Shown: piece after piece, positions 1-64,000 of the stretch
Position numbering within the stretch: the stretch's first letter is position 1
Layout of the letters: the number at the start of each line of letters is the position of its first letter
Assembly (NCBI RefSeq): GCF_030388325.1
Contig: NZ_CP103794.1
Span: 1,302,001-1,366,000, forward strand
Source of the DNA: Flavobacterium johnsoniae
GTDB taxonomy: Bacteria > Bacteroidota > Bacteroidia > Flavobacteriales > Flavobacteriaceae
Length of the DNA stretch: 64,000 bases
Direction of reading: 5' to 3'
The notes under the pieces: model-generated
The model's database searches: none
The model's input: the letters and a program-made list of their open reading frames with translations, nothing else
Told to the model about the DNA's origin: nothing
Program-made: the position numbers and the translations under genes

Positions 1-1070
1 GGACGCTCAATAATATTGTGCATTCCTAAAATTCCTGACTGAGGAGGGTTGATGATTGGAGTTGATAACATACTTCCGAAAACTCCACCGTTAGTGATTG
101 TGAAAGTTCCTCCAGTCATATCGTCAACTGTAATTTGACCATCACGAGCTCTTAAAGCCAATCTTTTGATTTCAGCTTCAATTCCACGGAAAGTTAAAAG
201 TTCAGCATTACGAACAACAGGAACCATTAATCCTTTTGGTCCAGAAACTGCGATTGAGATATCAGCAAAATCGTAAGCGATTTTGTAATCACCGTCCATC
301 ATAGAGTTAACATCTGGATATAATTCTAAAGCTCTTGTAACTGCTTTTGTAAAGAATGACATGAAGCCTAAACCTAAACCACCATGTTTAGCTTTGAAAG
401 CATCTTTGTATTCGTTACGAATTTGGTTGATTGGCGTCATGTTTACTTCGTTAAAAGTAGTAAGCATTGCAGTTTCATTTTTAGCTGAAACTAATCTTTC
501 TGCTACTTTACGACGTAACATAGATAATTTTGTACGCTCAGTTCCACGGCTTCCACCAGTTGGAGTTCCCATAGATGGAACTGCATTTACAGCATCATCT
601 TTTGTGATTCTTCCGCCTTTTCCAGTTCCTGAAACAGTTGCTGGAGCAATATTTTTTTCGTCTAATATTTTTCTTGCCGCTGGAGATGGAGTTCCTGCTG
701 CATAACTTGTAGCTGCTGGAGCTGCTTTTGGAGCCTCAGCTTTTACTTCTGCCTTCGGAGCTTCCGCCTTTGGCGCTTCTGCTTTAGGAGCCTCAGCCGC
801 TGGAGCTGCTGGTGCATCACCTGCTGGTTTTGCAGCATCTGTATCAATTAAACAAACTACAGCACCAACTGCCACTGTATCACCTTCTTCAGCTTTTAGT
901 GTAATTACACCGCTCATTTCAGCAGGCAATTCAAGAGTCGCTTTATCTGAATCAACTTCAGCAATAGCCTGATCTTTTTCTACATAATCTCCGTCTTTTA
1001 CTAACCAAGTTGCAATTTCAACTTCTTTTATTGATTCCCCTGGTGATGGGACTTTCATTTCTAAAATCAT
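1..1070 (-). CDS. sucB: 2-oxoglutarate dehydrogenase E2 (dihydrolipoyllysine succinyltransferase), 3' end cut by window edge
   Basis: This is the succinyl-transferring core of the 2-oxoglutarate dehydrogenase complex of the TCA cycle. The protein begins MILEMKVPSPGES. An N-terminal lipoyl domain carries the EVDSDKATLE motif (lipoyl lysine near residue 43). It is followed by an Ala/Pro/Lys-rich linker made of repeated EAPKA units, then a peripheral-subunit-binding domain (SPAARKILDE, GGRITKDDA), then the start of the catalytic acyltransferase domain, which continues beyond the left edge. The start at 1070 gives the usual short N-terminus before the lipoyl domain. It lies downstream of sucA in the same direction, separated by about 90 bases that hold an inverted repeat. 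Confidence 0.96.
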   Translation of the reverse strand, partial: MILEMKVPSPGESIKEVEIATWLVKDGDYVEKDQAIAEVDSDKATLELPAEMSGVITLKAEEGDTVAVGAVVCLIDTDAAKPAGDAPAAPAAEAPKAEAPKAEAPKAEVKAEAPKAAPAATSYAAGTPSPAARKILDEKNIAPATVSGTGKGGRITKDDAVNAVPSMGTPTGGSRGTERTKLSMLRRKVAERLVSAKNETAMLTTFNEVNMTPINQIRNEYKDAFKAKHGGLGLGFMSFFTKAVTRALELYPDVNSMMDGDYKIAYDFADISIAVSGPKGLMVPVVRNAELLTFRGIEAEIKRLALRARDGQITVDDMTGGTFTITNGGVFGSMLSTPIINPPQSGILGMHNIIER

Positions 1071-1094
1071 CTTTGTTTTGTTTAAGGTTTTATG

Positions 1095-1147
1095 GTTTCA
1101 AGTTTTAGGTTTCAGGCTGTTAAACTTGAAACCTGAAACTTGAAACT
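1095..1147. repeat. Intergenic inverted repeat (CTTGAAACCTGAAAC family)
   Basis: Copies of GTTTCAAGTTT/AGGTTTCAGG pair with CTTGAAACCTGAAACTTG to form a long hairpin between sucA and sucB. The same word family recurs at 54461-54522. It may act as a processing or partial termination hairpin; this is inference. Confidence 0.75.
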
Positions 1148-1160
1148 TGGAACATTTTTT

Positions 1161-3935
1161 TTATCTAAATAAATTTTTATCGAATACCATTCTAATTGCA
1201 TCTGCATGACGGCGTTTTGCACGGGTATAACTTCCAGATGCTGGAGCAGAATATGCTTTTAATGAAGCTAATCTCCATTTTACAAGATCAAAGTTCATTA
1301 GCATAAAGCTATAAGCTCCCATGTTTTTAGGTTCTTCTTGCGCCCAAACATAATCATCAGCATTTGGATATTTTGCAATAATTTCTTTGATTTGCTCAAC
1401 AGGGAAAGGGAATAATTGCTCGATACGAACAACAGCAACATCATTTCTTCCGTTGTTTTCTCTTTCTGCTACAATATCGTAGTAGAATTTACCTGTACAG
1501 AAAACTAAAGTTTTTACTTTCTTTTTATCTACTGTATTGTCGTCGATAGTTTCTTGGAAACTTCCTGTTGCAATTTCTTCAACTGTAGAAACACATCTTG
1601 GATCACGCAATAAACTTTTTGGAGAGAAAACTACCAAAGGTTTACGGAAGTTTGTTTTCATTTGTCTTCTTAATAAGTGGAAGAAGTTAGCAGGCGTTGT
1701 ACAGTCTGCAACATACATATTATGTCTTGCGCAAAGTTGTAAATAACGTTCCATTCTTGCAGAAGAGTGTTCTGCACCTTGTCCTTCGTATCCGTGAGGC
1801 AATAATAAAACAATACCGTTTTGGTTGTTCCATTTATCTTCTCCACAAGAAATATATTGGTCAATCATAATTTGAGCACCGTTAGAGAAATCTCCAAATT
1901 GTGCTTCCCAGATTGTTAAGGCTTTTGGATTTGCTAATGCATATCCGTAATCAAAACCTAAAACACCATATTCAGATAAAAGTGAGTTGAATACGCCAAA
2001 TTTTCCTTTTTTGTTTTCAATAGCATCTAATAGAATTACTTCTTCTTCAGAATCTTCTACTTTAACTACAGCATGACGGTGAGAGAAAGTTCCTCTTTCA
2101 ACATCCTGACCAGAAATACGAACATCAAATCCTTCTGTTAAAAGCGAACCGTAAGCTAAAGCTTCTGCAGTTCCCCAATCAACAGTATTGTTGTCGTAAC
2201 CAGTTTTTCTGTCAGTTACAATTTTAGTTATTTTATTAATAAACTTTTTATCTTCTGGTAAAGTTGAGATGGTGTTGATAATAGAATCCAATCCTTCTTT
2301 AGCAAAAGTAGTATCAACTTTTTGAAGCATTTGCGTATCAGTTACCTGAACAAATCCGTCCCATTCGTTTTTCATAAATGGAGTAATGATTGTCAAATCT
2401 TTTTTACGAGAAGCTTCTAAGTTTTCTTCTAAAGCAGTTTTGTATTGTTTTTCTAAACCGTTTACGTAAGATGCATCGATTACGCCTTCAGAAAGTAATT
2501 TCTCTGCGTAAATGTCTCTTGGGTTTTTGTGTTTAGCAATGATTTTGTATAAAACTGGCTGCGTGAAACGAGGTTCATCACCTTCGTTATGACCGTATTT
2601 TCTATATCCTAATAAATCGATAAATACGTCACGCCCAAATTGCATTCTATAATCTAATGCAAAAGATACAGCGTGTACAACAGCTTCAGCATCGTCAGCA
2701 TTTACGTGTAATACTGGAGATAAAGTTACTTTAGCAACGTCTGTACAATAAGTAGAAGAACGAGCGTCTAAGTAGTTAGTTGTAAATCCAACTTGGTTGT
2801 TGATTACAATGTGGATTGTTCCTCCAGTTTTGTAACCATCAAGTTGCGCCATTTGAATAATTTCATATAAAATACCTTGTCCTGCAATTGCAGCATCTCC
2901 GTGTACCGCGATTGGCAATACTTTAGAGAAATCGTCAGCATAATATTTGTCTTGTTTTGCTCTTGTGATACCTTCAATTACAGCTCCAACAGTTTCTAAG
3001 TGAGAAGGGTTTGGTGCTAAATTGATGTTGATGCTTTTTCCTGATCTTGTTTTTTTGTCAGCCGTAAGACCTAAGTGATATTTTACGTCACCGTCAAAAT
3101 ATTCCTGATCGTAATCTTTTCCGTCAAACTCACCAAAAATATCTTGAGTAGATTTTCCAAAGATGTTTGCTAAAACGTTCAAACGACCACGGTGAGCCAT
3201 TCCCATTACGAATTGTTCAACACCTTTTTCAGCAGCTTGCTCAATTAAAGCATCTAAAGCCGGGATAATAGATTCTCCACCTTCTAATGAGAAACGTTTT
3301 TGTCCAACATATTTAGTATGAAGGAAATTCTCAAAAGATACAGCTTCGTTTAATTTATTTAAGATTGTTTTCTTTTCGTCTGTAGAGAAATTAGGCTGAT
3401 TTACATTTACAGCTAATTTATCTTGAATCCATTTTACAACGCCAGGATTTCTAATATACATATATTCAATACCGATGTGCTGGCAGTAAATAGCTTTAAG
3501 GCGATTTACGATATCTTGCAAAGAAGATGGAGCCAATCCGATTGTTTGAGCAGCATCAAAAACAGTCGAAAGATCAGCCGTAGTCAATCCGAAGTTTTCA
3601 ATATCCAAAGTTGGAGATGAAGTTCTACGGTCACGGACAGGATTTGTTTTTGTAAATAAATGTCCGCGCGTACGGTATCCGTCAATTAATTTTAAAACGT
3701 TGAATTCTTTCTTTAGTTTTTCTGAAACTTGACTGTAATCTGTATTGTCGCTAGTCACGTACTCAACGATCGTTTGCACCGGATTTTCGTCGTTATAAGT
3801 CGTTTGTCCAAAGTCAAAACCTTGAAAGAAACTTCTCCAGCTAGGCTCTACGCTGTCTGGGTTTACTAAATATTGATCGTATAATTGTGCAAAGAACTCG
3901 GTATGCGCTGCGTTTAAAAATGAAAACCTATCCAT
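1161..3935 (-). CDS. sucA: 2-oxoglutarate dehydrogenase E1 component
   Basis: This is the thiamine-diphosphate-dependent E1 subunit, which decarboxylates 2-oxoglutarate and succinylates the lipoyl group of SucB. It is 924 aa, the usual length for the family. Visible signatures are the N-terminal FLNAAHTEFFAQLYDQYL segment, MGMAHRGRLNVLANIFGK, HGDAAIAGQGILYE (ThDP/Mg site), INNQVGFTTN and, near the C-terminus, the LLPHGYEGQGAEHSSAR region. The reading frame is open to 3989, but I chose ATG 3935. It gives the conserved N-terminus MDRFSFLNAA, and a TACTTTTG promoter box at 3979-3972 would place transcription start inside the longer version. sucB follows, so the two are probably co-transcribed. 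Confidence 0.97.
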   Translation of the reverse strand: MDRFSFLNAAHTEFFAQLYDQYLVNPDSVEPSWRSFFQGFDFGQTTYNDENPVQTIVEYVTSDNTDYSQVSEKLKKEFNVLKLIDGYRTRGHLFTKTNPVRDRRTSSPTLDIENFGLTTADLSTVFDAAQTIGLAPSSLQDIVNRLKAIYCQHIGIEYMYIRNPGVVKWIQDKLAVNVNQPNFSTDEKKTILNKLNEAVSFENFLHTKYVGQKRFSLEGGESIIPALDALIEQAAEKGVEQFVMGMAHRGRLNVLANIFGKSTQDIFGEFDGKDYDQEYFDGDVKYHLGLTADKKTRSGKSININLAPNPSHLETVGAVIEGITRAKQDKYYADDFSKVLPIAVHGDAAIAGQGILYEIIQMAQLDGYKTGGTIHIVINNQVGFTTNYLDARSSTYCTDVAKVTLSPVLHVNADDAEAVVHAVSFALDYRMQFGRDVFIDLLGYRKYGHNEGDEPRFTQPVLYKIIAKHKNPRDIYAEKLLSEGVIDASYVNGLEKQYKTALEENLEASRKKDLTIITPFMKNEWDGFVQVTDTQMLQKVDTTFAKEGLDSIINTISTLPEDKKFINKITKIVTDRKTGYDNNTVDWGTAEALAYGSLLTEGFDVRISGQDVERGTFSHRHAVVKVEDSEEEVILLDAIENKKGKFGVFNSLLSEYGVLGFDYGYALANPKALTIWEAQFGDFSNGAQIMIDQYISCGEDKWNNQNGIVLLLPHGYEGQGAEHSSARMERYLQLCARHNMYVADCTTPANFFHLLRRQMKTNFRKPLVVFSPKSLLRDPRCVSTVEEIATGSFQETIDDNTVDKKKVKTLVFCTGKFYYDIVAERENNGRNDVAVVRIEQLFPFPVEQIKEIIAKYPNADDYVWAQEEPKNMGAYSFMLMNFDLVKWRLASLKAYSAPASGSYTRAKRRHADAIRMVFDKNLFR

Positions 3936-3971
3936 AATATGAGTGAATATACTTTTTGTTATATAGAAAGG

Positions 3972-3979
3972 CAAAAGTA
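3972..3979 (-). promoter_or_regulatory. Probable sucA -7 promoter element
   Basis: On the minus strand this reads TACTTTTG, a match to TAnnTTTG, about 37 bases upstream of the sucA ATG. No well-spaced TTG (-33) is present, so the call is moderate. Confidence 0.5.
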
Positions 3980-4007
3980 CAACAATCACATTTATTTAAA
4001 TCTTTTT

Positions 4008-4027
4008 TTTACGTACTTTTACGTAAA
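4008..4027. promoter_or_regulatory. Perfect palindromic operator-like site in the sucA / 4052 divergent region
   Basis: TTTACGTA and TACGTAAA form 8-bp perfect arms around a 4-base spacer (CTTT). The site lies between the divergent sucA and outer-membrane-protein genes, 25 bases before the ATG at 4052. It looks like a dimeric regulator site; no regulator is identified. Confidence 0.5.
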
Positions 4028-4051
4028 AATTTGTTAAAATAAACGTTAACT

Positions 4052-4603
4052 ATGAATAAAATTCATTTTTCAATCGATTGCAGATATTATTTTGTGATTT
4101 TGACCGTCTTTTTCTCAAGTTATTCCTTTGCACAGCAAAATTATGTAATAGACAACAGCAGCCATTTCTGGGATAAAGTTCAGTTTGGAGGCGGTTTAGG
4201 TCTCGGATTTGGTTCTGGTTATACAGACATTTCTGTAATGCCGAGCGCAATTTACAATGTTAACGAAATTGTTGCCGTTGGTGTCGGTTTACAATTTGGT
4301 TACTTAAATTCAAGAAATTATTATGAATCGTATGTTTATGGCGGAAGTTTAATAACACTTGTAAACCCGATTCCGGAAATTCAATTATCGGCAGAATTAG
4401 AGCAAGTTCGAATAGATACCAGATATGAATCTAATTTTAATAGACCTTCATATTCTGATAGTTATTGGAATACTGCACTTTATTTAGGAGCAGGTTATAG
4501 AACGGGAAGTGTAACAATTGGCGCTCGCTATGACGTTTTGTACAATCCGAATAAAAGTCTTTACGGATCTGGATTTATGCCTTTTGTGAGAGTTTATTTT
4601 TAA
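4052..4603 (+). CDS. Small outer-membrane beta-barrel-like protein
   Basis: A 183-aa protein with a signal-peptide-like N-terminus (hydrophobic FVILTVFFSSYSFAQ, cleavage probably after SFA). The rest is a series of Gly- and aromatic-rich alternating strands (FGGGLGLGFGSGYTD, VGVGLQFGYLN, LYLGAGYRTGSVTIGARYDVLY) ending in the aromatic residues VRVYF, as expected of an outer-membrane barrel. It diverges from sucA. I recall that similar short neighbours of sucA are sometimes labelled alpha-ketoglutarate decarboxylase in databases. Nothing in this sequence supports enzyme activity, so that label would be carry-over from the neighbour. Specific function unknown. Confidence 0.8.
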   Translation: MNKIHFSIDCRYYFVILTVFFSSYSFAQQNYVIDNSSHFWDKVQFGGGLGLGFGSGYTDISVMPSAIYNVNEIVAVGVGLQFGYLNSRNYYESYVYGGSLITLVNPIPEIQLSAELEQVRIDTRYESNFNRPSYSDSYWNTALYLGAGYRTGSVTIGARYDVLYNPNKSLYGSGFMPFVRVYF

Positions 4604-4640
4604 AGTTTCTAAGGTGCTGAGATACTAAGATTCTAAGTTT
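4604..4640. repeat. Intergenic repeat, CTAAGGTTCTGAGA family (left copy)
   Basis: TTTCTAAGGTGCTGAGATACTAAG here is related, in inverted orientation, to the copy at 5078-5116. The two bracket the lipoprotein gene 4656-5069. A third member lies at 55606-55701. Confidence 0.65.
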
Positions 4641-4655
4641 AAAAAAAACATATTG

Positions 4656-5069
4656 ATGAAACAACATTTTATTTTACTTTTAGGTTTATCACTCAGCTTT
4701 TTCTCATGCCAAACAAAAGCATTAAACGATTTTGAAATTATGAAACAAAAAGAAATCGAGGCAAATAAAAAAACCATAAAGGCATTACATAATGAAGGTG
4801 ATAAATTAATTGTTCCCAGAGAAGTTTTTCATTGGATTTATTTTTCGAAAATAAGTGAAAGAGAAAATTATCTGAAAGAGGTTGTTTTTAAAGGGTTTAA
4901 GCTTGTCTCAATGAATAAAATTGATGATGAAATTCCTTATCAATTGCAAATAAAGAGAATTGATAAAGTTGATGAAAAAAGTGTTAACGAATATGCAATT
5001 TACTTATGGGAAAAAGCGAATGAGTATAATGGTGAATATGATGGGTGGGAAACTAGTGTTGAAAAGTAG
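4656..5069 (+). CDS. Small lipoprotein, function unknown
   Basis: A 137-aa protein with a lipoprotein signal: MKQHFILLLGLSLSFFSC, then QTK, so Cys18 is the likely lipidated residue. The mature part is Lys/Glu-rich with no domain I recognise. I chose ATG 4656 rather than the TTG codon immediately before it. The gene stands alone between two inverted copies of an intergenic repeat, with a beta-barrel gene upstream and a convergent gene downstream. Confidence 0.75.
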   Translation: MKQHFILLLGLSLSFFSCQTKALNDFEIMKQKEIEANKKTIKALHNEGDKLIVPREVFHWIYFSKISERENYLKEVVFKGFKLVSMNKIDDEIPYQLQIKRIDKVDEKSVNEYAIYLWEKANEYNGEYDGWETSVEK

Positions 5070-5077
5070 CTATGAAA

Positions 5078-5116
5078 AACCTTAGAACCTTAGCGTCTCA
5101 GGGCCTCAGAACCTTA
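5078..5116. repeat. Intergenic repeat, CTAAGGTTCTGAGA family (right copy)
   Basis: CCTTAGAACCTTAGCGTCTCAGG and CCTCAGAACCTT are the reverse complement of the family seen at 4604-4640. Its position between convergent genes suggests use as a bidirectional terminator. Confidence 0.65.
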
Positions 5117-5467
5117 TTTGTAATAATTTCGAAACCAAACCTTCTGCCATTCCCTTTTTAAAATCAAAAAAGCAACTTGTTCTGCTAAAATAACTAAATC
5201 AGATCCATCAAGACTTTTTATCTCATTTTCAGGAACATCAATAATATATAGAAGATTTAAATATTCAGCAAATTTGTACTGAATCATTCTGTAGATTTTT
5301 TCGTGAAGCTGGATTTTTAATTCATCTGGCGAAATGCTTAATGGAAAATCAATTCCTTCATTGGCAAGATTAAAATCTTTATTAATCTGCTCAATTAGGT
5401 TTAAATATAAAGTCTCTGCTTGCGCTTGCGCTAATAAAGCTTCGGTATTTATGGGTGCTACAAACAT
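5114..5467 (-). CDS. Conserved-type hypothetical protein downstream of polyprenyl synthetase
   Basis: A 117-aa soluble, mostly helical protein (MFVAPINTEALLAQAQAETLY at the start, LILKREWQKVWFRNYYK at the end) with no signal peptide and no motif I recognise. It follows the polyprenyl synthetase on the same strand after a 77-base gap holding an AGATTTTAGATT repeat, so co-transcription is likely. Codon use looks like that of its neighbours. Function unknown. Confidence 0.75.
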   Translation of the reverse strand: MFVAPINTEALLAQAQAETLYLNLIEQINKDFNLANEGIDFPLSISPDELKIQLHEKIYRMIQYKFAEYLNLLYIIDVPENEIKSLDGSDLVILAEQVAFLILKREWQKVWFRNYYK

Positions 5468-5544
5468 GAGATTTTAGATTTTAGATTGCTGATTTATGAT
5501 TGTAGATTTTTTTTTCTGAATACTTTTTTTCTGAAAACTGAACA

Positions 5545-6519
5545 CTAAACCTTACGTCCCATTAAATTCTCTCCGAAAGTTCTCAAAACATCTTTCTTTT
5601 CAGAATTAATTTCCATTTTTTCTAAAGTTTCAAAAGCTTTAAAAGTGTGCATTTCGATAGCTTCTTGCGTTGCTTTTGAAGCACCAGATTCATTAAAAAT
5701 AGTTTTAGCTGTTTCTATTTTTTCGATATTATTTTCTAATTGAAGCGTAAATAATTGCTCTAATTCTGAGGCTTTTTCTTTAGAAGAAAATTCTAAAGCT
5801 TTAAGATATAAATATGTCTTTTTATTTTCTATAATATCGCCTCCAACTTGTTTTCCAAAAGTTTCTGGATCTCCAAAAGCATCTAAATAATCGTCTTGCA
5901 ATTGGAAAGCTAAACCTAAATTCAGTCCAAAATCGTAAATTAAATCAGCTTCTTTTTCTGAAGTTTTAGCCACAATTGCACCCATTTTCATAGCAGCAGC
6001 AACCAAAACGGCTGTTTTATACTCAATCATTTTCAAATATTCCGGAATCGTAACATCTTTACGAGTTTCGAAATCAACATCCCATTGTTGTCCTTCGCAA
6101 ACTTCAAGAGCTGTTTTACTGAATAATTTGGCTAGGTTTCTAAAAACATTTGGTTCGTATTGTTCAAAATATTGATACGCCAAGATCAACATGGCATCGC
6201 CAGAAAGGATTCCGGTGTTTAGATTCCATTTTTCATGAACCGTTACTTGACCTCTTCTCAAAGGCGCATCATCCATTATATCATCATGAACAAGAGAAAA
6301 ATTATGGAAAACTTCAACAGCCATGGCCGCGGGAAGCGCAGTAGTGTAATCAGTATTAAAAACTTCTGCAGCCATTAAAGTCAAAACCGGACGAATGCGT
6401 TTTCCGCCAAGTCCTAAAATATATTCAATCGGCTCATAAAGGTTTACAGGCTCTTTGTGAATATTTTGCTTTTTTAAATAATCAATAAAAAAATCCTGGT
6501 ACTGACTAATATCGTGCAT
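5545..6519 (-). CDS. Polyprenyl (isoprenoid) diphosphate synthase
   Basis: A trans-isoprenyl diphosphate synthase that elongates allylic diphosphates with isopentenyl diphosphate for quinone or related lipids. It is 324 aa. Visible motifs are GGKRIRP, the first Asp-rich motif in SLVHDDIMDDAPLRRG, and the second in FQLQDDYLDAFGDPETFGKQ with the following GGDI. The frame is open to 6561, but ATG 6519 is preferred: it starts MHDISQYQDFF, as is usual in the family, and a TATCTTTG promoter box (minus strand 6553-6546) lies just upstream. Chain length (FPP, GGPP or longer) cannot be told from sequence by eye. Confidence 0.93.
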   Translation of the reverse strand: MHDISQYQDFFIDYLKKQNIHKEPVNLYEPIEYILGLGGKRIRPVLTLMAAEVFNTDYTTALPAAMAVEVFHNFSLVHDDIMDDAPLRRGQVTVHEKWNLNTGILSGDAMLILAYQYFEQYEPNVFRNLAKLFSKTALEVCEGQQWDVDFETRKDVTIPEYLKMIEYKTAVLVAAAMKMGAIVAKTSEKEADLIYDFGLNLGLAFQLQDDYLDAFGDPETFGKQVGGDIIENKKTYLYLKALEFSSKEKASELEQLFTLQLENNIEKIETAKTIFNESGASKATQEAIEMHTFKAFETLEKMEINSEKKDVLRTFGENLMGRKV

Positions 6520-6661
6520 AAAATGAAATTCTGATTTACGAGGCTCAAAGATACAATTCAATTATGAATTATTTCCTGATAAATATCAAATGCTGTTAAA
6601 CATTTAAACTTTCATGCTAAACGAACTCAAAATTAATTCATTAAAAAACGAAAAAAAACTT

Positions 6662-6740
6662 GGAAACTTTTTTGGTATTCTTAGTTTCCTGTTTATATTT
6701 GCAACATTAAATGGAAACTCGAAACACTAAAAAAGTTTCC
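6662..6740 (+). promoter_or_regulatory. yceI promoter flanked by two inverted-repeat operators
   Basis: The promoter is TTG (6672-6674), a 19-base spacer, then TATATTTG (6694-6701). Operator 1 is GGAAACT at 6662 pairing with AGTTTCC ending at 6689. Operator 2 is GGAAACT at 6713 pairing with AGTTTCC ending at 6740. Both have 7-bp arms and a total length of 28 bp. Operator 1 overlaps the -33 region and ends four bases before the -7 box; operator 2 covers the start of the transcript. The same arms occur at the tetR promoter, so the neighbouring TetR protein is the likely ligand. Confidence 0.75.
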
Positions 6741-6786
6741 ATAGTAAGTTTTTAATGATTTATAAACTTAATTAAATCAGGTTTTT

Positions 6787-7308
6787 ATGAGAACAACATG
6801 GACTTTAGATTCAGCGCAATCAGACGTTTTATTAAAAATGAGACGATCAAGAACGGCTTATGTAGGGGGAACTGCCAATAAATTTGATGGTTATGTAAAT
6901 ATTGAGGATAATGAGATTGAAGATGCTTCGGTTGAATTCTCATTAGATATCAACAATAAAAATGAAAGTTTCCAATCTATTGATGCTTATTTGCAGCTTC
7001 AAGATTTTTTTGAAGAAGATGAGCATCCAATAATTCGTTTTAAATCGACTTCATTTCAAAAAGTAAATCAAAATATTAATTTTTTCAAAGGAGATTTGAC
7101 TATCAAAGACGTTACAAGAGTAGTTGAATTGGATGCAGAATTTCTAGGAGAGAATATGCACAACGGAGAGAAAAAAGTTGCTTTTGAAATAAAAGGAAAT
7201 GTTAAACGAGAAGATTTTGGTTTAGAATACGGTTCTTTTAATCATGCAAATGGTGCAGCTTTAGGAAAAGATATCAAAATTATAGCAAATCTAGAATTTA
7301 GCATATAA
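6787..7308 (+). CDS. YceI family protein (cytoplasmic type)
   Basis: A 173-aa YceI-like lipocalin-fold protein. It begins directly with the family strand TWTLDSAQSDVLLKMRRS and has no signal peptide, unlike periplasmic YceI. Other family features are the central EDEHPIIRFKSTSF segment, GDLTIKDVTRVVELDAEF, and the C-terminal REDFGLEYG followed by KDIKIIANLEFSI. YceI proteins bind isoprenoid-type lipids or amphiphiles; a ligand here is inferred only. It shares an operator with the tetR-efflux operon just downstream, suggesting joint induction by a lipophilic stress signal. Confidence 0.9.
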   Translation: MRTTWTLDSAQSDVLLKMRRSRTAYVGGTANKFDGYVNIEDNEIEDASVEFSLDINNKNESFQSIDAYLQLQDFFEEDEHPIIRFKSTSFQKVNQNINFFKGDLTIKDVTRVVELDAEFLGENMHNGEKKVAFEIKGNVKREDFGLEYGSFNHANGAALGKDIKIIANLEFSI

Positions 7309-7354
7309 TTCTTACTAAACTAATAAATTAATGTAAAATTATTACAAATAAAGC

Positions 7355-7395
7355 GGAAACTATTTTTTTTGATTTGAGTTTCCAAAGTATATTTG
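7355..7395 (+). promoter_or_regulatory. tetR-efflux operon promoter with inverted-repeat operator
   Basis: GGAAACT at 7355 pairs with AGTTTCC ending at 7383 (7-bp arms, 29 bp in all), followed four bases later by the -7 box TATATTTG (7388-7395). The four-base distance from operator to -7 box is identical to that at the yceI promoter. This points to autorepression by the TetR protein encoded just downstream. Confidence 0.72.
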
Positions 7396-7418
7396 TAATG
7401 CAATTTGAGGAGTTTAAG

Positions 7419-8018
7419 ATGAAAGAGAAAATAATTTCAAAAGCAAGCGAGTTGTTTTTAAAGCTTGGTTTTAAGAGCGTTACTATGGATGACATTGCGG
7501 GAGAAATGTGTATTTCTAAAAAAACGATATACAAATATTTCTGCAATAAAGAAGTTCTGATTGAAGAAAGCACTTCGATGGTTCACGGACAAGTTCACGA
7601 AATTATGGATACCATTATTGCTAAGAATTATAATGCGATTCATGAAAATTTTGAGATTAGAGAAATGTTCCGCGACATGTTTAAAAACAACATTGATACC
7701 TCGCCAATTTATCAGCTTAAAAAACATTATCCAGAGATTTACCAAAATATCCTTTCTATCGAAATTGATCAATGCACACAGTGTTTTAGAGATAATATTG
7801 AAAAAGGAATTCGCGAAGGACTTTACAGAAGTGATCTAAATATTGAGGTTTATGTGAAGTTTTATTACACATTGGTTTTTCACATTAACGAAAATACAGT
7901 TTCTGAAAGCGAAGCCCAAAGAATTGAATTAGAAGCATTAGAATATCATACTCGAGCAATGGCTACTCCAAAAGGAGTCGAGGAATTAGAAAAGCAATTA
8001 AAAAGAATCCAAAATTAA
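7419..8018 (+). CDS. TetR family transcriptional regulator
   Basis: A 199-aa one-domain repressor. The N-terminal helix-turn-helix is clear (KASELFLKLGFKSVTMDDIA, then CISKKTIYKYFCNKEVLIEE). The C-terminal helical ligand domain is variable, as usual. The frame is open to 7374, but the TATATTTG promoter box at 7388-7395 lies inside that extension, so ATG 7419 (MKEKIISKAS) is the likely start. It is the first gene before tolC, the membrane-fusion protein and the RND pump, all in one direction, and it probably represses this operon and yceI through GGAAACT/AGTTTCC sites. Confidence 0.93.
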   Translation: MKEKIISKASELFLKLGFKSVTMDDIAGEMCISKKTIYKYFCNKEVLIEESTSMVHGQVHEIMDTIIAKNYNAIHENFEIREMFRDMFKNNIDTSPIYQLKKHYPEIYQNILSIEIDQCTQCFRDNIEKGIREGLYRSDLNIEVYVKFYYTLVFHINENTVSESEAQRIELEALEYHTRAMATPKGVEELEKQLKRIQN

Positions 8019-8035
8019 TCATCCATTATATTCAA

Positions 8036-8071
8036 TCGTCATTTTTCTGAGTGAGGAATAGGAGATGACGA
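8036..8071. repeat. Short inverted repeat between tetR and tolC
   Basis: TCGTCAT and ATGACGA form 7-bp arms around a region containing GAGTGAGGAATAGGAG. It resembles a short member of the GTCATTTCGAGGAACGAG repeat family seen at 27251-27362. Confidence 0.5.
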
Positions 8072-8109
8072 TACTATCTCAAAATTTAAAAATAAATATT
8101 TAACTACTT

Positions 8110-9441
8110 ATGAAAAGAATCCTTCTTATATTTTTGTGCACCATTGGCTTGTCTGCCAACGCGCAAACCACTTTAACTCTGAAAGACGCTGTGAATTACG
8201 CGCTTCAGAATAAAGCGGATGCAAAAAAAGCAAAACTTCAGGTTGAAAATAGTGAGTATCAAATTCAAGAAGTACGCTCTAGAGCTTTACCTCAAATTAG
8301 CGCAAACGGAAATTTAACTCACAATCCAATCATTCAGACAACCGTTATTGACGGAGCTGGATTTGGACAGCCGGGAACTACAATTCAGGCAGCATTTGGA
8401 CAAAAATGGACATCTACTGCGGGACTTTCTTTAACTCAAGCCATATTTGATCAATCTGTTTTTACTGGATTAAAAGCAGCAAGAACTACGCGTGAGTTTT
8501 ATCAAATAAACGATCAATTGACTGAAGAGCAAGTTATTGAGAGAGTTGCAAATAACTACTATTCGGTTTATGTACAGAAAGAAAGACTGATTTTGTTAGA
8601 CAGTAATTACGTAAATACTACAAAAGTTCGAGATATCGTAAAAGGTCAGTTTGACAATGGATTGGCTAAAAAAATCGACTTAGATCGTATTGTTGTTAAA
8701 ATGTCTAACATTGATACAGAACGTCAGCAAATTAAAAATCAGATTACTTTACAGGAAAATGCTTTAAAGTTTTACATGGGAATGCCTATTGAAACTCAAA
8801 TCACTATGCCAAAAGAAGAATTTGAAGTTGTTCCAGCTGCTTTAACTCAAGAGCCAAATGTTGAAAACAGAACAGAATATTTGCTTTTGAAGAAACAAGA
8901 AGAACTGTTGGTTTTTAATAAAAAAGCTGTTGAAGCGGGTTATTATCCTACACTTTCATTATCTGCAGGTTACAACTATATTGGTCAAGGCCCTGAGTTT
9001 CCTTGGTTTGCAAAACCAGAAAAAGGAGTTTACTGGTCAGATTTCTCTGCTATTGCTTTAAACTTACATGTGCCAATATTCACAGGTTTTGGAACTCGTG
9101 CAAAAGTGAGACAAGCAGATGTTCAAATTAGAGAACTTCAAGAAGATATTAAAGATACTAAATTGTCACTTGATTTAGATTACAGAAATGCAATGGCTCA
9201 AATCGAGAACAACTTGGTAACAATTGAAAATCAGAGAGAAAACATGCGTTTGGCAACTGAAATTCTTAGCAATACCAAAAATAATTATCTTCAAGGTTTA
9301 GCATCTTTAACCGATTTGCTAGATGCAGAAAACGCATCTCTTGAAGCTCAAAATAACTTTACAAGAGCAGTTTTAAATTATAAAATTGCCGAAATATCTC
9401 TAATCAAATCGAAAGGCGAACTAAAATCTCTTACTAAATAA
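8110..9441 (+). CDS. TolC family outer-membrane efflux protein
   Basis: A 443-aa outer-membrane channel of a tripartite efflux pump. It has a signal peptide (MKRILLIFLCTIGLSANAQ) and two related halves of long coiled-coil helices (VNYALQNKADAKKAKLQVEN; later LDYRNAMAQIENNLVTIENQ, and NTKNNYLQGLASLTDLLDAE, a typical OEP motif). The adaptor and RND genes follow at 12 and 91 bases. Substrate unknown; the family is usually linked to export of toxic small molecules. Confidence 0.93.
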   Translation: MKRILLIFLCTIGLSANAQTTLTLKDAVNYALQNKADAKKAKLQVENSEYQIQEVRSRALPQISANGNLTHNPIIQTTVIDGAGFGQPGTTIQAAFGQKWTSTAGLSLTQAIFDQSVFTGLKAARTTREFYQINDQLTEEQVIERVANNYYSVYVQKERLILLDSNYVNTTKVRDIVKGQFDNGLAKKIDLDRIVVKMSNIDTERQQIKNQITLQENALKFYMGMPIETQITMPKEEFEVVPAALTQEPNVENRTEYLLLKKQEELLVFNKKAVEAGYYPTLSLSAGYNYIGQGPEFPWFAKPEKGVYWSDFSAIALNLHVPIFTGFGTRAKVRQADVQIRELQEDIKDTKLSLDLDYRNAMAQIENNLVTIENQRENMRLATEILSNTKNNYLQGLASLTDLLDAENASLEAQNNFTRAVLNYKIAEISLIKSKGELKSLTK

Positions 9442-9453
9442 CAAATTATTACA

Positions 9454-10521
9454 ATGAAAAAAATAATTATAACAATCGTAATCATAGTCGTGGCACTTGT
9501 CGGGATTAACTTCATTCTAAATAAGAACAAGGCTGAAAATGAAGGAAAAACTGCAATTGTAGCAGAAAAAAATGCGGCGGTTTCTGTAAAAGTAGCAACA
9601 GTAAAAACAGAAGATGTGAATCTTGGTTTTACTGCAAACGGAAACTTTGCACCAATTCAAGAATTGACTTTCTCTGCTGAAAAATCTGGAAAAGTAATCA
9701 GTGTTTTAGTAAAAGAAGGTGATTATGTAAGAGTTGGACAAACACTTTTAACAGTAAGAGGTGATGTTATTAATGTAAATGCGCAACAAGCTCAAGCTGT
9801 ATATCAAAATGCAAAATCAGATTACGAGAGATACTCAAATGCTTTTAAAACTGGCGGTGTTACAAAACAACAATTAGATCAGGCAAAACTGGCGATGACA
9901 AATGCTCAATCTAATTTAACACAAGCTAATATTAATGTTGGAGATACTAAAGTAAAAGCTCCAATTAACGGATACATCAACAAAAAATATGTTGAACCAG
10001 GATCTATTTTAGCTGGAATGCCTGCAACTGCTTTATTTGATATCGTAAATGTTTCTAAATTAAAATTGACTGTTACAGTAAATGAAACTCAAGTAGCAAG
10101 TTTAAAATTAGGAAATACAGTAAATATTACTGCAAGTGTTTATCCTGATAAAACTTTCTCTGGAAAAATTACTTTCATCGCTGCAAAAGCAGATGCTTCT
10201 TTAAATTTCCCTGTTGAAATTGAAATTACAAACAATGCTAACAACGACTTAAAAGCAGGTATGTACGGAACAGCAAACTTTGGTTCAAACAATCAAAAAC
10301 AAAACTTAAAAGTAGTTCCTAGAAACGCTTTTGTTGGAAGTGTAAGCAGTAACGAAATTTTTGTTGTAGAAAACAATGTAGCAAAATTGAAAAAAGTTGT
10401 TGCAGGAAGAATTTTAGGTGATAAAGTTGAAATTATCAATGGTCTAAATGACGGAGAAGTTGTAATTGTTACAGGTCAAATCAACTTACAAGACGGAAAT
10501 ACAGTAGAAATTATTAAATAA
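9454..10521 (+). CDS. RND efflux periplasmic adaptor (HlyD/AcrA type)
   Basis: A 355-aa membrane fusion protein. The N-terminus is one hydrophobic anchor (KKIIITIVIIVVALVGINFI). It is followed by a lipoyl/biotinyl-like half (FSAEKSGKVISVLVKEGDYV), a coiled-coil hairpin rich in Ala/Gln/Asn, the second lipoyl half (VKAPINGYINKKYVEPGS), a beta-barrel domain and a membrane-proximal domain ending in GLNDGEVVIVTGQINLQDG. No lipobox Cys is present, so it is held by the N-terminal segment. It connects the TolC protein (8110) to the RND pump (10613). Confidence 0.93.
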   Translation: MKKIIITIVIIVVALVGINFILNKNKAENEGKTAIVAEKNAAVSVKVATVKTEDVNLGFTANGNFAPIQELTFSAEKSGKVISVLVKEGDYVRVGQTLLTVRGDVINVNAQQAQAVYQNAKSDYERYSNAFKTGGVTKQQLDQAKLAMTNAQSNLTQANINVGDTKVKAPINGYINKKYVEPGSILAGMPATALFDIVNVSKLKLTVTVNETQVASLKLGNTVNITASVYPDKTFSGKITFIAAKADASLNFPVEIEITNNANNDLKAGMYGTANFGSNNQKQNLKVVPRNAFVGSVSSNEIFVVENNVAKLKKVVAGRILGDKVEIINGLNDGEVVIVTGQINLQDGNTVEIIK

Positions 10522-10527
10522 TTATTT

Positions 10528-10601
10528 GGCTATAAGCATTAAGCTATAGGCTATAAGCTGGTTCAAAGCTTAAAGCCTATTGCCTACAGCTTAAAGCATA
10601 A
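10528..10601. repeat. Intergenic inverted repeat (GGCTATAAGCTTTAAGC family)
   Basis: Word-like repeats (ATAAGCATTAAGCTATAGGC, then AAAGCTTAAAGCC and GCCTACAGCTTAAAGC) fill the gap between the adaptor and the RND gene and can fold on themselves. It may modulate expression of the pump relative to the upstream genes. Confidence 0.6.
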
Positions 10602-10612
10602 AGAAAAAATAT

Positions 10613-13600
10613 ATGAAATTAGCCGAAATATCCATTAAACGTCCGTCGTTGGTAATTGTACTGTTTACAATTCTAACTCTAGGTGGATTGTTCAGCTACA
10701 GCCAGTTAGGCTACGAGCTGATCCCAAAATTTGAAACCAACGTAATTACGGTTTCAACTGTATATCCTGGAGCTTCTCCAAGTGAGGTTGAAAATACTGT
10801 TACAAAGAAAATTGAGGATGCGATTGCATCTTTGGAAAATATTAAGAAAATTGACTCGAAATCTTATGAGAGTTTATCTGTAGTATCGATCACATTGACA
10901 TCAAATGCAAATGTTGATATTTCGATGAATGATGCGCAGCGTAAAATTAATGCGATTTTAAGTGACTTGCCAGATGATGCAGATCCGCCGTCTTTGACTA
11001 AATTCTCTTTGAGTGATTTACCAATTATGACGCTTGGTGCGAATGGTAAAATGGATGAAGCAGCTTTCTACGATTTGATCGATAAAAAGATTGCTCCAAT
11101 TTTATCTCGTGTACAAGGTGTTGCTCAGGTAAATATTATTGGTGGTCAAGAACGTGAGATTCAAGTAAACCTTGACGCTGTAAAAATGCAAGGTTACGGA
11201 CTTTCTGTTCCTCAAGTTCAACAAACTATTTTGACTTCGAACTTGGATTTCCCTACTGGAAATATTCAAACTCGTAATCAAAAAATCTTAATTCGTTTAG
11301 CGGGTAAATATAAAAATGTTGAAGAGTTAAGAAACTTAGTAGTTTCTTCTCAAAATGGAATTCAGGTTCGTTTAGGAGATATTGCTGATGTTCAGGATAC
11401 ACAAAAAATCGCGGAAAAAATTGCCCGTGTAGATCAAAAAAGTGCGATTGTACTTCAAATTGTTAAGCAATCAGATGCAAATGCCGTTGCGGTAAGTGAG
11501 CAGTTAATCAAAACAATTGCAACTTTAGAGAACGATTATAAATCGGCTCAATTGAAATTGGAAGTTGCAAAAGATAGTACCGTATTTACGTTAGAAGCAG
11601 CAGATTCTGTTGTACACGATTTATTAATTGCGGTTATCTTGGTAGCATTTGTAATGTTGTTCTTCTTACACAGTATTAGAAACTCATTAATTGTAATGGT
11701 ATCTATTCCTGCATCTTTAATTGCAACATTTATTGGAATTTATTTATTGGGTTACACGCTTAACTTAATGTCTTTACTTGGTTTATCTCTTGTAGTTGGT
11801 ATTCTTGTGGATGACGCGATTGTGGTACTAGAGAATATTTATCGACACATGGAGATGGGTAAAAGCCGAATTCGTGCTGCTTATGACGGAACTGCCGAAA
11901 TTGGTGCAACCGTAACTTCGATTACTTTAGTAATTGTGGTGGTGTTCTTGCCAATTGCAATGAGTACCGGATTGGTATCGAACATTATTACACAATTCTG
12001 TGTTACGGTAATTATATCAACGATGTTCTCATTATTGGCTTCGTTTACTATTATTCCTTGGTTATCTTCTCGTTTCGGGAAATTAGAACATATTGAAGGT
12101 AAAAACCTTTTCGGAAGAATTATTCTTGGATTCGAAAGCTATTTGACTCGTTTTACTGACTGGGTATCTAACTTACTAAACTGGTGTTTAGATCACTATA
12201 TTAAAACAATTGTTGCAGTTGTCGTAATGTTTTTTGGAACAATCTTCTGGTTAATGGGAGGTGGGTATATTGGAGGAGAATTCTTCGCATCATCTGATAG
12301 TGGTGAGTTCTTAGTACAAATTGAGATGCCAAAAGATGCTTCTTTAGAACAAACCAACTTTATGACACAAAAAGCAGAAGCTTTCTTAAAAGGAGAGAAA
12401 TATGTTTTCAGTCAAATTACAACTGTAGGACAAACCAGTGAAGGTTTAGGAGCTGCTCAAGCAACAGCTTACAAGGCAGAGATTGACGTTAAAATGATCG
12501 AACAAAAAGATCGTACAGATGATGCCAACGTTTACGCAGCAAAAACAAAACGTAAACTAGAGAAAATTCTAGTTGGTGCTAAAGTAAAAACAGTTCCTGT
12601 AGGTATCTTAGGAACAGCAGAAGATGCAACTTTAGGTTTGATCGTAACAGGTCCAAACGTAGAAAGCGCTATGAAATTTGCAAAATTAGCAGAAGCTGAA
12701 TTACGTACAATTCCTGGAACAACTGAGATTAAATTGACAGTTGAGGACGGAAACCCAGAGATCAACGTTCAGGTAGACAGAGATAAAATGGCTGCTTTAG
12801 GATTAACGCTGCAAACTGTCGGTTTAACAATGCAGACTGCTTATAGTGGTAATACTGACGGTAAATATAGAGCTGGTGAATATGAATATGACATCAACAT
12901 CAAATACAACGAATTTGATAGAAAAAATATCACAGACGTTAGTAACTTGATTTTCATAAACAACGCAGGGCAGCAGATTAAATTAAACCAATTCGCTACT
13001 ATTACAGAAGGTTCTGGGCCAAGTAAATTAGAGCGTAGAGATAAAACAGCTTCTGTAACAGTACAAGGACAAAACGTTGGGGTGCCAGCAGGAACAATTG
13101 TTACACAATGGCAAGAAAAATTAGATAAACTGAAAAAACCAGTTGGGGTTAACTACATCTGGGGTGGTGACCAAGAAAACCAGTCAGAAGGTTTTGGTAC
13201 TTTAGGAATTGCATTATTAGCTGCTATTATTCTGGTTTACCTTGTAATGGTTGGTTTGTATGATAGTTTCGTTCACCCTTTTGTCGTATTGTTCGCAATT
13301 CCGCTTTCGTTCATTGGGGTTTTATTCGCACTAGCGTTAACAAACAACACATTAAATATCTTTACGATTTTAGGAGTCATCATGTTGATTGGTCTGGTGT
13401 GTAAGAATGCGATCATGCTTGTCGATTATACCAATCAGCGAAGAGCGGCTGGCGAATCAATCAGAAATGCCTTGATTCAAGCAAACCACGCTCGTTTACG
13501 TCCGATCTTGATGACAACAATTGCGATGGTATTTGGTATGTTCCCGATTGCATTAGCATCTGGAGCTGGAGCAGAATGGAAAAACGGATTAGCTTGGGTA

Positions 13601-13789
13601 ATTATTGGAGGTTTGATCTCTTCATTATTCCTTACGTTAATTGTAGTTCCTGTGATCTACGACATTATGGAGAAAATTATTAGAAAATTCTCTAAAGGAG
13701 AAAAAATCGACTACGAAGCTGAAATGGTTGCCGATTATACGCCAACAGAATTAAGCGAAGACGGTTTCAATCCGAAACACACTCATTAA
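10613..13789 (+). CDS. Efflux RND transporter permease (HAE-1 type)
   Basis: A 1058-aa inner-membrane proton-driven pump of the AcrB/MexB class. It starts with the family's first transmembrane segment (AEISIKRPSLVIVLFTILTL) and has two large periplasmic loops and 12 predicted membrane segments. The proton-relay motif is GILVDDAIVVLENIYRHME near residue 400, with the paired Asp residues intact. The second half has IGLVCKNAIMLVDYTNQRR. The C-terminal tail is acidic and cytosolic. It is the last gene of the tetR-tolC-adaptor-pump operon and is followed by a hairpin terminator. Confidence 0.95.
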   Translation: MKLAEISIKRPSLVIVLFTILTLGGLFSYSQLGYELIPKFETNVITVSTVYPGASPSEVENTVTKKIEDAIASLENIKKIDSKSYESLSVVSITLTSNANVDISMNDAQRKINAILSDLPDDADPPSLTKFSLSDLPIMTLGANGKMDEAAFYDLIDKKIAPILSRVQGVAQVNIIGGQEREIQVNLDAVKMQGYGLSVPQVQQTILTSNLDFPTGNIQTRNQKILIRLAGKYKNVEELRNLVVSSQNGIQVRLGDIADVQDTQKIAEKIARVDQKSAIVLQIVKQSDANAVAVSEQLIKTIATLENDYKSAQLKLEVAKDSTVFTLEAADSVVHDLLIAVILVAFVMLFFLHSIRNSLIVMVSIPASLIATFIGIYLLGYTLNLMSLLGLSLVVGILVDDAIVVLENIYRHMEMGKSRIRAAYDGTAEIGATVTSITLVIVVVFLPIAMSTGLVSNIITQFCVTVIISTMFSLLASFTIIPWLSSRFGKLEHIEGKNLFGRIILGFESYLTRFTDWVSNLLNWCLDHYIKTIVAVVVMFFGTIFWLMGGGYIGGEFFASSDSGEFLVQIEMPKDASLEQTNFMTQKAEAFLKGEKYVFSQITTVGQTSEGLGAAQATAYKAEIDVKMIEQKDRTDDANVYAAKTKRKLEKILVGAKVKTVPVGILGTAEDATLGLIVTGPNVESAMKFAKLAEAELRTIPGTTEIKLTVEDGNPEINVQVDRDKMAALGLTLQTVGLTMQTAYSGNTDGKYRAGEYEYDINIKYNEFDRKNITDVSNLIFINNAGQQIKLNQFATITEGSGPSKLERRDKTASVTVQGQNVGVPAGTIVTQWQEKLDKLKKPVGVNYIWGGDQENQSEGFGTLGIALLAAIILVYLVMVGLYDSFVHPFVVLFAIPLSFIGVLFALALTNNTLNIFTILGVIMLIGLVCKNAIMLVDYTNQRRAAGESIRNALIQANHARLRPILMTTIAMVFGMFPIALASGAGAEWKNGLAWVIIGGLISSLFLTLIVVPVIYDIMEKIIRKFSKGEKIDYEAEMVADYTPTELSEDGFNPKHTH

Positions 13790-13842
13790 TAGTTTTAATT
13801 TTTGATAGTGAAATTCCGAACCCGAATTCGGAGTTTCACGAT

Positions 13843-13886
13843 AAAAAATCCCAGATTCCTTCAATTGGAATTTGGGATTTTTTTAT
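13843..13886 (+). terminator. Rho-independent terminator after the RND operon
   Basis: AAATCCCAGATTCC and GGAATTTGGGATTT form an imperfect hairpin around TTCAATT, followed by a T run. A second stem, GTGAAATTCCGAA / TTCGGAGTTTCAC, lies just before it (13808-13839). Confidence 0.75.
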
Positions 13887-13933
13887 TCTTAATTGAAAAA
13901 TATGTTTATTTGTATCTTCTTACAAATACTACT

Positions 13934-15184
13934 ATGCTACAAAAAGATAAATCTGCAGCCATTGGTTTTATTTTCATAACCATGTTAATTGACATTACAG
14001 GATGGGGAATTATTATTCCTGTAGTACCAAAATTAATTGAAGAATTAATTCAGGGAGACATTAGTGAAGCCGCAAAAATAGGTGGTTGGTTAACTTTCGC
14101 GTATGCGATAACCCAATTTGTATTTGCTCCAGTAATTGGAAATTTGAGTGATAAATTCGGAAGAAGACCAATTATCTTAATTTCGCTTTTCGGGTTTTCA
14201 TTAGATTATATTTTATTAGCATTTTCGCCTACCATTCTCTGGCTTTTTGCAGGAAGAATTATTGCAGGAATAACCGGAGCAAGCATTACAACAGCTTCTG
14301 CTTATATTGCCGATGTGAGTACGCCAGAAAATAGAGCAAAAAACTTCGGATTAATCGGCGCTGCTTTTGGATTAGGATTTATTATCGGACCTGTAATCGG
14401 AGGATTATTAGGACAGTACGGATCTAGAGTTCCGTTTTATGCCGCGGCAGTTTTGTGTATGCTGAACTTTCTTTACGGATTTTTCATTCTACCAGAATCA
14501 CTTAAAAAAGAAAACCGCCGATCTTTTGATTGGAAACGTGCCAATCCTGTTGGAGCCATTTTAGGTTTGAGAAAACATCCAACTTTAATTGGTTTAATTT
14601 CTGCTATTTTTCTTTTGTACGTAGGTTCTCATGCCGTACAAAGCAACTGGAGTTTCTTCACAATTTACCAATTTAATTGGGATGAAAGAATGATTGGAAT
14701 TTCATTAGGAATTATCGGTTTATTAGTAGGCGTTGTTCAAGGAGGATTAATTCGTTATATAAATCCAAAACTAGGAAACGAAAAAAGTATTTACATCGGT
14801 TTGGCTTTATACACAATCGGAATGTTATTATTTGCCTTTGCAACAGAAAGTTGGATGATGTTCGTGTTTTTAATTCCATATTGTCTTGGAGGAATTGCTG
14901 GCCCAGCCTTACAATCTGTTGTAGCAAGCAAAGTAGATCCAACCGAACAAGGAGAAATTCAGGGAACTTTAACAAGTTTAATGAGCGCTTCTTCTATTAT
15001 TGGTCCACCTATGATGGCGAACACTTTTTACTTTTTTACTCACGAAGATGCACCGTTTAAATTTGCAGGTGCGCCATTTATTTTAGGAGGAGCTTTAATG
15101 TTATTGAGTACAATTGTGGCTTATTTTTCGTTGAAAAAACATGCAGTTCCAAAAGTAGAAATTGATAATCAGGAAATTGTGTAA
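13934..15184 (+). CDS. MFS transporter, Tet (TCR) type
   Basis: A 416-aa, 12-segment major facilitator of the tetracycline-resistance-like drug:proton antiporter group. Visible are TLIGLISAIFLLYV, the loop 2-3 motif A in GNLSDKFGRRPIILIS, and motif C-like GLGFIIGPVIGGLLG in segment 5. The frame is open to 13802, but the upstream part is the terminator hairpin of the RND operon, so ATG 13934 (MLQKDKSAAIGFIFITML) is the start. Chromosomal members of this group often do not confer tetracycline resistance, so a resistance phenotype should not be assumed. Confidence 0.9.
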   Translation: MLQKDKSAAIGFIFITMLIDITGWGIIIPVVPKLIEELIQGDISEAAKIGGWLTFAYAITQFVFAPVIGNLSDKFGRRPIILISLFGFSLDYILLAFSPTILWLFAGRIIAGITGASITTASAYIADVSTPENRAKNFGLIGAAFGLGFIIGPVIGGLLGQYGSRVPFYAAAVLCMLNFLYGFFILPESLKKENRRSFDWKRANPVGAILGLRKHPTLIGLISAIFLLYVGSHAVQSNWSFFTIYQFNWDERMIGISLGIIGLLVGVVQGGLIRYINPKLGNEKSIYIGLALYTIGMLLFAFATESWMMFVFLIPYCLGGIAGPALQSVVASKVDPTEQGEIQGTLTSLMSASSIIGPPMMANTFYFFTHEDAPFKFAGAPFILGGALMLLSTIVAYFSLKKHAVPKVEIDNQEIV

Positions 15185-15218
15185 AAATTAAAAAAGCCGT
15201 TCAGAGTTATTAGACAAA

Positions 15219-15386
15219 CAATAATAAGCTTCGGAGAAGCGAAATATTTATAGAGATCGTATTATTATCGATAACAAAGCTCTAGCGGAGCGAAATATAT
15301 TATCATTGTAAAAAGATGTCGCTCCGCTGGAGCTCTTTTAAATTTGTGAATTGAAATTTCTATAAATATTTTGCTCCGCTGGAGCA
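15219..15386. repeat. Intergenic repeat cluster (GCTCCGCTGGAGC family)
   Basis: The gap between convergent genes contains AGCTTCGGAGAAGCGAAATAT, AGCTCTAGCGGAGCGAAATAT, GTCGCTCCGCTGGAGCTC and TTGCTCCGCTGGAGCAG. These units are mutually inverted, can form alternative hairpins, and are more GC-rich than the surroundings. No coding potential. Confidence 0.7.
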
Positions 15387-15395
15387 GTTAAAGAA

Positions 15396-15438
15396 AAAAT
15401 AAGACTGTCTCAAAAATGAGATAGTCTTATTTTTTTAA
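15396..15438. terminator. Bidirectional hairpin terminator
   Basis: AAATAAGACTGTCTC and GAGATAGTCTTATTT form a hairpin followed by T7 on the plus strand and preceded by an A run. It lies between the convergent MFS (15184) and retropepsin (15459) genes. Confidence 0.75.
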
Positions 15439-15458
15439 TTGGAATTAGGAATTTTTTT

Positions 15459-15896
15459 CTATTTAAGGTACAAGTAATGATTAAAATAGTCAATAATTGC
15501 TTTTCCTTCCAACAAAACATCTGCTCCAATAATGCCGTGAACAGGTTTTGCTTTAAAAGATTCTAAAGCTTCATTTACGTGTGAAAGATCAAAAATTACG
15601 ATACTGAAATCTTTATTTTTCCAGCTTCCAACTTGTAGTTTATTTTGCGAAGAAATCTGTGTTGTCATTCCTGTTCCGCCCGCGCCAGAAGCTTTTGTTT
15701 TGGAGTTTTTTGCAGACAATTCGAAACGTTCAATACTTTCAAAACCAACGCAAGTATTAGATGCACCAGTGTCTAAAATGAAATTTCCAGAAATGCCATT
15801 GATTTTGGCTTTTATCTGTAAATGCTGTGTTTTGGTGATTTTAAACTTTATTTTTTTATAATTCCCTTTTTTGAGAATCTCGTGAAGATTTTCCAT
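15459..15896 (-). CDS. Retropepsin-like aspartic protease
   Basis: A 145-aa single-domain clan AA aspartic protease. The catalytic motif is FILDTGASNTCV (Asp near residue 42). The matching hydrophobic-Gly segment, GIIGADVLL, lies near the C-terminus, as in retropepsins, which work as homodimers. No signal peptide is visible, so it is probably cytoplasmic. I chose ATG 15896 (MENLHEILKK) over the longer frame from 15929. It overlaps the end of the upstream CHAT gene by 41 bases, which indicates translational coupling and a shared role. Substrate unknown. Confidence 0.87.
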   Translation of the reverse strand: MENLHEILKKGNYKKIKFKITKTQHLQIKAKINGISGNFILDTGASNTCVGFESIERFELSAKNSKTKASGAGGTGMTTQISSQNKLQVGSWKNKDFSIVIFDLSHVNEALESFKAKPVHGIIGADVLLEGKAIIDYFNHYLYLK

Positions 15897-18507
15897 TTCT
15901 GTACTGATTGAATCCCAAAAATAAGCCAATTACAATCAATACACTAACAATATATGGGATATAATTTGCAGATTTTTCTTCTGTAGCAATCGAACCATAA
16001 TAAACAAAAGAACTCCAATAATAAGGAGATTTTTTAGCATTCGGAATCGATTTATCATTTAAATAATCTCGTTTTGCATTTGTATTGGCTTCAAAATAAG
16101 AAACATCATTTTTAATGTTTTTATAAAAATCGGACATAAAAACCGAAGTTGTAAAATCGTTCACTTTCCATAAAGAAAAAAGCAAATTCTGCGCTCCAGC
16201 AAACTGAAAACCTCTTGCAATACTCATCGCGCCTTCTGCTTTGTACAATTTTCCAATTCCAGTTTCGCAAGCGCTTAAAACCACTAAATCTGGATTAATA
16301 TGCAGATTGTACAATTCAGAATAGAAGATTTCATGATCATAAAATTTAATGCTCGCTGGAGTTTCAATATCGCCAGAAGAAGCATGCGTACTCAAATGTA
16401 AAATAGAAAAATGGGAAGCATTATTTTTAAAATTAGAAAAACTCGCTTGAGCATTTTCTAAATATTTGCCTTTAAAATTACTTTGAATTGATTCTAATTC
16501 TTTCTTCGAATAACGAAGCTCAAAAGCTGATTTTTCAAAAATAGGAAAAACGCCCAAAACCGTTTTCTCTGATTTTGAAACAGGTTTTGAATTCAAATAA
16601 ATATTTGCCGAAGTATTGTAAGCGATTTTAAAATCGTTCATTAAATAATTCATTTTGGCAAAATTTGTTGTCGAAGATTCTCGGGTGATTAAAGCTTCAA
16701 AAGGAAGGAAATTTAAAATGCCGTCGGGAACAATGATGAGGTTTTGATTAACATAATTAGTAGGTAATTTTAATAAATCATAAGCTTTTTTTCCAGAATT
16801 GACATAACCTGAAATATCATTATTAATGGCATTCGCATTGTTGAAATAGTCTATAAAGTGAATAATATTATAGATTTTTCCATCTCCAAAAGAAAGGCGA
16901 TTTAATGAAATACGATTATTTTGTAAAGTGAAATAATATTGATTCTCAAATCCCATAAAATAATAAACCATCATCGCTTTATCATTTTCGAGTTTCTTAA
17001 ATAATGCTTTCAAATCGCATTTTTCAGAAATATAATTTGGATTTTCAGATTGGATTTTTTTAAGTGAAATTACCAATTCATTTTGTTTTTTTATGAACTG
17101 ATTGATTTTCAAAATATCAGCAGAATCTCCTTTTTGCTGTTCTTTTAAAATGTTATTATTTAAATTTTGAAGTTCTTGTAAAAGCTGTTTTTCTTCTGCG
17201 GAAGCGTTTTTAATATTGGAACGATAACGTTGCAAAATTCCAGCTTTTGTACTTTCAGCCAATTGAAAAGCCTTTTCTAAATAAGCAGTTTTGCTTTCTT
17301 TTTTAAATAATCCATTATAAATCGAAATACATTTTTCGGTACGATTTCGAGATCGCAATTGCATTAAGATTTTAGAATTTTCATAAACCAAACCATTCAT
17401 CAATAAATCTTCGATGTAAAAAGAAAGCTCAAAAGCTGAAATTGCCTTTTTGGGCTGATTTATTCTTAAAGTTTCTCCGCACAAATCAAGCGCATCAACT
17501 AAAACAGTTTCTGCATACAATTGATTTTGTTTTGGAAGAATATCTTTCGAATTATAATTTGGAATCAATGTTTTAAAAACAACTGAAATTTGCTCTCTGC
17601 TTTCGTCATATTTTCTTTCGTCAAAAAGAAGTAAAGCCTTTTCGTAATATAATTTGGCTAACTTTCGAGGCTGCTGATTTGTAGTTTGTAAAAATAATTT
17701 TTCAGCTTTTTCCAGATAATAATTTGCGGTTTCAAAATTCTGTCTTTGACGGTTTAACGTTGCCAAATTTCGATATGAATTTGATAAAGTTTTCGACTGA
17801 TTTTTTTCGTTTTCAAGAAGTTTGATAGAAGATTCAAATGCTTTTGTAGCGCTTTGATGAATTTCTGGTCTCATTAAGTTTCCAGTTGAGCTCAATAAAT
17901 AATTATTCCCCAGATTATTCCATAAAATTCCCTTTTGCAAATTGGATAATTTTTCTGTTTTTAAAGTCTTTTCTAAAAGTTCAATTGCCAAAGAAATTTT
18001 TCCAGAACTCTGATATACATTAGATAAATTTAGAATTGCGGCAAACTTTTGGTTTTGTGCATCAGGATAATTTTTGGAAGTATTGACAATAAAAAAATAC
18101 TGTTTTATGGTATTTTCTGCGCTGTCATAGTCGCCTGAAACAGTATATAAATTACCAAGTGGTTTTAAGCAAAATTCAACAATATCATAATTTGAAAGCC
18201 TGTTTTTCTGATATATTTGCCAAGCTTTTTCATAACTCGAAATAGCATTTTGAGTTTGCCCAAACTGATTTTCGTAATAAGCCTTATTGCAATTTAAAAT
18301 AACAATCGCCAATAATTCTTCTTTTGTTTTTGGTTTTGCACTTTTCCAAAACACACTTTCAGTATTTCTTAAATTTTGTAACGCTTTCGCGGAAGGGCTT
18401 GCGGTAAAACTATCAACAGCATTATATATTTTATCCTCCTGACTTTGTCCAAAAACATTCAGACTCAGGAAAAGGAAAATAAAACCATATAAGTGATATA
18501 AGTTCAT
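15856..18507 (-). CDS. Secreted, membrane-anchored TPR-CHAT protease
   Basis: An 883-aa protein with a signal peptide (MNLYHLYGFIFLFLSLNVFG), many TPR-like repeats over roughly residues 30-420, a coiled linker, and a C-terminal CHAT caspase-like domain. The catalytic His is in SILHLSTHASSG (about 708) and the Cys in VVLSACETGIG (about 747). One transmembrane segment (about 850-868) is followed by a basic tail. Topology therefore puts TPR and CHAT outside the cytoplasm. The frame is open to 18597, but that extension is encoded by intergenic repeat DNA, so ATG 18507 is preferred. The retropepsin gene overlaps its 3' end; the PKD/barrel gene lies upstream. Confidence 0.9.
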   Translation of the reverse strand: MNLYHLYGFIFLFLSLNVFGQSQEDKIYNAVDSFTASPSAKALQNLRNTESVFWKSAKPKTKEELLAIVILNCNKAYYENQFGQTQNAISSYEKAWQIYQKNRLSNYDIVEFCLKPLGNLYTVSGDYDSAENTIKQYFFIVNTSKNYPDAQNQKFAAILNLSNVYQSSGKISLAIELLEKTLKTEKLSNLQKGILWNNLGNNYLLSSTGNLMRPEIHQSATKAFESSIKLLENEKNQSKTLSNSYRNLATLNRQRQNFETANYYLEKAEKLFLQTTNQQPRKLAKLYYEKALLLFDERKYDESREQISVVFKTLIPNYNSKDILPKQNQLYAETVLVDALDLCGETLRINQPKKAISAFELSFYIEDLLMNGLVYENSKILMQLRSRNRTEKCISIYNGLFKKESKTAYLEKAFQLAESTKAGILQRYRSNIKNASAEEKQLLQELQNLNNNILKEQQKGDSADILKINQFIKKQNELVISLKKIQSENPNYISEKCDLKALFKKLENDKAMMVYYFMGFENQYYFTLQNNRISLNRLSFGDGKIYNIIHFIDYFNNANAINNDISGYVNSGKKAYDLLKLPTNYVNQNLIIVPDGILNFLPFEALITRESSTTNFAKMNYLMNDFKIAYNTSANIYLNSKPVSKSEKTVLGVFPIFEKSAFELRYSKKELESIQSNFKGKYLENAQASFSNFKNNASHFSILHLSTHASSGDIETPASIKFYDHEIFYSELYNLHINPDLVVLSACETGIGKLYKAEGAMSIARGFQFAGAQNLLFSLWKVNDFTTSVFMSDFYKNIKNDVSYFEANTNAKRDYLNDKSIPNAKKSPYYWSSFVYYGSIATEEKSANYIPYIVSVLIVIGLFLGFNQYRNGKSSRDSQKREL

Positions 18508-18526
18508 ATTAAGCTGTTTTTTTATT

Positions 18527-18617
18527 TCACAGAGATTCACAAAGTTTTTTTCGCAAAGATTCGCAAAGTAAAAATAGCTTTGTGTATCTCTGTGCAACCT
18601 TTGTGCATCTTTGTGTT
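18527..18617. repeat. Intergenic repeat (TTTGTGCATCTTTGTG family)
   Basis: CACAGAGATTCACAAAG and TTCGCAAAGATTCGCAAAG pair with CTTTGTGTATCTCTGTG and CTTTGTGCATCTTTGTG. The element sits between the PKD/barrel gene and the CHAT gene and may tune read-through between them. Confidence 0.65.
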
Positions 18618-18624
18618 ATAATCC

Positions 18625-20577
18625 CTAAAACTTCCAAATTCCATAAACCTGAAAATAATTAAAATTCTGTTCAAAATTAATTACATAACGCGCGCCCAAA
18701 CTCGGACCAATTCTCGCAAAACCTGCTGTTAAATCAAATAAAAGACCCGTTTTTACATCTGTAAAACTGTTTTTTATTTTATCAGAACTTGTTGTCGAAC
18801 TAATCAAGAAGTTTTCTTTATCACCTTCGTATAAATCTATTTGAACACTTTGATTTTGCTCAGAAGAAACATTGATATTCGCCTGAATTCCCGCACCAAT
18901 TCCAATGTAATTGTTAATGTTATAACGAATTAAAACAGGCACTTCCCAATTGATGTTTTTATTTTCAATATTTGTTGTTGTACGCTGCAGTTGCCTCGTT
19001 CCGTTGGCATTTGTTGCAAATTGATCAACAACATTTGTTGCGCTATTATATTGATTTAAAGAATTTACCCATTCGACCTGCCAATAAAAACGATATGATT
19101 TAAAAGGCGAAAGCGTTGCACCCACAAAATAACTTGTCGATTTATCCAAATCAGTATAAAAATTATAGCCCGCTTTTGCGCCAATCGAAATTCCGGGCAT
19201 AAATCGGGTAGTGGCGTAATTGGTAATTATCGGTTCGTTTTTATCAAAAATGATTGCCGTTCGGCTTTTGGTTTTTACTTTATGAAAATCTTCTCCAAAC
19301 TTCATCGAGTATTTTACAAAACCTTTTGTAGAATCTTTTTCGTGAACATTTTTCTGTTCGCTTCCAGGCAGATAAATATTTTTGAAAGTAAAAATAATCT
19401 GTTTTTGTTTGATAATCGTATCAAGACAACTCACCGTTGCTTCTTCGCCTTTTGGACAAATTGGACATTCTGGATACATACTTTCTATCTGAAACGTTTT
19501 TTTGTCGAACATATCTGGAACATCGGTCTCTAAACGAATTTTTCTTGCTGGACCTTCACCATTATTTTGAAAACGAGTTTTAAAATTAACTCTTTTAAAA
19601 CGTACCAATCTATAATTCATAAAACGCCCGTTTGATCCCATTTTGTTCGGATCGTGAGACGTTACGATTTCCATTTCCAGATTTTTTACTTTATGGTTTT
19701 TATAACTTCTGTTGGGAACAAAAATACCGCGCATGGTAACCGTTGCGCTGGTATCTTTTATCATTTCTGGAGTGGTTTTGAAAGTGTAAAAAACATTACG
19801 AGTTTCTCCTGGATTAGCATCATCAAATTCTAAAACAGAAACATTGTGATAAGTTTTGTTGGCATCTAAAAGCGAAGCGTCAAGATCTTCTTCGGTTGTC
19901 GTATTTCGGTATTTTTTGGTTTTGAAATTCCCTTCGGCGGAAGCCAGAAAATTATTTGAATCATTCAAATCATCAACTGAAGCGACTAAGTTTTCTTTTA
20001 CTTCACGTTCGCCTGCATACGTTCTAAAATCACTTAATTCAAAGTTATTGTGTTTGAATTGCTTTTCATTATAAAATAAATAAAGCTTTCCGCTCGAGAC
20101 ATAATTTTCTAGATTTTGATAACTCACTACAACTACCATTTCTTGTTCTGGAATAGGATCACAGTTCTTAATAATCGCAAAACCATTCTGATCTGCAATC
20201 GAAGCAATGTCTTTATAATTGTTGTCTGTAATATCATTTACAGCCACTTTTTTAGGACGCGTTGCAGGTGGTTTTCCATTGTCGTAATTATTCGTTACGG
20301 CAAGTCTAGTGGTATAAGTTCCCTTGTTTTTGTAAACGTGTTTTGGTTCTGCTTCTTTGCTGTAATGCCCGTCGCCCAATTCCCATAAATAGGAATAACT
20401 TGGTTTTGGCGCACCCGCAATCGGAATCAAAGGCGGCGTTTCGGGTTTATAAGAAACCTGATTTCCGTTTTGAATAAAACTGATATTCGCTCTTCGGGTT
20501 ATGGTGTCTTTTACTTTGGTTTGTCCAATAGCGTAGATGCTGAATAAAATAAAGAAAATAGACAGTTGTGGTTTCAT
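18625..20577 (-). CDS. PKD-domain outer-membrane protein with C-terminal barrel-like region
   Basis: A 650-aa protein with a signal peptide (MKPQLSIFFILFSIYAIGQ). A PKD domain (SYLWELGDGHYSKEAEPKHV, then GTYTTRLAV) comes early, near residues 40-105. Middle domains follow, with a cysteine-bearing segment (ESMYPECPICPKGEE and VSCLDT). The C-terminus is a Gly/aromatic-rich beta region (MPGISIGAKAGYNFYTDLD and so on) ending in FQVYGIWKF, as in Bacteroidetes outer-membrane barrels. The frame is open to 20616; ATG 20577 is chosen because it gives a clean signal peptide. It precedes the CHAT protease gene on the same strand and could present a surface or periplasmic sensor to it. Confidence 0.82.
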   Translation of the reverse strand: MKPQLSIFFILFSIYAIGQTKVKDTITRRANISFIQNGNQVSYKPETPPLIPIAGAPKPSYSYLWELGDGHYSKEAEPKHVYKNKGTYTTRLAVTNNYDNGKPPATRPKKVAVNDITDNNYKDIASIADQNGFAIIKNCDPIPEQEMVVVVSYQNLENYVSSGKLYLFYNEKQFKHNNFELSDFRTYAGEREVKENLVASVDDLNDSNNFLASAEGNFKTKKYRNTTTEEDLDASLLDANKTYHNVSVLEFDDANPGETRNVFYTFKTTPEMIKDTSATVTMRGIFVPNRSYKNHKVKNLEMEIVTSHDPNKMGSNGRFMNYRLVRFKRVNFKTRFQNNGEGPARKIRLETDVPDMFDKKTFQIESMYPECPICPKGEEATVSCLDTIIKQKQIIFTFKNIYLPGSEQKNVHEKDSTKGFVKYSMKFGEDFHKVKTKSRTAIIFDKNEPIITNYATTRFMPGISIGAKAGYNFYTDLDKSTSYFVGATLSPFKSYRFYWQVEWVNSLNQYNSATNVVDQFATNANGTRQLQRTTTNIENKNINWEVPVLIRYNINNYIGIGAGIQANINVSSEQNQSVQIDLYEGDKENFLISSTTSSDKIKNSFTDVKTGLLFDLTAGFARIGPSLGARYVINFEQNFNYFQVYGIWKF

Positions 20578-20634
20578 AACGAGATAGTTTTGGGATTCTA
20601 AAATGATCAAAATCAATTTAAAACGTGATTAAAT

Positions 20635-20665
20635 GTAAAAAAAAGTGATGAGCAAATCATCACTT
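20635..20665 (-). terminator. Rho-independent terminator after lipoprotein gene 20690
   Basis: On the minus strand AAGTGATGA and TCATCACTT form a 9-bp hairpin followed by T8. It may separate or attenuate transcription into the PKD/CHAT genes. Confidence 0.75.
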
Positions 20666-20689
20666 CTTCTCAAAAAAAGCATTTGTAAG

Positions 20690-21661
20690 TTACTGAATGG
20701 CATTAATTGCAGCAACCAATTGAGCTTCTGTACCGACTGTTGTTTCGGCTAGTGCAAAGGTATAAACAGCATTTGCAGTTGTAGTTACTCCTTTTATTGC
20801 ATAACGCCAGTTCCCGTTGTCTTCAGTTGCGAAAATAATGTGACAAGCAAGTCCAACTGGAATTTGACCGTAGTGTTCGCTAAATAATCCTTCGGCAGTA
20901 TAAGTGTCTAATTTAGCCAAAGCATTATTTCCTTCGCCATCATAAGAAAGATAAACAGCACTATTTGTGTTATCGTAACCTTCAGGAACATCAACTAAAA
21001 TCGTTGTTTTTGGTCTCGGATCGCTGTAAAAACGGTCTACGTTTGTCCAACCAAAATTTCCAAAAGTTACATAATAGTTGTTTCCTTCACCTTGTACACC
21101 GCCTTTTCCGTCTGCGCCTCTCGCATCTTTCCACGCCAATTCGCCATCTTCATCAATAACTCCAGTCCATAAAGTCATTAAGTTATCAAAACCATTTGTT
21201 AGAGCAGTTGGAACAATCATGTTCATACTGCATGAGGTTTGCAATTCGACTCCCCCCTGAGTTGCTTTGATGAAGAATTCACCACCAGAAATTAAAAGGT
21301 TTTTCTTTCCGTCAGGCATAATTCCCATTGTTGGTTTGTTGGTAACCAACATATTTCCTTTGTCAAAAAGTTCTACAAATTCAATATCAACTTGACCTGT
21401 TACTGCATTTCCGTTTTTTGTTAAACAGTCTCCGTTAATGTAAAGCTTTACACCCTTTGCTGACGTTAGGGTGACAACACCGTTTCCGGCCGTCATAGTA
21501 AAATTTTGAGTATTTCTTTTCAAACCTTTTTCACTAATGCTTTTAAAAGCAGCTGCCGTTGGAGGAGAAAGTTTAATATCGTCGCCATCTGTATTATCGC
21601 AGCTTGCGAAAGTTGTCATTGCTAGTATTAAAAGTCCGATTTTTTTAAAATTTGTTTTCAT
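20690..21661 (-). CDS. Lipoprotein of the sigma/CHAT locus, function unknown
   Basis: A 323-aa lipoprotein: MKTNFKKIGLLILAMTTFASC with Cys21 in the lipobox, then an acidic DNTDGDD tether. The mature part is beta-rich (VVTLTSAKGVKLYINGDCL, GQVDIEFVELFDKGNML, ISGGEFFIKATQGGVEL) with no domain name I can assign. Two copies of a GAAAACAGGGGTAA-N14-AATTGAT box lie upstream on its strand. It sits between the small membrane protein at 21855 and the PKD/barrel gene, downstream of the divergent sigma factor, and is a good candidate for an envelope sensor or effector of that regulon. Confidence 0.75.
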   Translation of the reverse strand: MKTNFKKIGLLILAMTTFASCDNTDGDDIKLSPPTAAAFKSISEKGLKRNTQNFTMTAGNGVVTLTSAKGVKLYINGDCLTKNGNAVTGQVDIEFVELFDKGNMLVTNKPTMGIMPDGKKNLLISGGEFFIKATQGGVELQTSCSMNMIVPTALTNGFDNLMTLWTGVIDEDGELAWKDARGADGKGGVQGEGNNYYVTFGNFGWTNVDRFYSDPRPKTTILVDVPEGYDNTNSAVYLSYDGEGNNALAKLDTYTAEGLFSEHYGQIPVGLACHIIFATEDNGNWRYAIKGVTTTANAVYTFALAETTVGTEAQLVAAINAIQ

Positions 21662-21737
21662 AATTTCTAGTTTTTATAAATCTGGCTTGATTGTTTTCAA
21701 GTAGTTTTTCAGATTTGGTTATTAATTATAGGATTAA

Positions 21738-21772
21738 ATCAATTTGGGGTTTATTTTGTTACCCCTGTTTTC
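21738..21772 (-). promoter_or_regulatory. Bipartite promoter-like box, copy 1
   Basis: On the minus strand GAAAACAGGGGTAA (21772-21759) is followed after 14 bases by AATTGAT (21744-21738), about 75-110 bases upstream of the lipoprotein ATG. The geometry is identical to copy 2 and close to copy 3. Probably a -35/-10 type promoter for the nearby sigma factor (inference). Confidence 0.5.
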
Positions 21773-21806
21773 AAAAAATAATTTTTAAAGGCTTTTATAT
21801 CGTTAT

Positions 21807-21841
21807 ATCAATTGTGTTAAAAATTTTTTACCCCTGTTTTC
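21807..21841 (-). promoter_or_regulatory. Bipartite promoter-like box, copy 2
   Basis: On the minus strand the same 14-base word GAAAACAGGGGTAA (21841-21828) is followed after 14 bases by AATTGAT (21813-21807). It starts 14 bases after the stop codon of the 21855 gene and points at the lipoprotein gene. Confidence 0.5.
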
Positions 21842-21854
21842 TGATTTTTTTTAT

Positions 21855-22154
21855 TTAAGCTGAAAGACATTTATCTTCAAACAGATTTCCATCTTCGTCA
21901 ACGGCGACTAAAATGTCTTTTTTGCGAGAGAAATTTAAAATCAGATAAATCCAAAAGAAAATCCAAAAACCTAAAGTCATTAAAGTGATGAATAAATGGA
22001 GCGCGTGATTTATTTCTTTTTTTTCTTTAGATAAAACCACATAAGGCAGTTTCTCATTATGCTCTGTAATCGTAAAACCATTTCGTGTTTTGGCTGCGAT
22101 TATTTCGTAAAATCTATCTAGATTTTTTTCGTTTGTTAAGGAGTAACTTTTCAT
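21855..22154 (-). CDS. Small membrane protein adjacent to sigma factor
   Basis: A 99-aa protein with a soluble N-terminal part (residues 1-48), one long hydrophobic segment or hairpin (HALHLFITLMTLGFWIFFWI, about 50-73) and a short acidic tail (VAVDEDGNLFEDKCLSA). No family recognised. Its start is 130 bases from the divergent sigma-factor start, with the third copy of the promoter-like box between them on its strand. Confidence 0.7.
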   Translation of the reverse strand: MKSYSLTNEKNLDRFYEIIAAKTRNGFTITEHNEKLPYVVLSKEKKEINHALHLFITLMTLGFWIFFWIYLILNFSRKKDILVAVDEDGNLFEDKCLSA

Positions 22155-22200
22155 TTCTTTTAATTTTTTAAGAGTTTTTAAAAGACTTTTATTTTGATAG

Positions 22201-22231
22201 ATACAATTGAATGCAATATTGTTACCTCTTG
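22201..22231 (-). promoter_or_regulatory. Bipartite promoter-like box, copy 3
   Basis: On the minus strand CAAGAGGTAAC (22231-22221) is followed by AATTGTAT (22208-22201), with 13 bases between GGTAA and AATTG. It lies 47-77 bases upstream of the small membrane protein ATG, in the intergenic region shared with the sigma-factor gene. It is a degenerate match to copies 1 and 2. Confidence 0.4.
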
Positions 22232-22284
22232 TTTTTGAAATTTTTTGAGATACTTTTTTTAAATTAGCTGTAAAATGTCTTTTT

Positions 22285-22869
22285 ATGAGTCAAAATAAAA
22301 TTCATCCTGATCAGAAATATATCGACGGACTTGCCGCAAACGATTCGGTTGTTATAGAGATGATATACAAGAAGTTTGCTCCAAAAGCAGTTCAGTTTAT
22401 AACCAATAATTCGGGCGATAAAGATCAAGCGCAAGATGTCATTCAAGAAGTCTTAATCTTGCTTTTTAATCAGGCGAAAGCCAATAAACTGCAATTAACT
22501 TGTCCGTTTGATGCTTACTTTTTTCTTCTTTGCAAAAGACGCTGGCTAAACGAATTAAAAAAATCATCCAACAAAGGGGTAACAATTTATGAGAATGTAG
22601 TATCTATCAATGAATCTGCTCACGAACTGATCGGACAAGCGGAAGAATTTGATGAAAAACAGAAACTTTTTGATACCATGTTTCAAAAACTGGGAGAAAA
22701 ATGTCAAGAAGTTTTAAAACTCAGTTTTACGTTAAAATCGATGGAAGAAGTGGCCGAAAAACTTAATGTAACTTATGGTTATGTTAGAAAAAAGAAATCA
22801 TTGTGCGTAGGACAGCTGACGGAGTGGATTCAGGAAGCGAAAAATTTTAACTCTTTAAAAAACAATTAG
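22285..22869 (+). CDS. RNA polymerase sigma factor, ECF-like sigma-70 family
   Basis: A 194-aa two-domain sigma factor. The sigma-2 region is KFAPKAVQFITNNSGDKDQA followed by QDVIQEVLILLFNQ. The sigma-4 region has KCQEVLKLSFTLKSMEEVAE followed by LNVTYGYVRKKKS, the helix-turn-helix. Its stop is two bases from the start of the membrane-bound TPR protein, the usual sigma/anti-sigma arrangement. It diverges from the membrane protein, lipoprotein, PKD and CHAT genes, which are plausible targets. Confidence 0.88.
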   Translation: MSQNKIHPDQKYIDGLAANDSVVIEMIYKKFAPKAVQFITNNSGDKDQAQDVIQEVLILLFNQAKANKLQLTCPFDAYFFLLCKRRWLNELKKSSNKGVTIYENVVSINESAHELIGQAEEFDEKQKLFDTMFQKLGEKCQEVLKLSFTLKSMEEVAEKLNVTYGYVRKKKSLCVGQLTEWIQEAKNFNSLKNN

Positions 22870-22871
22870 TC

Positions 22872-23597
22872 ATGAACGAAGAACGCTATATATTATTTGA
22901 CCAGTATCTTCAAGGCGAACTGACCGTTGATGAAAAAAACAATTTTGAGAAACAATTGGCTGAAGATGCAGAATTTGCCTCAGCATTTGAAAGTTTCAAA
23001 GAAATGCATTTTCAATTGGAAAATAAATTCGGACAAGAAGCAGAACGCGAAATTTTTACCGAAAATCTTACTCGAATTTCAGACAAATATTTCCATAAAA
23101 AGAAAACCAAAGTCGTTTCGCTTAAGCCGTGGTATTTTGCAGCGGCGGCTTCTGTCGCCATAATGTTCGGATTGTTTTTCTTCGATTATAATCATTATCC
23201 AAATTTTGAAGATTATAATCATCCAGAAAGCGCTTATTTTACTGAAAGAGGCGTTTCTGAAGAAACTTTGAAAAAAGCCGAAGATAATTTTAATGGAAAA
23301 AGATATGAAAAGGCAATTCCGCTTTTTGAAAGTATTTTAAAGGAAAACAATTCACCAGAAATTCAGTATTTCTATGGCATTTCATTATTGCAAGTTGGAA
23401 AATATGTAAAAGCAGAAGACATTTTTAAAGAACTAGAAACTGGAAATTCTGTCTACAAAGAAAAGGCAAAATGGAACTTGGCTTTATCAAAATTGAAACA
23501 AGGAAAATACGCAGAATGTAAAGAAGTTTTGCAGACTATTTCTCAAGATTATGAAGATTATGATGAAGTAGAACGCCTTTTAGAAGAACTAGAATGA
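22872..23597 (+). CDS. Membrane-bound TPR protein, probable anti-sigma factor
   Basis: A 241-aa protein. The N-terminal cytoplasmic part (RYILFDQYLQGELTVDEKNN, then FEKQLAEDAEF) resembles the start of Bacteroidetes anti-sigma proteins. There is one transmembrane segment (about 87-104, WYFAAAASVAIMFGLFFF). The C-terminal periplasmic region has two or three TPR-like repeats (KKAEDNFNGKRYEKAIPLFE, FYGISLLQVGKYVKAEDIFK, WNLALSKLKQGKYAECKEVL). It is coupled to the sigma factor with a two-base gap. The inferred role is to hold the sigma factor at the membrane and release it on an envelope signal sensed by the TPR domain. Confidence 0.8.
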   Translation: MNEERYILFDQYLQGELTVDEKNNFEKQLAEDAEFASAFESFKEMHFQLENKFGQEAEREIFTENLTRISDKYFHKKKTKVVSLKPWYFAAAASVAIMFGLFFFDYNHYPNFEDYNHPESAYFTERGVSEETLKKAEDNFNGKRYEKAIPLFESILKENNSPEIQYFYGISLLQVGKYVKAEDIFKELETGNSVYKEKAKWNLALSKLKQGKYAECKEVLQTISQDYEDYDEVERLLEELE

Positions 23598-23726
23598 TTT
23601 AATATTTTAAAAAAATTTTATCCCATTGTGGAAAACCTCAATCGAATTTGGAATTTTAGTTCTAAATTCGATTTTCTTTTTAAAAGAATTGTCCCAAAAC
23701 AATTGAAACTTAACCGAAATAAACTG

Positions 23727-23915
23727 ATGCAAAAAATTATTTTATTAATTCTCATTTTGATGTCTCAAGTGATTTTTAGTGCAGCTAAAAATACCGAAAT
23801 CCAAAGAATTGGCATCATTCCTGATATAGAAATAAAGCCAACAATCAAAGGAATTCAAGAAGGCAAAGACGAAGTTTTAGATCGCGCTTTGTTGTTTATT
23901 GAAACTGGAAAATAA
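23727..23915 (+). pseudogene. Remnant of an S41 peptidase (signal peptide fused to C-terminal tail)
   Basis: This 62-codon frame has a signal peptide (MQKIILLILILMSQVIFS) joined directly to a tail, IQRIGIIPDIEIKPTIKGIQ then EGKDEVLDRALLF. The tail is nearly identical to the last 40 residues of the intact S41 peptidase encoded at 49662-51317 (TQRIGIVPDIEVKPTILGIQ and so on). Around 490 residues, including the catalytic core, are missing in frame. The reading frame is still intact and could be expressed as a small secreted peptide, but no catalytic residues remain. A longer frame from 23628 exists and is less likely. Confidence 0.75.
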
Positions 23916-23937
23916 TTTATTAATTCAAATTTATCAT

Positions 23938-24032
23938 CTCAAGGAACGAAGGATCACACTAGTTAATTCGCGGAAAAAATGGGGGTTTTCTTTGTGAAGC
24001 TTCTAGTGAGGTTCTTCGTTCCTTAGGCTGAT
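23938..24032. repeat. Long inverted repeat (AAGGAACGAAG family)
   Basis: AAGGAACGAAG with CACTAG at the left pairs with CTAGTG and CTTCGTTCCTT at the right, with a five-base mismatch in each arm. Related to the 27251-27362 element. No gene inside. Confidence 0.7.
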
Positions 24033-24044
24033 AAAAAATACAGC

Positions 24045-24090
24045 AACCTTTGTCAAAGTTTCAAACTTTGACAAAGGTTTTTTCTTTTTT
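24045..24090 (+). terminator. Perfect hairpin, AACCTTTGTCAAAGTTT family, with T-rich tail
   Basis: Seventeen-base perfect arms (24045-24061 and 24063-24079) around one base, followed by TTTTCTTTTTT. A related hairpin (CTTTGTCAAAG / CTTTGACAAAG) follows the intact S41 gene at 51326, so both S41 loci end in the same hairpin family. Confidence 0.7.
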
Positions 24091-24107
24091 AGAGATCAAA
24101 CTAAAAA

Positions 24108-24170
24108 GAAAAATCTGTTTTATCAGCGTTTTCACGAAGAGAATCCGTGTCATCCGCGTCCCGTAATCTC
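24108..24170. repeat. Word-like intergenic repeat (TCCGTGTCATCCGCGTCCC)
   Basis: ATCAGCGTTTTCACGAAGAG and AATCCGTGTCATCCGCGTCC resemble a repeat family common between genes of Bacteroidetes. The 23916-24228 gap otherwise holds only the two elements above and the tatD promoter. Confidence 0.4.
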
Positions 24171-24177
24171 TACAAAA

Positions 24178-24208
24178 TTGGTATTCTTTTAATATTGTCG
24201 TAATTTTG
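24178..24208 (+). promoter_or_regulatory. Promoter of the tatD-like gene
   Basis: TTG (24178-24180), a 20-base spacer, TAATTTTG (24201-24208): a full match to the Bacteroidetes consensus. Expected transcription start is about 24214, leaving a leader of only some 15 bases before the TTG start codon. Confidence 0.7.
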
Positions 24209-24228
24209 ACAGCTTTAAAATTATATCA

Positions 24229-25008
24229 TTGAATTCAACACCAATTATTACCGATACTCACACGCATTTATATTCTGAAGAATTTGATCAGGATCGTGAC
24301 GAAATGATACAGCGCGCTATTGATGCCGGAATTACACGTTTTTTTATTCCTGCAATCGATGCTGCGGCAACGCAATCTATGTACGATTTAGAAAAAAATT
24401 ACCCCGAAAATGTATTCTTAATGATGGGTTTGCATCCCACTTACGTGAAAGATAATTATCAGGATGAATTACACCATGTTGAAACTGAATTGTCTAAAAG
24501 AAAATTCTACGCTGTTGGAGAAATCGGAATCGATTTGTATTGGGATAAAACACATTTAAAAGAACAGCAAATTGCTTTTAAAAAACAGATTCAGCTGGCA
24601 AAACAATACAAATTACCTATTGTAATTCATTGTAGAGAAGCATTTGATGAAATCTTCGAAGTTTTAGAAGAAGAAAAATCTGAAGATTTATTTGGGATTT
24701 TTCATTGTTTTTCAGGAACTTTATTACAAGCGCAGCAAGCCATTTCTTATAACATGAAACTAGGAATTGGTGGCGTTGTAACTTTTAAGAACGGAAAAAT
24801 TGATCAGTTTTTAAATCAAATTGATTTGAAACATATCGTTTTGGAGACAGATTCGCCTTATTTAGCGCCAATTCCGTACAGAGGAAAACGAAATGAAAGC
24901 AGTTATTTAGTCAATGTAATTGCGAAATTAAGCGATATTTATGGTATTTCTGTAGAAGAAATAGCAGCAATAACAACACAAAATTCAAAAGACGTTTTTG
25001 GGATTTAA
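24229..25008 (+). CDS. TatD family metal-dependent hydrolase (DNase)
   Basis: A 259-aa TIM-barrel hydrolase of the TatD/YcfH group. Metal ligands are visible: ITDTHTHLYSEEF (HxH), the Glu in AVGEIGIDLYWDK, IVIHCREAFDE, FHCFSGT and LETDSPYLAPIPYRGKRNES. The only start that keeps the N-terminal HxH motif is TTG 24229; no in-frame ATG exists between the promoter and the motif. The family acts on DNA ends or nucleotides in repair; the exact substrate here is not known. Confidence 0.92.
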   Translation: MNSTPIITDTHTHLYSEEFDQDRDEMIQRAIDAGITRFFIPAIDAAATQSMYDLEKNYPENVFLMMGLHPTYVKDNYQDELHHVETELSKRKFYAVGEIGIDLYWDKTHLKEQQIAFKKQIQLAKQYKLPIVIHCREAFDEIFEVLEEEKSEDLFGIFHCFSGTLLQAQQAISYNMKLGIGGVVTFKNGKIDQFLNQIDLKHIVLETDSPYLAPIPYRGKRNESSYLVNVIAKLSDIYGISVEEIAAITTQNSKDVFGI

Positions 25009-25071
25009 CCCACGCCTTACAAAACTTTAATTTTTTTTTTGTTCTTTTGCCCACTTAAACCCAAATAAATA

Positions 25072-26208
25072 ATGCAGAGATTTGATGCCATTCGACCGTT
25101 TTATGATTCCGAAATAAATGAAGCCCTTCATGATGTTGTAAATCATCCTATGATGAAAACCATGATGAACTTTACTTTTCCGGAAGTAGAAGATGAGGTT
25201 TGGAAGGAACAATTGAAGAAAACACATTCTATTCGTGATTTTCAATGCAATTTTATTTACAATACAATTCAAAAAGTCTTAGAAAAAAGTTCTGAAGGTT
25301 TAACAACTTCAGGTTTTGAAAAACTAGAACCTAATACTTCATATTTGTTTATCTCAAATCATAGAGATATTCTTTTAGATACCACTTTACTTAATGTTTG
25401 TTTGTTCGAACACGGTTTAGTAATGACTGCTTCTGCAATTGGAGATAATTTAGTGAAAAAAGCTTTCTTGGCAACTTTAGCAAAATTAAATAGAAACTTT
25501 TTGGTTTTAAGAGGATTAACACCTCGTGAAATGTTGCAAAGTTCTAAACTGCTTGCAGAATATATGGGACAATTATTGCTTCGCGAAAATCGTTCGGTTT
25601 GGATTGCTCAAAGAGAAGGAAGAACAAAAGACGGAAACGACGAAACCAATCCAGGCGTTTTAAAAATGATAGGAATGGGTTCTGATGAAGAAAATCTAAT
25701 GGATTATTTTAAGAAATTAAAAATTGTTCCAGTTTCTATTTCTTATGAATATGATCCAACGGATGTTTTGAAAATGCCACAATTAATGGCAGAAGCAAAC
25801 AACGAAGTTTACGTAAAAGATAAAAACGAAGATTTCATGACCATTTTAAGTGGAATTATGGGAACTAAAAAAAGAATCCATATTTCTGTAGGTGATGTTT
25901 TAGATACAGAAATCGATCAGATTGTGGCTGAAAACGACAATGTAAATAAACAAGTTCAGGCTTTGGCGCAAACAATTGATGATGTTATTTTGAAAAACTA
26001 TCAATTGTGGCCAACTAATTTTATTGCTTACGATATTTTAAACGAAACAAACCGTTTTGCTGATAAGTATAAAGAAAGCGAGAAATCACTTTTTGAACGT
26101 CGTTTAGAAATGAGAATCGGAAGCGATAATCCTATTACCAGACAAGGATTTTTGGCAATGTACGCCAATCCTGTTGTCAATAAATTGAAATACCAAGATG
26201 TCATCTAA
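25072..26208 (+). CDS. Glycerol-3-phosphate / lysophospholipid acyltransferase family protein
   Basis: A 378-aa PlsC-type acyltransferase. Block I is FISNHRDILLDTTLLN (HX4D, His near residue 97). Block III-like is WIAQREGRTKDGNDETNPGV. No long membrane segment is obvious, so it is probably a peripheral membrane enzyme. The next gene, an asparaginase, starts inside its last codons (11-base overlap), so they are co-translated, although no functional link is evident. Which acyl acceptor is used cannot be told. Confidence 0.87.
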   Translation: MQRFDAIRPFYDSEINEALHDVVNHPMMKTMMNFTFPEVEDEVWKEQLKKTHSIRDFQCNFIYNTIQKVLEKSSEGLTTSGFEKLEPNTSYLFISNHRDILLDTTLLNVCLFEHGLVMTASAIGDNLVKKAFLATLAKLNRNFLVLRGLTPREMLQSSKLLAEYMGQLLLRENRSVWIAQREGRTKDGNDETNPGVLKMIGMGSDEENLMDYFKKLKIVPVSISYEYDPTDVLKMPQLMAEANNEVYVKDKNEDFMTILSGIMGTKKRIHISVGDVLDTEIDQIVAENDNVNKQVQALAQTIDDVILKNYQLWPTNFIAYDILNETNRFADKYKESEKSLFERRLEMRIGSDNPITRQGFLAMYANPVVNKLKYQDVI

Positions 26209-27226
26209 AGCAAAAATACTATTGATTTATACCGGAGGAACCATCGGTATGAGCAAAGACTTTGAAACTGGAGCGCTTAAAGCCTTCAACTTTGGTAAAT
26301 TAATTCAGAAAATTCCAGAAATCAAACAATTGGATTGCGAAATCGAATCAATTTCATTCGAACATCCAATTGATTCTTCTAATATGAATCCTCAAATGTG
26401 GACAAAAATCGCCACTATTATTGAGGAAAATTATACTTCTTTTGACGGATTTGTGGTTCTTCACGGCTCAGATACCATGTCTTATTCGGCCTCGGCTTTG
26501 AGTTTTATGCTCGAAAATTTAGCAAAACCAGTTGTATTTACAGGTTCGCAATTGCCAATTGGAGATTTGCGTACCGATGCAAAAGAAAACCTGATTACAG
26601 CGATTCAGATTGCATCACTTTTAGAAAATGGAAAACCAGTTATCACAGAAGTTTGTTTGTATTTTGAATACAAATTATACCGCGGAAATAGAACTTCCAA
26701 AGTAAATGCAGAACATTTTAGAGCTTTTACAGCGCCAAATTATCCTGAATTGGTAGAATCGGGAGTTCATTTAAAATTAAATAAACATTTATTTCTTCCT
26801 GTAAATAAAGATGCAAAACTTATCGTTCATAAAAATTTAGATAATCATGTTGCGTTTATCAAAATGTTTCCTGGAATGAGCGAAATCGTTTTGGCTTCAA
26901 TTCTTGAAACTAAAGGTTTAAGAGGAATTATTCTCGAAACTTACGGTTCTGGAAATGCACCAACGGAAGATTGGTTTTTAAACTTAATCGAAAAAGCCAT
27001 CAAATCTGGAATGCACATTGTAAACGTAACACAATGCTCAGGCGGAAGCGTCAACATGGGACAATACGAAACCAGTACGGCTTTAAAATCTCTTGGAGTT
27101 ATTTCTGGAAAAGATATTACTACAGAAGCCGCAATTACAAAACTGATGTATTTGCTTGGGCACGATATTCCGCAAAACGAGTTTAAAGATATTTTTGAAA
27201 CTGCTTTGAGAGGGGAGATTTCGTAA
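26198..27226 (+). CDS. ansA: Type I L-asparaginase
   Basis: A 342-aa cytoplasmic asparaginase that hydrolyses L-asparagine to aspartate and ammonia. The first catalytic Thr is in LLIYTGGTIGMSKD (near residue 14). The second active-site block is GFVVLHGSDTMSYSASALSF (Thr-Asp-Lys type site, with Lys in RTDAKENL). No signal peptide, so it is the cytoplasmic low-affinity type I rather than periplasmic type II. It overlaps the acyltransferase gene by 11 bases. Confidence 0.92.
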   Translation: MSSKAKILLIYTGGTIGMSKDFETGALKAFNFGKLIQKIPEIKQLDCEIESISFEHPIDSSNMNPQMWTKIATIIEENYTSFDGFVVLHGSDTMSYSASALSFMLENLAKPVVFTGSQLPIGDLRTDAKENLITAIQIASLLENGKPVITEVCLYFEYKLYRGNRTSKVNAEHFRAFTAPNYPELVESGVHLKLNKHLFLPVNKDAKLIVHKNLDNHVAFIKMFPGMSEIVLASILETKGLRGIILETYGSGNAPTEDWFLNLIEKAIKSGMHIVNVTQCSGGSVNMGQYETSTALKSLGVISGKDITTEAAITKLMYLLGHDIPQNEFKDIFETALRGEIS

Positions 27227-27250
27227 TTAACTTTAATTAAGCATACACAC

Positions 27251-27362
27251 AATCTTGTCATTTCGAGGAACGAGAAATCTTCGTTAGAAGCTCGACAAAG
27301 TTTGGTGCTTTTTGGTACGGAGTTACTTGCGAAGATTTCTCGTTCCTCGAAATGACAAGATT
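27251..27362. repeat. 33-bp perfect inverted repeat (GTCATTTCGAGGAACGAGAA family)
   Basis: The arms at 27251-27283 and 27330-27362 are exact reverse complements (core TTTCGAGGAACGAGAAATC) around a 46-base loop. The element sits between the convergent ansA and MFS genes and has no coding content. Probably a bidirectional terminator or REP-like element. Confidence 0.8.
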
Positions 27363-27406
27363 GTCGATAATTGAATTGGAATTTAGAAATTTTTTATTGG
27401 GATTTA

Positions 27407-28651
27407 TTAAAACTTGGAATTTTTATAATGAACTGGACAAGTTTCCAAGTCTTCTTCAGTTACTTTATGTTTTTTATAATATACATAAACCAATACAGAA
27501 AGAATACAAATAATTCCCTGAATCGCAACCGTAGTTCTTACGCCAAGCGAATGAGAAACGTAGCCAATTATTAAACTTCCCACAGGAATCATTCCCTGAT
27601 AAGCCATCATAAAATAGCTGATACTTCTAGAACGCATATTAACAGAACTATGTGTTTGAATGTAGATGTTAATAGATGAAGTTTGTCCCATCATTCCGAT
27701 TCCGCTCAAAGTCATACAAATCAAAGCGATAGTAATGCTGTTTGAAAGGGCTAATATTATTACGCTAAAACCAAGAAGTAAACTCGCACTAATCATCAAT
27801 TTATTCATGTTTTCTGCAGATTTTAGATTTGCTAAATAAATGGCAGATAGAACAGATCCAATTCCGGCAGCGCTTTCGAACCAGCTGAAAGTTTCAGCAT
27901 TTCCGCTAAAAATATCTTTGGCAAAAACGGGCATCAAAGTATTGAAAGAAATAACAAATAAACTGCTGCAAGTAAGCATCATTAGCATTCTTGCCATTTC
28001 GGTTTCTTTTTTAACATAATCTAAACCTTCCAAAAGGTCGTCGAGCATATTAAGTTTGTTTTCGGCTTTAATATGTGGTGTTAATTTCATTAGAAGTAAT
28101 GAAATCAAAACAGGAATATAACTCAAGAAATTCCCAATAAAACAGATATCTTCTCCATATTCGTGCAGAATAATTCCGGCAAGAGCAGGACCAGCAATAC
28201 GGGCAAAATTGTTCATTGTTGAATTTAGAGCAACCGCATTTGGAAGATCTTCTTTATTGTCGACAATATCAATCATCATGGTTTGACGGCAAGTCATATC
28301 AAAAGCATTAATAATTCCCTGAATTAAACTTAATGCTAAAATGAAGTTGATATTGTATATTTTGAGATAAATCAGCAAAGCTAAAGTTGCCGCCTGAAAC
28401 ATCGCAAGAGATTGTAAAAAAATTAGTGTTTTGTGTCTGTCATAACGTCCAATTATGCTTCCTGCCAAAGGCGCTAAAAACAAAGACGGAATCATACTCA
28501 AAAAAGTAGCCAATCCCAACAAAAAAACAGAACCCGTAATACTGTAAACCATCCAGCTCACGGCAGTTTTCTGCATCCAAGTACCAATAACTGAAACAGA
28601 TTGTCCGTAAAAGAACAATTTGAAATTTTTTGATTTTAAGGCTTTAAACAT
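27407..28651 (-). CDS. MFS transporter (EntS/MFS_3-like)
   Basis: A 414-aa, 12-segment transporter starting MFKALKSKNFKLFFYGQSVS and VIGTWMQKTAVSWMVYSITG, a beginning typical of the EntS/MFS_3 exporter group. The loop motif is GSIIGRYDRHKTLIF. The frame is open to 28672; ATG 28651 fits the family start. It diverges from a LysR gene with an inverted repeat between them, suggesting control by that regulator. Substrate unknown. Confidence 0.87.
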   Translation of the reverse strand: MFKALKSKNFKLFFYGQSVSVIGTWMQKTAVSWMVYSITGSVFLLGLATFLSMIPSLFLAPLAGSIIGRYDRHKTLIFLQSLAMFQAATLALLIYLKIYNINFILALSLIQGIINAFDMTCRQTMMIDIVDNKEDLPNAVALNSTMNNFARIAGPALAGIILHEYGEDICFIGNFLSYIPVLISLLLMKLTPHIKAENKLNMLDDLLEGLDYVKKETEMARMLMMLTCSSLFVISFNTLMPVFAKDIFSGNAETFSWFESAAGIGSVLSAIYLANLKSAENMNKLMISASLLLGFSVIILALSNSITIALICMTLSGIGMMGQTSSINIYIQTHSSVNMRSRSISYFMMAYQGMIPVGSLIIGYVSHSLGVRTTVAIQGIICILSVLVYVYYKKHKVTEEDLETCPVHYKNSKF

Positions 28652-28708
28652 GATGTTAATTATTTGATACAAAGTTCGGGATTATGATTTCATTAGAAAA
28701 ATTAATAA

Positions 28709-28732
28709 TTTTACTGATAATAAGTAGTAAAA
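28709..28732. promoter_or_regulatory. Probable LysR operator between divergent MFS and lysR genes
   Basis: TTTTACT and AGTAAAA form 7-bp arms around a 10-base A/T-rich spacer (GATAATAAGT), ending nine bases before the lysR ATG. This has the size and symmetry of a LysR-type site. Confidence 0.55.
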
Positions 28733-28741
28733 CTTATCAAT

Positions 28742-29620
28742 ATGGAAATCTATCAATTACAGTATTTTATTAAAACAGCTGAGGTTTTGCACTTTACCAA
28801 AGCTGCTGAATTGTGTTTTGTAACACAATCGGGACTTTCGCAGCAAATAAAAAAACTCGAAGAAGAGTTAGGTCTGCCGTTATTTAAGCGAATTGGAAAA
28901 AAAGTACAATTGACAGAAGCGGGTTCTGTGTTTTTAGTTCACGCCAAAAAAGTCGTTGAAAACATAGAAAACGGAAAACAGGCAATCGAAGATTTAAACG
29001 AAATGATTGGCGGCGAACTGCGAATTGGCGTTACCTATATTTTTGGATTATTGATTTTGCCAATTGTTCATGCATTTGCAAAACAATATCAAAATCTAAA
29101 AATTGTCGTCGAGTACGGAACAACAGAAGCATTAGAACAAAAACTTCTTAATAATGCATTGGATGTTGTTTTAGTTATTTCGTCGCATCCGATTGAAGCT
29201 CCGATTCAGAAAGTGCCTTTGTTTATTTCGAATATGGTAATGGCAGTTTCCAAAACACATCCTTTGGCACATTTAGACAAAATCGCTTTCAAAAAAATGG
29301 ATGAGATTGAGTTGGTTTTGCCGGGAAAAGGTTCTAACTCGAGAGAATTTGTAGAAGAGTTGTTTCAGAAATTTAATATGACGCCAAAAATCTCGATTGA
29401 ACTGCATTCCATACATGCATTATTGCAAATGGTAGAAAACAGTGATTGGGCAACTATTGTAGCAGAAAAAGCCTTAAAAGGTTGGGATCAGCTTAAATCG
29501 ATTCAGATTACTGGTGTTGCAACCAAGAGAGAATCTTTTATGCTGACAATAGGCGGATACCAAAAAAAGGCGGTAAAATTGTTTATGGAAGAATTTAGAA
29601 AAAGCATAAACGAATCTTAA
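28742..29620 (+). CDS. LysR family transcriptional regulator
   Basis: A 292-aa regulator. The N-terminal winged helix-turn-helix is textbook (YQLQYFIKTAEVLHFTKAAE, then VTQSGLSQQIKKLEEELGLP, then LFKRIGKKVQLTEAG). The C-terminal domain is the periplasmic-binding-like effector domain (GELRIGVTYIFGLLILPIVH). It diverges from the MFS exporter at 28651 and probably controls it and itself. Effector unknown. Confidence 0.93.
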   Translation: MEIYQLQYFIKTAEVLHFTKAAELCFVTQSGLSQQIKKLEEELGLPLFKRIGKKVQLTEAGSVFLVHAKKVVENIENGKQAIEDLNEMIGGELRIGVTYIFGLLILPIVHAFAKQYQNLKIVVEYGTTEALEQKLLNNALDVVLVISSHPIEAPIQKVPLFISNMVMAVSKTHPLAHLDKIAFKKMDEIELVLPGKGSNSREFVEELFQKFNMTPKISIELHSIHALLQMVENSDWATIVAEKALKGWDQLKSIQITGVATKRESFMLTIGGYQKKAVKLFMEEFRKSINES

Positions 29621-29671
29621 AAATTTACTTTGTGTAACTCAATTTTTTTCGTGTTATTTGCAGACCAAAAT

Positions 29672-29758
29672 AGAAAGGTGTCCGAGTGGTTTAAGGAGCT
29701 AGCCTGGAAAGCTAGTATATGGGTAACTGTATCGAGGGTTCGAATCCCTTCCTTTCTG
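29672..29758 (+). tRNA. tRNA-Ser (anticodon GGA)
   Basis: An 87-base tRNA with acceptor stem AGAAAGG / CCTTTCT, discriminator G, and D-arm GTCCGAGTGGTTTAAGGAGC. The anticodon stem is CTAGC / GCTAG with loop CTGGAAA (anticodon GGA, 29706-29708). It has a long variable arm, as in tRNA-Ser, and T-loop GGTTCGAATCC. CCA is not encoded. Confidence 0.96.
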
Positions 29759-29764
29759 CTAAAT

Positions 29765-29806
29765 AAAACCGCGATTTCAATTAATTGAAATCGCGGTTTT
29801 TTATTT
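29765..29806. terminator. Terminator after tRNA-Ser
   Basis: A 36-base perfect palindrome (AAAACCGCGATTTCAATT and its complement) followed by T-rich sequence. It also lies at the 3' end of the convergent lipoprotein gene, so it may work both ways. Confidence 0.85.
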
Positions 29807-29829
29807 TTATCCTTTTTATAAAAACAGCT

Positions 29830-30291
29830 TTATTCTGGTAAAAGCGGATTTCTTATTTGTTCAAAAACAATTTTTTTTGAGGATTTTGGAATTTTTACAA
29901 TATGAAAGGGTTGTGAAACATCATTTGTTACGCCAACTTTTAAGTTTTCTATTGTAACGATAATTTCGCCTGAGCGCATCGTAGCTTTTGTAATATCTAT
30001 GGAGGTCGACATATTGTACTGTCTGTAAAAAGCGGCAATAATATTGAATTTAGAGAAATCTATATCTGTTTCTTTAAAATCTCTGGTAGTATTATTTTTT
30101 TCATTCATTTTAGCCTTTAATGCCTCCCAGGTAATTTTATTCGTAATTACCATATTAGTTCGTTCGATTGTTGAAGAGGTTAAACTTCCTTGTCCGACCG
30201 ATGTAATTGTAATATCTCCATTAGCACTATTGTCATCGTTTGAACAGCTGATAAATAAAAATAAAGTTGCAAGTAAAATTAGGTTTTTCAT
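29830..30291 (-). CDS. Lipoprotein with PrcB-like C-terminal domain
   Basis: A 153-aa lipoprotein (MKNLILLATLFLFISC, then SNDDNSANGD). The mature part (ITNKITWEALKAKMNEKN, DIDFSKFNIIAAFYRQYN, SQPFHIVKIPKSSKKIVFEQ) matches the pattern of the PrcB C-terminal domain first known from a treponemal protease complex. No protease gene is adjacent, so any partner is unknown. Confidence 0.72.
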   Translation of the reverse strand: MKNLILLATLFLFISCSNDDNSANGDITITSVGQGSLTSSTIERTNMVITNKITWEALKAKMNEKNNTTRDFKETDIDFSKFNIIAAFYRQYNMSTSIDITKATMRSGEIIVTIENLKVGVTNDVSQPFHIVKIPKSSKKIVFEQIRNPLLPE

Positions 30292-30423
30292 TTTATTTAG
30301 GTTTAATGGTTACTAAAGTTAAAGAAGTAATGTTTTGTATTTTAATAAGATAGCAATATTTTGAAATGGTTGCGTTGTTTACTGAAATAAAGATTATATT
30401 TAAAATAGGTAAACAAATAATTT

Positions 30424-31005
30424 ATGAGAATAATAATAGGTTTTGTAATAGTTCTCCTTTTTTCTTCCTGCGCTTCTTTTTCAGATAAAATGATGAGAGA
30501 AAATAAAGAATCATTATCACAAAATGATTTATCCAAACTAGAAGGAACTTACGAATTGTTTCCTGATTTGAAGTACAACGAAAAAGGAAACGCCGAATTA
30601 ATAGTTTCTTCAGATTCTAAAGTAAGACAAGGTTTGGACTATTTTGTCTTTTCTAAAGAGATAAAATATGATGATAATGCTGTTTATTGGGTTGAAATAG
30701 AACTGGTTAATCAAAACAAATTGAGGTTTACAGCCAAAAAAGATAATGTAGAAATAGAAAACATTGAATTGAGCGGAAAACTAAAAAACGGATTCTTTTA
30801 TCTCGATAACAAATATTTAAAAAGAAATGGTATTCCGTATCTTGCGGGTGGTTATACCAATAACAAAACCAGAATCGGACTCGCAAAAGACAACGGACTT
30901 TTAGTTCATTATTGTTACGATAATTCGGGCGCAATTTTATTTCTTTTCTGGGCAGGCTCTGATTACAATTTAGGCTATCATTTTAAAAAAGTTTCAAAAC
31001 AATAG
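30424..31005 (+). CDS. Lipoprotein, function unknown
   Basis: A 193-aa lipoprotein (MRIIIGFVIVLLFSSC, then ASFSDKMMREN). The mature part looks like an eight-stranded beta fold (LEGTYELFPDLKYNEKGNAE, VYWVEIELVNQNKLRFTAKK, LSGKLKNGFFYLDNKYL) of lipocalin-like appearance. No family assigned. It is separate from the speD operon that begins 98 bases later behind its own promoter. Confidence 0.75.
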   Translation: MRIIIGFVIVLLFSSCASFSDKMMRENKESLSQNDLSKLEGTYELFPDLKYNEKGNAELIVSSDSKVRQGLDYFVFSKEIKYDDNAVYWVEIELVNQNKLRFTAKKDNVEIENIELSGKLKNGFFYLDNKYLKRNGIPYLAGGYTNNKTRIGLAKDNGLLVHYCYDNSGAILFLFWAGSDYNLGYHFKKVSKQ

Positions 31006-31052
31006 TTTCTTCTCAAAAAAAGTATATCCAAAATACGGTTTTCCTCATTATT

Positions 31053-31078
31053 TTGTTACAGAAATTATTATATATTTG
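31053..31078 (+). promoter_or_regulatory. Promoter of the speD operon
   Basis: TATATTTG at 31071-31078 matches the -7 consensus. The nearest TTG (31053-31055) is 15 bases upstream, slightly shorter than usual. Transcription would start near 31084, about 20 bases before the speD ATG. Confidence 0.55.
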
Positions 31079-31103
31079 ACTCCTGTGTAATATAAATATT
31101 TTG

Positions 31104-31466
31104 ATGGATTTACCTCCTTATTCGCCAGGACTGCATAAACTGGTTACTTTACATGTCGACAAAACAGAGAGGCTTACAGATAGTAAAGGCTTTGTTACGA
31201 TTACCAATTCCATTTTAGAAAAATACGAACTTGAAAAGGTTGGCGCTGTCGTGCATGATTTTGAAAATGATAGTTTTACGATTTCGTACTGTCTCAAAGA
31301 ATCGCATATTTGTATACACACTTGGCCAGAATACAATCAGCTTACTTTAGATGTTTATTTGTGCAATTATCTTCAGGATAATTCAGAAAAAGTGCGTGCT
31401 GTAATGGCAGATTATATTGCCTATTTTGAAGCAGAAATTATTAAAGATTTTGAAATTAACCGATAA
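31104..31466 (+). CDS. speD: S-adenosylmethionine decarboxylase proenzyme
   Basis: A 120-aa pyruvoyl enzyme of the short bacterial class. It makes decarboxylated S-adenosylmethionine, the aminopropyl donor for spermidine. Self-cleavage should occur between Glu and Ser in LKESHICIHTWPEYNQLTLD, the best conserved block of the family, and the strand YEVDxF-like segment LDVYLCNYL follows. ATG 31104 is used in preference to the TTG just before it. It ends three bases before the DUF4178 gene and heads a seven-gene operon that includes a spermidine-synthase-like protein (33097). Confidence 0.9.
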   Translation: MDLPPYSPGLHKLVTLHVDKTERLTDSKGFVTITNSILEKYELEKVGAVVHDFENDSFTISYCLKESHICIHTWPEYNQLTLDVYLCNYLQDNSEKVRAVMADYIAYFEAEIIKDFEINR

Positions 31467-31469
31467 GAT

Positions 31470-32702
31470 ATGAAGATTCCTTGTTACGATTGTAATGTAG
31501 AAACCGAATTAGAGGTTGGTTTTGAAGTAGTAAATTTTGTTTGCCCGATCTGTCGAAGTTTATATGAAGCCGACGATGAAGGAAAATTTCGCAGAAAATC
31601 AAAATATAAAGCAGAAACAGAAACGTATCCGCTAGTTATTGGCGAAAAGGGTTTCTTAAAAGGAAGTGAATATAAAGTAACTGGTATCCTGAGAAAAAAA
31701 GTGCATCCTGATTATAGATGGACAGAATTTATTTTGCAAAATGAAGCAAAAGAATTTCTCTATCTGTCCCTTTCAAACGGACATTGGATGATGCTTACCG
31801 AACTGGAAAAGATTGACGATCTTAAAAAAGGAGTTAAAGTTCTGGATTATGATGGTCAGGATTATGATCTTTTCGAACATTCGGATGCTGAAATAATCGA
31901 TGCAAAAGGATTTTTTGATTTTCAGCTTCCAAACAAAAAAACGCATTTAGCCGAATTTATAAATCCGCCTTACATTGTTTCGGTAGAAAAAGTGAATAAT
32001 GTTCAGACTGCATTTCATGGCGAATATGTTAGTAAAAGCAAAATCAGAAAAGCATTTCCAGGAATAAAGTTGCCGTATCAAACAGGAACAGGTATGATTC
32101 AGCCGTCTCTTTTTGATCTTAAAAACACAGCTATTATTTTCTGTCTTTTTGCTTTGCTGATCATAACGGCAAATTGGTATATCTATAGAAATCAGTTTGA
32201 GCAAGCTGTTTTTTCTCAAACGATACAATTTAGCAAATCTGATAATAAAGAAATTACGAGTCCGACTTTTGAGCTCAAAGGGGCTTCGGCTCCAATGACA
32301 ATTTCGGTTTCTACAGACGTTGATAATTCTTGGGCGAATCTTAATATTGCCTTGATTAACGAAGATACAAGTGACGAAATTTACGCCAATAAAGACATTG
32401 AATATTATTCTGGCTATACAGATGGAGAATATTGGAGAGAAGGAAGCAGTTCTGAAAAATTTAATATCTGTGGAGTAAAGCCAGGAAAATACCATCTTGG
32501 AATTACGCCTATGAAAGCGCCTGAAGATGTTAAAAATAACGCCATGCGCATTAATGTAATCTGGAACGAACCTTCTAGTCGAAACGTATGGCTGGTTATT
32601 ATCGCAATGGTTGTAATTTTCTTTATTATAAGATTCTTTAAAAATCAATTTGAAAAAAATAGATGGGCAGATAGTTCCTATTCAACTTACGACTATGAAT
32701 AA
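31470..32702 (+). CDS. DUF4178 membrane protein with N-terminal zinc ribbon
   Basis: A 410-aa protein. An N-terminal zinc ribbon (CYDC and CPIC, residues about 5-31) is followed by a DUF4178-like domain (YKVTGILRKKVHPDYRWTEF, ILQNEAKEFLYLSLSNGHWM). There is a transmembrane segment near 228-244 (AIIFCLFALLIITANWYIY), a beta-rich external domain (about 250-365), and a second transmembrane segment near the C-terminus (VWLVIIAMVVIFFIIRFF). The zinc ribbon is cytoplasmic by this topology. Its 3' end overlaps the next gene by eight bases. Function unknown; part of the speD operon. Confidence 0.83.
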   Translation: MKIPCYDCNVETELEVGFEVVNFVCPICRSLYEADDEGKFRRKSKYKAETETYPLVIGEKGFLKGSEYKVTGILRKKVHPDYRWTEFILQNEAKEFLYLSLSNGHWMMLTELEKIDDLKKGVKVLDYDGQDYDLFEHSDAEIIDAKGFFDFQLPNKKTHLAEFINPPYIVSVEKVNNVQTAFHGEYVSKSKIRKAFPGIKLPYQTGTGMIQPSLFDLKNTAIIFCLFALLIITANWYIYRNQFEQAVFSQTIQFSKSDNKEITSPTFELKGASAPMTISVSTDVDNSWANLNIALINEDTSDEIYANKDIEYYSGYTDGEYWREGSSSEKFNICGVKPGKYHLGITPMKAPEDVKNNAMRINVIWNEPSSRNVWLVIIAMVVIFFIIRFFKNQFEKNRWADSSYSTYDYE

Positions 32703-32874
32703 AATTTCTGATTTCTTTAATAACAACTGGGCTTCATTAGCAATTGGATTCTTTTGTTTTGGAGTTTATATGTACTTTGCTCTCGCAGGAAATAGAATCT
32801 GCGATTGCGAAACAACCGAAAAATATAGCACGGCGGGAAGCCGAACATCTTATAACCGTTTTTATCACAAATAA
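32695..32874 (+). CDS. Small single-span membrane protein of the speD operon
   Basis: A 59-aa protein, MNKISDFFNNNWASLAIGFF then CFGVYMYFAL, with one membrane segment (about 13-29). A short polar tail contains CDCETTEKYSTAGSRTSYN. I chose ATG 32695, which overlaps the DUF4178 stop by eight bases, over the frame start at 32650. No family recognised. Tight coupling on both sides suggests it is a real subunit of the operon's membrane machinery. Confidence 0.7.
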   Translation: MNKISDFFNNNWASLAIGFFCFGVYMYFALAGNRICDCETTEKYSTAGSRTSYNRFYHK

Positions 32875-32888
32875 AAAAATCAATCTGT

Positions 32889-33104
32889 ATGGAATTAATT
32901 CACGCTCAACCAATAGTAAATTCGATTATTTATTCTCTTTTAGGAATTGTAATTTTATTAATCGGTTATTTTATTATCGAAAAACTTACTCCAGAAAATA
33001 CTTGGAAAGAAGTGGTAGAAAAAAACAATGTTGCTGTTGCGATTGTCTTGGCAGCATTTATCATTGGAATTTCAATGATTATTAGTGCCGCAATTCATGG
33101 GTAA
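32889..33104 (+). CDS. DUF350 family membrane protein
   Basis: A 71-aa protein with two membrane segments (IIYSLLGIVILLIGYFIIEK and VAVAIVLAAFIIGISMIISA) and the family's characteristic polar-then-hydrophobic block EKNNVAVAIVLAAFIIG. DUF350 proteins (E. coli YjfL is one) occur near polyamine- and PspA-linked genes. Its 3' end overlaps the next ATG by eight bases. Confidence 0.85.
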   Translation: MELIHAQPIVNSIIYSLLGIVILLIGYFIIEKLTPENTWKEVVEKNNVAVAIVLAAFIIGISMIISAAIHG

Positions 33105-34617
33105 AAAGTTTCTTAGGTTCGAATTTCTTTTACTTTTTGCTGTATTTATAATTGCCACTTGCGGACTTATTTATGAGTTAGTTGCAGGAACTTTGGCAAG
33201 TTATTTATTAGGCGATTCGGTAAAGCAATTTTCATTTATCATTGGCGTATACCTATTTTCGATGGGAATAGGTTCGTTTTTTTCAAAGTTTTTTCACAAA
33301 AATCTGCTGAACACTTTCGTGGAAATCGAAATTTTAGTGGGACTTATCGGCGGATTAAGTTCTGTTGTTTTATTTCTATTGTTCGAAAATGTTGGCTCAT
33401 TTCAATTCATTTTATATTTATTTGTTTTTGTAACTGGTTTTTTGGTCGGTTTAGAGATTCCGCTTTTAATGAATATTCTAAAAGACAGAGTTGAGTTTAA
33501 AGATTTGGTTTCTAATGTTTTTACGTTTGATTACATCGGAGCTTTATTGGCTTCAATCTTATTTCCGTTAGTTTTAGTGCCAAAATTAGGCATCATGGGA
33601 ACTTCGCTTTTCTTCGGAATGATCAACGTAAGTATCGCAATTGCTTTGTGTTTTTTGTTAGAAAGAGAATTAAAAAAAGTCTATTTTCTAAAAGTAAAAG
33701 CCATTTCCTCTTTTGTGATATTACTGGCAGTTTTTGTTTTTTCGAATGATATTCTAGCGTATTCAGAAGGGAAATTATACGGAGAAAACATTATTTATAC
33801 CAATTCGACACCATATCAGCGTATTGTTTTAACGCATAATAAAAGCGATTACAGGCTTTATTTAAACAATAATTTACAATTTAGTTCTGCAGACGAATAC
33901 CGTTATCACGAAGCTTTGGTGCATCCCGCAATGTCAATGGCAAAAAGTGTTAAGAATGTTTTGGTTTTGGGCGGAGGAGATGGTTTGGCAGTTCGAGAAA
34001 TCTTAAAATACAAAGATGTTGAAAAAGTAACTTTGGTAGATTTAGACGCAGGAATGACGAAGTTGTTTAAAACAAATACAGTTTTAACCAATTTCAATCA
34101 AAATTCTTTGAATAATTCTAAAGTAAAAGTAATCAATAGAGATGCATATATTTGGGCAAAAAGCTGCAAAGAAAAATTTGATGTTGCCATAATCGATTTT
34201 CCAGATCCTTCTAATTATAGTTTGGGGAAATTGTATTCGCTTAATTTTTATCAAACCATCAAAACCATTTTACAGCCAGATGCGGCGGTTGTTATACAAA
34301 CCACTTCGCCTTATTTTGCGCCGAAATCTTTTTGGTGCATCAATAAAACGGTGATGCAGGTTTTTCCTCAAGTTGATGCGTATCATGCTTATGTTCCGTC
34401 GTTTGGAGAATGGGGTTACACGATTGCGATAAATGGTTTCGGAACCACTTTTAATACTGTAAATCGAAAAGCAGATAAATTGAAGTTTTACAATTATCAA
34501 TTTGACCGTTTTAATTATTTTACAAATGATATGATTTCAAACCAAATCGAAATCAATCGTTTGGATAACCAAATTTTAGTACGCTATTTTGATGAAGAGT
34601 GGGGAAAACTGCAATAA
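33097..34617 (+). CDS. Membrane-anchored spermidine-synthase-like aminopropyltransferase
   Basis: A 506-aa protein with about seven transmembrane segments in residues 1-215 and a C-terminal polyamine aminopropyltransferase fold. The S-adenosyl cofactor motif is VLVLGGGDGLAVREILKYKD. The active-site region is FDVAIIDFPDPSNYSLGKLY. The earlier QRIVLTHNKSDYRLYLNNNL and YRYHEALVHPAM blocks are also family-typical. ATG 33097 is favoured over GTG 33085 because it keeps the eight-base overlap pattern of the operon. With speD as first gene, the donor supply is encoded in cis; the acceptor may be a membrane or periplasmic amine (inference). Confidence 0.88.
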   Translation: MGKKFLRFEFLLLFAVFIIATCGLIYELVAGTLASYLLGDSVKQFSFIIGVYLFSMGIGSFFSKFFHKNLLNTFVEIEILVGLIGGLSSVVLFLLFENVGSFQFILYLFVFVTGFLVGLEIPLLMNILKDRVEFKDLVSNVFTFDYIGALLASILFPLVLVPKLGIMGTSLFFGMINVSIAIALCFLLERELKKVYFLKVKAISSFVILLAVFVFSNDILAYSEGKLYGENIIYTNSTPYQRIVLTHNKSDYRLYLNNNLQFSSADEYRYHEALVHPAMSMAKSVKNVLVLGGGDGLAVREILKYKDVEKVTLVDLDAGMTKLFKTNTVLTNFNQNSLNNSKVKVINRDAYIWAKSCKEKFDVAIIDFPDPSNYSLGKLYSLNFYQTIKTILQPDAAVVIQTTSPYFAPKSFWCINKTVMQVFPQVDAYHAYVPSFGEWGYTIAINGFGTTFNTVNRKADKLKFYNYQFDRFNYFTNDMISNQIEINRLDNQILVRYFDEEWGKLQ

Positions 34618-36220
34618 ATCCAGAAGAAGTTTTATAAAAATAGTAGGAACGGCTTTAATTGCGGTTCCGTTTCTGCAGTTTTGTTCTGATAAAATTGCGG
34701 TTATCATGATTCGTTTATCAGGTACCAAACATTTGCTCGGACATCGTTTATGGATAAAAGATTTTCCTAAACCAACAAAAAAAATCCAGATTCCGTATCT
34801 AATTGTTGGCGGAGGAATATCTGGTTTAAGCGCAGCGCGCCAATTTCATAAAAAAGGAATTTCCGATTTTTTAATGGTAGAATTAGAAAATCATTTGGGA
34901 GGAAATTCTTCCAACGGAGAAAATAAATATTCGAAATATCCTTTAGGCGCGCATTATTTGCCTTTGCCGAATTTTCAAGATAAAGAATTGCTTCATTTTC
35001 TTCAAGAAGAAAAAATAATTTTGAGTTACGATTCAAAAGGATTTCCTGTTTTTGACGAATTGCAATTGACTTTTGCGCCAGACGAACGTTTGTTTTATAA
35101 AAATAATTGGCAAGAAGGCGTAGTTCCGAAAGAAGGAAATTCGGTTTCTGATGATTTGGAGTTCGATAAATTCTTCAAACAAATGGATATTTTCAGAACG
35201 GGAAAAGGAGAAGATCAGAAATTTTTATTTGATATTCCACTTTATCTTTCTTCTTCAGATCAAAAAACGAGAGCTTTAGATAAAATCACGATGAAAAAAT
35301 GGTTTCAAGAAAATCATTTTACTTCAGAACCTTTGTACAATTATATCGATTATTGCTGTAAAGACGATTTTGGTTTAGGAATAGAATACGTTTCGGCTTG
35401 GGCTGGAATTCATTATTTTGCTGGAAGAAAGCAGGATTGCACGCCCGAAAAACACGACAGCGTTTTAACTTGGGCAGAAGGAAATTCTCGATTAGCCAAT
35501 CATTTGAAAAAATATACTAAAGATAAAACGCTGAAAAATCATTTGGTTTACGAAGTTAAAACAGAAGGGAATAAAGTAATCGCAAAAGCTTTTGATGATG
35601 TCAATAAATCGTCTGTCGAAATTATTGCTGATAAAGTTATCATGGCTTCTCCGCAATTTGTAAATCAGTATTTGATTCAAGACAGAAAAGCATTTACCAA
35701 AGATTTTCATTATACGCCTTGGCTTTTAGCAACTTTAGTTGTTAATGATTTATTTGATAATTTTAGTTTTCCACTTTCGTGGGATAATGTAATTTACGAT
35801 GCAAAAGGTTTAGGTTATGTTTACGATCAGCATCAGACTGTGAATCAGGTTCAGGATAAAAAAGTCATTACGTATTATTACAGTTTTTCGTCTGCTGATT
35901 TGAAGAAAACCAGAAAAGAGCTTTATAAAAAAGATAAAGAATACTGGAAACAGTTTGTTTTGAATGATTTAAAAGTCGCTCATCCAGATATTGAAGAATA
36001 TACAGAAGATATTGAAGTTTTTCTTTTAGGTCACGGAATGATTTCGCCTGCGCCAGGATTTATTTTTGGTGAAGCGAAAAAACAGGCAAAACAGAATATT
36101 GAAAAAAAGATTTATTTCGCACACAGCGATTTATCGGGAATTTCGATTTTTGAAGAAGCTTTTCATCAAGGAATTAATGTTGTAAATGAAATTGTAGATG
36201 GAACAACCGTGGATTCATAA
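34592..36220 (+). CDS. Tat-exported FAD/NAD(P)-binding oxidoreductase (amine-oxidase-like)
   Basis: A 542-aa flavoprotein. The N-terminus has a twin-arginine signal, NKSRRSFIKIVGTALIAVPF followed by LQFCS, so it should be exported folded and possibly lipidated. The dinucleotide fold is IPYLIVGGGISGLSAARQFH, with the acidic residue of strand 2 in FLMVELENHLGGNSSNG. The C-terminal part ends with a GHGMISPAPGFIFG block and YFAHSDLSGISIFEEAFHQG, typical of amine-oxidase-like flavoproteins. It overlaps the aminopropyltransferase gene by 26 bases, suggesting that it oxidises the product or a related amine outside the cytoplasm (inference). Confidence 0.85.
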   Translation: MKSGENCNKSRRSFIKIVGTALIAVPFLQFCSDKIAVIMIRLSGTKHLLGHRLWIKDFPKPTKKIQIPYLIVGGGISGLSAARQFHKKGISDFLMVELENHLGGNSSNGENKYSKYPLGAHYLPLPNFQDKELLHFLQEEKIILSYDSKGFPVFDELQLTFAPDERLFYKNNWQEGVVPKEGNSVSDDLEFDKFFKQMDIFRTGKGEDQKFLFDIPLYLSSSDQKTRALDKITMKKWFQENHFTSEPLYNYIDYCCKDDFGLGIEYVSAWAGIHYFAGRKQDCTPEKHDSVLTWAEGNSRLANHLKKYTKDKTLKNHLVYEVKTEGNKVIAKAFDDVNKSSVEIIADKVIMASPQFVNQYLIQDRKAFTKDFHYTPWLLATLVVNDLFDNFSFPLSWDNVIYDAKGLGYVYDQHQTVNQVQDKKVITYYYSFSSADLKKTRKELYKKDKEYWKQFVLNDLKVAHPDIEEYTEDIEVFLLGHGMISPAPGFIFGEAKKQAKQNIEKKIYFAHSDLSGISIFEEAFHQGINVVNEIVDGTTVDS

Positions 36221-37217
36221 AGCCAAAACCGATTTATCTTTTATAATTGGACCGTCTTTTTTTGTATTGGGGATTATCTTCTTGTTTCAGGATTATATTA
36301 CCCAAATCGAAGAGCATTATTCTTTTTACACTTGGCTTTTTCTGATTGTTTTTATTGATGTAGCACACGTTTACGCCACTTTATTTAAGACCTATTTTGT
36401 TGCTGATGAATTTCAAAAACAAAAAAGACGATTAATTCTGTTACCGTTAATTTGTTTTGCAACCGGAATTGTGCTTTTTTCTTTCGGAAGTTTAGTTTTT
36501 TGGTCGTTTCTGGCTTATGTAGCTGTTTTTCATTTTATAAGACAGCAATATGGTTTTATGAGATTGTATGCCAGAAAAGAAACGAAAACGAAGTTCTCGG
36601 TTTGGATTGATAATCTTGCGATTTATGCTTCGACTGGATATCCAATGTTATATTGGTTTTTTTCGTCTAAGCGAAAGTTCAACTGGTTTGTAGAAAATGA
36701 ATTTTTTAGGTTTGAAAACCAAAGAATTCTTGAAATCCTGTTTTGGATTTATATCGGAATTTTGATTTTGTATATCGTTTATACGGCCGTAAAATCTATT
36801 CAAAATCAGTTTTTTAATATTCCGAAAAACAGCATTATTTTAGGAACAGCATTGTCTTGGTATTTCGGAATTGTGTATTTTAATGACGATTTGATTTTTA
36901 CTTTATTGAATGTCGTTTCGCACGGAATTCCGTATATGGCTTTGGTTTATTTTAAAGAAATCGACGGAAAATCGTCATCAGAATTAGGAAGTTTGTCTTT
37001 TTTAAAACAGTACAAAGGAATTTTAATTTACATTGGAATTCTGTTATTAATTGCCTTTTCGGAAGAATTTCTTTGGGAATTTTTTGTTTGGAATGAAAAT
37101 ATCAGCGTTAGCAGTTTCGATTTTTCGAGTTGGCAGATTTTGTTAGTTCCGTTGTTGAGTGTTCCGCAGTTTACACATTATTTGCTGGATGGTTTTATTT
37201 GGAAAACTAAAAAGTAA
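36198..37217 (+). CDS. Polytopic membrane protein, last gene of the speD operon
   Basis: A 339-aa protein with about eight transmembrane segments (for example LSFIIGPSFFVLGIIFLFQD, FYTWLFLIVFIDVAHVYATL, SFLAYVAVFHFIRQQYGFM). Conserved-looking His residues sit within segments (DVAHVYATLF, VFHFIRQQYGF, VVSHGIPYMALVYF, PQFTHYLLDGFIW). Such a His pattern could reflect metal- or heme-dependent redox chemistry in the membrane, but this is conjecture. It overlaps the oxidoreductase by 23 bases. No family name known to me. Confidence 0.75.
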   Translation: MEQPWIHKAKTDLSFIIGPSFFVLGIIFLFQDYITQIEEHYSFYTWLFLIVFIDVAHVYATLFKTYFVADEFQKQKRRLILLPLICFATGIVLFSFGSLVFWSFLAYVAVFHFIRQQYGFMRLYARKETKTKFSVWIDNLAIYASTGYPMLYWFFSSKRKFNWFVENEFFRFENQRILEILFWIYIGILILYIVYTAVKSIQNQFFNIPKNSIILGTALSWYFGIVYFNDDLIFTLLNVVSHGIPYMALVYFKEIDGKSSSELGSLSFLKQYKGILIYIGILLLIAFSEEFLWEFFVWNENISVSSFDFSSWQILLVPLLSVPQFTHYLLDGFIWKTKK

Positions 37218-37245
37218 TTTCTTCTGAAAACAAAAATTTCTAATC

Positions 37246-37315
37246 TAGCCCCGATAGAAGCGATATCCTTTTGTGTTGGGGTTCAACACAAAAGATAAAG
37301 CGGATAGAGGGACTA
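37246..37315. repeat. Flavobacterial-type intergenic hairpin (TAGCCCCGATAGAAG)
   Basis: TAGCCCCGATAGAAGCGATA, a hairpin CTTTTGTGTT / AACACAAAAG, then AAGCGGATAGAGGGACTA. I recall similar elements in many Bacteroidetes intergenic regions. It sits between convergent genes and probably ends both transcripts. Confidence 0.6.
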
Positions 37316-37360
37316 AAGGTGTTTTGAAAACGAGAATCTCTGCTTCAAAAAATAAAAAAA

Positions 37361-38122
37361 TTAATTCTGCAACGCTATTTTGACTTTCGGCATCATTCTA
37401 TCGACAAATAGTTTATAAGCAGATTCGGAAGGATGCAAACCATCTGAAGCCACAAGATTCGGACTGTTAAGCCCCTCGCGTGTGATATCTGTAATTGAGA
37501 CAAAAGCGACTTGATTCGTATTGCAGTAGTTTTCTGCAAAGGAATTGTATTTGGTTATTTCTGCCGAAATTTTGGCACTTTGATCGCCAGCAAGATTTTT
37601 TCCGTAAGGTGTATAAGCGTAATCTGGAATAGAAATTACGACAACATTTTTTTTATCGCCTTTGGCCAGCATAACAGCTTTGTTGACCAAATCTGGAAAT
37701 TCTTTTTCGTAAACAGAAAAATCTCTACGCTGATATTGATTGTTAACTCCAATTAGAAGTGTGACTAAATCGTAATTAGATTCTGGTTTTTGAGAATCGA
37801 TTGCTGCCAATAAATTAGAGGTTGTCCATCCGGTAGTTGCAATTATTTTTAGCGAAATGGTACTCGAAAACATTGTTCTTAAACTCGATTTGAGCTGTTC
37901 TGGGAAACGGCAAGTTTCGCAAACGCTTTGACCAATTGTATAACTATCTCCTAAAGCCAAATAATTTATCGAACTCGGAATAGTTGTTGGCGGATTTACA
38001 ACTGGTGGATTTACAACTGGTGGAGTAGTAGTAATTGGTGTAGAATTGCTTTCTTCGGCAGTGCAACTCAAAAGAAAAATAGAAAATATAACGGTAACTA
38101 TTTGTTTAAAATGTGGTTTCAT
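37361..38122 (-). CDS. SGNH/GDSL-type hydrolase lipoprotein
   Basis: A 253-aa lipoprotein (MKPHFKQIVTVIFSIFLLSC, then TAEESNS). A Pro/Thr/Val linker built on short DNA repeats (TPPVVNPPVVNPPTTIPS) leads to an SGNH hydrolase domain. The nucleophile Ser is in YLALGDSYTIGQSV, the Asn/Gly blocks are in VTLLIGVNNQ, and the final Asp-His pair is in VASDGLHPSESAYKLF. It is an esterase/lipase-like enzyme at the outer membrane; substrate unknown. Confidence 0.88.
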   Translation of the reverse strand: MKPHFKQIVTVIFSIFLLSCTAEESNSTPITTTPPVVNPPVVNPPTTIPSSINYLALGDSYTIGQSVCETCRFPEQLKSSLRTMFSSTISLKIIATTGWTTSNLLAAIDSQKPESNYDLVTLLIGVNNQYQRRDFSVYEKEFPDLVNKAVMLAKGDKKNVVVISIPDYAYTPYGKNLAGDQSAKISAEITKYNSFAENYCNTNQVAFVSITDITREGLNSPNLVASDGLHPSESAYKLFVDRMMPKVKIALQN

Positions 38123-38186
38123 AATTTGTTTAAATTAGATCGATGGCTTTAAACAAATAGTTACGTTAAATATGTGGGTTTGGATT

Positions 38187-38969
38187 TTAAACCATTTCGG
38201 TTTTCATCACGATTTCTTCTTCGATGGCATTCCAAAGTCCGATACGTTTTTCTAAGGCAAGAATAGAAACTTCTTCTACTTCTTTCCATTTTTGAGCATC
38301 GTCTTCACATAATTCTGTAATCATCTGCATTGCCATTGGACCGTGTTCGTCAGCGTCCAATTCGATATGTCTTTCAAAATAATAAAGCAATTTTGTTAAA
38401 TCAGTATCTGGAAGATTTTTCTGGAAATTTGTCAGTATTTGCGTAAACATACTCGGAATCAAATCTTCTCTTCCGAAAGTAAATGCAGCCGCAATTTCGT
38501 GCGGTTTTCCTTCTTCGATTACTCTAAAAGTAAAATCTAAAAACTCTTTTGCATTTGGATGCAATGAACTTTGTTTGATTGCTACGAATATATTATGAAG
38601 AGAAGTTACTTCTGATAAGAATTTTAAAACACCAGTTGTATCTGCTCCACATGCTTCCATTGCCTCCAAATACATTTCGTAATGGCTTTGTCTTCTTCCG
38701 TCAATAGTCAAATCTGTTTCTTCTGCAAGAACAATTTCATTAATTAAATATCGAGTTTCAGGATTTTTAGTCGCAAACCAAGGCGTTGTAGTACAGGTAA
38801 GTTTGGCTTGTAAAGCTTTTAATAAAGACATAAAATCCCAAACAGCAAAAACGTGAGTTTCTAAAAAACTGTGTAAGTCGTCTATGTTCTGAATCTTATT
38901 ATATAAAGAGTGGTTTAATAGTTGGTCTTTTTGTGGTTGGATGCTTTTGTTTATCGCTTCGATATTCAT
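38187..38969 (-). CDS. DUF3050 family protein (heme-oxygenase-like fold)
   Basis: A 260-aa all-helical soluble protein. Recognisable DUF3050 blocks are LETHVFAVWDFMSLLKALQ, NEIVLAEETDLTIDGRRQSH, FVAIKQSSLHPNAKEFLDFT, KPHEIAAAFTFGREDLIPSM and RHIELDADEHGPMAMQM. The spaced His/Glu residues suggest a metal site, as in heme-oxygenase-like di-iron proteins. ATG 38969 (MNIEAINKSIQPQ) is chosen over the longer frame. Function not established. Confidence 0.88.
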   Translation of the reverse strand: MNIEAINKSIQPQKDQLLNHSLYNKIQNIDDLHSFLETHVFAVWDFMSLLKALQAKLTCTTTPWFATKNPETRYLINEIVLAEETDLTIDGRRQSHYEMYLEAMEACGADTTGVLKFLSEVTSLHNIFVAIKQSSLHPNAKEFLDFTFRVIEEGKPHEIAAAFTFGREDLIPSMFTQILTNFQKNLPDTDLTKLLYYFERHIELDADEHGPMAMQMITELCEDDAQKWKEVEEVSILALEKRIGLWNAIEEEIVMKTEMV

Positions 38970-38994
38970 TTTAAAAAAATTTTGATGCAAAGAT

Positions 38995-39024
38995 AAAAAG
39001 CTTCTCTGTTAGAAGAAGCTTTTT
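38995..39024 (-). terminator. Hairpin after the acyl-CoA dehydrogenase gene
   Basis: AAAAAGCTTCT and AGAAGCTTTTT form an 11-bp hairpin around eight bases, 35 bases past the dehydrogenase stop, with a short T run on the minus strand. Confidence 0.65.
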
Positions 39025-39058
39025 AGATTGATTTTGTATATATTTTAATAAATATCAA

Positions 39059-40237
39059 TTATTTAAATGCTGGAATTCCGGTAACGTCCATTCCAGTTAT
39101 TAATAAATGAATGTCGTGAGTTCCCTCATAAGTAATAACACTTTCGAGATTCATCATATGACGCATAATTGAGTATTCGCCAGTAATTCCCATACCTCCG
39201 AGCATTTGTCTAGCTTCACGAGCAATAGTAATCGCCATATTGACATTATTGCGTTTTGCCATCGAAATTTGTGCTGTAGTTGCTTTTCCTTCGTTTCTTA
39301 AAACACCTAAACGCCAAGTTAATAATTGTGCTTTTGTGATTTCGGTAATCATTTCTGCGAGTTTTTTCTGCTGTAATTGAGTTCCTCCAATTGGTTTTCC
39401 AAATTGAATTCTCTCTTTAGAATAGCGTAAAGCAGTATCGTAGCAATCCATTGCGGCACCGATTGCGCCCCAAGCAATTCCATAACGAGCAGAATCTAAA
39501 CAGCCAAGTGGTGCACCTAAACCAGATTTATTTGGAAGAAGATTTTCTTTAGGAACTTTTACATTATCAAAAATTAACTCTCCAGTTGCAGATGCACGAA
39601 GCGACCATTTATTATGAGTTTCTGGAGTCGAAAATCCTTCCATGCCACGCTCTACAATTAAACCATGAATTCTGCCTTCTTCGTTTTTTGCCCAAACAAT
39701 CGCAATATCGGCAAAAGGTGCGTTAGAAATCCACATTTTTGCTCCGTTTAAAAGATAATGATCTCCCATGTCTTTAAAATTGGTAATCATACTTCCTGGA
39801 TCTGAACCATGATCGGGTTCTGTTAAACCAAAACAACCGATAAATTCTCCCGTTGCCAATTTTGGTAAGTATTTCATTCTTTGTTCTTCATTTCCATATT
39901 TCCAAATTGGATACATTACTAAAGAAGATTGAACAGATGAGGTAGATCTTACACCAGAATCGCCTCTTTCGATTTCCTGCATAATTAAACCATAAGAAAT
40001 TTGGTCTAAACCAGCTCCTCCATATTCAACAGGAATGTATGGACCAAAACCGCCAATTTCGCCAAGACCTTTTATAATTTGTTTAGGAAATTCTGCTTTT
40101 TGTGCATATTCTTCTATAATAGGAGAAACTTCTCTTTTAACCCATGCACGTGCTGATTCGCGAACTAATTTGTGTTCATCGCTTAGCAAATCGTCTAAGT
40201 TATAGTAATCTGGAGATTGAAATAGGTCTGGTTTCAT
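39059..40237 (-). CDS. Acyl-CoA dehydrogenase (glutaryl-CoA dehydrogenase-like)
   Basis: A 392-aa FAD enzyme. It shows GCFGLTEPDHGSDPGSM (flavin/acyl binding), HYLLNGAKMWISNAPFADIA, and the C-terminal LESVITYEGTHDIHLLITGM, where the Glu in YEGTHDIH is the catalytic base. That last block and the LRASATGELIFDNV segment resemble glutaryl-CoA dehydrogenases of lysine/tryptophan breakdown. The exact acyl substrate is not proven by sequence. A single-gene unit with a promoter directly upstream. Confidence 0.9.
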   Translation of the reverse strand: MKPDLFQSPDYYNLDDLLSDEHKLVRESARAWVKREVSPIIEEYAQKAEFPKQIIKGLGEIGGFGPYIPVEYGGAGLDQISYGLIMQEIERGDSGVRSTSSVQSSLVMYPIWKYGNEEQRMKYLPKLATGEFIGCFGLTEPDHGSDPGSMITNFKDMGDHYLLNGAKMWISNAPFADIAIVWAKNEEGRIHGLIVERGMEGFSTPETHNKWSLRASATGELIFDNVKVPKENLLPNKSGLGAPLGCLDSARYGIAWGAIGAAMDCYDTALRYSKERIQFGKPIGGTQLQQKKLAEMITEITKAQLLTWRLGVLRNEGKATTAQISMAKRNNVNMAITIAREARQMLGGMGITGEYSIMRHMMNLESVITYEGTHDIHLLITGMDVTGIPAFK

Positions 40238-40257
40238 GTTTTTTAATTTTTAACAAA

Positions 40258-40284
40258 CAAATTTACGCAATAAAAATATAACAA
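40258..40284 (-). promoter_or_regulatory. Promoter of the acyl-CoA dehydrogenase gene
   Basis: Minus strand TTG (40284-40282), 16 bases, then TAAATTTG (40265-40258), 21 bases before the ATG. The spacer is one base shorter than the usual minimum. Confidence 0.5.
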
Positions 40285-40349
40285 ATAGCGTCTTAATTGT
40301 TATATTTTTTCAAGACAAAAATAAAATTAATAGGAATTTGGCAAATTAA

Positions 40350-40383
40350 TTGTAGTTTATTGATAATTTATAGACTATTTTTG
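40350..40383 (+). promoter_or_regulatory. Promoter of the TPR/AraC regulator gene
   Basis: TTG (40350-40352), 23 bases, TATTTTTG (40376-40383), 20 bases before the ATG at 40404. Confidence 0.5.
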
Positions 40384-40403
40384 AATACCAAAAACTAAAT
40401 TAA

Positions 40404-42175
40404 ATGAGGCTGATAATCTCTTTTTTATTTTTCTTGATACTTAATACCGGTGTGGCTCAATCAAATAAGGAGCTATCCGAGCAGAAATATATAGAATTAC
40501 AAGATAAGATACGCTTCAGCATCAATGGAAATTACGATGAGGGTTTAACATTTGTTAAAGAATTGTTAAAGTCAAGTGATCCAGAACATTTGACGTTCGC
40601 TAGTGGAGCAGCTTCATATCTTTATCAATTAAAAGGTGATAGCATAAACTCAGATAAAAGCTATGCTCAGGCATTAATTCACCTTAAAAAAATTCCAGAA
40701 TCTAATAAGAAAATAAAAACTCATTCCTACTTATGTAATTTTCGTGGTCTTGTTTTTTGGAAAAGACATAATTACAGTCAGGCTTTAAGTGCTTATCAAG
40801 AAGGAATCAAACTTTCTTCTCAAATAAACGATGTCATACAGATGGTAAAGTTTAAAGCAAATATGGCTTTGATAAACGAAAGTGTTGGAAATTATCAGCT
40901 GTCGATCAAAATTTTAAAACAAAATGATGCTTTTTTAGATAAGAATGAAAACCTTTATGAGAAGGATCAATTTCAAAATGCAAAAAGCAATACTTATACC
41001 AATTTAGGAAATTCTTTTGAAGGCTATTATGGTAAAAATCGGGATAAAGCATATTTGTTAGATTCAGCAGAGTATTTCTACAAAAAGGCAATATCGTACT
41101 CAGAAAAATTTGAAGACAATAAAATTACTTCCAAATTAAGTTTAGGAAATATCTATTCATTTAAGAAAGACTTTAGTAATGCAGAAAAGATTTATTACGA
41201 TATAGCGATTTATGCAAAGCAAAGTAACAATGCTTTTTTATACCAAATTTCCAATTTTAATTTAGGCGATTTATATTTCACCTTAAAGAAATACGATCGA
41301 GCACTTATTTTTTTAAAGAAAGTAGATTCGATAAGTATCAAAAATAAGATGATGGATAATAGCTATTTTAAATCCAATTATCTTCAGGCAAAAATTTACA
41401 GCATCAAAAATGAACCTGAATTGGCTTATAAGCATTCTAAGTTATACTTAGATTCCTATGAAAAATATGAGGGAAATATGAGAGAAGAAGCTCTCGAAGT
41501 AAATTATAAGCTTGGTACGGCAGATCTTAGCGAAGAAATGTTAGATGTTCAGGAAAAGTATAAATATGAGGTTTTTTGGAATAAAGCGTTAAAAGTATTT
41601 TATGTAATTCTAGTTATCGGAATTGTTTTTTTCTTAATTAAAAGTATTCGAGATAAAAATAAAGCACATAAGAAAATGAATGCTTTGATTGAAGAATTTA
41701 AAGCTAATCTGGAGAAAAAAGAAATTGAAAATACTGAAATTGATAAAGTTGCAATTGAAGAAGTTTTTGCCGACGTACCAGAATTAGATGAAATTCAGCT
41801 TAAGAAAGAAAATGCAAATCTTAGCATTGATGAAGCAAAAGAAAATAAGATTGTAGAAAAGTTATTGGCATTAGAAGAAAAGTTAGAATATCTAAATGCC
41901 GATTTTACCCTTTCGTATGTTGCTAAGAAAATAAAAACAAATACTACGTATCTATCTTATGTAGTAAATAAAAGATTTGGAAAATCTTTTGGGGAATATT
42001 CTAATGAATTGAAAATAAATTATGTTATCAATCAGATGATTACAAATCATTTGTATCGTAAATATTCAACTCAGGCTATAGCAGAAAGTGTTGGTTTTAA
42101 AATGCAGTTTCATTTGCAAAATCATTTCGCAAAAGAACTGGAGTATCCCCAGCTCAATTTGCGAGTAATATTTAG
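40404..42175 (+). pseudogene. TPR-AraC membrane regulator, frameshifted near its C-terminus
   Basis: The protein has a signal peptide (MRLIISFLFFLILNTGVAQ), TPR-like repeats (about 30-370), one transmembrane segment (about 398-414, VFYVILVIGIVFFLIKSI) and a cytoplasmic AraC-type helix-turn-helix (about 490 onward: LEYLNADFTLSYVAKKIKTN, TYLSYVVNKRFGKSFGEYSN, STQAIAESVGFK). After GFK at 42099-42102 the running frame becomes non-homologous and continues to 42284. Shifting back one base restores NAVSFAKSFRKRTGVSPAQF, the family C-terminus, with a stop at 42173-42175. One A is thus missing from a four-A run. It adjoins the peptide locus and is a candidate regulator of it. Confidence 0.82.
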
Positions 42176-42188
42176 AACGTTTTTTGTC

Positions 42189-42344
42189 TTATGTATTTCC
42201 GTTTCCGCCGTTATTTTTTCCAGGATCTACTGGTGGTGGTGTTGGATTAGGAGTTTCTCCGTCACCGCCGCGAATCACTTTTAATTCAGTTGCCACTAAT
42301 TTTTCATTTTGGAAATTTTGGAAATTTGATTTAGGATTTTTCAT
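42189..42344 (-). CDS. Double-glycine leader peptide, tandem copy 1
   Basis: A 51-aa peptide, too short for many gene finders. The leader ends NEKLVATELKVIRGG (Gly-Gly at 26-27), followed by a Pro-rich core DGETPNPTPPPVDPGKNNGG then NGNT. It is the last of four tandem paralogues on this strand (transcription runs from 42999 to 42189). No Cys. The leader suggests cleavage by a C39 peptidase such as the exporter at 46134, or by an unlinked one. It resembles Bacteroidetes peptides that serve as substrates of radical-SAM systems, but no such enzyme is present here. Confidence 0.82.
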   Translation of the reverse strand: MKNPKSNFQNFQNEKLVATELKVIRGGDGETPNPTPPPVDPGKNNGGNGNT

Positions 42345-42409
42345 GATCTTATATTTTAATGTCTTTAGTAATTGATTTTTTGGATGCTTTAATATTAGGT
42401 AGAAATGGC

Positions 42410-42568
42410 CTATGTATTTCCGTTTCCGCCATTATTTTTCCCAGGATCTACTGATGGTGTTGTTGGATCTGCAGGAGTTTCTCCGTCACCGCCGCGAATC
42501 ACTTTTAATTCAGCTGCCACTAATTTTTCATTTTGGAAATTTTGGAAATTTGATTTAGGATTTTTCAT
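42410..42568 (-). CDS. Double-glycine leader peptide, tandem copy 2
   Basis: A 52-aa paralogue of the 42189 gene. The leader is almost identical (MKNPKSNFQNFQNEKLVAAE then LKVIRGG) and the core is DGETPADPTTPSVDPGKNNG then GNGNT. It differs from copy 1 mainly in the Pro-rich middle of the core; the GKNNGGNGNT end is invariant. No Cys. It lies on a repeat unit of about 221-226 bases that includes the intergenic part. Confidence 0.82.
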   Translation of the reverse strand: MKNPKSNFQNFQNEKLVAAELKVIRGGDGETPADPTTPSVDPGKNNGGNGNT

Positions 42569-42635
42569 GATGCTTATATTTTAATGTCTTTAGTAATTGA
42601 TTTTTTGGATGCTTTATATATTAGGTAGAAATGGC

Positions 42636-42794
42636 CTATGTATTTCCGTTTCCGCCATTATTTTTTCCAGGATCTACTGGTGGTGTTGTTGGATCTGCAG
42701 GAGTTTCTCCGTCACCGCCACGAATTACTTTTAATTCAGTTGCCACTAATTTTTCATTTTGGAAATCTTCGAAATTTGCTTTATAATTTTTCAT
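42636..42794 (-). CDS. Double-glycine leader peptide, tandem copy 3
   Basis: A 52-aa paralogue. The leader starts MKNYKANFEDFQNEKLVATE and ends LKVIRGG, with core DGETPADPTTPPVDPGKNNG then GNGNT. Substitutions against the other copies are mostly in the first ten residues of the leader, while the VIRGGDGETP junction is unchanged. This indicates selection for cleavage and for the core. Confidence 0.82.
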   Translation of the reverse strand: MKNYKANFEDFQNEKLVATELKVIRGGDGETPADPTTPPVDPGKNNGGNGNT

Positions 42795-42861
42795 GATGCT
42801 TATATTTTAATGTCTTAATAATTGATTTTTTTGGATGCTTTGTATATTAGGTGGAAATTAT

Positions 42862-42999
42862 TTAGGTATTTCCGTTTCCGCCATTATTTTTCCCTGGATC
42901 TACAGGAGTCTCACCGTCACCGCCACGAATCACTTTTAATTCAGCTGTTACTAATTTTTCATTCTTGAAATCTTCGAAATTTGATTTAGGATTTTTCAT
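42862..42999 (-). CDS. Double-glycine leader peptide, tandem copy 4 (first in the array)
   Basis: A 45-aa paralogue, promoter-proximal. The leader is MKNPKSNFEDFKNEKLVTAE then LKVIRGG, and the core is DGETPVDPGKNNGGNGNT. It is seven residues shorter than copies 2 and 3 through loss of the (A/N)DPTTP segment, so the core keeps only the two conserved ends. No Cys. Confidence 0.82.
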   Translation of the reverse strand: MKNPKSNFEDFKNEKLVTAELKVIRGGDGETPVDPGKNNGGNGNT

Positions 43000-43581
43000 T
43001 TTCTTTTCTATTTTAGGTTATATTTTAATACAAATAATCTTTCATAAATATTTTTAAGCGATATTTAGAAATGCGATAAAATCGATAATTTTAAATTGGC
43101 TACGCTAAAATTTTTGGTTTATTTTGATTAAAAAAAGCTGTAAAATTGAACTTCTTTTATAAGTTAAATCTCACTTTGAAATGTTTGATTTTGCTTTTTT
43201 TGAGAGGTAATTTTGGTGCAATTAAGGGTCTTTTTTGATCACTTTTGGAGTTGTTTTTCATACTCTTCTGACCACTTTTTTTCTTTAAAATAATAGAGTT
43301 TTTATCGTTTCTTTTTCATGTTTTTTGATGTTTGAATTATTTCTATTCCAAAACTAGACAAAAACATAAACCGTTAATCGAAAAATGGCTTTCTGAGTTT
43401 TTTATTCAAAAAATAACAATGTAATTACTTGTATGTCAATAAATTAAAACAAGTACTATACTTGGTATAATTTATAAATTGTATGTGGTATAATTAATAA
43501 AATGTATGCACGTATGCGATATTTATCAATAAAAACCCCAATCTTTGCATTGTATTCATGATTTAAAAACGGTCGAAAACG
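43000..43581. other. AT-rich intergenic region between divergent peptide array and VKOR gene
   Basis: About 580 bases without a supportable gene. It must contain the divergent promoters of the peptide array (minus) and the VKOR gene (plus). I could not identify a convincing TAnnTTTG pair for either. The notable structure is the direct repeat at 43463-43508. Confidence 0.6.
43463..43508 (+). promoter_or_regulatory. Two 23-bp direct repeats upstream of the VKOR gene
   Basis: TGGTATAATTTATAAATTGT then ATG, and TGGTATAATTAATAAAATGT then ATG, lie head to tail with a 23-base period. Further GTATG words occur at 43431 and 43512. Direct repeats at about two helical turns suggest cooperative regulator binding 75-120 bases before the ATG. 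Confidence 0.5.
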
Positions 43582-45138
43582 ATGTTAAAACTGGTCCAAA
43601 AATTTCTTCAAATCAACAAATACTCAGACATAAAAAATGAGTTCAAGGATCTGTTTTTGTCTCATCCAAATTATCCAAGTTTATTTGCAATTACAGACTC
43701 GTTCGATTTGCTTTCTGTAGAGAACGCAGCGGTAAGAGTTTCGAAGGAACAAATTGTAGATCTGCCATCAAATTTTTTGGCCTATTTTAAAGATGAATTA
43801 ATTCTAGTCGAAAAGATTAAAAACGGTGTTCGAATTACAACGACAAAAAAAGGAAGCCAGAAATTATCTTATGATAAATTTCTTTTAGACTGGAACGGAG
43901 TAATTGTTGCCATTGAACCCAATAATGTTGTTGCAAGAGAAAATTTGAAAGTAGAATACAATTGGTTGAAATATTTCTTGCCACTTGTTCTTTTAATCGG
44001 ATTATCATTTTTCTATAACAGCTTTGATTTATTTAGCGGCTCATTTTTAATTACGTCGATAATTGGTTTAGTAGTGAGCATATTTATTGTTCAGCAGAAA
44101 TGGGGTGTTAAAAACACTGTAATTTCAAAATTTTGTAATTTAAGTTCTAACTCTTCTTGTCATTCAGTAATAAGTTTCAACGATGATATTGCAAATAAGT
44201 GGTTAAGTTTTTCAGATTTACCATTATTATTCTTTAGTGCAAGCATTATTGCCATTTTAATACAGCCATTAAATTCTGCCATTTTTGTTGGTTTTTTAAG
44301 TCTGTTGGCAATTCCATTGGTAGTTTGCTCTATTTGGATTCAAAAATTTGAAATTCAAAAATGGTGCGTTATGTGCTTAGCAGTATCATTCTTGATTTTA
44401 GTTCAGAGTGTAATATGGTTTTCATCAGACTTATTTACTTTGAGTTTTAGCTTAAATACAATTTTTCCTTATGTGTTTTCTTTATTGCTTTTGATTCCAA
44501 TTTGGGCAGCAGTAAAAGTGATGATTAAAAACATTTTGGATAATGAGAATTCATTAAAAGAACTTAAAAAGTTTAAAAGAAATTATTCTCTATTAAACTT
44601 CTTGTCTAAAAAAGTAAAATATACTAAAGGATTTGAAGAATTAAGAGGTCTAAATTTTGGAAATAAAAATGCAGTAGTAAGACTTTCAATAATTATAAGT
44701 CCAAGTTGCGGACATTGTTACAAAACATTTCAAGAAGCTTTTGATTTGGTATTGAAGTTTCCAGATAAAATATATTTAAACGTTCTTTTTAATATTAATC
44801 CAGAAAACAACGACAATCCATATAAAGCTGTTGTTGAGAGATTGTTAACCATAAATAGAATAACTCCAGGAAAAACTGTCGAAGCTATTTCTGATTGGTA
44901 CATTAAAAGAATGGTACACAAAAAATGGTTAAAAAAATGGTCTGTAGATTCTGTTAGTATGATGATCAGTCAGGAAATTCAAAAACAATACGATTGGTGT
45001 TCAATGAATAATTTTAATTATACACCAGTAAAAATTGTAAATGAAAGATTATTTCCTAACGAATATGAATTGAATGAATTAAAATATTTCTTGAATGATT
45101 TTGTTGATGAAGTTCAAGTTTTAGAAAAAACAGCCTAA
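43582..45138 (+). CDS. C39-like / VKOR / thioredoxin fusion protein (disulfide-forming)
   Basis: A 518-aa protein in three parts. Residues 1-115 resemble a C39 peptidase domain (HPNYPSLFAITDSFDLLSVE) but contain no Cys, so it is inactive and may bind leader peptides. Residues about 130-315 are a vitamin K epoxide reductase-type membrane domain with Cys185 and Cys193 in KFCNLSSNSSCHSV and the active CxxC in EIQKWCVMCLAVSF (262, 265). Residues 330-518 are a thioredoxin-fold domain with ISPSCGHCYKTF (376-379) and a cis-Pro candidate (TPVKIV). VKOR/Trx pairs make disulfides in secreted proteins. The next three genes encode Cys-bearing double-glycine peptides, their likely substrates. Confidence 0.88.
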   Translation: MLKLVQKFLQINKYSDIKNEFKDLFLSHPNYPSLFAITDSFDLLSVENAAVRVSKEQIVDLPSNFLAYFKDELILVEKIKNGVRITTTKKGSQKLSYDKFLLDWNGVIVAIEPNNVVARENLKVEYNWLKYFLPLVLLIGLSFFYNSFDLFSGSFLITSIIGLVVSIFIVQQKWGVKNTVISKFCNLSSNSSCHSVISFNDDIANKWLSFSDLPLLFFSASIIAILIQPLNSAIFVGFLSLLAIPLVVCSIWIQKFEIQKWCVMCLAVSFLILVQSVIWFSSDLFTLSFSLNTIFPYVFSLLLLIPIWAAVKVMIKNILDNENSLKELKKFKRNYSLLNFLSKKVKYTKGFEELRGLNFGNKNAVVRLSIIISPSCGHCYKTFQEAFDLVLKFPDKIYLNVLFNINPENNDNPYKAVVERLLTINRITPGKTVEAISDWYIKRMVHKKWLKKWSVDSVSMMISQEIQKQYDWCSMNNFNYTPVKIVNERLFPNEYELNELKYFLNDFVDEVQVLEKTA

Positions 45139-45173
45139 AATTAAAACAATAATAACCCCAAAAACCTGCAGTT

Positions 45174-45356
45174 ATGTTAAAGAATATTTTGAAATTGAAA
45201 GGTGCAGTAGAATTGACTGCGAGTGAGCAAAAAACAATAAACGGAGGAAATGCTCCTATTTGTGATGACGGATTTAAAGCTAAAAGATGTACAGAATTTG
45301 GAACTGTTCCGGCATATTGGAGCTGCTTACCAAATAGCTACGTTGGAAGCTGTTAG
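45174..45356 (+). CDS. Cys-containing double-glycine peptide, 4 Cys
   Basis: A 60-aa precursor. Leader MLKNILKLKGAVELTASEQK then TINGG (Gly-Gly at 24-25); core NAPICDDGFKAKRCTEFGTV then PAYWSCLPNSYVGSC, with Cys at 30, 39, 51 and 60. The leader is of the bacteriocin/ComC type processed by C39 peptidases. It lies 35 bases after the VKOR gene, so it is probably co-transcribed and forms two disulfides. Confidence 0.88.
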   Translation: MLKNILKLKGAVELTASEQKTINGGNAPICDDGFKAKRCTEFGTVPAYWSCLPNSYVGSC

Positions 45357-45428
45357 CAGAAAAAAAAACTCAAGCATCAAGTTTTTACAGATTTGAGGCT
45401 TAAACCCAGAAAACGTAAATAACCAGTT

Positions 45429-45560
45429 ATGTTAGAAAAAATTTTAAAAAGTAAAGAGACAAAAAAGCTGACAAAAAAAGAGCAGAAAAACATTTTAGGT
45501 GGCGAATCATCGGAACCAAATTGTTACAATGCCACAGCTGATAAATTTTATGCTTGCTAA
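45429..45560 (+). CDS. Cys-containing double-glycine peptide, 2 Cys (43 aa)
   Basis: A 43-aa precursor easily missed by length cut-offs. Leader MLEKILKSKETKKLTKKEQK then NILGG (Gly-Gly at 24-25, the same register as its neighbours); core ESSEPNCYNATADKFYAC, with Cys at 32 and 43. One disulfide would close a ten-residue loop. It is 72 bases after the 45174 gene and 63 before the 45624 gene. Confidence 0.85.
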   Translation: MLEKILKSKETKKLTKKEQKNILGGESSEPNCYNATADKFYAC

Positions 45561-45623
45561 TTTGAATATTTAAATAGTAACAGAGTTAAAAGCTCTGTTA
45601 CTATTAAAAAAAGGGTATTAGTT

Positions 45624-45815
45624 ATGTTGAAAAAAATTTTAAGTCTTAAAGATGCTCACACTATTAATAAAAGTGAGCAGAAAACCATAAAAGGAGGAAT
45701 TCCTCAATGTTGGGTTTACGCCTTAGAAGCGGGATGCATTTTAATATCATCAGGCGAAACTTGTCCAAAAAATACAGTATCTGGTATTTGTGATACAAGT
45801 CGTCTTTGTTGTTGA
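45624..45815 (+). CDS. Cys-containing double-glycine peptide, 6 Cys
   Basis: A 63-aa precursor. Leader MLKKILSLKDAHTINKSEQK then TIKGG (Gly-Gly at 24-25); core IPQCWVYALEAGCILISSGE then TCPKNTVSGICDTSRLCC, with Cys at 29, 38, 47, 56, 62 and 63, enough for three disulfides. It is the last of the three plus-strand peptides; a structured RNA-like region and a terminator follow. Confidence 0.88.
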   Translation: MLKKILSLKDAHTINKSEQKTIKGGIPQCWVYALEAGCILISSGETCPKNTVSGICDTSRLCC

Positions 45816-45889
45816 TTTTTTAACTTTTTTAGAGTAATACGATATAGCCTTATTTAGAATTTAGTCATGTTTTTTTTGAATGTATAGGC

Positions 45890-46081
45890 GCTCGATCGTG
45901 GAACATTGAGCATTTTCTTAGTATTGATGATTGGTACTAAGATTCTTAGGAGTTGGCCGCTGTGTTTAATTTTAATTGGTTAGGGTAAAACCGCGGCCAT
46001 GTCCTAAAGAAATTGTGTTGCTAGAAAATTTGTTTATGAATAGCCAAACAGAGAAGATTTATGTCTTCTCTGTTTTTTTTT
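45890..46081 (+). ncRNA. Candidate structured RNA ending in a Rho-independent terminator
   Basis: Four successive hairpins lie in a non-coding gap. The first is GCTCGAT / ATTGAGC (45890-45911, one G-U pair). The second is CTTAGTA / TACTAAG (45917-45941). The third is a long two-part stem, TTAGGA + TGGCCGC pairing with GCGGCCA + TCCTAA (45946-46007, with a two-base internal loop). The fourth is a terminator hairpin (46047-46081). The GC-rich third stem is striking in this AT-rich region. It could be a small RNA or the structured 3' UTR of the peptide transcript; no Rfam family can be assigned by eye. Confidence 0.5.
46047..46081 (+). terminator. Terminator between peptide genes and exporter
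   Basis: AAACAGAGAAGA and TCTTCTCTGTTT form a 12-bp hairpin around TTTATG, followed by a T run. It separates the VKOR/peptide transcript from the exporter genes. Confidence 0.85.
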
Positions 46082-46133
46082 ATGGATTAACAAGATTTTT
46101 TTTTCTTAAATTGCTCGTGAAAATCAAAATAAA

Positions 46134-48326
46134 TTGAAAAAATTCATTCATTACAGACAAGCTGATAATAAAGATTGTGGGCCTACTTGTTTAAAAATTA
46201 TAGCTAAATATTACGGCAAAACAATCAATATTCAGGAGTTGCGAGATTTTAGCGAAACAACTCGTGAAGGAAGTAATCTGCTTTTTTTGAGTGATGCCGC
46301 CGAAAAAATTGGTTTTAGAACTTTAGGCGTAAAATTGTCTGTAACAAGAATTGAAGAAGCGCCTCTTCCGTGTATTCTTCATTGGAATAAAGATCATTAT
46401 GTTGTTCTTTATAAAATAAAAAAAGGAAAATTCTACATATCAGATCCTGCGTTTGGACTTCTAGAATATAATAAAGAAGAATTTGTTAAGTTCTGGATTG
46501 GAAATAATGCAGATGATGAAACAAAAGAAGGAATCGCACTTTTAATAGAAGCAACACCAAATTTCTTTCAATCTGATTTTGATAAAGAAGAAAATTCAGG
46601 TTTAGGTTTTAGATTTCTTTCGCAGTATTTATTTCAATATAAATCTTTTTTAATTCAATTGGCAATTGGTCTTCTTGCCAGCAGTTTGCTGAATCTTATT
46701 TTTCCATTCTTGACTCAGAGTATTGTCGATGTCGGAATCCAGAATCAGAATATTAATTTTATCTATCTAATTCTTTTTGCAATGCTTTTTATTTTTGCCG
46801 GAAGAACAGGTTTAGAATTAATCAGAAGCTGGATTTTACTTCATCTGTCCACAAGAATTAATATTTCGCTGATTTCAGATTTCTTTATAAAATTAATGAA
46901 TCTGCCGATTTCCTTTTTCGATGTCCGAATGACGGGAGATATTATGCAGCGAATAAATGATCATCGAAGAATCGAAAAAATTCTTACTACATCTTCTTTA
47001 AATGTGCTTTTTTCTGTAATTAATATGTTTGTCATGGGCGCAGTTCTGGCTTATTTTAACTTGCAGATATTTTTAGTGTTTTTTCTGGGAAGTTTCTTCT
47101 ATTTCGGATGGATTACTTTGTTTTTAAAAAGAAGAGAAGTATTAGATTATAAGCGTTTTGCTGAAGTTTCTAATGAGCAAAATAAGGTTATGGAACTTAT
47201 AAACGGAATGCAGGAAATAAAACTCCACAACGCAGAAAAACAAAAACGCTGGGGGTGGGAATATGTGCAGGCAAGACTTTTTAGAGTTTCGATAAAAGGT
47301 TTGGTTTTAGAACAATCTCAGACAATTGGCTCTTCTGTAATTAACGAATTAAAAAATATTTTCATCATTCTTCTTTCTGCCAAGTTAGTAATAGAAGGTT
47401 CTATTACGCTGGGTATGATGCTTGCTATAAGTGCTATTGTAGGAAGTTTAAATGGTCCAATTACACAATTAATAGAGTTTGTAAGAGAATTGCAAGATGC
47501 CAAAATTTCGCTTGCTAGATTGTCTGAAATTCATCAAAAAGAAGATGAATTGCAGCAAGAAGCTCATCAGACAAATGAAATTCCGCATGATGCTGATATT
47601 GAAATTAAAAATCTTTCTTACCGATATTTAGGCTCAGATACTCCAGTTTTAGACAATTTGAATCTAGTAATTCCAGCCAATAAAGTAACCGCAATTGTTG
47701 GTGTTAGCGGAAGCGGAAAAACAACTTTGATGAAACTGCTTTTAAAATTTTACGAACCCGAAAAAGGAGAAGTTACAATTGGAAATGCACAACTAAAAAA
47801 TATTTCTCAAAAAGCTTGGAGATCAAATATTGGAGCCGTGATGCAGGAAGGATTTATTTTTAGCGATACAATTGCCAATAATATTGCTTTTGGAACAGAT
47901 AGAATTGATAAAGAAAGATTGGTTTATGCCGCAGATGTTGCCAATATTAAAGAATATATAAGTGGATTGCCTCTTGGATTTAATACAAAAATAGGTGCTG
48001 AAGGATTAGGAATGAGTACGGGACAAAAACAACGTTTGCTTATTGCGAGAGCGGTTTATAAAAATCCGGAAATTTTGTTTTTTGATGAAGCGACATCGGC
48101 TTTAGATGCCAATAATGAGAAAGAAATTATGAAAAAACTCGATGTTTTTTTCAAAGATAAAACAGTAGTTGTAATTGCACATAGATTGAGTACGGTTATG
48201 AATGCAGATCAGATTGTGGTTTTAGATAAAGGTAAAATTATCGAAATGGGGAGCCACTCTGCATTGGTAGCACAAAAAGGAAATTATTTTGAACTGGTTA
48301 GAAATCAATTACAATTAGGGAATTAA
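46134..48326 (+). CDS. Peptidase-containing ABC transporter (C39, bacteriocin exporter type)
   Basis: A 730-aa exporter that cleaves double-glycine leaders and pumps the core peptide. The N-terminal C39 peptidase has Cys15 in ADNKDCGPTCLKIIAKYYG, His88 in WNKDHYVVLY and Asp104 in YISDPAFGLL. About six transmembrane segments follow (165-430). The ATPase has Walker A GVSGSGKTTLMK (about 523), signature MSTGQKQRLLIARA, Walker B EILFFDEATSALD and switch VIAHRLS. The start is TTG 46134; no in-frame ATG lies upstream of the Cys motif. The HlyD adaptor follows two bases later, and Cys-bearing peptide genes precede it. Confidence 0.94.
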   Translation: MKKFIHYRQADNKDCGPTCLKIIAKYYGKTINIQELRDFSETTREGSNLLFLSDAAEKIGFRTLGVKLSVTRIEEAPLPCILHWNKDHYVVLYKIKKGKFYISDPAFGLLEYNKEEFVKFWIGNNADDETKEGIALLIEATPNFFQSDFDKEENSGLGFRFLSQYLFQYKSFLIQLAIGLLASSLLNLIFPFLTQSIVDVGIQNQNINFIYLILFAMLFIFAGRTGLELIRSWILLHLSTRINISLISDFFIKLMNLPISFFDVRMTGDIMQRINDHRRIEKILTTSSLNVLFSVINMFVMGAVLAYFNLQIFLVFFLGSFFYFGWITLFLKRREVLDYKRFAEVSNEQNKVMELINGMQEIKLHNAEKQKRWGWEYVQARLFRVSIKGLVLEQSQTIGSSVINELKNIFIILLSAKLVIEGSITLGMMLAISAIVGSLNGPITQLIEFVRELQDAKISLARLSEIHQKEDELQQEAHQTNEIPHDADIEIKNLSYRYLGSDTPVLDNLNLVIPANKVTAIVGVSGSGKTTLMKLLLKFYEPEKGEVTIGNAQLKNISQKAWRSNIGAVMQEGFIFSDTIANNIAFGTDRIDKERLVYAADVANIKEYISGLPLGFNTKIGAEGLGMSTGQKQRLLIARAVYKNPEILFFDEATSALDANNEKEIMKKLDVFFKDKTVVVIAHRLSTVMNADQIVVLDKGKIIEMGSHSALVAQKGNYFELVRNQLQLGN

Positions 48327-48328
48327 TC

Positions 48329-49618
48329 ATGAACGAAGATACATTTGAATTAAGGAGCGAAGAGGTTCAGGACATTTTGACCAAAGTACCACATTGGATG
48401 ATTCGATGGGGAACGGTTTTGATATTTGCCATTATCGTGATGCTGTTTTTTGTTTCTTGGTTTGTAAAATATCCAGATGTTGTTAAAACAGAAATTGTAA
48501 TTACAACCAATATTCCGCCAGAGAGAATTGTTTCAAAATCTTCTGGTCGTATAGAAGCTATTTTAGTTAAAGATAAAACGCCTGTTGCAAAAAACAGTAC
48601 GCTTGCAATTATTGAAAATACAGCGAATTACAGAGATGTTTTTCTGCTTAAAAGCATTGTGGACAGTTACGATATTAATAATTCGAAAAAAGCTTTTCCT
48701 TTTGAATCACTAAAAAATAAACAATTAGGAGAAATTGAAAGTGCTTTTGCTGTTTTTCAAAAAGATTATCAAGCACAGCAATTGAATGAAAGTCTGCATC
48801 CTTTTGAAATTGAAAGTATAGCGCAAAGCTCTGAGAAAATTCAGCTTAAAGAAAGATTGGATATTCTTCAGCAACAAAAAGTGCTGAACGAAAGCGAACT
48901 CCAATTACAGAAAAATGAAATTGCACGATTTGAAACATTATTCAATAAAGGCATTATTTCTGCTCAAGAAATGGAAGCTAAAAAATTGGGATATCTTCAG
49001 GCAATGAAGAGCTATAAAGGACTTTTAACTTCGATTTCTCAAATAAAATCTTCGTTGATTGATAATACTAAATCAAGTCAAAATTCGCAGATAAATAGCA
49101 CAAAAGAAGAAGTTAATCTAGGTAGAAGCATGGCGCAATCTTTTTATCAGTTAAAAAAAGTTATAAAAGATTGGGAACTGACTTATACATTAAAATCTTC
49201 TGTTAGCGGTGTAGTTACTTTTTTGCAGGTTTGGAATGAAAATCAAACTATTAATGTGGGAGATAATGTTTTTTCGATAATTCCCGATGCAAAAAATACG
49301 TTTATAGGAAAAGTGAAAGCTCCGGCTTTAAATTCAGGAAAAATAAAAGTAGGGCAACGTGTTAATATTCGTCTCGCAAATTATCCAGATAGAGAATTTG
49401 GCGTTCTAAAAGGGGAGATTAAAAATATTTCTTTAGTGCCAGACAAAGACGGAAATCTGTTGGTAGATGTTGCTCTTCCAAACGGATTAAAAACTTCTTA
49501 TGATAAGCAAATTGTTTTTCAGCAGGAAATGAAAGGAAGCGCAGAAATTGTAACCGAAGATCTGCGATTAATTGAAAGAATTTTGTATCAGTTTAAAAAT
49601 ATTTTTGAACAAGTTTAA
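48329..49618 (+). CDS. HlyD family secretion adaptor
   Basis: A 429-aa membrane fusion protein with one N-terminal transmembrane segment (about 30-48, VLIFAIIVMLFFVSWFV). A split lipoyl domain (SKSSGRIEAILVKDKTPVAK; later LKSSVSGVVTFLQVWNENQT) flanks a long coiled coil (about 110-270). A beta-barrel follows (IGKVKAPALNSGKIKVGQRV, NIRLANYPDREFG). It starts two bases after the C39 exporter stop and links that exporter to an outer-membrane channel, which is not encoded here. Confidence 0.93.
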   Translation: MNEDTFELRSEEVQDILTKVPHWMIRWGTVLIFAIIVMLFFVSWFVKYPDVVKTEIVITTNIPPERIVSKSSGRIEAILVKDKTPVAKNSTLAIIENTANYRDVFLLKSIVDSYDINNSKKAFPFESLKNKQLGEIESAFAVFQKDYQAQQLNESLHPFEIESIAQSSEKIQLKERLDILQQQKVLNESELQLQKNEIARFETLFNKGIISAQEMEAKKLGYLQAMKSYKGLLTSISQIKSSLIDNTKSSQNSQINSTKEEVNLGRSMAQSFYQLKKVIKDWELTYTLKSSVSGVVTFLQVWNENQTINVGDNVFSIIPDAKNTFIGKVKAPALNSGKIKVGQRVNIRLANYPDREFGVLKGEIKNISLVPDKDGNLLVDVALPNGLKTSYDKQIVFQQEMKGSAEIVTEDLRLIERILYQFKNIFEQV

Positions 49619-49661
49619 GATTGCCCAAAAACTATTACTAACTAAAACCAATTTTTATTAA

Positions 49662-51317
49662 ATGAAAAAACTTCTACTCGTTGCTATTCTTTTATTTTTT
49701 CAAAATTCATTTTCAAAACCAATAAACGAAACCCAAAAACTTGCCGCCACTTGTAAAGTTTGGGGATTTTTGAAATATTATCATCCTAATGTGACAGATG
49801 GAAGTAAAAATTGGGATGAACAACTCTTTCAAATTCTTCCAAAAGTTGAAGAAGCTCAAACCTCTGAAGCATTTTCTTTAGTAATAGAAAATTGGATTGC
49901 TTCTTTGGGAGAAATAAAGCCTTATAAAACGGTTGCGTCTGAAAAAAAGAAGGACTATTTTAATAAAAACTTCGATTTATCATGGATTTCTAATAAAGAA
50001 TTGTTTTCTAAAACACTTTCTAAAAAATTAAAATTTATCGAAGAAAACAGGATTCAGAATAAACAATTTTATATCCAATTTACAGAAGATGATGAAAAGG
50101 GAGTTTTTGAAGAAATTACGAATGAAATAGTTTATCCGGATTTTGTGTGGACTAATAAAAACCTGAGAATTTTAACTTTGTTTAGATATTGGAATTATGT
50201 AGAATATTTCTTTCCCTACAAATATCAAATGGATCAACATTGGGATAATTCTTTAAATGAAATGCTTCCCAAATTTATTAATCCTAAAGCAGAAGTTGAT
50301 TTTCATTTGGCAATGAAAGAGTTGATTGTAAAACTGGATGATTCGCATGGTTTTTTTGGAACGAAAGTTCTGTATTTAGATTTTTTTGGAAATAAATTCG
50401 TCCCTTTTGAAACGAAAATTATTGATGATAAAGCTATTGTTATAAGCTTAAAAAATGATTCTCTTGCAAAATTAAACGATATTAAGATTGGCGATGTTAT
50501 AACAAAAATTGATGGTAAAACCGTTGCTGAAATTTTAAAAGAAAAAATAAATTATATCGAAGGTTCTAATATTCCAACAGTTTTAAGAAATTCGAATACG
50601 GCTGTTTTTAATGGAAGTTCAAAAAATGCAGAAATTGAATATACAAGAGATGAGAAGACGGCTGTTAAATCTATAAACCGTTATGTTTATTTGGATATGA
50701 AGATAAAGCCTGAAGAGAAAGAAAAATGGAAACTTTTGGAAGGCAATATAGGCTATGTAAATTTTACTTCGCTTATGTATGATGATATTCCTGCTTTAAT
50801 CAAAAACTTAAATGATACAAAAGCTATAATTTTTGATAATCGCTGCTATCCTAATGGTGTGATGTCTGCAATCGCCGAGTGGATCAATTCTCAATCAAAA
50901 GATTTTGCGAGATTTACTTATCCAGATATCACTTATCCAGGGAAATTTTATTGGAGTAAAAATTTTGATATTGGAAGTGAAAATCCAAATCATTATAAAG
51001 GGAAAGTTATTGTTTTGGTAGATGAAAATACGCAAAGCCACGCAGAATTTACAGCAATGAGCATGAAAACGGCACCAGATGTTACAATAATAGGAAGCCA
51101 GACTGCTGGCGCTGATGGAAATGTTTGTAGGTTTCAGGTAATAAAAGGATTTTATACTGCATTTAGCGGAATAGGCGTTTTTTATCCAGATAAAAAAGAA
51201 ACCCAACGTATAGGAATCGTGCCTGATATTGAAGTAAAACCAACTATTTTAGGTATTCAGCAAGGAAAAGATGAGATTTTGGAAAGAGCGATTCTTTTTG
51301 CTAAAAACGGAAAATAA
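49662..51317 (+). CDS. S41 family peptidase, secreted
   Basis: A 551-aa periplasmic or surface serine peptidase with a signal peptide (MKKLLLVAILLFFQNSFS). An N-terminal helical domain (KLAATCKVWGFLKYYHPNVT) is followed by a PDZ-like region (LAKLNDIKIGDVITKIDGKT) and the tail-specific-protease catalytic domain (LLEGNIGYVNFTSLMYDDIP; Ser in VDENTQSHAEFTAMSM; GSQTAGADG). It is 43 bases after the HlyD gene and may belong to the peptide export unit, for example as a peptide-trimming or immunity-like protease (inference). A 62-codon remnant of a close paralogue lies at 23727. Confidence 0.9.
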   Translation: MKKLLLVAILLFFQNSFSKPINETQKLAATCKVWGFLKYYHPNVTDGSKNWDEQLFQILPKVEEAQTSEAFSLVIENWIASLGEIKPYKTVASEKKKDYFNKNFDLSWISNKELFSKTLSKKLKFIEENRIQNKQFYIQFTEDDEKGVFEEITNEIVYPDFVWTNKNLRILTLFRYWNYVEYFFPYKYQMDQHWDNSLNEMLPKFINPKAEVDFHLAMKELIVKLDDSHGFFGTKVLYLDFFGNKFVPFETKIIDDKAIVISLKNDSLAKLNDIKIGDVITKIDGKTVAEILKEKINYIEGSNIPTVLRNSNTAVFNGSSKNAEIEYTRDEKTAVKSINRYVYLDMKIKPEEKEKWKLLEGNIGYVNFTSLMYDDIPALIKNLNDTKAIIFDNRCYPNGVMSAIAEWINSQSKDFARFTYPDITYPGKFYWSKNFDIGSENPNHYKGKVIVLVDENTQSHAEFTAMSMKTAPDVTIIGSQTAGADGNVCRFQVIKGFYTAFSGIGVFYPDKKETQRIGIVPDIEVKPTILGIQQGKDEILERAILFAKNGK

Positions 51318-51325
51318 AATATAAC

Positions 51326-51362
51326 TCTTTGTCAAAGTTTTAAGCTTTGACAAAGATGTTTT
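51326..51362. terminator. Hairpin terminator (CTTTGTCAAAG family)
   Basis: TCTTTGTCAAAG and CTTTGACAAAGA form a 12-base inverted repeat around TTTTAAG, followed by TGTTTTTTT. It lies between the convergent S41 and tRNA methyltransferase genes, with family copy at 24045. Confidence 0.8.
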
Positions 51363-51363
51363 T

Positions 51364-52071
51364 TTACATCTTCAAATAAAAATCTTTCGTCAGCTCAATA
51401 TATTCTGGAGTATAAACGTGTCTGTCAATTTCGATAACTAATTCATCGATTTCGATTTCAGAAACTTCATTTCGGCTAAAAGCCAATAAACTACGTTTAA
51501 TTTCAGTTTTTGGAGTTCCTTTTACGCGTGTGATTTTTATTGGATAAAGTTCGAATTCTTTTGCCAAAGCAGTGAATTTTTCTTCTTCTTTAAAAGGAAT
51601 AATAATAGCTAGAATTCCATTTTCTGAAAGTAATAGATCAGCAGCTTCCACAATTTCTTCAAAAGGCATAGCATCTTGAAACCTTGCCAGATCACGCTGC
51701 TCGTTTTCTGTTTTATAATCTTCGCTATAAAAAGGCGGATTCGAAACAATCAAATCATATTCATCTTCCGGTTCTTCAATAAATTCATCTAAACCAGCAT
51801 GAAAACAAAATAAACGATCACCCCAAGGAGAACTTTCAAAATTTTCTACTGCTTGTTCGTAAGCATCTTCGTCAATTTCAAGAGCGTCAATTTGTTCAGC
51901 ATGAGTTCGCTGCGCCAACATCAAAGCAATAATTCCTGTTCCTGCACCAATATCCAAAACACTAAAAGGATTATGATTAATTGGAGCCCAAGAACCCAAT
52001 AAAACACCATCAGTGCCAACTTTCATTGCAGTTTTGTCTTGTTTGACACTAAATTGCTTGAATTGAAACAT
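51364..52071 (-). CDS. tRNA1(Val) (adenine37-N6)-methyltransferase, TrmN6/YfiC type
   Basis: A 235-aa class I SAM-dependent methyltransferase. It starts FQFKQFSVKQDKTAMKVGTD, then GVLLGSWA, as in E. coli YfiC. The SAM motif is VLDIGAGTGIIALMLAQR, the acidic strand-2 motif is IDALEIDEDAYEQA, and the catalytic motif is YDLIVSNPPFYSED, typical of N6-adenine methylation. It is the last gene after rpsP and rimM, 77 bases from rimM, consistent with a translation-related unit. Confidence 0.88.
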   Translation of the reverse strand: MFQFKQFSVKQDKTAMKVGTDGVLLGSWAPINHNPFSVLDIGAGTGIIALMLAQRTHAEQIDALEIDEDAYEQAVENFESSPWGDRLFCFHAGLDEFIEEPEDEYDLIVSNPPFYSEDYKTENEQRDLARFQDAMPFEEIVEAADLLLSENGILAIIIPFKEEEKFTALAKEFELYPIKITRVKGTPKTEIKRSLLAFSRNEVSEIEIDELVIEIDRHVYTPEYIELTKDFYLKM

Positions 52072-52148
52072 CTTAATTTTTAATTGAAGATTAACGATTT
52101 TTGATTTCAGATAGAAAACTGAACAAAAACTGTAAACTGAATATTCTT

Positions 52149-52673
52149 TTAAAGGTACATTTCAACAAGACCTTCTGGAAGATCCATAATTACCTTTTTG
52201 TTTTCACGATCGATTTTTACAAGGAAATTGTCGATCATCGGAACTAAGATTTCTACTTCGCCATTTAAAACTTCAAAAAGAGGTTGAGCAGTAGAATCGT
52301 TAATAGAAGTTATTTTGCCGAAAACACCTAAACGTTTATCTTCGATTTCAAAACCAATAACTTCGTGGAAATAAAATTTGTTACCTGAAAGTTTTGGCAA
52401 CATTGTAAGCGGAAGATAAATGCCATTTCCGACAATTGCATCGGCATCTTCTTCTGTATTTACATCTTCAAAACGAACTCTCAGAAAGTCGTTTTTATGC
52501 ATTGAACTTGATTCAATAAAAAAAGGAACCAAGTGTTTGTTGTGTTCAACAAACACTGATTCCAAGTTTTCGTATAACTCAGGCTCGTCTGTATCTAAAT
52601 AGATTAAGACTTCACCTTTGAAACTAAATTTTTTAGCGATTTTACCTAAATAAAAACATTCTTCTTTACGCAT
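52149..52673 (-). CDS. rimM: Ribosome maturation factor RimM
   Basis: A 174-aa 16S rRNA processing factor that binds S19 in the 30S head. The N-terminal RimM domain is ECFYLGKIAKKFSFKGEVLI, and the PRC-barrel begins KFYFHEVIGFEIEDKRLGVF and ends with VPMIDNFLVKIDRENKKVIM then DLPEGL. It starts 15 bases after rpsP, the standard rpsP-rimM pairing. Confidence 0.95.
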   Translation of the reverse strand: MRKEECFYLGKIAKKFSFKGEVLIYLDTDEPELYENLESVFVEHNKHLVPFFIESSSMHKNDFLRVRFEDVNTEEDADAIVGNGIYLPLTMLPKLSGNKFYFHEVIGFEIEDKRLGVFGKITSINDSTAQPLFEVLNGEVEILVPMIDNFLVKIDRENKKVIMDLPEGLVEMYL

Positions 52674-52688
52674 TATCGCTAAGTAAAA

Positions 52689-53249
52689 TTATGCTTCAGT
52701 TGTTTCGTTATTCTCTTCAGCAGCAGGAGCTTCTTCAGTTGCTTCAGCAACTTCTTCTGTAGCCTCTTCAGCTTGTGCAGCGGCAGCAGCTTCAGCTTGT
52801 GCAGCAGCAGCATCAGCAACACGTTTAGCGTTAACTTCTTTCTCTGCTTTTAAAGCTTTAGCTTTAGCATCAGCTTGTGCTTTTGATAAACCATCTTTTT
52901 TAGCATCAACTTTTCCAGCTTTAGCCTCTAACCATGCAGTTAATTTAGCATCAGCTTGTTCTTGAGTTAAAGCTCCTTTACGAACTCCTCCATCAAGGTG
53001 GTGTTTCAATAAAGCACCTTTGTAAGAAAGGATAGCTCTTGCAGTATCAGTTGGTTGTGCACCATCGTGTAACCATTTAACTGCGCTGTCAAGGTTTAAC
53101 TCAACAGTTGCTGGGTTTGTGTTTGGATTGTAAGTACCGATTTTCTCTAAGTATCTACCATCTCTTTTTGAGCGTGCATCTGCAGCTACTACCCAGTAAA
53201 AAGGTTTTCCTTTTTTACCGTGTCTTTGTAATCTAATTTTTACTGACAT
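52689..53249 (-). CDS. rpsP: 30S ribosomal protein S16 with long C-terminal tail
   Basis: A 186-aa protein. The first 80 residues are canonical S16 ([59 protein letters not shown]). Beyond about residue 115 it has an Ala/Lys/Glu-rich extension ending in an acidic stretch ([20 protein letters not shown]). Bacteroidetes S16 proteins are typically extended this way, compared with about 80-90 residues in E. coli. First gene of the rpsP-rimM-trmN unit. Confidence 0.95.
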
Positions 53250-53298
53250 AATCTTATGATTAAATTTTGAGGTACTCGACCTCTGTTAATTAAGGGCG

Positions 53299-53306
53299 CA
53301 AAGATA
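53299..53306 (-). promoter_or_regulatory. -7 promoter box of the rpsP operon
   Basis: Minus strand TATCTTTG, 50 bases before the rpsP ATG. A TTG lies 25 bases further upstream (53334-53332), slightly beyond the usual range. Confidence 0.55.
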
Positions 53307-53449
53307 TAATTTTTTTATGAATAATCTGTTTCAAAATGCATTAAATGCAATTAAGGTGAATTTTTGTCATTTTTCATCCTATTTTGATTTAATTTTGAAA
53401 CGTTAATTAGCTGTAAAACGGTACTTTTGTGTAATATTCATTTTTAAAT

Positions 53450-53944
53450 ATGAAAAAATACTTTTACTTTTTATCATTTTTACTGCTCATCACATCTTGT
53501 ACAGAGGATATAAAATTTAATAATCCTGCTTTTCAAACTCTAAAAGATAATGTTTTTTGGAGAGGACGTAGTTATGAGGCCAAAACAGAAACCAATGGAG
53601 TTTTTATTATTGAAGGTTCTCTTGGATATGAGAAAATAAGTTTTCAGCTTCCGGAGCCAAGTGAGAAAATATATGTTTTAGGGATAAACAATACTTCAAA
53701 AGCAATTTACCAAAACACACTTTCAGGACATGAAGAAGAATTTGTTACAGGAGAAGGAAAAGGTAGTGGTGAAGTTGTAATTACCGAATACAACACCGTT
53801 GATAAAACTATTTCTGGAACGTTTAAATTTACTGCTGTTAATAATAATTCTAATGCCGAAAAGCAAACAATGCGTTTCTCGGAAGGTGTTTTTTATAAAA
53901 TTCCAGTAAAACTAAGTGCGAACTTTGTTCCTGTTAATAATTAG
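53450..53944 (+). CDS. Lipoprotein, DUF6252-like
   Basis: A 164-aa lipoprotein (MKKYFYFLSFLLLITSC, then TEDIKFNN). The mature beta-rich part has VFWRGRSYEAKTETNGVFII, a central LPEPSEKIYVLGINNTSKAI and the final TISGTFKFTAVNNN plus EGVFYKIPV, the pattern I associate with DUF6252 proteins of Flavobacteria. A TACTTTTG -7 box lies at 53422-53429. Function unknown. Confidence 0.78.
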   Translation: MKKYFYFLSFLLLITSCTEDIKFNNPAFQTLKDNVFWRGRSYEAKTETNGVFIIEGSLGYEKISFQLPEPSEKIYVLGINNTSKAIYQNTLSGHEEEFVTGEGKGSGEVVITEYNTVDKTISGTFKFTAVNNNSNAEKQTMRFSEGVFYKIPVKLSANFVPVNN

Positions 53945-54006
53945 TTTCTGAGCCTAGTATTTCTCTGCTAAATCAAAATAAAAACTTAAATAAAATCATA
54001 ATATAG

Positions 54007-54035
54007 TTGATTAGATATAAATAAGAGTACATTTG
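54007..54035 (+). promoter_or_regulatory. Promoter of the RRM protein gene
   Basis: TTG (54007-54009), 18 bases, TACATTTG (54028-54035), 23 bases before the ATG. A full consensus match. Confidence 0.72.
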
Positions 54036-54058
54036 CTTATTATTATAAATAAATATCT

Positions 54059-54406
54059 ATGAATATTTTTGTTGGAAGCCTTCCATTCAGTATTGAGGAA
54101 GCAGATTTAAGAGAGTCTTTTGAGGCTTATGGAGCAGTTGACTCTGTTAAAATTATTACTGATAAATTTACTGGAAGAAGTAAAGGCTTTGGTTTTGTTG
54201 AAATGCCAAATGATAGTGAAGCTCAGAAAGCTATCGACGAATTGAACGGTGCTGTTGTAGCAGGACGTACAATCGTTGTAAATAAATCTGAGCCGAAACC
54301 AGAAGGCGAAAGAAGAAGTTTTAATAACAACCGTGGAGGAGATTCTCGCGGAGGTTATGGAAACAACCGTGGAGGAAATGACCGCGGAAACAGAGGAGGA
54401 TATTAA
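54059..54406 (+). CDS. RNA-binding protein with one RRM and a Gly/Arg-rich tail
   Basis: A 115-aa protein. The RRM has RNP2 (MNIFVGSLPF) and RNP1 (RSKGFGFVEM) with the aromatic residues in place (residues 1-78). The tail is RGG-like: NNNRGGDSRGGYGNNRGGND and RGNRGGY. This is the bacterial RNP/cold-shock-type small RRM protein, likely cytoplasmic and an abundant single-stranded RNA binder. It has its own strong promoter and terminator. Confidence 0.93.
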   Translation: MNIFVGSLPFSIEEADLRESFEAYGAVDSVKIITDKFTGRSKGFGFVEMPNDSEAQKAIDELNGAVVAGRTIVVNKSEPKPEGERRSFNNNRGGDSRGGYGNNRGGNDRGNRGGY

Positions 54407-54427
54407 TATTTTTTTTCTAAAATATAA

Positions 54428-54460
54428 AAGGGATCAATTTGCGTTGATCCCTTTTTTTTG
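54428..54460 (+). terminator. Rho-independent terminator after the RRM gene
   Basis: AAGGGATCAA and TTGATCCCTT form a 10-bp hairpin around TTTGCG with a T8 tail. Confidence 0.88.
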
Positions 54461-54522
54461 TTTCAGGTTTTATTTGTTTCAAGTTTCACGTTCCAACAAC
54501 CTGAAACTTGAAACCTGAAACC
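54461..54522. repeat. Intergenic inverted repeat (CTTGAAACCTGAAAC family)
   Basis: TTTCAGGTTT and GTTTCAAGTTTCACGTTCC pair with CCTGAAACTTGAAACCTGAAA. Same family as 1095-1147. It lies between the convergent RRM and leuB genes. Confidence 0.75.
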
Positions 54523-54534
54523 AAAAATAAACTA

Positions 54535-55590
54535 TTATACATTCGCAGCTAGCCAGTCACCAACTTCTTTAGTACCGTATGCTTTTCCTCCGTCTGCTAA
54601 ATCTTCAGTAACTACTCCAGCTTCTAAAGCTTTATTTACAGCATCTCTCATCGCTTTTCCTTCTTCCATTAATCCGAAGTTTTCAAACATCATAGCAGCA
54701 GATAAAACAGTAGCCATTGGGTTTGCAATGTTTAATCCTGTAGCTTGCGGGTATGAACCGTGAATTGGTTCGAATAAAGATACTTCAGCTCCCATAGAAG
54801 CAGAAGGCATTAATCCCATTGAACCTGAAATTACAGAAGCTTCGTCTGTTAAAATATCTCCAAATAAGTTTTCAGTAATTAATACATCATAAGAATTTGG
54901 CCATTGAACCAAACGCATTGCCACGGCGTCAACAAATTCGTAAGTAACTTCAACTTCTGGATAATCTTTTTCCATTGCCTGAACTGTTTCTCTCCATAAA
55001 CGTGAAGTTTCCAAAACGTTTGCTTTATCAACACAGCATAATTTTTTAGAACGTGTCATTGCTAATTCGAAACCTTTTTTAGCTAAACGCTGTACTTCGG
55101 CTCTTGTGTAAACACAGTTGTCAAAAGCAGTATCTCCGTTATCTTTTCTTCCTTTTTCACCAAAGTAAATTCCGCCAGTTAATTCTCTTAAGAAGACTAA
55201 ATCAGTTCCTTCAATTCTTTCTCTTTTTAAAGGAGATTTATCTAATAAAGATGGGAATGTAAAAGTTGGTCTTACATTTGCAAACAAACCTAATGCTTTA
55301 CGCATTTTTAATAAACCTTGCTCTGGACGTACTGGTGCAGAAGGATCGTTATCATATTTAGGGTGTCCAATCGCTCCAAAAAGAACGGCATCAGCATTTT
55401 TACAAACTTCGTGTGTTGCATCTGGATAAGGTTCTCCTACTGCATCAATTGCGGCAGCACCAGTTAAAGCTGGTTTCCAAGTGATTTCATGTCCAAATTT
55501 TTGTGCAATAGCATCTGATACTTTTACGGCTTGATCAATTACTTCTGGTCCGATTCCGTCTCCGGCTAAAAGGGCTATGTTTAATTTCAT
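54535..55590 (-). CDS. leuB: 3-isopropylmalate dehydrogenase
   Basis: A 351-aa NAD-dependent oxidative decarboxylase of leucine synthesis. It shows the start [37 protein letters not shown] (substrate arginines), [36 protein letters not shown] (Asp metal ligands) and [20 protein letters not shown] (NAD site). It is the last gene of leuC-leuD-synthase-leuB. LeuB can also act on 3-methylmalate in the citramalate route, which fits the upstream gene. Confidence 0.96.
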
Positions 55591-55605
55591 TCTATATTTA
55601 TTTTT

Positions 55606-55701
55606 TAAGGTTCTAAGGTTCAGAGGAACAAAGGTTCAGAGGTGATGGGATGAAAACTCTATTTTAGCGTTTGTCCCTTTGTTCCTCTGAACCTTTGCAC
55701 C
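55606..55701. repeat. Intergenic inverted repeat between synthase and leuB genes
   Basis: AAGGTTCAGAGGAACAAAGG then TTCAGAGG pairs with CCTTTGTTCCTCTGAACCTT. Part of the TTCTAAGGTTCAGAG family (see 4604-4640). Confidence 0.7.
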
Positions 55702-55706
55702 TATTA

Positions 55707-57227
55707 TTAAGTTATAATGTTAAGCATTTTCTGCGTTGCAATAATCGCTGCAACGGTTTGATCTGAGTCTAATCCGCGGGTTTTGAATTCTTTTCCGTTG
55801 TTTGTCCAAGTAATAATGGTTTCACACAACGCATCAGAACTACTTCCGGGAGGGATTCTTACTGCATAATCAATTAATTTTGGAAGTGTCAATTTTTTGC
55901 TTTTGTAAATCTTAGATAAAGCATTCATAAAAGCATCAAACTGACCGTCTCCTTGTGCATTTTCTTCTATTATTTCTCCATTAAGATTTAATGATAGTGT
56001 AGTAGATGGGCGCATTCCTTTAGAATGAACTAGCATGTAAGATTGAATCGTAATTTTTTCTTCATAAGTATGACTGTCTAAAACATCAGAAATAATGTAT
56101 GGAAGATCTTCTTTTGTAACGGTTTCTTTTTTATCGCCAAGTTCAATAATTCTTTGAGTAACCAATTTCAAATCTTCCTGATTTAATTGTAAACCTAATT
56201 CCTGAAGATTTTTTTCGATATTGGCTTTCCCAGAAGTTTTTCCTAAAGCGTATTTTCTTTTTCTTCCAAAACGTTCTGGAAGCAAGTCATTAAAATAAAG
56301 ATTGTTTTTATTATCTCCGTCAGCATGAATTCCAGCCGTTTGCGTAAAAACATTATCGCCAACAATTGGTTTGTTTGCAGGAATTCTATATCCCGTAAAA
56401 GTTTCAACCAATTTGCTTACAGAATATAAAGACGTTTCTTTAATGTTGATTTTTACTTCTGGTAAATAATCATTAATTACGGCAACAGTGCTTTCAAGTG
56501 GTGCATTTCCAGCGCGTTCTCCCATTCCGTTTACGGTAACGTGAAGTCCGTTAATGCCTGCTTTTATAGCTTCCATAACATTGGCAACGCTTAAATCGTA
56601 ATCGTTGTGCGCATGAAAATCAAAATGAATCTGCGGATATTTTGTTTTTATTTGTGAAATAAATTCAAAAGTCAAAGACGGAATTAAAACTCCCAAAGTA
56701 TCAGGAAGCAAAATTCTTTTAATTGGCTGAGTTGCTAAGAAATCCAGAAATTGAAAAACGTATTCAGGAGAATTTCGCATTCCGTTGCTCCAGTCTTCTA
56801 AATAAACATTTGTTTCAATATCATTTTCTTTCGCTAAAGCAATAATTTGAGCGATTTCAGAAAAATGCTGTTCTGGAGTTTTTTTCAATTGATGCGTTAA
56901 GTGATTCATTGAACCTTTGGTTAATAAATTCTGCACTTTTGCTCCAGATCTTTTCATCCAGTCAATTGATACACCGCCATCAACGAAAGTTAAAACTTCG
57001 ATTCTGTTTGTATATCCTTTTAGTTCAGCCCATGAAGTAATGCTTTTTACGGCATTAAATTCTCCTTCGCTTACACGCGCCGAAGCAATTTCGATTCTAT
57101 CAATATTTAATTCCTCCAACAACAATTGCGCAATGGTAAGTTTTTCTGCAGCAGAAAATGAAACTCCTGAGGTTTGCTCACCATCACGAAGCGTCGTATC
57201 CATTATTTCAATTTTTCTTTTTTCCAT
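55707..57227 (-). CDS. (R)-citramalate synthase-like enzyme of the 2-isopropylmalate synthase family
   Basis: A 506-aa DRE-TIM enzyme that condenses acetyl-CoA with a 2-oxo acid. It has MDTTLRDGEQTSGVSFS (Arg-Asp catalytic pair), FDFHAHNDYDLSVAN (metal HxH), NGMGERAGNAPLES and a C-terminal regulatory domain (GDGQFDAFMNALSKIYKSKK). Several blocks, including SGAKVQNLLTKGS (Leu102 region) and NVYLEDWSNGMRNSPEYV (Tyr142), closely match what I remember of the Leptospira citramalate synthase, where Leu and Tyr here shape the pyruvate pocket. LeuA enzymes have a different EFSPEDA-type motif. It sits between leuD and leuB. Database labels may say leuA. Confidence 0.85.
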   Translation of the reverse strand: MEKRKIEIMDTTLRDGEQTSGVSFSAAEKLTIAQLLLEELNIDRIEIASARVSEGEFNAVKSITSWAELKGYTNRIEVLTFVDGGVSIDWMKRSGAKVQNLLTKGSMNHLTHQLKKTPEQHFSEIAQIIALAKENDIETNVYLEDWSNGMRNSPEYVFQFLDFLATQPIKRILLPDTLGVLIPSLTFEFISQIKTKYPQIHFDFHAHNDYDLSVANVMEAIKAGINGLHVTVNGMGERAGNAPLESTVAVINDYLPEVKINIKETSLYSVSKLVETFTGYRIPANKPIVGDNVFTQTAGIHADGDNKNNLYFNDLLPERFGRKRKYALGKTSGKANIEKNLQELGLQLNQEDLKLVTQRIIELGDKKETVTKEDLPYIISDVLDSHTYEEKITIQSYMLVHSKGMRPSTTLSLNLNGEIIEENAQGDGQFDAFMNALSKIYKSKKLTLPKLIDYAVRIPPGSSSDALCETIITWTNNGKEFKTRGLDSDQTVAAIIATQKMLNIIT

Positions 57228-57294
57228 ATTGATAATCTGAATTCCTTTTACAAGGTAAATTTTTGTTGTGTTGTCTTGGTTGTTTAACTTATAA

Positions 57295-57327
57295 AGACCC
57301 GACAGGTTTCAAAAACCTGTCGGGTCT
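57295..57327. repeat. Perfect 15-bp-arm hairpin between leuD and the synthase gene
   Basis: AGACCCGACAGGTTT and AAACCTGTCGGGTCT around a three-base loop. It is a strong RNA hairpin inside the leu operon, without a T run on the transcribed (minus) strand, so processing or transcript-end protection is more likely than termination. Confidence 0.75.
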
Positions 57328-57349
57328 CAAAGGACTGAACCTGATTTTT

Positions 57350-57946
57350 TTAGTAAGGAAGTTTATCAGCGAAAGCTTTAATGTCCTCTTTCATATCTTG
57401 TAAATAATCAATGTCGTCAAAACCATTAATCATATTGTTCTTTTTGTATCCGTTGATAGCAAAAGATTCTTGCTGTCCAGTTGATAATAAAGTAATAGTT
57501 TGGTTTGGAAGATTGATTTCTAATTCTGTTTTTGGATCAGCTTCAATTGCTTTGAAAATAGTTTCAGAAAATTCAGGGCTGATTTGTACTGGCAAAACAC
57601 CAATATTCAAACAGTTCCCTTTGAAGATATCCGCAAAGAAACTAGAAACTACAGCTCTAAATCCGTAATCGTAAACAGCCCAAGCAGCGTGCTCTCTTGA
57701 AGATCCAGAACCGAAGTTTTTTCCTCCAACCAAGATTTTTCCAGAATAAGTTGAATCGTTTAAAACGAAATCTGCTTTTGGAGTATCGTCTCCGTTATAT
57801 CTCCAGTCTCTAAAAAGGTTGTCTCCAAAACCTTCACGTTTTGTAGCTTTTAAGAAACGAGCTGGAATGATTTGATCTGTATCGACGTTCTCAATTGGCA
57901 GCGGCACTGCACTGCTAGTAAGTATTGTAAATTTATCGTATGCCAT
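57350..57946 (-). CDS. leuD: 3-isopropylmalate dehydratase small subunit
   Basis: A 198-aa swivel-domain subunit of isopropylmalate isomerase. It shows FTILTSSAVPLPIENVDTDQ, IIPARFLKATKREGFG, GKILVGGKNFGSGSSREHAA (substrate-binding signature) and FADIFKGNCLNIGVLPVQIS. It partners LeuC encoded just upstream in the operon. The small subunit also serves citramalate-to-citraconate conversion in organisms with that route. Confidence 0.95.
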   Translation of the reverse strand: MAYDKFTILTSSAVPLPIENVDTDQIIPARFLKATKREGFGDNLFRDWRYNGDDTPKADFVLNDSTYSGKILVGGKNFGSGSSREHAAWAVYDYGFRAVVSSFFADIFKGNCLNIGVLPVQISPEFSETIFKAIEADPKTELEINLPNQTITLLSTGQQESFAINGYKKNNMINGFDDIDYLQDMKEDIKAFADKLPY

Positions 57947-57952
57947 TTTTGA

Positions 57953-58118
57953 AATTTTAGATTTTAGATTTTAGATTTTAGATTTTAGATTTTCTTTTTG
58001 AAAACGTAAAACATAGAATCTAAAAGTGTTTTGTATTAAATAATGTTGATCAATTTTAATTGAAGAAATTTAGATGAAGATTCCACAAAGTGAGGAATCT
58101 AAAATCTAAAATCTGCAA
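57953..58118. repeat. AGATTTTAGATTTT direct repeat with inverted partner in the leuC-leuD gap
   Basis: Five to six heptameric TTTTAGA units after leuD's ATG side (57957-57990) pair with GGAATCTAAAATCTAAAATC at 58094-58113 across about 100 bases. A related unit is at 5466-5500. Confidence 0.65.
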
Positions 58119-58119
58119 T

Positions 58120-59514
58120 CTAAAATAATTCCCTCGGGTCTGTTAGTTTTCCTGTAACAGCAGCAGCGGCAGCCATAATTGGACTTGCAAGAAGCGTTCT
58201 TGAACCAGGACCTTGGCGACCTTCAAAGTTTCTGTTTGAAGTACTTACTGCATATTTTCCAGCAGGGACCTTATCATCGTTCATTGCTAAACAAGCTGAA
58301 CAACCCGGCTGACGTAATACGAAACCAGCTTCAGTCAAAATATCTAAAATTCCTTCTTCTTTAATCTGAGCTTCAACAACGTGAGAACCCGGAACTAACC
58401 AAGCTGTAACATTATCTGCTTTTTTTCTTCCTTTTACAATTTCAGCGAAAGCTCTAAAATCTTCAATACGTCCGTTTGTACAACTTCCTAAGAAAACGTA
58501 ATCGATTTGTTTTCCAATCATTACGTCGTCTTCGTTGAAGCCCATGTAAGCTAAAGATTTTTTGTAAGTTTCCTCGCCGCCTTCAACTTGGTTTGCACTT
58601 GGGATATGTTTTGTAATACCAATTCCCATTCCAGGATTTGTACCATAAGTAATCATTGGTTCAATATCTTCAGCTTTGATGTTTAATTCAGCATCAAATA
58701 CAGCATCAGCATCAGTTTTTAAAGTTTTCCAGTATTCAACAGCTTTTGTCCAAGCTTCTCCTTTTGGAGCGTAAAGTCTTCCTTCAAGGAAATCAAAAGT
58801 AGTTTGGTCAGGAGCAATCATTCCTCCACGAGCACCCATTTCGATACTTAAATTACAAACTGTCATACGACCTTCCATAGTCATGTTTTCAAAAACATCA
58901 CCAGCATATTCGACAAAATATCCTGTTCCTCCAGAAGTGGTTAATTGAGCAATAATATAAAGTGCAACGTCTTTTGGACCAACACCTTTACTTAATTGAC
59001 CATTTACGTTAATACGCATTTTCTTTGGTTTCGGCTGCATAATACATTGTGTAGAAAGCACCATTTCAACCTCAGATGTTCCGATACCAAAAGCAATAGC
59101 TCCAAAAGCACCGTGAGTAGACGTATGTGAATCTCCACATACAATAGTAGCACCTGGCAAAGTAATTCCGTTTTCAGGACCAACTACGTGTACAATTCCA
59201 TTTTTTTGATGACCTAATCCCCAGTGCGAAATTCCGTATTCGTTTGCATTGTCTTCAAGAGCTTGAAGCTGATTAGCAGAAAGCGGATCCTGAACTGGTA
59301 AATGTTGGTTTATTGTTGGTGTATTGTGGTCTGCAGTTGCAAAAGTACGCTGTGGGTATAAAACGTTAACGCCTCTTGATTTTAATCCTAAAAAAGCAAC
59401 AGGACTCGTAACTTCATGAATGAAATGGCGATCAATAAAAAACACATCTGGCCCATCTTCAATTTTACGCACAACATGTGAATCCCATACTTTGTCAAAT
59501 AATGTCTTACTCAT
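58120..59514 (-). CDS. leuC: 3-isopropylmalate dehydratase large subunit
   Basis: A 464-aa aconitase-family subunit carrying a [4Fe-4S] cluster. It shows [40 protein letters not shown], and the cluster Cys residues in [15 protein letters not shown] and [33 protein letters not shown] is at the C-terminus. First structural gene of the leu operon, with a consensus promoter and a possible leader peptide directly upstream. Confidence 0.96.
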
Positions 59515-59539
59515 TTTTATTTTTTTTTAATTGTAATTT

Positions 59540-59566
59540 CTATAACCACAGCAATTCCCTGTTCAT
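59540..59566 (-). CDS. Possible leucine leader peptide MNRELLWL upstream of leuC
   Basis: A nine-codon open frame (ATG to TAG) encoding Met-Asn-Arg-Glu-Leu-Leu-Trp-Leu. It starts about seven bases after the predicted transcription start and ends 25 bases before the leuC ATG. Three of eight residues are leucine (codons TTG, CTG, TTA). No terminator hairpin follows, so control would have to be translational or by ribosome stalling. Unproven. Confidence 0.4.
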   Translation of the reverse strand: MNRELLWL

Positions 59567-59579
59567 TATAATAGCAAAA

Positions 59580-59609
59580 CAAAAGTAAAAAAAGATAAAA
59601 AAGCGTCAA
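59580..59609 (-). promoter_or_regulatory. leuC operon promoter
   Basis: Minus strand TTG (59609-59607), a 19-base spacer, TACTTTTG (59587-59580): exact consensus and spacing. Confidence 0.78.
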
Positions 59610-60178
59610 TTTCGATATTTCATTATATACGATACCCAAACTAATTTACAAATTGCTAAACGGCTTTTGCGCATTAAATTTGACAGAAAAATGATAAAGA
59701 AATTGATTTAATTTTTTCTTTTCGGCTTTAATTTTCCTTGTTTGTTTTTTGTTTTAATAGTTTGCAAATTTATCTCATATTTACTATAAAATATAAGAAT
59801 TTAATTGAAAAAATCTAACAAAATGCATAAAAATAGTAATAATTGTTAGTTTTGATTTATTTGTAGAAAGAACACTTTTTGGGTTTTTTAAAGCTTTTAA
59901 AAGAGTTTTTAAGGCGTTATTTAGATTCAATAAAACAACAAAATACTACGACATCCAAGAAGTGTTTTTTTATCAAATTTTATGATTTTTAAGAGAAAAA
60001 CTGACGAATAAATAAGAATGTCATTTTAAGAAATTATCCATTTTCTTTCTCCAAAAAAAGCGTAAATTTGAATTCCTCCGATTTTTCATTTCGCATTTTG
60101 TTATGTTTCATGTTGTCAATGTTTTGCAATATGTAAGATTTGGAATTTTGGAGCCTAAAATTTGACTTTTACAACTCT
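59610..60178. other. Intergenic region between leuC promoter and dnaE
   Basis: About 570 AT-rich bases with no supportable gene. A consensus plus-strand promoter, TTG (59653) - N19 - TAAATTTG (59675-59682), lies about 490 bases before dnaE, so dnaE may have a long leader or a small RNA may start here. TTTTAAAGCTTTTAAAA near 59889 is a weak palindrome. The actual dnaE promoter is not clear. Confidence 0.5.
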
Positions 60179-63100
60179 ATGTATTTAATATTCGATACCG
60201 AAACAACCGGATTACCAAAACGCTGGGATGCCCCGATCACCGATTCTGACAACTGGCCTCGCTGTATACAGATTGCTTGGCAGCTTCATGACGAAATGGG
60301 ACAACTTATCGAGCATCAGGATTATTTGGTAAAACCAGAAGGATTTAATATTCCGTATGATGCCGAGCGTATTCACGGAATCTCAACTGAATTGGCTGAA
60401 GCCGATGGAATCACTTTGGCCGAAGTTTTAGAGAAATTCAATATCGCTTTAAGTAAAACCAAATTTATCGTTGGACAGAATCTAGGTTTCGACGTCAATA
60501 TTATGGGCGCCGAATTCCATAGAATGGGAGTGGAATCTCAAATGAGTTCAATGCCAGTTTTGGATACTTGTACCGAAGTTACAGCTTCGTTATTGCAGCT
60601 TCCGGGAGGTCGTGGAGGAAAATTCAAATTGCCAACACTGACCGAATTACACAGCTATCTTTTCGATCAGCCTTTCGCGGAAGCGCACAACGCAACTGCC
60701 GACGTTGAGGCAACTACGCGTTGTTTCTTGGAATTGGTTAGAAGAGAGGTTTTTACGAAAGAAGAATTAGATGTTCCGCAAGGATATTTCAAAGATTTTC
60801 AAGAAAGAAATGCTGAGCCATTTAAATTAATTGGTTTAAAACACATCAATTTAAAAGCAGCTTCTGATAAAATCAGAGAACAGCTTAAAGCTTTAGCTGG
60901 AGAAGGACAGCAAAATGTTGTTTCAGAAGAAGATAAAGCTGATTTTAAAGCGGCAAAATTTGCGCATTTACACAATCACACACAGTTTTCGGTTCTTCAA
61001 TCGACTATTGGAATTGGAAATATAGTTGCCGCCGCCGCTAAAAACGGAATGCCAGCCGTAGCTATGACAGATACAGGAAACATGATGGGAGCTTTCCATT
61101 TTGTGAGCGCCGTTATGAACCATAACAAGGCTGCGTCTGGAAAAAATAAAGCTTTAGTTGAAGCAGGCGAAGAGCCAACTGAAACGGAGGTAAAACCAAT
61201 CGTTGGTTGTGAGTTTAATATTTGCGAAAATCACTTAGATAAAAGCAAAAAAGACAACGGTTATCAAGTTGTTTTGATGGCTAAAAATAAAGCGGGTTAT
61301 CACAACTTGGCCAAAATGGCTTCGATTGCCTATACTGATGGATTTTATTATGTTCCTAGGATTGACCGCGCGATTGTAGAACAATACAAAGGAGATATCA
61401 TGGTTTTGTCTGGGAATTTATACGGAGAAATTCCGAGTAAAATCCTGAACATTGGAGAAAACCAAGCTGAAGAAGCTTTAGTTTGGTGGAAAGAACAATT
61501 TGGCGAAGATTTCTACTTAGAAGTAATGCGCCACAATCAGGAAGATGAAAATCGTGTCAACAAAACCCTGATTGAGTTTTCGCAAAAACACAATGTCAAG
61601 TTAATCGCGACCAACAATACTTATTATTTAAATAAAGAAGATGCCAATGCGCACGATATTTTACTTTGTGTAAAAGACGGTGAAAAACAGGCAACGCCAA
61701 TTGGGCGCGGACGCGGTTATCGATACGGACTTCCAAATCAGGAATATTATTTCAAGTCGCAAGACGAGATGAAAAAACTCTTTGCAGATTTGCCCGAAGC
61801 GATTATCAACATTCAGGAAATTATTGATAAGGTTGAAGGATATTCTCTTTATAGAGATGTATTGCTTCCGAAATTCGAAATTCCTGAAGAATTTATGGTT
61901 CCCGAAGATGAAGAAGATGGCGGCGTTCGCGGAGAAAATAAATACCTGAGACACCTTACTATGGAAGGTGCTAAAAGAAGATATGGCGAAATCACCGAAT
62001 CGATTCAAGAGCGTTTGGATTTTGAGTTAATGACGATTTCAAACTCAGGTTATCCGGGTTATTTCTTGATTGTACAGGATTTCATCGCCGAGGCTAGAAA
62101 AATGGACGTATCAGTAGGACCAGGACGTGGATCTGCAGCGGGTTCAGCCGTTGCATATTGCCTTGGAATTACAAATATTGACCCGATTAAGTATGATTTG
62201 CTTTTTGAGCGTTTCCTAAATCCTGACCGTGTATCGATGCCCGATATTGATATCGACTTTGATGACGAGGGTCGTGGACGTGTAATGGATTATGTAATTA
62301 ACAAATACGGTCAGAAACAGGTGGCGCAGATTATCACTTATGGTAAAATGGCAACCAAATCGGCTATTCGTGATACGGCGCGTGTACTGGATTTACCATT
62401 ATTTGAAGCCGATAGAATTGCAAAACTGATTCCAGGAATGATGCCATCAAAATGGAATTTGGCGCGTTTTATTTCTGAAAGTGAAGATGAAGTTAAAAAA
62501 GCGCTTCGTTCAGACGAATTTGATAATGTAAAAGAATTAATCGCGATTGCCAATGAAGATGATTTGGCAGGAGAAACCATTCAGCAGGCAAAAATTCTGG
62601 AAGGATCGATGCGTAACACAGGAATTCACGCCTGTGGGGTAATCATTACGCCGTCGGATATTACGAATTACGTTCCTGTAACAACCGCAAAAGATTCGGA
62701 TTTATATGTAACACAATTCGACAACTCTGTTGCAGAAAGCGCCGGATTGCTGAAAATGGACTTCTTGGGTCTGAAGACCCTTACGCTGATAAAAGATACT
62801 GTTAAACTGGTAAAATACAGAACAGGAATTGAATTGGATCCAGACACTTTCCCAATTGATGATGAAGAAACGTATGCACTTTTCCAAAGAGGTGAAACCG
62901 TTGGAATCTTCCAATACGAGTCGCCTGGGATGCAGAAATACATGAAAGATCTGAAACCAACTGTTTTTGGAGATTTAATTGCCATGAATGCACTTTATCG
63001 TCCGGGACCTTTGGAGTATATTCCGTCTTTCGTTCGAAGAAAAAACGGTGACGAAGAAATCAAATACGATTTAGATGCTTGCGCGGAATATCTTTCTGAA

Positions 63101-64000
63101 ACCTACGGAATTACCGTTTATCAAGAGCAGGTAATGCTTTTGTCTCAGTCTCTGGCAGGATTTACAAAGGGTGAGGCCGACGTTTTACGTAAAGCGATGG
63201 GTAAGAAACAAAAAGACGTACTAGATAAAATGAAGCCGAAGTTTGTTGAACAAGCGGCGGCAAAAGGTCACGACGCAAAAGTCTTAGAGAAAATCTGGAA
63301 AGACTGGGAAGCTTTTGCGAGTTACGCCTTCAACAAATCGCACTCAACATGTTATGCGTGGATTGCATATCAAACTGCTTATTTGAAAGCGCATTATCCT
63401 GCGGAATATATGGCGGCCGTACTTTCGAATAACATGAACGATATCAAACAGGTTTCGTTCTTCATGGAAGAATGTAAACGTATGGGGTTGCAAGTTCTTG
63501 GACCAGACGTAAACGAATCGTACTATAAATTTACGGTAAACGATGATTATGCCGTTCGTTTCGGAATGGGAGCGATTAAAGGTGTTGGTTCTGGAGCAGT
63601 TGAAACGATTGTAGAAAACAGAAAAGACGGAAGATATAAATCAATTTTTGATTTGGCAAAACGAATAGATTTGCGTGCTGCTAATAAAAAAGCAATAGAA
63701 AACTTAGTACTTGCAGGTGGTTTTGATTCTTTTGAAGGAACAACCAGAGCACAATATTTTTATGATGATGGTGACGGTATTACGTTTTATGAAAAAGCAA
63801 TTCGTTACGGATCAAAGTTTCAAGAAAACGAAAACTCATCTCAGGTAAGTTTGTTTGGAGAAGCTAGCGAAGTACAGATTGCTGAGCCAATAATTCCAGC
63901 ATGTGAAGATTGGAGTACAATGGAAAAACTGGCTAAGGAAAAAGAAGTTGTCGGAATCTATATTTCTGGACATCCGCTTGATGATTTTAGATTCGAAATG
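60179..64000 (+). CDS. dnaE: DNA polymerase III subunit alpha with N-terminal exonuclease domain, 3' end cut by window edge
   Basis: The first 1274 codons of the replicative polymerase. Residues 1-185 are a DnaQ-type 3'-5' exonuclease (MYLIFDTETTGLPKRWDAP, VGQNLGFDVNIMG, AHNATADVEATTRCFLEL). The PHP domain follows (KFAHLHNHTQFSVLQS, about 260), with MTDTGNMMGAF where the usual motif is TDHGN. The polymerase palm has GPGRGSAAGSAVAYCLGITN and the catalytic Asp cluster in MPDIDIDFDDEGRGRVMDY. Later blocks are FNKSHSTCYAWIAYQTAYLK and EKEVVGIYISGHPLDDF. The exonuclease-polymerase fusion is known in Bacteroidetes. Confidence 0.96.
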   Translation, partial: MYLIFDTETTGLPKRWDAPITDSDNWPRCIQIAWQLHDEMGQLIEHQDYLVKPEGFNIPYDAERIHGISTELAEADGITLAEVLEKFNIALSKTKFIVGQNLGFDVNIMGAEFHRMGVESQMSSMPVLDTCTEVTASLLQLPGGRGGKFKLPTLTELHSYLFDQPFAEAHNATADVEATTRCFLELVRREVFTKEELDVPQGYFKDFQERNAEPFKLIGLKHINLKAASDKIREQLKALAGEGQQNVVSEEDKADFKAAKFAHLHNHTQFSVLQSTIGIGNIVAAAAKNGMPAVAMTDTGNMMGAFHFVSAVMNHNKAASGKNKALVEAGEEPTETEVKPIVGCEFNICENHLDKSKKDNGYQVVLMAKNKAGYHNLAKMASIAYTDGFYYVPRIDRAIVEQYKGDIMVLSGNLYGEIPSKILNIGENQAEEALVWWKEQFGEDFYLEVMRHNQEDENRVNKTLIEFSQKHNVKLIATNNTYYLNKEDANAHDILLCVKDGEKQATPIGRGRGYRYGLPNQEYYFKSQDEMKKLFADLPEAIINIQEIIDKVEGYSLYRDVLLPKFEIPEEFMVPEDEEDGGVRGENKYLRHLTMEGAKRRYGEITESIQERLDFELMTISNSGYPGYFLIVQDFIAEARKMDVSVGPGRGSAAGSAVAYCLGITNIDPIKYDLLFERFLNPDRVSMPDIDIDFDDEGRGRVMDYVINKYGQKQVAQIITYGKMATKSAIRDTARVLDLPLFEADRIAKLIPGMMPSKWNLARFISESEDEVKKALRSDEFDNVKELIAIANEDDLAGETIQQAKILEGSMRNTGIHACGVIITPSDITNYVPVTTAKDSDLYVTQFDNSVAESAGLLKMDFLGLKTLTLIKDTVKLVKYRTGIELDPDTFPIDDEETYALFQRGETVGIFQYESPGMQKYMKDLKPTVFGDLIAMNALYRPGPLEYIPSFVRRKNGDEEIKYDLDACAEYLSETYGITVYQEQVMLLSQSLAGFTKGEADVLRKAMGKKQKDVLDKMKPKFVEQAAAKGHDAKVLEKIWKDWEAFASYAFNKSHSTCYAWIAYQTAYLKAHYPAEYMAAVLSNNMNDIKQVSFFMEECKRMGLQVLGPDVNESYYKFTVNDDYAVRFGMGAIKGVGSGAVETIVENRKDGRYKSIFDLAKRIDLRAANKKAIENLVLAGGFDSFEGTTRAQYFYDDGDGITFYEKAIRYGSKFQENENSSQVSLFGEASEVQIAEPIIPACEDWSTMEKLAKEKEVVGIYISGHPLDDFRFEM

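Follow-up and report, generated by a model that had tools for sequence, protein, structure and literature searches.

Organization of the locus

The window, that is, the whole stretch of DNA analyzed here, comprises 64,000 nt of the Flavobacterium johnsoniae assembly GCF_030388325.1 (NZ_CP103794.1, 1,302,001-1,366,000), and all locus coordinates are window positions. The locus encodes four Cys-less double-glycine (GG) peptides on the minus strand, three Cys-containing GG peptides on the plus strand, a VKOR fusion protein, a C39 exporter, and an HlyD adaptor. A sequence-only reading had reported the seven GG peptides, the exporter, HlyD, and the fusion, and all of these genes were found where it had placed them. 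Its interval, 42189..49618, was too narrow, as a TPR-TM-AraC regulator gene at 40404 is also part of the locus. This gene, missed at first, lies beside the Cys-less peptides and would explain the presence of two peptide classes. No rSAM enzyme was found among the 14 locus proteins scanned against Pfam and NCBIfam. The features are as follows.

40404..42150, plus strand: TPR-TM-AraC regulator (TPR Pfam matches, AlphaFold model)
42189..42344, minus strand: Cys-less GG peptide 1, 51 aa (ORF; class tracks the regulator)
42410..42568, minus strand: Cys-less GG peptide 2, 52 aa (ORF)
42636..42794, minus strand: Cys-less GG peptide 3, 52 aa (ORF)
42862..42999, minus strand: Cys-less GG peptide 4, 45 aa (ORF)
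43349..43356, minus strand: candidate -7 element of the Cys-less peptide promoter, TAnnTTTG type (conserved block)
43466..43508, plus strand: candidate operator, a tandem repeat (two copies of TATAATTnATAAAnTGTATG, 23 bp apart)
43582..45138, plus strand: pseudo-C39 / VKOR / thioredoxin fusion, 518 aa (Pfam, conserved Cys, Foldseek, topology)
43678..43926, plus strand: C39-like domain of the fusion without catalytic Cys, residues 33-115 (Pfam PF03412, about its cut-off)
44047..44412, plus strand: VKOR domain, residues 156-277, C185/C193 and C262-C265 (PF07884)
44644..45096, plus strand: DsbA/ScsC-like thioredoxin domain, residues ~355-505, CGHC 376-379 (Foldseek)
45174..45356, plus strand: Cys GG peptide A, 60 aa, 4 Cys (ORF)
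45429..45560, plus strand: Cys GG peptide B, 43 aa, 2 Cys (ORF; PF14406 below cut-off)
45624..45815, plus strand: Cys GG peptide C, 63 aa, 6 Cys (ORF)
45842..46085, plus strand: conserved structured RNA candidate of ~180 nt, then a terminator-like hairpin (covariation)
46134..48326, plus strand: C39 peptidase-containing ABC exporter (PCAT), 730 aa, TTG start as listed (Pfam)
48329..49618, plus strand: HlyD-type periplasmic adaptor, 429 aa (Pfam)

Regulator and candidate operator

The regulator appears to comprise an N-terminal signal peptide (by eye), a TPR superhelix at residues 26-356, a TM segment at ~395-414 (placed by eye inside model helix 375-438), and an AraC-type HTH. TPR matches exceed their Pfam cut-off and HTH_18 falls below it (27.2 vs 33.6), while the AlphaFold model shows a TPR superhelix with pLDDT mostly near or above 90. 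By Foldseek, the sensor comes closest to TPR superhelices that bind peptides, namely LGN complexes, and RapI ranks 27th. RRNPP receptors, among them Rap and Rgg, are cytoplasmic TPR peptide receptors of the Xre HTH or Rap type, and the TPR fold for peptide binding is common to them and this regulator. Membership in RRNPP was rejected given the signal peptide and TM segment (both by eye) and the AraC-type HTH, the TPR fold being all that they have in common. Across 24 orthologous loci, mean pairwise identity is 62% for the sensor, 93% for the HTH, 80% for VKOR, and 89% for the ABC exporter.

The second TATAATTnATAAAnTGTATG copy of the candidate operator begins ~93 bp before the VKOR fusion start. 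All 24 close regulator cassettes contain the repeat pair, matching 17-18 of 18 fixed bases in the better copy and 15-18 in the other; none of 19 VKOR genes without the regulator has it, and it occurs only once in the 5.3-Mb genome when up to 3 mismatches are allowed. In distant regulator cassettes, the pair recurs at 22-23 bp spacing in 8/11, although each copy matches 12-15 of 18 bases, within the shuffled range (shuffled maximum 14-16), so that spacing alone is informative there. The consensus operator is absent from three loci (L296, L298, and L299), though regulator and peptide are present. The candidate -7 element at 43349..43356, of the TAnnTTTG type, belongs to a block that most of 24 aligned loci share.

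Two peptide classes follow different partners

Among the named loci, 194 of 204 distinct minus-strand peptides have no Cys and 10 have one. None of the seven window peptides reaches the cut-off of the Bacteroidota peptide families TIGR04149 or PF14406 (best 13.9 vs 25 and 19.9 vs 25). Strong hydrophilicity marks the Cys-less cores (mean GRAVY -1.36, ILMFWYV 10.5%; 183 cores). One point against a signalling role is that a hydrophilic peptide would reach a periplasmic sensor only by passing inwards through the outer membrane or by acting ahead of its release.

At 56 VKOR places, regulator and minus-strand GG peptide are both present at 34 and both absent at 20, with the regulator alone at 2 and the peptide alone at none; in 77 named loci, which overlap the former set, the corresponding numbers are 75, 2, 0, and 0, and these counts are not independent, most compared loci being orthologous at one site. 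Regulators located away from VKOR (L172 and L173) still have a convergent Cys-less GG peptide, and in L173 neither VKOR nor exporter is near. Less in keeping with the split, three loci of the family have a relative of the regulator near VKOR and a GG peptide beside it, but this peptide is Cys-less only in L144 and has 3 and 4 Cys in L147 and L148; the L068 peptide has 6 Cys.

When VKOR and ABC are controlled for, the Cys-less core tracks the sensor (partial r 0.48, p 0.002, N 59); it does not track VKOR when the sensor is controlled for (r 0.11, p 0.08). Cys cores, tested in one family, show the converse: they track VKOR with the sensor controlled for (r 0.67, p 0.002, N 38) but do not track the sensor once VKOR and ABC are controlled for (r -0.20, p 1.0). 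Cys-less leaders also co-vary with the sensor (r 0.38), and the regulator linker (0.33) and HTH (0.22) correlate with the Cys-less core given VKOR and ABC, as expected from linkage alone; with linker and HTH also removed, the sensor term for the core stays 0.38. Comparison across loci thus shows two modules, with Cys-less peptides going with the regulator and the Cys peptide family with VKOR. It likewise shows sensor and peptide co-varying and a regulator and operator that are dedicated to the locus. Putative peptide and receptor genes that are linked and co-vary are what peptide quorum sensing would lead one to expect. The view that both classes are clients of the disulfide enzyme is not supported, as the minus-strand class lacks thiols and follows the TPR-AraC regulator rather than VKOR; it is better read as the presumed signal of a regulatory module.

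Alternatively, the Cys-less peptides may be a second secreted product or immunity or accessory peptides, mere neighbours of a regulator that senses something else, such as envelope stress. The co-variation of leaders, linker, and HTH would agree with this, as would the distant TPR-AraC relatives, since 16 of 20 sampled loci have no credible GG peptides and two of three distant paralogues in the same genome (L169 and L170) have none called beside them. However, we consider it rather unlikely: the peptide is found nearly only where the regulator is, even away from VKOR and exporter, its hydrophilic core is unlike membrane-active peptides, and the two core types dissociate in both directions.

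Cys peptides and the nearest known system

In the window Cys peptides, leaders of 25 residues precede cores of 35, 18, and 38 residues, and close relatives of peptide C occur in most site-orthologous loci. The Cys count is even in 159/174 distinct Cys cores, which speaks for disulfides. Fetching 51 Flavobacteriaceae loci around VKOR gave 75 GG ORFs with two or more Cys in the 147.6 kb just downstream vs 3 in 227.3 kb located >2.5 kb upstream, an excess indicating that the linkage of VKOR to Cys peptides is more than chance. Linkage to GG peptides in other genomes, on which the sequence-only reading had staked its proposal, was borne out, with a Cys GG peptide near 44/52 VKOR fusion genes from other Flavobacteriaceae genera.

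The nearest known system is the bacteroidetocin loci. Bacteroidetocins are class IIf bacteriocins of Bacteroidota, active against Bacteroidales. As here, their loci combine a C39 ABC transporter and a thiol oxidoreductase gene with small GG peptides that contain two or more Cys (PMC6671954). The oxidoreductase gene is present in most bacteroidetocin regions and its deletion lowers toxin activity (PMC6671954). A disulfide enzyme in Bacteroidota GG-peptide loci is therefore already on record, the two oxidoreductases being likened here by role. The present locus has at least 2 Cys per Cys peptide (4, 2, and 6), the C39 ABC transporter, and a disulfide enzyme. It departs from bacteroidetocins in leader length (25-27 vs 15-16 residues) and in its cores, as mature bacteroidetocins A and B have 42 residues (PMC6671954). 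Bacteroidetocin loci also have a separate gene for a five-TM protein, none being recognised among the ORFs listed here, and a single peptide in each of two characterised regions, in contrast to the several Cys peptides found here (PMC6671954). The HlyD gene, the regulator, and the Cys-less GG peptides further distinguish the present locus, HlyD going unmentioned in the main text of PMC6671954.

The Cys peptides may instead require their disulfides for a secreted role in signalling, in the matrix, or in metal binding. In line with this, the window Cys peptides all score below the Pfam and NCBIfam cut-offs and no immunity gene was recognised among the locus ORFs, but the bacteroidetocin precedent is likewise described without obvious immunity genes (PMC6671954). 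The several divergent Cys peptides per locus, with up to 15 genes (L055), also argue against such a non-antibacterial role, and we regard it as doubtful.

Exporter and structured RNA

The DCGPTC near the exporter N-terminus is presumably the C39 catalytic Cys motif. Type I exporters bypass the periplasm. All exporter domains score above cut-off (C39 117.4, ABC_tran 104.9, and ABC_membrane 99.0 bits), which places the protein with the PCATs among PCAT/AMS exporters (PMC6363468). It is the only C39 exporter found by six-frame search of the genome.

In the RNA candidate, 10/42 pairs change on both sides, and 0/500 shuffles reach as high. It matches no Rfam family and is found in 24/121 Flavobacterium genomes, each copy at this same locus before the exporter.

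Fusion protein and its topology

Peptidase_C39 matches residues 33-115 of the fusion just below its cut-off in the protein scan (21.1 vs 22) and above it in the six-frame search (23.8 bits); PF03412 also occurs in the precomputed annotation of relatives P0094-P0096, and Foldseek gives weak PCAT1 matches (E 2e-4, TM 0.17). No column in the first 135 residues has Cys in more than 9/91 relatives. The VKOR assignment is based on PF07884 (33.6 vs 27.5 bits) and four redox Cys, and C185, C193, C262, C265, C376, and C379 are kept in 91/91 relatives. The thioredoxin domain resembles ScsC, DsbA, and BdbD folds by Foldseek, with a weak Thioredoxin_4 match (14.6 vs cut-off 23.2). SynVKOR-type VKOR-thioredoxin fusions likewise combine the four redox Cys of VKOR (PF07884) with a CxxC thioredoxin domain. 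The window fusion adds an N-terminal C39-like domain and a TM segment, and its charge bias is reversed, with predicted cytoplasmic action. To our knowledge, the disulfide accessory proteins PedC and BrcD have neither VKOR nor a leader-binding domain; they too are disulfide proteins encoded with Cys bacteriocins (PMC13289728). Like the CLD of HlyB, the N-terminal domain resembles a C39 domain that lacks the catalytic Cys, and domains of this kind are known to recruit substrates (PMC6363468). The dead domain is carried by the ABC transporter in HlyB and by the disulfide oxidase here.

Hydrophobicity predicts six TM segments in the window fusion, a number that a simple threshold recovers in only 50/91 fusions (5 in 31, 4 in 8, 7 in 1, and 3 in 1). 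K+R are more numerous on the side of the active sites, C39-like domain, and thioredoxin in 91/91 fusions (mean 11.2 vs 1.1, counted over an uneven 61 columns on this side vs 28 on the other). Around the CxxC of C39-less VKORs, the bias is opposite in 11/15 usable cases. The active sites, thioredoxin, and pseudo-C39 domain are thus predicted to be cytoplasmic, inverted relative to canonical VKOR, and this topology favours oxidation before export. That part of the sequence-only reading stands as a prediction, limited to one of its two peptide classes. A canonical topology, with VKOR and thioredoxin oxidising in the periplasm or after export, and the pseudo-C39 domain periplasmic too or the first hydrophobic segment non-spanning, would suit the periplasmic DsbA, partner regenerated by bacterial DsbB/VKOR (PMC11208910), and the 41/91 relatives without exactly six segments (one has seven), but is improbable given the charge distribution, the C39-like domain on which no signal peptide is evident by eye, and a type I exporter that would bypass the periplasm.

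Proposed circuit and its significance

We hypothesize, with a probability of roughly 55%, that this two-module secreted-peptide locus is a peptide-pheromone circuit controlling a disulfide-bacteriocin module. In the effector module, the protease-dead C39 domain would bind leaders of the Cys GG precursors (45174-45815), and the VKOR and thioredoxin centres would oxidise them in the cytoplasm while leader-bound, passing electrons to quinone. Leader cleavage by the C39 exporter would follow, and this exporter, working with HlyD and with an outer-membrane channel whose gene lies elsewhere, would release disulfide-bonded, bacteriocin-like peptides. In the signal module, the short Cys-less peptides (42189-42999) may exit via the same exporter and be recognised by the regulator through its periplasmic TPR domain. 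The HTH of the regulator would target the 23-bp tandem repeat (43466-43508), which lies between two divergent transcription units, one for the peptides and one for VKOR, resulting in density-dependent expression. Leader binding, cytoplasmic oxidation, peptide sensing, the direction of regulation, and antibacterial action are steps that we infer.

Class II bacteriocins of Gram-positive bacteria are regulated by a GG pheromone and its receptor, and here, too, a GG-leader peptide lies beside a presumed receptor gene that would control the peptide operon. The receptor differs in being a one-component TM protein with periplasmic TPR and AraC HTH, and not a histidine kinase or cytoplasmic TPR protein. 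More tentatively, and at somewhat less than even odds, the locus may represent a Bacteroidota class of peptide-pheromone quorum sensing, with GG signals, periplasmic-TPR/TM/AraC receptors with hypervariable sensors, an inverted leader-binding VKOR bacteriocin factory, and a dedicated structured RNA between factory and exporter genes. Such signalling, by exported short peptides and a dedicated membrane sensor, is little known in this bacterial group.

Bacteroidetocin production may occur only at high density, its regulation being left to future work (PMC8546649). How peptide bacteriocins of Bacteroidota are regulated and exported is an open question, for which the locus offers a concrete candidate receptor, signal, operator, and RNA. 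Inverted VKOR/DsbB has served to form disulfides in the cytoplasm of E. coli (PMC5471842); a VKOR acting in the cytoplasm on leader-tethered peptides, if true, would be a natural counterpart of such engineered systems. Aerobic, non-gut Flavobacterium strains provide the testbed. In the window regulator, the reading frame diverges from its relatives at the HTH end, with the ORF continuing to 42284, and the C-terminal AQFA(S/N)N(I/L) present in 23/23 other site-orthologous regulators is absent, so this strain may not respond.

Locus organization and conservation

We propose that the locus combines a signal module, comprising a regulator and Cys-less peptides, with an effector module under its control that comprises a fusion protein, Cys-containing peptides and an exporter. 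All genes of the secreted-peptide locus that the sequence-only reading placed at 42189-49618 were found where it put them, and a regulator gene lies outside that interval. The host genome is a single Flavobacterium contig of 5.32 Mb. The features are as follows.

40404-42150 (+), regulator: signal peptide and one transmembrane helix (by eye), TPR domain (the sensor) and AraC-type HTH
42189-42999 (-), four double-glycine (GG) peptides, Cys-less
43466-43508, candidate operator: two copies of TATAATTnATAAAnTGTATG, 23 bp apart
43582-45138 (+), fusion (VKOR), 518 aa: C39-like, VKOR and thioredoxin domains
45174-45815 (+), three GG peptides with Cys
45842-46085, structured RNA candidate (an element of ~180 nt, 3' of the last Cys peptide and 5' of the exporter) with a terminator-like hairpin
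46134-48326 (+), C39 ABC exporter, followed by HlyD
49662-51317, S41-family peptidase gene 3' of HlyD

The peptidase gene is present in part of the orthologous loci and is probably outside the system.

The closest named relatives of the fusion (98%) belong to F. chungbukense, F. potami and F. notoginsengisoli. Relatives occur in 41 of 121 Flavobacterium genomes (E<=1e-10) and, in a family-wide sample, in 40 of 299 genomes and 37 of 236 genera (E<=1e-15). Among the relatives listed, the database name is mostly 'vitamin K epoxide reductase family protein', the others being 'uncharacterized membrane protein', 'hypothetical protein' and similar. The locus occupies the same genomic site in 24 genomes (loci L031-L054), with an acyl-CoA dehydrogenase upstream in 24/24 and a methyltransferase gene downstream in 21/24 (absent from view in L034, L050 and L054). 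Gene order at this site is regulator (+), one to eight minus-strand GG peptides, fusion (+), Cys GG peptides (+), exporter and HlyD. No Cys GG peptide was called in L052 or L054, the exporter and HlyD of L054 are on the opposite side and strand, and L034 and L047 carry an extra VKOR gene ahead of the exporter. Of 52 fusions from the family's other genera, 44 are accompanied by a GG peptide carrying two or more Cys, no further than 3 kb downstream or 2 kb upstream, and 33 have an ABC exporter of the same family as the one here within 6 kb.

The proposed effector module

Cysteine is present in 174 of 175 distinct plus-strand cores (the peptide part after the GG leader) within 6 kb downstream of VKOR. 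The Cys count is even in 159 of these 174 (74/87 in other genera and 85/87 in Flavobacterium), for which a binomial p overstates independence because many cores are related. Cys cores (n=86) have a median length of 35 residues, a GRAVY of 0.11 and 26.9% ILMFWYV. A TIGR04149/rSAM RiPP label was rejected, as scores fell under the cut-off and no rSAM enzyme was found among the scanned locus proteins. Bacteroidetocin loci combine Cys-containing GG peptides with a C39 transporter and a thiol oxidoreductase on which full activity depends (PMC6671954); the effector part here shares the GG Cys peptides, a disulfide enzyme and the C39 transporter, and with this precedent it is a version of something already known. 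No description of the fusion or of a TPR-AraC pheromone receptor was recognised among the papers listed in searches of CC-licensed PMC.

Six redox Cys of the fusion are invariant among 91 relatives, and its C39-like domain has no conserved Cys; in HlyB, a C39 domain lacking the Cys is known to recruit substrate (PMC6363468). The putative C39 assignment of the N-terminus draws its support mainly from Pfam: profile-profile comparison with the C39 domain of the exporter was not significant (probability 0.6%), and Foldseek on a moderate AlphaFold model (pLDDT 75, pTM 0.43) returned DsbA/ScsC folds and, weakly, PCAT1 (TM 0.17). Apart from the exporter and the fusion, the genome has no C39 match.

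The window fusion has six hydrophobic segments, starting at residues 132, 152, 209, 233, 262 and 297. With an even count, the C39-like N-terminus shares one side of the membrane with the C185/C193 loop, the CxxC and the thioredoxin domain. Near-membrane K+R averages 11.2 on the active-site side (61 columns) versus 1.1 on the other (28 columns), the former being richer in 91/91 fusions, and net charge is positive for the TM3-TM4 loop in 91/91, the stretch past the last segment in 85/91 and the C185/C193 loop in 60/91. Six segments were detected in 50 of the 91 at the threshold used. Of 15 usable C39-less VKORs drawn from the phylum sample, 11 show the opposite charge bias around the CxxC, three are ties and one is contrary. 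From charge bias and segment number together we predict that the oxidase acts in the cytoplasm, in keeping with a type I exporter skipping the periplasm. The proposal of the sequence-only reading that oxidation precedes cleavage accords with such predicted cytoplasmic active sites. PMC5471842 mentions an inverted VKOR used to form disulfides in the cytoplasm of E. coli.

Several relatives have distinct surroundings. L055 carries 15 Cys GG peptide genes, two of them identical, between VKOR and exporter. On a Parabacteroides distasonis plasmid (L081, NZ_OY725766.1) the fusion relative adjoins a LanC-like protein, glycosyltransferase-type proteins, a peptidase-domain ABC transporter and a TPR protein. 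On Emticicia oligotrophica pEMTOL01 (L084) it lies immediately 3' of a histidine kinase and a LytTR protein, in a locus with two Cys GG peptides, a TlpA-like protein, exporter, HlyD and TolC.

The proposed signal module

At E<=1e-20, 33 of 121 Flavobacterium genomes have the regulator, and every one of them is among the 41 with VKOR. Counting fragments, there are 56 VKOR places: 34 have both the regulator and a minus-strand GG peptide, 20 have neither, two have the regulator alone and none has the peptide alone (Fisher p 3e-13, relatedness ignored); in L058, one of the two regulator-alone cases, a minus-strand GG peptide lies on the other side of the regulator. An overlapping set of 77 named loci with full upstream sequence gave both in 75, neither in two and either alone in none. 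Secondary VKOR genes that have no regulator (L034, L047, L061 and L062) also have no peptide. Genome G061 has two regulators that are not beside VKOR, each with a convergent Cys-less GG peptide, and one of them (L173) has no VKOR or exporter within 15 kb. In the family set, a regulator relative lies near VKOR in three loci and a GG peptide adjoins each, Cys-less in L144 only. The 84 distinct minus-strand peptides of the 56 places contain no Cys in 79 cases, one in four and six in one (L068). A reading of the Cys-less peptides as VKOR clients was rejected, given their lack of thiols and their linkage to the regulator. Judged by composition, minus-strand cores (n=183; median 20 residues, GRAVY -1.36, 10.5% ILMFWYV) do not look like membrane-active peptides.

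Cys-less core distance tracks sensor distance with VKOR and ABC removed (r 0.48, p 0.002, the floor for 499 permutations; 59 of 75 named loci) and also in a pruned set of 35 (r 0.50, p 0.001), and does not track VKOR with the sensor removed (r 0.11, p 0.08). For the Cys core family starting IP (N 38), the correlation with VKOR given the sensor is 0.67 (p 0.002) and that with the sensor given VKOR and ABC is -0.20 (p 1.0). Mean identity over the 24 shared-site loci is 62% for the sensor and 93% for the HTH, and peptide copies are more alike within a locus (0.57, 56 loci) than between loci (0.23, 600 random pairs). Counting against a pure pheromone reading, leaders track the sensor as well (0.38), and with VKOR and ABC controlled for, the core also correlates with the regulator linker (0.33) and HTH (0.22). 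The sensor term is 0.38 (p 0.002) once linker and HTH are removed too. In an earlier set of 24 (23 with ABC tested), the sensor term given VKOR, ABC and flank was 0.30, and ABC given the sensor was also significant (r 0.24). The best PDB matches of the sensor model are LGN TPR domains, several in complexes, and Bacillus RapI ranks 27th, which is weak evidence since TPR folds are common.

The candidate operator pair sits in the region separating the divergent peptide and VKOR units, the placement that an autoinduction loop would require, and we infer the direction of control. The pair has no second occurrence in the whole genome at up to three mismatches. All 24 close regulator cassettes have it, scoring 17-18 of 18 for one copy and 15-18 for the other, as do 72 of 77 named loci; L296, L298 and L299 have regulator and peptide and lack the consensus pair, and L301 and L303 lack all three. 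Among distant regulator cassettes, 8 of 11 contain a pair spaced at 22-23 bp, versus 0 of 19 VKOR genes without a regulator (Fisher p 3e-5); in these distant cassettes spacing is the evidence because single copies score no better than the best shuffles.

The window regulator has an altered C-terminus: its frame departs from 23/23 orthologues at the HTH end (~42090-42284), giving a 626-aa ORF. This is either an assembly or sequencing error or a real loss that would make the strain signal-blind; close relatives of ordinary length exist. Tandem regulator paralogues in L264, L265, L266 and L269 comprise one full copy and one or two whose similarity breaks off before the HTH (sensor and transmembrane helix only), possibly decoy or partner receptors, unlike L243, where the HTH is in a different frame.

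TPR-AraC paralogues in the window's genome were rejected as extra receptor-peptide pairs, no GG peptide being called beside L169 or L170, two of the three hits (the third being L088). The broad TPR-AraC family was likewise rejected as general peptide receptors: 20 sampled loci gave GG peptide arrays at L205, L206 and L212 and one GG peptide at L215, and the lone calls at L204 and L208 are probably due to chance. The distant regulators of L205 (genome G314) and L206 (G481), from two genomes of one other genus in the family, lie amid dense arrays of short GG peptides with 0-3 Cys.

The structured RNA candidate

RNAalifold on 22 sequences gave 49 pairs, 14 with two-sided changes, four of those in the hairpin. 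In a count restricted to the element, 98.4% of cells pair and two-sided changes affect 10 of 42 pairs, a number that none of 500 shuffles and no slid version reached; one helix is invariant. An Rfam search gave chance-level matches only. A model of the element (R1) found 25 copies in 24 of 121 genomes, precisely the 24 site-orthologous ones and each near VKOR; its best E in 57 distant loci was 0.23. It may serve the circuit as a regulatory RNA or be a leader of the exporter. The element is single-copy in the window's genome and duplicated in three loci (L242, L250 and L252).
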